Assembly: GCA_937924345.1 (NCBI GenBank)
Contig: CALDTD010000217.1
Coordinates: 1-11,592, forward strand
DNA from: an uncultured Flavobacteriales bacterium
GTDB taxonomy: Bacteria; Bacteroidota; Bacteroidia; Flavobacteriales_D; Parvicellaceae
Length of the DNA: 11,592 bases
Direction of reading: 5' to 3'
Below the pieces are notes generated by a model. The model was not told the DNA's origin. It worked only from the letters and a program-made list of their open reading frames with translations, and ran no database searches. Of the stretch, positions 1-11,592 are shown piece after piece. Both the position numbers and the translations under genes were made by a program. Every line of letters starts with the position of its first letter. Position 1 is the stretch's first letter.

Positions 1-1
1 A

Positions 2-247
2 GCTAGAGCATTAATAAACGACCCAGAGTTAATTGTAGCTGACGAACCAACAGGTAACTTAGACCCTGAAACTACAACTGAAATTATGCAAATTTTGTTT
101 GAGATTTGTAAGAATGGAAAAACAGTTATTATGGCTACGCACGACTACGATATGATGCAAAAATTTCCAAGCAGAACAATTCGCTGTGCGAATGAAAAAA
201 TTGAAGAAATTAACTTAACCGAAGTACCAGAATTTCAAAAACTTTAA
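2..247 (+). CDS. ftsE: FtsE-like cell-division ABC transporter ATPase, C-terminal part (5' end outside window)
   Basis: The last 81 codons of an ABC ATPase are open from base 2 to a TAA at 245-247; the start, Walker A and most of the signature motif lie outside the window. Visible residues 10-16 (LIVADEP) are the Walker B strand with its catalytic glutamate. TGNLD (17-21) is the D-loop, and MATHDYD (44-50) carries the switch histidine at 47. The ADEPTGNLD form is typical of the FtsE/LolD/MacB branch. The ending, with THDYDMM followed by KFPSRTIRC, fits FtsE of Flavobacteriia as I remember it. FtsE pairs with FtsX in the inner membrane and couples ATP hydrolysis to activation of peptidoglycan hydrolases during division. 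A LolD-type lipoprotein exporter ATPase is the main alternative. The stop overlaps the stop of the convergent gene: both are read from the palindrome TTAA at 244-247. Confidence 0.75.
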   Translation, partial: ARALINDPELIVADEPTGNLDPETTTEIMQILFEICKNGKTVIMATHDYDMMQKFPSRTIRCANEKIEEINLTEVPEFQKL

Positions 248-837
248 TTTTTAAAAAGCTTTCCAACAGTTTTAAATATTAGTTTAAAATCCAAGGCTAG
301 ACTTTTCTCAGCAATATATTTTTTGTTTAACTCTAACTTGGCAGGCATTATCTCATTTACATAAGTTTCATTAGGGTTATCTGATTCCTCTAGCAACACA
401 TTCTCATTAATATATTCTAACGAAGCATAATCTGTTAACCCAGGCTGAACAGACAATACCTTTAGTTGATCTTCTGTATACAAATCTACATAACGTCTAA
501 CTTCTGGTCTTGGGCCTACTATACTCATATCCCCAATTAAAACATTAATCAATTGTGGAAATTCATCAAACTTGAAACGCCGTAACCAATAACCTACTCT
601 AGTAATTCTTGGATCTCTGCCACCAACAGTAATTTGTCCTTTAGCTTCTGAATCGGGCTTCATTGTTCTGAATTTAAACAAACCAAAGTCCTTATTATTT
701 TTTCCAACTCTAGTTTGCCGAAAGAACACACCTCCTTTACTATCAATTAAAATTAATATACTAATAACTACAAAAAAAGGAAAACCGATACTTAAAACCA
801 GTAAAGAAGAAAGGATATCAAAGAGTCTTTTTAGCAT
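244..837 (-). CDS. Monotopic sugar-1-phosphate transferase acting on a polyprenyl phosphate (bacterial sugar transferase family)
   Basis: This 197-residue protein belongs to the bacterial sugar transferase family (small PglC/WcaJ-core type). These enzymes move a sugar-1-phosphate from a nucleotide sugar onto undecaprenyl phosphate at the inner face of the membrane, the first step of many glycan pathways. An N-terminal hydrophobic segment (residues about 9-31) with a proline break at P20 fits the re-entrant helix of this family. A basic/aromatic motif (FRQTRVGKNN, 39-48) and FKFRTM (54-59) follow. The FDEFPQL motif holds the Asp-Glu catalytic dyad at D91-E92, near the D93/E94 of PglC. GPRPE (108-112) and QPGLTDYASLEY (131-142) complete the set. 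Length matches the minimal family core, without the four-helix extension of WbaP-like enzymes. The ATG at 835-837 lies inside the upstream PAP2 gene, so the two are probably translationally coupled. The sugar cannot be deduced. Confidence 0.9.
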   Translation of the reverse strand: MLKRLFDILSSLLVLSIGFPFFVVISILILIDSKGGVFFRQTRVGKNNKDFGLFKFRTMKPDSEAKGQITVGGRDPRITRVGYWLRRFKFDEFPQLINVLIGDMSIVGPRPEVRRYVDLYTEDQLKVLSVQPGLTDYASLEYINENVLLEESDNPNETYVNEIMPAKLELNKKYIAEKSLALDFKLIFKTVGKLFKN

Positions 838-1516
838 TTCTAATGTAATTAATAAATGAAATATCTAAGCTTGAAAAGAAGTTTTTTAGATCTAAATAAC
901 TATACATCAATATCGTACCACCGAAGCCAATTACTGATCCAAATAAAATATCTTCAAAAAAATGTTGCCACAAATAAACTCTGGAATAACTAGCCAAAAC
1001 AGCCAAAACACCGAAAAGTAGACCAAAAATTGGTTTTTTTACATAGAGCGTAAAAATTAAAAACAGTGAAAAAGCAGATGTTGTATGACCACTAGGAAAT
1101 GAATTTGCTTTTTTCATCAACTCTACTGGCAAAGCTAAATGGAGCTCTCCGCTGTTAAACCCATCCCAAAGAGCAATAAAGGGTCGCATAGTTTCTGCGT
1201 ATAAAACATGCTTTAAAAACTGAGTAATTAAGGCAGTAAAAACAAAGCAAATTAACGTTATCAACCCTTTTCGTACACTTATAAAAACTACTATAACAAA
1301 CACTGTCAACAACGCCATTTCCCCTCCGCCTAAATGAGTAACAGCCCTAAAAAGCACATCTTGAAAGGAAGTCCAAGTTTTATTAACCAAAATAGTCCCA
1401 TCTAGCTTAGAAAAGCAAGAAACAAAATATGTTATAACAATAAGAAACAAAAGATAAACAAAGCTAAATAGCCAAGCATGTTTTAAATTCTTGAGTATGT
1501 TTTTTATTAACGACAT
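818..1516 (-). CDS. PAP2-superfamily membrane phosphatase
   Basis: This is an integral membrane phosphatase of the PAP2 (phosphatidic acid phosphatase type 2) superfamily, several hydrophobic helices long. I start it at the ATG at 1514-1516 (232 residues, MSLIK). The frame can be extended three codons to a TTG at 1525, which I consider less likely. In that longer 235-residue numbering the three catalytic motifs are K105-x8-R114-P115 (two residues longer than the textbook K-x6-RP), PSGH at 144-147, and S181-R182-x5-H188 with D192. H147 and H188 are the expected proton donor and phospho-accepting nucleophile. The family removes phosphate from lipid (pyro)phosphates, including undecaprenyl pyrophosphate, phosphatidylglycerol phosphate and lipid A. 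The 20-bp overlap with the sugar transferase gene suggests undecaprenyl (pyro)phosphate as substrate, recycling the carrier that enzyme uses, but this is inference from context. Confidence 0.88.
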   Translation of the reverse strand: MSLIKNILKNLKHAWLFSFVYLLFLIVITYFVSCFSKLDGTILVNKTWTSFQDVLFRAVTHLGGGEMALLTVFVIVVFISVRKGLITLICFVFTALITQFLKHVLYAETMRPFIALWDGFNSGELHLALPVELMKKANSFPSGHTTSAFSLFLIFTLYVKKPIFGLLFGVLAVLASYSRVYLWQHFFEDILFGSVIGFGGTILMYSYLDLKNFFSSLDISFINYIRNAKKTL

Positions 1517-1552
1517 TTCAGTCAAAGGTACTAAAGATTTTAACTATTTTTT

Positions 1553-1582
1553 TTTGAAATTAACAAACTTTACATACCTTTA
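1553..1582 (+). promoter_or_regulatory. Bacteroidota-type promoter for the siaB operon
   Basis: TTTG at 1553-1556 and TACCTTTA at 1575-1582 are separated by 18 bp. They match the Bacteroidota -33 (TTTG) and -7 (TAnnTTTG) elements of the primary sigma factor, with one mismatch in the last base of the -7 element. The inferred transcription start falls near 1587, giving a short A/T-rich leader before the ATG at 1604. It would drive the packed siaB-siaC-tlpA-pyrD genes. Confidence 0.6.
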
Positions 1583-1603
1583 GAACATTGGACTATTATA
1601 AAT

Positions 1604-2170
1604 ATGAAAGAAACTAACACAACTTACAAGATGTTTGAAACAATGAAACAACACAAAGCGATGGTTACATACCATGGTGAGTTTACTTTTGAATCAATCA
1701 ACAACATCCTACTTTATGCACGTAGAGACATAAAAATGAGGAATGTACAAAAACGCACTTCAAAAAAAGTTTATGCTGTCTTAGTTGAAGCGTTAGAGAA
1801 CATCTTACGTCATGGAGTAGAAAAAGATTGTAATATAAAAACTACTGACGGTGTCTTCATATTATACAAAACAGATAATGGGTTTACAATTAAAACAGGT
1901 AATCTTATCAAAAATAAAGATATTGACAAGCTAAAGTCTGATATTAAAGAAGTTTCAGAAAAAAATATTGAGCAACTAAAGGAAGCATATAGACACCAGT
2001 TGAGAAATGGATCTATCTCGAACAAAGGCGGCGCAGGAATTGGTCTTTTAGACATGGCTATAAAAGCCAACAAAGACTTGTCTTTTAACTTATTTGAAAC
2101 AGACGCCAATACCTCTTTCTTTGAATTAACAATAAATATTAATCAAGAAGAAGAGACACTAGCCGCATGA
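1604..2170 (+). CDS. siaB: SiaB-family GHKL protein kinase
   Basis: This 188-residue cytoplasmic protein has a GHKL (histidine-kinase-like) ATPase fold and looks like the SiaB family. In Pseudomonas aeruginosa SiaB phosphorylates the small protein SiaC and is opposed by the PP2C phosphatase SiaA. The N-box is VEALENILRHG (61-71), with a glutamate at 62 and the magnesium-binding asparagine at 66. The glycine-rich ATP-lid motif GGAGIGL is at 142-148. The DxGxG box is degenerate (TDNGF, 90-94), as is common in this small family. There is no dimerisation or phospho-acceptor histidine domain, so it is not a sensor histidine kinase. The gene overlaps the next one by ATGA at 2167-2170, and that next gene is the expected substrate, which strongly supports the assignment. 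Neither a SiaA-like phosphatase nor a SiaD-like diguanylate cyclase is present in the window. Confidence 0.85.
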   Translation: MKETNTTYKMFETMKQHKAMVTYHGEFTFESINNILLYARRDIKMRNVQKRTSKKVYAVLVEALENILRHGVEKDCNIKTTDGVFILYKTDNGFTIKTGNLIKNKDIDKLKSDIKEVSEKNIEQLKEAYRHQLRNGSISNKGGAGIGLLDMAIKANKDLSFNLFETDANTSFFELTININQEEETLAA

Positions 2171-2550
2171 ACCCATTTAAATTAGCAAGCACAGAGTACA
2201 CACCAGAAATAGTCTTAGATTTAGATAACAAAGAACTGTTTTTTCGTGGAGAATGCAGACCTGAAAATGTTTCTACATTTTTTGCTCCTATAGTAGCTTG
2301 GTTTGAAGAGTTAAAAACAGTACCTGTTCCTGAAGGACAAATCTCAGTTGTTTTTAACCTAGATTACTTTAATTCTTCTAGTGCTAAACATATAATGGAT
2401 ATTTTCTTTTTAATTAGCGATATAAATAAAGACTATAATTACCAATTAGAAATAGTTTGGGAATACGACGAAGATGATGAAGATGTATATGACGCAGGGG
2501 TTGAATTTGAAGACCTGAGTGGAGTTAAATTCATATTTAAAGCGCTTTAA
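2167..2550 (+). CDS. siaC: SiaC-family regulatory phosphoprotein (DUF1987)
   Basis: This 127-residue protein is the likely substrate of the kinase encoded just upstream. The family signature is visible: TPEIVLDLDNKELFFRG (12-28), CRPENVSTFFAPI (30-42) and YFNSSSAKHIMDI (67-79). In P. aeruginosa, dephosphorylated SiaC binds and activates the diguanylate cyclase SiaD, and the phospho-site is a threonine within the equivalent of the NSSS segment. Here that segment offers serines at 70-72, so the acceptor would be serine, most likely S70; this alignment is from memory. A very acidic stretch (WEYDEDDEDVYD, 98-109) near the C-terminus is notable. The start ATG overlaps the siaB stop, and the stop overlaps the next start (TAATG at 2548-2552), so expression is probably coupled through all three. 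The downstream target cannot be named, since most Flavobacteriia have little c-di-GMP machinery. Confidence 0.85.
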   Translation: MNPFKLASTEYTPEIVLDLDNKELFFRGECRPENVSTFFAPIVAWFEELKTVPVPEGQISVVFNLDYFNSSSAKHIMDIFFLISDINKDYNYQLEIVWEYDEDDEDVYDAGVEFEDLSGVKFIFKAL

Positions 2551-3119
2551 TGAAATTAAATTCCTCAAAAACGAAATCAAATCTAATTTTTTGGGGAGTA
2601 TTATTTTTTTTGATAGGGTTCCTTTTTTTTACAGAAACAGGAAAAAACACAAAAGACTGGATTAGCTCCTTCACTTTAAGCAAACCGCAGCAAGCTTTAC
2701 TAAAAAATAAAATTAGTATTACTCAAGATTGGTTTTTAGAAAATACAAAAGGAGACAAAAAACGATTACTTGAAAGTAATAAACCATTGTTTATTAATAT
2801 TTGGGCAACATGGTGTCCTCCTTGCAGAAGCGAACTTCCATCTCTATTAGACCTAGCAAACGAATACAAGAACAAAGTTGATTTCCTTTTTATTAGCCCC
2901 AATGAAGACTTAAACACTTTAATAGCATTTGCAAACAAAAAAGGCTATTCATTTCCTTTCTACACACAAAGTAGTGCAATACCTAAAGAATTGGCAACAA
3001 GATCGTTCCCTACTACATTTATAGTGGACAAAGACAAGAAAATAGTCTTAAAGTCTGTTGGAGCCCACGATTGGAATACTAAACCTGTACATCAAATATT
3101 AGAAAGCCTCATAAAATAG
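2550..3119 (+). CDS. Membrane-anchored TlpA/ResA-like thiol-disulfide oxidoreductase
   Basis: This 189-residue thioredoxin-fold protein is anchored by one N-terminal hydrophobic helix (about residues 12-27), after a short basic tail that would stay in the cytoplasm, so the catalytic domain faces the periplasm. The active site is WATWCPPC (85-92), with the CxxC cysteines at 89 and 92. The cis-proline loop is SFPTTFIVD (152-160), proline at 154. CPPC is the motif of the TlpA/ResA branch, which typically reduces disulfides on apocytochrome c or other periplasmic proteins. A long linker (30-60) separates anchor and fold. The start codon overlaps the siaC stop by one base, and pyrD follows after 33 bp. 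Nothing here identifies the substrate, and the pairing with a Sia switch is not explained by known biology. Confidence 0.88.
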   Translation: MKLNSSKTKSNLIFWGVLFFLIGFLFFTETGKNTKDWISSFTLSKPQQALLKNKISITQDWFLENTKGDKKRLLESNKPLFINIWATWCPPCRSELPSLLDLANEYKNKVDFLFISPNEDLNTLIAFANKKGYSFPFYTQSSAIPKELATRSFPTTFIVDKDKKIVLKSVGAHDWNTKPVHQILESLIK

Positions 3120-3152
3120 CTTTTATAACTTATAGCACTTTAACAAACTAAA

Positions 3153-4184
3153 ATGTATAAACTTATAATCCGACCTATTCTTTTTTTGTTTGACCCAGAA
3201 AAAGTTCATTACTTCACTTTTGGATGGATAAAAACAATTACCCCTCTATTTGGTTGGTTAAATCGACTTCTATTTCAAACCGACAACAAAAAACTAGAAA
3301 GAGAGGTCTTTGGAATTAAGTTTAAAAACCCCGTTGGCATTGCTGCAGGATTTGATAAAAACGCCGTTTTGATAGATGAACTTGAAAACTACGGATTTGG
3401 GTTTTTAGAAATAGGAACTGTTACACCTAAACCACAGATTGGCAACCCTAAAAAACGTTTATTTCGCCTAAAAAAAGACAAGGCACTAATTAATAGAATG
3501 GGGTTTAACAATTTAGGCGTTGATGAAGCTGTAAAACAACTAAAAAAAAGAAAAACCAAGCTAATTATTGGTGGAAACATTGGAAAAAACACTGCTACAC
3601 CAAATAAAAATGCGAAAGAAGATTACATCTATAATTTTGAGGCTCTTTATGATCAGGTCGATTACTTTGTCGTAAATGTTAGTTGTCCAAACGTAAAAGA
3701 CCTAACAAAATTACAAGATGTAGATTTTTTAGAAGACTTACTAAACTCACTAAAATTAATCGACTCTAAAAGAAAAAAAAACAAACCCATTTTATTAAAA
3801 ATAGCTCCAGACTTAAATCGACAACAATTAGACGATATTATAGAACTAATAGCTAAAACAAAAATTGCTGGAGTTATAGCTGCGAATACTTCTTCTGGTA
3901 GAGCAAACCTTAAAACAACTTCCGAAGAAATTGAAAAAATTGGAAATGGAGGATTAAGTGGCCAACCTATAAAAGACAATGCAACCGAAGTAATTCGCTA
4001 TTTAGCACAAAAGTCTAACAAAGCTTTTCCTATAATTGGTGTTGGAGGCATACACTCATCCAAAGATGCACTAGAAAAGCTATATGCTGGGGCAGATTTA
4101 ATTCAAGTTTATACGGGGTTTGTCTATGAAGGACCAAGACTTATTAAACAAATTAACACCGCTATTTTAGAACGCGGGCTCTAG
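3153..4184 (+). CDS. pyrD: Class 2 (quinone-type) dihydroorotate dehydrogenase with a cysteine at the catalytic-base position
   Basis: This 343-residue FMN enzyme oxidises dihydroorotate to orotate in pyrimidine synthesis. The N-terminal helical extension ([20 protein letters not shown], 1-20) is the membrane- and quinone-binding module of class 2 enzymes, and menaquinone is the likely acceptor in a flavobacterium. Core motifs are [13 protein letters not shown] (59-71), [20 protein letters not shown] (83-102), NRMGFNN (114-120), NTSSGR (245-250) and the phosphate-binding GVGGI (296-300). The active-site loop reads NVSCPNV (175-181): class 2 enzymes usually have NxSSPNT, with the second serine as base (S175 in E. 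coli, S215 in human). Here C178 takes that place, as in the cytosolic class 1 enzymes (NLSCPN). It may end the siaB operon; I see no convincing terminator in the 144 bp that follow. Confidence 0.93.
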
Positions 4185-4328
4185 TCTACAATAAAATCAC
4201 TAAAAAAAATTAAACTCTTTTATATAATCTGAAACACTGTAAAAGTTATATTAATCATAAATTAAAAGAACTAATAGACTTTTCTTTGTAATATAGCATT
4301 ACTACCCCAGACAATAGTGTACGTAGTA

Positions 4329-4511
4329 ATGAAAATAATTCTCTTTCTCCTATTTTTGATAACCACAGGGTTAACTTTTGGTCAGTCTAGTATTGCTGAA
4401 AGTTCGGAACAAAATATTTATAGTAAAATTGCTATTTTAATCACACTTGCCCTTATTGGCACCTACACCTATATAAAATGGAAAAACGAAGATCCAAGGA
4501 CTGACCCCTAA
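4329..4511 (+). CDS. Small secreted or membrane peptide, 60 residues, unknown function
   Basis: I start this at the ATG at 4329 rather than the in-frame GTG at 4317, because MKIILFLLFL then gives a clean signal peptide. Residues 1-18 form a hydrophobic stretch ending in TFGQ, a typical Flavobacteriia signal-peptidase region with likely cleavage before Q19. A hydrophilic stretch (19-30) is followed by a second hydrophobic segment (about 32-48, KIAILITLALIGTYTYI) and a charged tail (KWKNEDPRTDP). If cleaved, it would be a single-span peptide with its C-terminus in the cytoplasm. I do not recognise a family. It ends 5 bp before the Crp/Fnr regulator gene, so the two are probably co-transcribed. 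The 144-bp gap upstream holds no clear -7 element or terminator. Confidence 0.6.
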   Translation: MKIILFLLFLITTGLTFGQSSIAESSEQNIYSKIAILITLALIGTYTYIKWKNEDPRTDP

Positions 4512-4516
4512 TTAGT

Positions 4517-5080
4517 ATGCAGTTTATTATTGACCACATTGATATTTCAGAACCTTTGGTTGTTCAGTTTTTGACCGACCTTCAAAACCTAATGAAACTC
4601 GAGCACTTTGAAAAAAATCAAAAAATTCATACCGCAGGATCAATTTGTGACAAAATATACTTTCCTCAGAATGGTTTTTTAAGAGCTTATTACTACAAGG
4701 AAGATAAAGATATTACTGCTCATTTCGCTGGAGAAGGGAGCTCAGTTGCTGCAATAGACAGTTTTATTCAGCGTAAAAAAAGTCGTTATAATATTGAAGC
4801 TTTAGAAAAATGTAATGCGTTTACGCTTTCATATCAAGATATTCAAGAACTACTTGCTGCTCATCCTGTTTATGAGAAATATATTCGCTTATTTTTAGAG
4901 CATATTTACATTGAATTAGCTGAACGGATAGAAGACCTCGTATTTAATACTGCCAAGGAAAGATATGAAAAACTGATCTTAAAACAACCCACCCTTTTTC
5001 AGCACGTAAACTTAGGACACATTGCTTCTTATATTGGGATTTCACAAGAAACCCTCAGTAGAATTAGAGCACAAAAGTAG
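4517..5080 (+). CDS. Crp/Fnr-family transcription regulator
   Basis: This 187-residue protein has an N-terminal cyclic-nucleotide-binding-like beta-roll (about residues 20-110), a long dimerisation helix (about 115-150) and a C-terminal helix-turn-helix (about 165-184: VNLGHIASYIGISQETLSRI). The recognition helix reads Q-E-T-L-S-R, giving the E-x-x-S-R pattern (E178, S181, R182) by which FNR contacts TTGA half-sites. CRP instead uses R-E-x-x-x-R. The cysteine cluster that holds the FNR iron-sulfur centre is absent (only C44 and C99), and the canonical cAMP-binding GE..R..A segment is not evident, so the signal is unknown. The protein stops soon after the recognition helix. A perfect palindrome with TTGAC half-sites begins 4 bp after the stop codon and is its most likely operator, placing the two following genes under its control. 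Confidence 0.88.
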   Translation: MQFIIDHIDISEPLVVQFLTDLQNLMKLEHFEKNQKIHTAGSICDKIYFPQNGFLRAYYYKEDKDITAHFAGEGSSVAAIDSFIQRKKSRYNIEALEKCNAFTLSYQDIQELLAAHPVYEKYIRLFLEHIYIELAERIEDLVFNTAKERYEKLILKQPTLFQHVNLGHIASYIGISQETLSRIRAQK

Positions 5081-5083
5081 TTT

Positions 5084-5099
5084 TTTGACATTTGTCAAA
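5084..5099. promoter_or_regulatory. Candidate Crp/Fnr operator, perfect palindrome TTTGACA-TT-TGTCAAA
   Basis: Seven-base arms (5084-5090 and 5093-5099) flank a 2-bp centre. Inside is TTGAC-N4-GTCAA, the half-site length and spacing used by Crp/Fnr proteins (compare FNR TTGAT-N4-ATCAA). It sits between the regulator gene and the gene for the Coq4-like protein. Its centre (5091.5) is about 41 bp before the transcription start inferred from the -7 element at 5121-5128, the position of class II activator sites. Confidence 0.65.
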
Positions 5100-5116
5100 T
5101 AGATTTAAGAATCTAT
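5099..5116. repeat. Second inverted repeat in the promoter spacer
   Basis: ATAGATT (5099-5105) and AATCTAT (5110-5116) are perfect inverted repeats around TAAG. The repeat directly abuts the TTTGACA palindrome and lies upstream of the predicted transcription start, so it is more likely a protein-binding site than an RNA hairpin. It could be chance in AT-rich DNA. Confidence 0.35.
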
Positions 5117-5120
5117 ACTT

Positions 5121-5128
5121 TAGCTTTG
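5121..5128 (+). promoter_or_regulatory. Bacteroidota -7 promoter element TAGCTTTG
   Basis: This is a perfect match to TAnnTTTG, 18 bp before the ATG at 5147. No TTTG lies at the normal spacing of about 19 bp upstream; the nearest (5091-5094, inside the palindrome) is 26 bp away. A good -7 with no -33 element, behind an operator centred near -41, is what an activator-dependent promoter would look like. Confidence 0.5.
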
Positions 5129-5146
5129 TTAGCAAACACAAAAGCT

Positions 5147-5704
5147 ATGAAGAGCAAATCAACACTAAAACAATTACTAGAAGATTTTTATACACAAAAT
5201 GGAATACCAAAAGACGGCGGAGTAGATGACAAAACATTTGTTTTTAGTGTTTTTGGACTTTCTCCAAACTTACCAAACCCAAAATTTAGAAGAGAAGCAC
5301 TTCATATACATGATATTCAACATGTATTAAACAATCAAGATACCTCTTGGAAAGGAGAAGGTTATATAGCTGGCTGGGAAATCTCTACAGGAATGTGGAA
5401 ACACTTTAAACTAGGAGTTATGAGTCTCTGGGCAATGGGTTATAGTCTTTGGATATATCCTAAATCAGTCTTTAAAGGATTCAAAAAAGGGACAAATAAA
5501 ATAGGCGTAATAGATTTGAATAAAAGTAAAGCAGAATTTATGAAAATGGAGTTTGCTGAACTTCTAAGGCTTACAAAAAAAGAGAAATCACTTAATCGTA
5601 ATCTGTTTTTATTGCCTTTATTTATTTTTTGGACTATTGTAAGTCAATTTATTTTTCTTTTCCCTTTGTTAACAATTATTTTGCTAGGATACATCATATT
5701 GTAA
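5147..5704 (+). CDS. Membrane-anchored Coq4-like protein with HDxxH-x11-E zinc motif
   Basis: I start this at the ATG at 5147 (185 residues). The frame reaches back to a TTG at 5126, but that overlaps the -7 promoter element. The key feature is HDIQHV at 55-60 followed by E71: H55-D56-x-x-H59-x11-E71, exactly the zinc-binding pattern of Coq4 proteins. These act in ubiquinone synthesis and are now linked to removal of the C1 carboxyl of the ring. GYIAGWEISTG (72-82) follows, as expected of the family's helical core. The protein ends in a strongly hydrophobic region (about 152-185) that could form one or two membrane helices, which classical Coq4 lacks. Flavobacteriia normally make menaquinone, so a role in ubiquinone synthesis is not expected; another quinone- or lipid-related reaction is possible. 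The next gene starts 26 bp later and is probably co-transcribed. Confidence 0.6.
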   Translation: MKSKSTLKQLLEDFYTQNGIPKDGGVDDKTFVFSVFGLSPNLPNPKFRREALHIHDIQHVLNNQDTSWKGEGYIAGWEISTGMWKHFKLGVMSLWAMGYSLWIYPKSVFKGFKKGTNKIGVIDLNKSKAEFMKMEFAELLRLTKKEKSLNRNLFLLPLFIFWTIVSQFIFLFPLLTIILLGYIIL

Positions 5705-5730
5705 TTAAAGTTTTAGCCTTTGTTAATCTT

Positions 5731-6342
5731 ATGAAAACATTACATTATTTTTCTGGAATCATAATTTCGTGTTTTGTTGTGCTTCACCTATCCAATCATT
5801 TAGCAAGTCTTTGGAGTGAAGAAAGTCACTTAGAGTTCATGAATATTACAAGAAAGCTATATCGAACACCTTTTTTTGAAACCCTACTTATAATTGCAGC
5901 TTTTATACAGATCATATCTGGAATAAGACTTTTAATGAGTAAACAAACTTTAAAAGCAACATTTTTCGAAAGACTAAAACTTTGGACTGGAGGGTATCTA
6001 GCTTTCTTTTTTACAATTCATTTAATAGCTGTATTTACGGGAAGGTTAGTATTAAAGTTAGATACCAACTTTTACTTTGGTACAGCTGGTCTAATTACCT
6101 ATCCATTTAGTTTATTTTTCATTCCTTATTACAGTTTAGCGATTCTTTCTTTTTTTGGACATATAGCAGCTATTCATGCTTTAAAAATGAAAAAAACACT
6201 TTTAAAACTACCTCCTAAAAAACAAGCATACTTAATACTATTAACAGGTTTATTTATAACATTTCTTACCTTTTATGGGTTAACCAATAAATTTAAAGGT
6301 TTTAAGATACCCGAATCGTACCATATTTTAATTGGGAAATAA
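5731..6342 (+). CDS. Histidine-rich five-span membrane protein, possible b-type cytochrome subunit
   Basis: I start this at the ATG at 5731 (203 residues); the frame is open back to 5629, but that would overlap the previous gene. Hydrophobic segments lie at about 7-28, 49-69, 86-106, 120-147 and 165-185. Histidines fall inside or at the ends of helices: H19 and H23 (VLHLSNH), H97 (FTIHLIAVFTGR), H144 and H149 (FGHIAAIH). The LHLSNH start, the RTPFFE loop, a G-x-R-L turn after helix 2 and IHLIAVFTGR in helix 3 recall the succinate dehydrogenase/fumarate reductase cytochrome b subunit fold, which binds haem b through helix histidines and reacts with quinone. No flavoprotein or iron-sulfur subunit gene is adjacent, so it is not a standard Sdh operon. 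The assignment is by resemblance only; a non-haem membrane protein remains possible. Confidence 0.55.
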   Translation: MKTLHYFSGIIISCFVVLHLSNHLASLWSEESHLEFMNITRKLYRTPFFETLLIIAAFIQIISGIRLLMSKQTLKATFFERLKLWTGGYLAFFFTIHLIAVFTGRLVLKLDTNFYFGTAGLITYPFSLFFIPYYSLAILSFFGHIAAIHALKMKKTLLKLPPKKQAYLILLTGLFITFLTFYGLTNKFKGFKIPESYHILIGK

Positions 6343-6406
6343 AATTTTAGCCACTGAGAATACAGCCAATCTAAGCACAAGAATATATAAGTCAATCGTA
6401 TTTGTT

Positions 6407-6414
6407 TATATTTG
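6407..6414 (+). promoter_or_regulatory. Candidate -7 promoter element TATATTTG for polA
   Basis: This is a perfect TAnnTTTG match, 25 bp upstream of the polA ATG. No TTTG is found at the usual -33 spacing. It suggests polA has its own start, separate from the preceding locus, in the 97-bp gap. Confidence 0.4.
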
Positions 6415-6439
6415 CTAATCTTATAAAACAAAGATTACC

Positions 6440-9220
6440 ATGGCTGAAAAAAAACTATTTTTACTCGATGCATTTGCACTTATTTATAGAGCCCATTTTG
6501 CCTTTGCAAAAAACCCAAGAATAAACTCTAAAGGGTTAAACACATCAGCTATTTTGGGATTCACCAATGCAATGCTCGATATTATAAAAAATCAGAAACC
6601 ATCGCACATTGCTGTCGTTTTTGATGCACCTGGAGGGTCTGTAAGAAATGATTATTTTGAGGAATATAAAGCGCATCGCCAAGAAATGCCAGAAGATATT
6701 CGCATTGCAATACCTTATATTATAAAACTGGTCGAAGCATTTAACGTACCAACACTCAGCGCTGCTGGTTTTGAAGCGGACGATGTGATTGGAACATTAG
6801 CTAAAAAAGCAGAAAAAGCAGGTTTCACTACGTATATGATGACCCCAGATAAAGACTTTGCTCAATTAGTTTCGGAAAATATTTTTATGTACAAACCTGC
6901 TCGAATGGGAAAACCAGCTGAAATTTGGGGAGTAAAAGAAGTGCAAGAAAAATTTGAAATAGAAGACCCAATTCAAGTTATCGATATTTTAGGCCTTTGG
7001 GGAGATGCAGCAGATAACATACCTGGAATACCTGGAATTGGAGAAAAAACATCTAAAAAGCTAGTAGCGAAATACGGAAGCGTAGAAGGGCTAATCGCCA
7101 ATACAAACGATCTAAAAGGAAAGCAAAAAGAAAATGTAATCAATTTTGCAGAACAAGGTATTTTATCTAAAAAGCTAGCAACAATATTACTAGACGCGCC
7201 TGTGGAATTAGTAGAAGAAGAACTAATATTAGAAGATCCAAATAAAGAAGCCGTAATGGAATTGTTTGGAGAGCTTGAGTTCCGAACAATGGCAAAAAGA
7301 GTTTTTGGAGAAGAAATTTCAATAAACCAGCAGCAAAACACAGAAGGTCAAATGGATTTATTTGCAGTAGGAAATGCAAACCCAGAAGAAAAAACTGCAG
7401 AAGAGCCGAAGGAAATTAGAACAATAGAAAATACGGAACACGATTATCAACTTGTAGAGTCATTAGCAGATACAAAAACATTAATCAGTAAAATTCAGGC
7501 ACAGAAATTCGTATGTTTTGATACAGAAACATCTAGTTTAGATCCGCTTACTACAACTTTGCTTGGAATCGCTTTTTCTTACAAATCTGGCACTGGACAT
7601 TACCTTTCTTTAGCTACAGAAAGTGAAGAAAAGCTGGCTTTATTACGCCCCTTTTTTAAAAACAAAGGCATTATTAAAATTGCGCACAACTTTAAGTTCG
7701 ATGCTGCAGTACTTTACCAACATTGTATTACAATAGAAGGCGTTAATTTTGACACTATGGTTGCGCATTATTTGCTAGAACCAGACATGAAACACAGTAT
7801 GGATTTCTTAGCAGAAGTTTACCTCAATTACAAACCTGTTTCTATAGAAAGTTTAATTGGTAAGAAAGGAAAAAACCAGAAGAGCATGGCCGATCTTTCT
7901 CCAAGTGAAGTCTATGAATATGCTTGTGAGGATGCAGACGTTACATTTCAACTCTATGAAATCTTAAAGCAAAAAATTGGCACACCGCATTTAATGGATT
8001 TATTCTACAATATGGAAATGCCATTGAATAACGTTTTAATGAAAATGGAAGCACAAGGTATTCGATTAGATACTGAAGCTTTAAATGGTTTTTCGACAGA
8101 AATTGGTGAAACTTTAGTTAATCTAGAAGAGCAAATTATAAAACTAGCTGGAACAGATTTTAATGTAGATTCTCCAAAGCAATTGGGTGCTATTCTATTT
8201 GAAGTTTTAGAGATAGATAAAAAAGCAAAGAAAACTAAGACAGGTCAGTTTAAAACCGACGAACAAACATTAACAAAACTGGTTGGTAAGCATGATATTA
8301 TTCCATTAATTTTAGAATATCGTAAACTAAAGAAGCTAAAATCTACTTATGTAGATGCTCTTCCAGAATTAGTCAACGAAAAATCGAATAGAATACATAC
8401 AACTTACATGCAAACAGTTGCCGCAACTGGACGTTTAAGTTCTAACAATCCTAACTTACAAAACATTCCTATTCGGTCGGAAAAAGGAAAAGAGATTCGT
8501 AGAGCATTTATAGCCAAAGACGAAAATCACGCCTTACTTGCGGCTGATTACTCGCAAATAGAACTAAGAATTATTGCCGCTCTAAGTGGAGACGAAGACA
8601 TGATTCAGGCTTTTAGAACAGGAGAAGATATTCACCGCGCAACAGCCTCAAAAGTTTTCCATGTTTCACCAAAAGAAGTAACACCGGACATGCGTAGTAA
8701 AGCCAAAATGGTAAACTTCGGGATAATTTATGGCATTTCTGCTTTTGGACTTTCACAGCGTTTAAACATACCAAGAAAAGAAGCAAAAGAAATTATCGAC
8801 AGTTATTTTGAGCAGTACCCTAAAATTAAAACCTTTATGGACGGCTCCATTGATTTTGCACGTGCAAACGGATATGTGGAAACAATCAAGCATAGAAGAA
8901 GATACCTAAAAGACATAAATTCTTCTAATGGAATAATGCGTGGATATGCAGAAAGAAATGCTATAAACGCTCCAATACAAGGTTCTGCTGCCGACATTAT
9001 TAAACTGGCAATGATTAATATTGACAAAGCGCTTGCTCAACAGAAATTACAAACAAAAATGCTCTTACAAGTGCACGATGAATTAATTTTTGATTTATAT
9101 AAACCAGAACAAGAAACCGTAATGCAACTGGTAAAAGAAGGAATGGAAAACGCTTTAAAATTCGAAGTCCCACTAACTGTAGAAATGGGAATAGCCGATA
9201 ATTGGTTGGCTGCGCATTAA
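6440..9220 (+). CDS. polA: DNA polymerase I (5'-3' exonuclease, 3'-5' exonuclease, polymerase)
   Basis: This 926-residue, full-length enzyme fills gaps and removes RNA primers during replication and repair. The N-terminal flap/5'-3' exonuclease shows FLLDAFALIYRAH (7-19), EADDVIGTLA (112-121), TPDKDF (135-140) and GDAADNIPGIPGIGEKT (188-204), the metal site and helix-hairpin-helix. A charged, glutamine-rich linker (about 294-335) follows. The proofreading domain is intact by motif: FDTET (360-364, D361 and E363), HNFKFD (416-421) and YACEDAD (494-500). The polymerase domain has motif A ADYSQIELR (702-710, D703), motif B RSKAKMVNFGIIYG (752-765, with K756, F760 and Y764 matching E. coli K758, F762 and Y766) and motif C VHDE (878-881). 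Keeping the proofreading residues is worth noting, since many PolA lineages have lost them. The gene appears monocistronic. Confidence 0.98.
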   Translation: MAEKKLFLLDAFALIYRAHFAFAKNPRINSKGLNTSAILGFTNAMLDIIKNQKPSHIAVVFDAPGGSVRNDYFEEYKAHRQEMPEDIRIAIPYIIKLVEAFNVPTLSAAGFEADDVIGTLAKKAEKAGFTTYMMTPDKDFAQLVSENIFMYKPARMGKPAEIWGVKEVQEKFEIEDPIQVIDILGLWGDAADNIPGIPGIGEKTSKKLVAKYGSVEGLIANTNDLKGKQKENVINFAEQGILSKKLATILLDAPVELVEEELILEDPNKEAVMELFGELEFRTMAKRVFGEEISINQQQNTEGQMDLFAVGNANPEEKTAEEPKEIRTIENTEHDYQLVESLADTKTLISKIQAQKFVCFDTETSSLDPLTTTLLGIAFSYKSGTGHYLSLATESEEKLALLRPFFKNKGIIKIAHNFKFDAAVLYQHCITIEGVNFDTMVAHYLLEPDMKHSMDFLAEVYLNYKPVSIESLIGKKGKNQKSMADLSPSEVYEYACEDADVTFQLYEILKQKIGTPHLMDLFYNMEMPLNNVLMKMEAQGIRLDTEALNGFSTEIGETLVNLEEQIIKLAGTDFNVDSPKQLGAILFEVLEIDKKAKKTKTGQFKTDEQTLTKLVGKHDIIPLILEYRKLKKLKSTYVDALPELVNEKSNRIHTTYMQTVAATGRLSSNNPNLQNIPIRSEKGKEIRRAFIAKDENHALLAADYSQIELRIIAALSGDEDMIQAFRTGEDIHRATASKVFHVSPKEVTPDMRSKAKMVNFGIIYGISAFGLSQRLNIPRKEAKEIIDSYFEQYPKIKTFMDGSIDFARANGYVETIKHRRRYLKDINSSNGIMRGYAERNAINAPIQGSAADIIKLAMINIDKALAQQKLQTKMLLQVHDELIFDLYKPEQETVMQLVKEGMENALKFEVPLTVEMGIADNWLAAH

Positions 9221-9236
9221 TTTTAAATTGATAAGG

Positions 9237-9356
9237 GCAAGTTCACTAAAAAGTGAACCGAGCTATCCGCTATATCTTTTAGTTTGTTCTAGAAATGTTA
9301 TTTTTTTTTCAAAACACTAGAACAAACTAAAAGGATGCCACTTCTATCTCTCTTGC
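9237..9356. ncRNA. Structured non-coding RNA-like element downstream of polA (resembles Flavobacteriia intergenic RNA, possibly Flavo-1)
   Basis: Nested complementary segments span the element. An outer GCAAG/CTTGC pair (9237-9241 with 9352-9356) encloses it. A 7-bp hairpin GTTCACT-aaaa-AGTGAAC lies at 9241-9258. A perfect 17-bp inverted repeat (9276-9292 with 9317-9333) has a 24-base loop. Next to the long stem, GCTATCC (9263-9269) can pair with GGATGC (9333-9338) across one bulged base, leaving the internal loop GCTATAT on one side. Flanking segments that read GATATAGCGGATAGC and GATAGAAGTGGCATCC on the minus strand look to me like a recurring Flavobacteriia intergenic motif, possibly the Flavo-1 RNA class; this is memory, not a search. 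The strand is undecided. A plus-strand terminator follows 11 bp later, but the motif as I recall it is written on the minus strand. Confidence 0.5.
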
Positions 9357-9367
9357 AATACATATAT

Positions 9368-9403
9368 AGACCTAACAGGTTTATAAAACCTGTTAGGTCT
9401 TTT
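9368..9403 (+). terminator. Intrinsic terminator, 15-bp perfect stem followed by T4
   Basis: AGACCTAACAGGTTT (9368-9382), loop ATA and AAACCTGTTAGGTCT (9386-9400) form a perfect hairpin that runs into TTTT at 9400-9403. It would stop transcription coming from polA and/or a plus-strand form of the RNA-like element. The T-tract is short. The minus-strand side has only ATATAT, so termination should favour the plus strand. Confidence 0.7.
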
Positions 9404-9433
9404 GGCTAAACTTTTTTCATTAATTCTAAAAAC

Positions 9434-9464
9434 AAAAAAAGACCCATTAACTAAATAATGAGCC
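9434..9464 (-). terminator. Intrinsic terminator of the T9SS surface-protein gene
   Basis: Read on the minus strand, GGCTCATTA pairs with TAATGGGTC (nine pairs, two of them G-U) around a six-base loop, followed by seven T. It lies 22 bp after the stop codon of the surface-protein gene and faces the plus-strand terminator across about 30 bp. Confidence 0.7.
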
Positions 9465-9486
9465 TTTTTACTATGAAAAAAAGTTA

Positions 9487-11592
9487 CTAATCTTTAATTA
9501 GCCTTTTTACTACAGGATTACTACTTCCTGTAATTATTTTTACAGTATAAATGCCTTTTGGCAAACTGCTAATATTTATTATTTTTTGGTTGTTAAATTC
9601 ACTCACTTTTTGGCCTTGAACATTGTAAATCTCTAATATTAAAATTTCTTCATTTGTTTTAAACGTGACTAAACCGTTCGTTGGATTTGGAAATACTACT
9701 AAACTGTTTTCAGAAGCTTCGTTTATCCCAACAGCTGTCTGATTGGAAATAGATATTGAAGTCGACCCCGTAATTCCCGAACCATCATTAGCAGTGGCTA
9801 TTACTGTTACCACCCCATTGGATACTGCCGATAGCATTCCATTAGCATCTATAGTTGCAATCGAAGCATCTGAGACGCTCCAAGTATAGCTATTATCTGT
9901 TGCATTTGCAGGTAAAACGGTTGCTTCCATTTGTAGTGTTCCGTTTTGATTTCCAATACTTGTAGCCCCTCCAGAACCTTGTAATACAATAGAAGTTACT
10001 AGTATTCCTTGGCTACAATTTACACTCCAACCTGCTGTTGCATCTTTTTGCCAATTATTAGTTGTAGTAACAGGATCGAAGTTAGCATCATGTTGTATAC
10101 AGGTTAAATCAGAATTGTTCGCTACGTAAAAATAAGTGATTGCAACATTATTTCCATTTGCAATATTACAAGTTGTAAGCATATTATTACCCGCCTCTAC
10201 TCTTGTTAATTGACCATTACTACTAAAGTTTAAATTAGTAAAGGCATTGTTATAAACATAAGCTTCTTGCAAATTGCTTAATGGAGACAGGTCTATAGAA
10301 GAAATTTGATTATCTCTAACTTGTAAATAATTAAGCAAACTATTTTGTGAGACATCAATCGATGTAAGAGAATTAAAACCTAAGTCTAATCGTGTTAATA
10401 ATGTATTCTGAGAAAGATCTACAGTTGTAAGCTGATTATTTGACGCTACTAACTCATTAAGTTGCGTAAAAGGTGTAAGGTCTATTGTTCCTATTGAGTT
10501 TTGACCAATATTTAATTCTGTTATATTAGTGTAAACTTCTAAGCCTGTAAGATCAGAAATATTTTGCCCACTTAAATCAAGTTTTCCTGTGTATGCAGCA
10601 GCTTCTGTACAGCTAATTGTTCCACTATAATCAGTATCAATATTACTAATTCCTGTTCCAGTTATCGAAGTACCATGCGCTAATAAGGCATTCTTTAAAT
10701 TAGCATCTGGTATATTTATTATACAATCATCAAAACTATGGTGAATAACACTATTTGAAACCGCGCTAGCCCCAGAATTCATTACAAGCTGATTGTTAGA
10801 AAGCGTAATATTTCCTTGAAAAGTCATCGCAGAAAAGATAGAGTCTTTGCTAAAAACCGACACTCCTCTGGTTACATCATTACCAGTTCCTCCAGTCATT
10901 TGAGCTTTTATCGGAGCTCCGTCATCAGTTATTGCAATTAAAATCCCTTCTTTTTGACCAGTAGGTGTAAAAAGTTCATTATTAATTGTAACATTCCAAA
11001 AGAAATAACCTCCAACAAAATATGTATTCGGTAAACTGACATCTAAATCATAAAGTATAAACTCATTAGAAGAAGGAAGTAATGTTACCCAATTTTCTGA
11101 AAATGCAGTATCTAACTCTACCAAAAGAGGGTTAGAAGAGTTACCTCCAATAGAAGTATACGTTGTTCCATTTATAGTTACATCTCCTTTTAGGGCATAC
11201 AACATTATAAGATTGTTTGAAGCGTTTACTGCTAAATCATGACACAAAATAGACTCTGAAGTAGAACCCACCACATAATTCGTTGCATTAATACCCATTC
11301 CAGTTGAGCTAAATTTTACAATAGCATTACTATTTCCTAATGCTGTACTAACATCTATAGTCGATGTTCCAATTGTAAAATTTTGAGAACTATAACTATC
11401 GTATCCAAAAGACATGTATATTTCGTTCGTTGCATTGGTTGTGATTTTTCCGTATCCCATACCAACTCCATCAAAATAATGAATCCAATTTTCGTTACCT
11501 GTGGGGCTTAGCTGTGCTAGAAAACTTGTAAAGTTACTAGTTGGACTAGAGTTATTAAAACTAAACCCTGGAGACCAAGCTTTGCCACAGAC
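9487..11592 (-). CDS. T9SS-secreted surface protein with leucine-rich repeats and Ig-like domain (N-terminus outside window)
   Basis: The frame is open from the window end to a TAG at 9487-9489, giving 701 visible residues. The ATG at 11460 is internal, since the same frame continues upstream with the same kind of sequence. In order: a beta-rich region (about 11592-10730) with loosely repeated motifs such as VTINGTTY and NVTINNELF, similar to SBBP-type beta-propeller repeats; a cap (IINIPDANLKNALL) and six leucine-rich repeats (10530-10153); a bacterial Ig-like domain (about 10005-9745) with the WSVSDASIATIDANGML core; and a C-terminal T9SS sorting domain (about 9711-9490) containing VVFPNPTNG, IYNVQGQKV and LPKGIYTVKI, ending in VKRLIKD. 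The sorting domain directs export across the outer membrane and is normally cleaved as the protein is attached to or released from the cell surface. No enzymatic motif is visible; adhesion or binding is likely but unproven. Confidence 0.88.
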   Translation of the reverse strand, partial: VCGKAWSPGFSFNNSSPTSNFTSFLAQLSPTGNENWIHYFDGVGMGYGKITTNATNEIYMSFGYDSYSSQNFTIGTSTIDVSTALGNSNAIVKFSSTGMGINATNYVVGSTSESILCHDLAVNASNNLIMLYALKGDVTINGTTYTSIGGNSSNPLLVELDTAFSENWVTLLPSSNEFILYDLDVSLPNTYFVGGYFFWNVTINNELFTPTGQKEGILIAITDDGAPIKAQMTGGTGNDVTRGVSVFSKDSIFSAMTFQGNITLSNNQLVMNSGASAVSNSVIHHSFDDCIINIPDANLKNALLAHGTSITGTGISNIDTDYSGTISCTEAAAYTGKLDLSGQNISDLTGLEVYTNITELNIGQNSIGTIDLTPFTQLNELVASNNQLTTVDLSQNTLLTRLDLGFNSLTSIDVSQNSLLNYLQVRDNQISSIDLSPLSNLQEAYVYNNAFTNLNFSSNGQLTRVEAGNNMLTTCNIANGNNVAITYFYVANNSDLTCIQHDANFDPVTTTNNWQKDATAGWSVNCSQGILVTSIVLQGSGGATSIGNQNGTLQMEATVLPANATDNSYTWSVSDASIATIDANGMLSAVSNGVVTVIATANDGSGITGSTSISISNQTAVGINEASENSLVVFPNPTNGLVTFKTNEEILILEIYNVQGQKVSEFNNQKIINISSLPKGIYTVKIITGSSNPVVKRLIKD
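10153..10530 (-). repeat. Six tandem 63-bp units encoding 21-residue leucine-rich repeats
   Basis: Each unit follows the pattern xxLxxLxxxxNxLxxIDLSxN, for example TQLNELVASNNQLTTVDLSQN and TLLTRLDLGFNSLTSIDVSQN. All six keep exactly 63 bp without insertions. The last two drift from consensus (VYNNAFTNLNF, EAGNNMLTTCNI). The 21-residue unit is the short bacterial type seen in internalin-like surface proteins. Confidence 0.85.

Follow-up and report, generated by a model that had tools for sequence, protein, structure and literature searches.

Activators of the CRP/FNR type whose operator is centred at -41.5 occupy the class II position, and in the SdhC/FrdC cytochromes b the haem ligands are assigned to helices I, II, IV and V. 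The -7 promoter box TAnnTTTG lies at -12 to -5 (PMC9723704). The Coq4 family is defined by the motif HDxxH-x11-E (PMC7615680, PMC9774615). The reaction of COQ4 was assigned only recently, in ubiquinone-making eukaryotes, and zinc-dependent C1 decarboxylation was demonstrated for a reconstructed animal COQ4 (PMC7615680). Structures of the Coq4 homologue Alr8543 contained long lipids: geranylgeranyl monophosphate (in an entry that is now obsolete) and, in 6E12, oleic acid (PMC9774615). Finally, a DUF4405 protein binds haem b (PMC11334425).

We analysed a locus in which a gene for a Crp/Fnr-family regulator, a palindrome and genes for two membrane proteins follow one another; it belongs to an 11,592-nt stretch of DNA from an uncultured Flavobacteriales bacterium, the whole of which we call the window (Table 1). 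An earlier note had described this layout, with both membrane-protein genes on the same strand, and it was recovered when the ORFs, the palindrome and the 26-nt gap were recomputed. With a probability of roughly 0.55, we read the locus as a self-contained regulator-operator-cargo module, where a local class II Crp activator would drive a membrane redox operon acting on a quinone-like lipid or a lipophilic aromatic. No description of this module was found in the literature, with most subscription journals outside the coverage of the search.

Table 1. Features of the locus and its flanks (positions in the window)
Feature	Position	Strand	Remarks
Dihydroorotate dehydrogenase gene	3153-4184		upstream of crp
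64-codon ORF	4317-4511	+	signal-like N-terminus (ATG at 4329); ends 5 nt before crp
Crp/Fnr-family regulator, 187 aa, 'Coq4-type' Crp clade	4517..5080	+	ORF and Pfam cNMP_binding
Operator palindrome TTTGACATTTGTCAAA	5084..5099	none	core TTGACATTTGTCAA at 5085-5098, the core 4 nt 3' of crp stop
Predicted -7 promoter box TAGCTTTG	5121..5128	+	starts 22 nt past operator core; predicted +1 at 5133
Coq4-fold protein, 185 aa, HDxxH-x11-E, C-terminal membrane helix	5147..5704	+	invariant motif, model, profile match
Orphan cytochrome b resembling SdhC/FrdC, five spans in 203 aa	5731..6342	+	ATG start; 26 nt 3' of Coq4-like stop
ORF downstream of cytochrome gene	6440-9220	+	presumably DNA polymerase I (polA)

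The 64-codon ORF had no Pfam match above cut-off and could be co-transcribed with crp. As for the two membrane-protein genes, no terminator-like site was found between 4150 and 6460, which fits the co-transcription presumed in the earlier note, although this is weak evidence because 0.6 such sites would be expected by chance. There is no FNR-like box between these genes. However, a near-miss -7 box (TAGCCTTTG at 5714-5722, one nucleotide too long) lies in the gap, so the cytochrome gene may have a promoter of its own. Further upstream, the window holds a DUF6272 gene followed by a gene for a SiaC-family regulatory phosphoprotein (1604-2550; Pfam 3.4e-32 and 3.3e-28), which we take to be a SiaB/SiaC-like signalling pair; a thioredoxin-like gene (2550-3119) lies directly 3' of this pair.

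The regulator possesses a cNMP_binding sensor domain (PF00027, 3.4e-11, 43.4 bits against a cut-off of 27.5), and its C-terminus scored 13.5 bits for the winged helix PF13545, below the cut-off of 27. It ends in an ETLSRIR recognition helix, also present in relatives, and its best solved relative is 3dn7 (3.5e-12). Since Cys44 and Cys99 are its only cysteines, it lacks an FNR-type Fe-S cluster, in agreement with the earlier note. In a tree of 43 Crps, which took in none of those with TolC-like cargo, its sister group consists of 22 Crps from Tenacibaculum/Polaribacter-type genomes with operator-bearing Coq4-like genes (support 100/95 for this group of 23 Coq4-type Crps), and a second clade (100/99) comprises six Crps adjoining cytochrome b genes. 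Cys44 was considered as a specific redox sensor, being present in 23/23 Coq4-type and 0/6 cytochrome-type Crps, and was dropped because several other Crps have it too.

The operator is the sole TTGAY-N4-RTCAA site in the window. When its 16-mer was searched there with up to three mismatches, four matches at three places were obtained against 0.70 expected (at least four occurred in 2 of 200 shuffles), and only the operator itself was exact. With TAnnTTTG placed at -12 to -5, its centre is predicted at -41.5. To see this site in relatives, 58 Coq4-like loci were scored: the window, L002 and 56 genome_contigs loci, the 57th of these (L018) being too short. Using a consensus written after the sites were known (the window site had been flagged independently in the earlier note), 13 or 14 of the 14 letters of TTGAYANTTRTCAA, or of its TTGAYAANTRTCAA form, were found within 200 nt upstream at 25 of the 58 loci, 24 of them among the 56 other genome_contigs loci. 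Each of the remaining 33 had at most 12 letters and lacks a Crp gene directly upstream. In all 25 operator loci, window included, a TAnnTTTG-like box starts exactly 22 nt past the core; 18 of these boxes are perfect, among them the window's, and seven have 5/6 letters. The palindromic operator noticed earlier is therefore borne out, with a promoter geometry that relatives conserve. A Crp gene stands directly upstream of the Coq4-like gene in 15/57 loci, about 0.95 to 6.7 kb from it in six, and outside the examined stretch, with the operator still present, in three; the operator is kept without an adjacent crp in nine of 24 loci. In L053 (9998-10534) and L059 (9977-10516), the Coq4-like gene is split into two ORFs behind an intact operator, possibly through decay or sequencing error.

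Common descent might explain the shared spacing, with the palindrome being a repressor site or having no role, and the 25 loci are indeed not 25 independent tests, because related sequences share history. We regard this as very improbable: the 22-nt register is constant despite differing spacer letters, box letters and cargo, it recurs in Crps of the Coq4-type and cytochrome-type clades and in others besides, and a repressor would not need a fixed distance. Judged from sequence, the Crp probably activates rather than represses, and the regulatory anatomy as a whole is the part of the module reading that we hold with high confidence.

Composite sites (operator, 22 nt, -7 box) numbered 37 in 26 genomes, 23 of which had been picked for having an operator locus (the genome of L042 was not among them), against three for the reversed control. 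At least one was present in 25 of these genomes; the window's own genome, which is 58% complete, contained the window site only. Among the 30 sites examined, 20 precede a Coq4-like gene (one being the window), eight a DUF3995-like membrane protein, one a flavodoxin_2 protein and one an OmpA lipoprotein. The DUF3995-like protein (about 142 aa; one label Pfam-tested at 3.4e-31, the rest assigned by eye) is a second recurrent target, in Tenacibaculum-type genomes (L149, L154, L159, L163, L164, L166, L168 and L169).

The layout is not limited to Coq4-like loci. Among 53 distinct Crp genes with at least 80 nt of downstream sequence, a set biased because many were obtained via Coq4-like genes, TTGAY-N4-RTCAA lies within 75 nt past the stop in 34, compared with 1.06% of 2650 random positions, and TTT occupies the -7 register in 33 of these. 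By subset, the box occurs in 4/11 best-match Crps in related genomes, 7/10 in a family set chosen for similarity to Coq4-type Crps, and all six cytochrome neighbours. It is found with 33/43 Crps having an E[T/N].SR-type recognition helix versus 1/10 others (Fisher p 1.7e-4, kinship ignored). No box was seen past the stop of 19/53 Crp genes, including L139, located before a TolC-like gene. Operator letters fall into dialects: TTGATNNANATCAA in 6/6 cytochrome neighbours, at or just past the crp stop, and also behind the L067 Crp; TTGATNTAGGTCAA in four of five Crps before TolC-like genes, the fifth being L139. In these four (L136, L138, L142 and L143), the Crp gene is followed by the box and then by the efflux gene (labelled by eye), which suggests a Crp-controlled efflux cassette. 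Close kin of the window Crp have an amidase (L135) or an OmpA lipoprotein plus alpha/beta hydrolase (L134) as cargo; no perfect composite site occurs in the genome with the amidase, where the -7 box is one letter off.

We tentatively propose that Bacteroidota harbour a family of portable cassettes, each consisting of a short Crp, its own FNR-like operator (in most cases at the crp stop codon or no more than about 25 nt past it) at -41.5 of a TAnnTTTG promoter, and interchangeable cargo, with dialects TTGAYANTTRTCAA for Coq4-like, TTGATNNANATCAA for cytochrome b and TTGATNTAGGTCAA for TolC-like genes. The window would then combine two cargos habitual to related Crp clades under one operator, giving a menaquinone-making lineage a new system of two membrane proteins that modifies quinones.

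The first of these cargos likely starts at the ATG in Table 1 rather than at TTG 5126, because the -7 box overlaps that TTG and the predicted +1 follows it. Its H55, D56, H59 and E71, which make up HDxxH-x11-E, are invariant in 33/33 aligned proteins, its model (pLDDT 93.6) has a predicted fold matching 6e12 and 3msq, and its profile matches Bacteroidota PF05019 proteins. Metal binding is probable. The claim that this is a Coq4-like protein with a zinc motif stood as regards motif and fold, but not as regards Pfam: Coq4 (PF05019) did not match the window protein and matched five of 33 aligned proteins (best E 0.19). A PDB sequence search with the profile gave nothing meaningful, nor did the model find a significant match by Foldseek alone. 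Using Pfam Coq4, Bacteroidota ORFs of 150-175 aa with HDxxH-x11-E (L127-L132) were also encountered in 6/198 phylum genomes, five above cut-off. No Coq4-like gene was found on phages or plasmids (viral_contigs, plasmids). As the earlier note had supposed, the setting is one of menaquinone: menD was above cut-off in 17/20 genomes searched, and the window's genome, one of the 20, gave only a sub-threshold match at its 58% completeness. In a quick 84-row tree without bootstrap and without the broken L053 and L059, the window protein falls among an operator-less lineage (branch 100% SH-aLRT). Because of this position, the operator linkage needs at least two changes, either gained twice or ancient and then lost; under either history, the tree indicates that the linkage persisted, or was established anew, over a deep division.

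For the second cargo, the model has five helices of membrane-span length and a predicted fold matching the QFR cytochrome, i.e. the class B SdhC/FrdC five-span fold, middling Z being common for helical models. H19 and H97 align with histidines of three SdhC sequences, Gln60 occupies the position of the helix II haem histidine, and the alignment does not extend to H144 and H149; the full set of four haem-binding histidines, one each on helices I, II, IV and V, was not found. The proposed likeness to a quinone-reactive cytochrome b is borne out by the modelled fold and the conserved histidines. In the PDB sequence search, the profile matched M. smegmatis SdhC best, with an E of only 0.094, and Foldseek alone gave no significant match. 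Neither flank is SdhA or SdhB; the flanking genes are the Coq4-like gene and the presumed polA. DUF4405 (PF14358) matched 24/25 aligned proteins at E up to 10 (best 9.5e-6) and did not match the window protein. After three SdhC rows were dropped, the cytochrome gene was located directly 3' of a Crp gene in 5/6 other loci of the order and 1/8 other loci of the phylum (6/14).

A survey of neighbourhoods, suggested in the earlier note, revealed no lasting association of the three genes: a cytochrome gene was found in none of the 57 other Coq4-like stretches (3 to 20.5 kb, some incomplete), and the trio as a conserved operon was rejected. A candidate second trio is represented by P0002 and P0145, which come from one source and each lie on a contig of 3108 bases; the candidate is suggested by this equal length and could be coincidence, contigs equal in size also occurring elsewhere in these lists (908, 983, 1638). 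Crp and the Coq4-like gene might therefore be the true unit, the cytochrome gene lying downstream by chance and having no joint function, all the more so as this gene is elsewhere tied to a different Crp clade and the near-miss box lies in the gap. We nevertheless consider this quite unlikely, since the gene is both rare and the habitual cargo of another Crp clade (6/14 loci), and follows the Coq4-like gene by 26 nt with neither FNR-like box nor terminator-like site between them. In L042 and L048, a flavodoxin_2 gene comes immediately after the Coq4-like gene; such a gene lies about 1.1 kb 3' of the Coq4-like gene in L044, L050 and L052, 3.3 kb 3' of it in the operator-less L045, and behind crp in its place in L092 (two were Pfam-tested, PF02525 1.5e-36 and 2.4e-36). 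A GH3 gene was considered as a partner of crp in Tenacibaculum/Polaribacter and read as vertical synteny, because it keeps close to crp also where the Coq4-like gene has another location, and none was seen in the window.

According to the module reading, the Crp would, on some signal, bind the palindrome just 3' of its own gene and act as class II activator of one promoter, giving a single mRNA for two membrane proteins. The first would be a probably metal-dependent Coq4-fold protein held in the membrane by its C-terminal helix, the second a stand-alone cytochrome b that has one or more bis-histidine haem sites (H19-H97). Their joint target would most likely be a lipophilic molecule of the membrane, quinone-like or aromatic, which they would modify and either re-oxidise or reduce, for example by removal of a ring carboxyl or other substituent, with the cytochrome swapping electrons with the quinone pool. 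That the substrate is a quinone or aromatic falls somewhat short of even odds in our judgement, and the joint action of both proteins is put forward with similar reserve. A quinone-reductase-like flavoprotein (PF02525) within the same regulon speaks for this reading; that the trio is known only at the window and 33/58 Coq4-like loci are without the operator speaks against it. Moreover, Crp control alone does not imply quinone chemistry, because the amidase or OmpA lipoprotein plus hydrolase behind close-kin Crps are not quinone genes. The Crp might instead answer a toxic aromatic, quinone or other electrophile that both proteins dispose of, the cell's own quinone not being the substrate. The same-layout Crps before efflux, amidase, OmpA lipoprotein plus hydrolase and, in L092, NAD(P)H oxidoreductase-like genes would suit such detoxification, as would the patchy spread of the Coq4-like gene (10/399 genomes of the order, own genome included) and of the cytochrome gene (7/399, likewise). 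We find it unlikely, though less so than a chance neighbour, given the long lipids in Alr8543 (PMC9774615), the membrane anchor of the Coq4-like protein and the resemblance of the cytochrome to quinol enzymes.

With its place beside a cytochrome b, its seemingly dedicated control and its occurrence in a lineage that has menaquinone genes, this Coq4-fold protein offers a tractable bacterial case for the role of the fold. If the rule of box, 22 nt and TAnnTTTG is general, direct targets of many uncharacterised Bacteroidota Crps could be read from sequence, because the operator adjoins the regulator gene.

Compared with known systems, the regulator shares the TTGAY-N4-RTCAA site, the E..SR recognition helix and the predicted operator centre at -41.5 with FNR/CRP class II activators, and differs in lacking Fe-S cysteines, in having its operator directly 3' of its own gene and in the small number of sites predicted for each genome (0 to 3). 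The Coq4-like protein has the HDxxH-x11-E spacing of the COQ4/Alr8543 family (PF05019) and a predicted fold like those of Alr8543 (6e12) and a Nostoc punctiforme protein (3msq), whereas its C-terminal membrane helix, the missing Pfam match, the clade with menaquinone genes and the probable Crp control set it apart. With the class B SdhC/FrdC diheme cytochromes b (D. gigas, W. succinogenes QFR), the second protein shares the five-span fold and the histidines of helices I and IV; unlike them, it has no SdhA/SdhB beside it, Gln for the helix II histidine, and further conserved histidines at 5, 23, 33 and 149. Finally, profile matches (E up to 10) link 24/25 of its aligned proteins to the DUF4405, flavinylation-associated cytochromes (PF14358), from which the window protein differs in being unmatched itself and in having no ApbE or flavinylated partner among the scanned window proteins.
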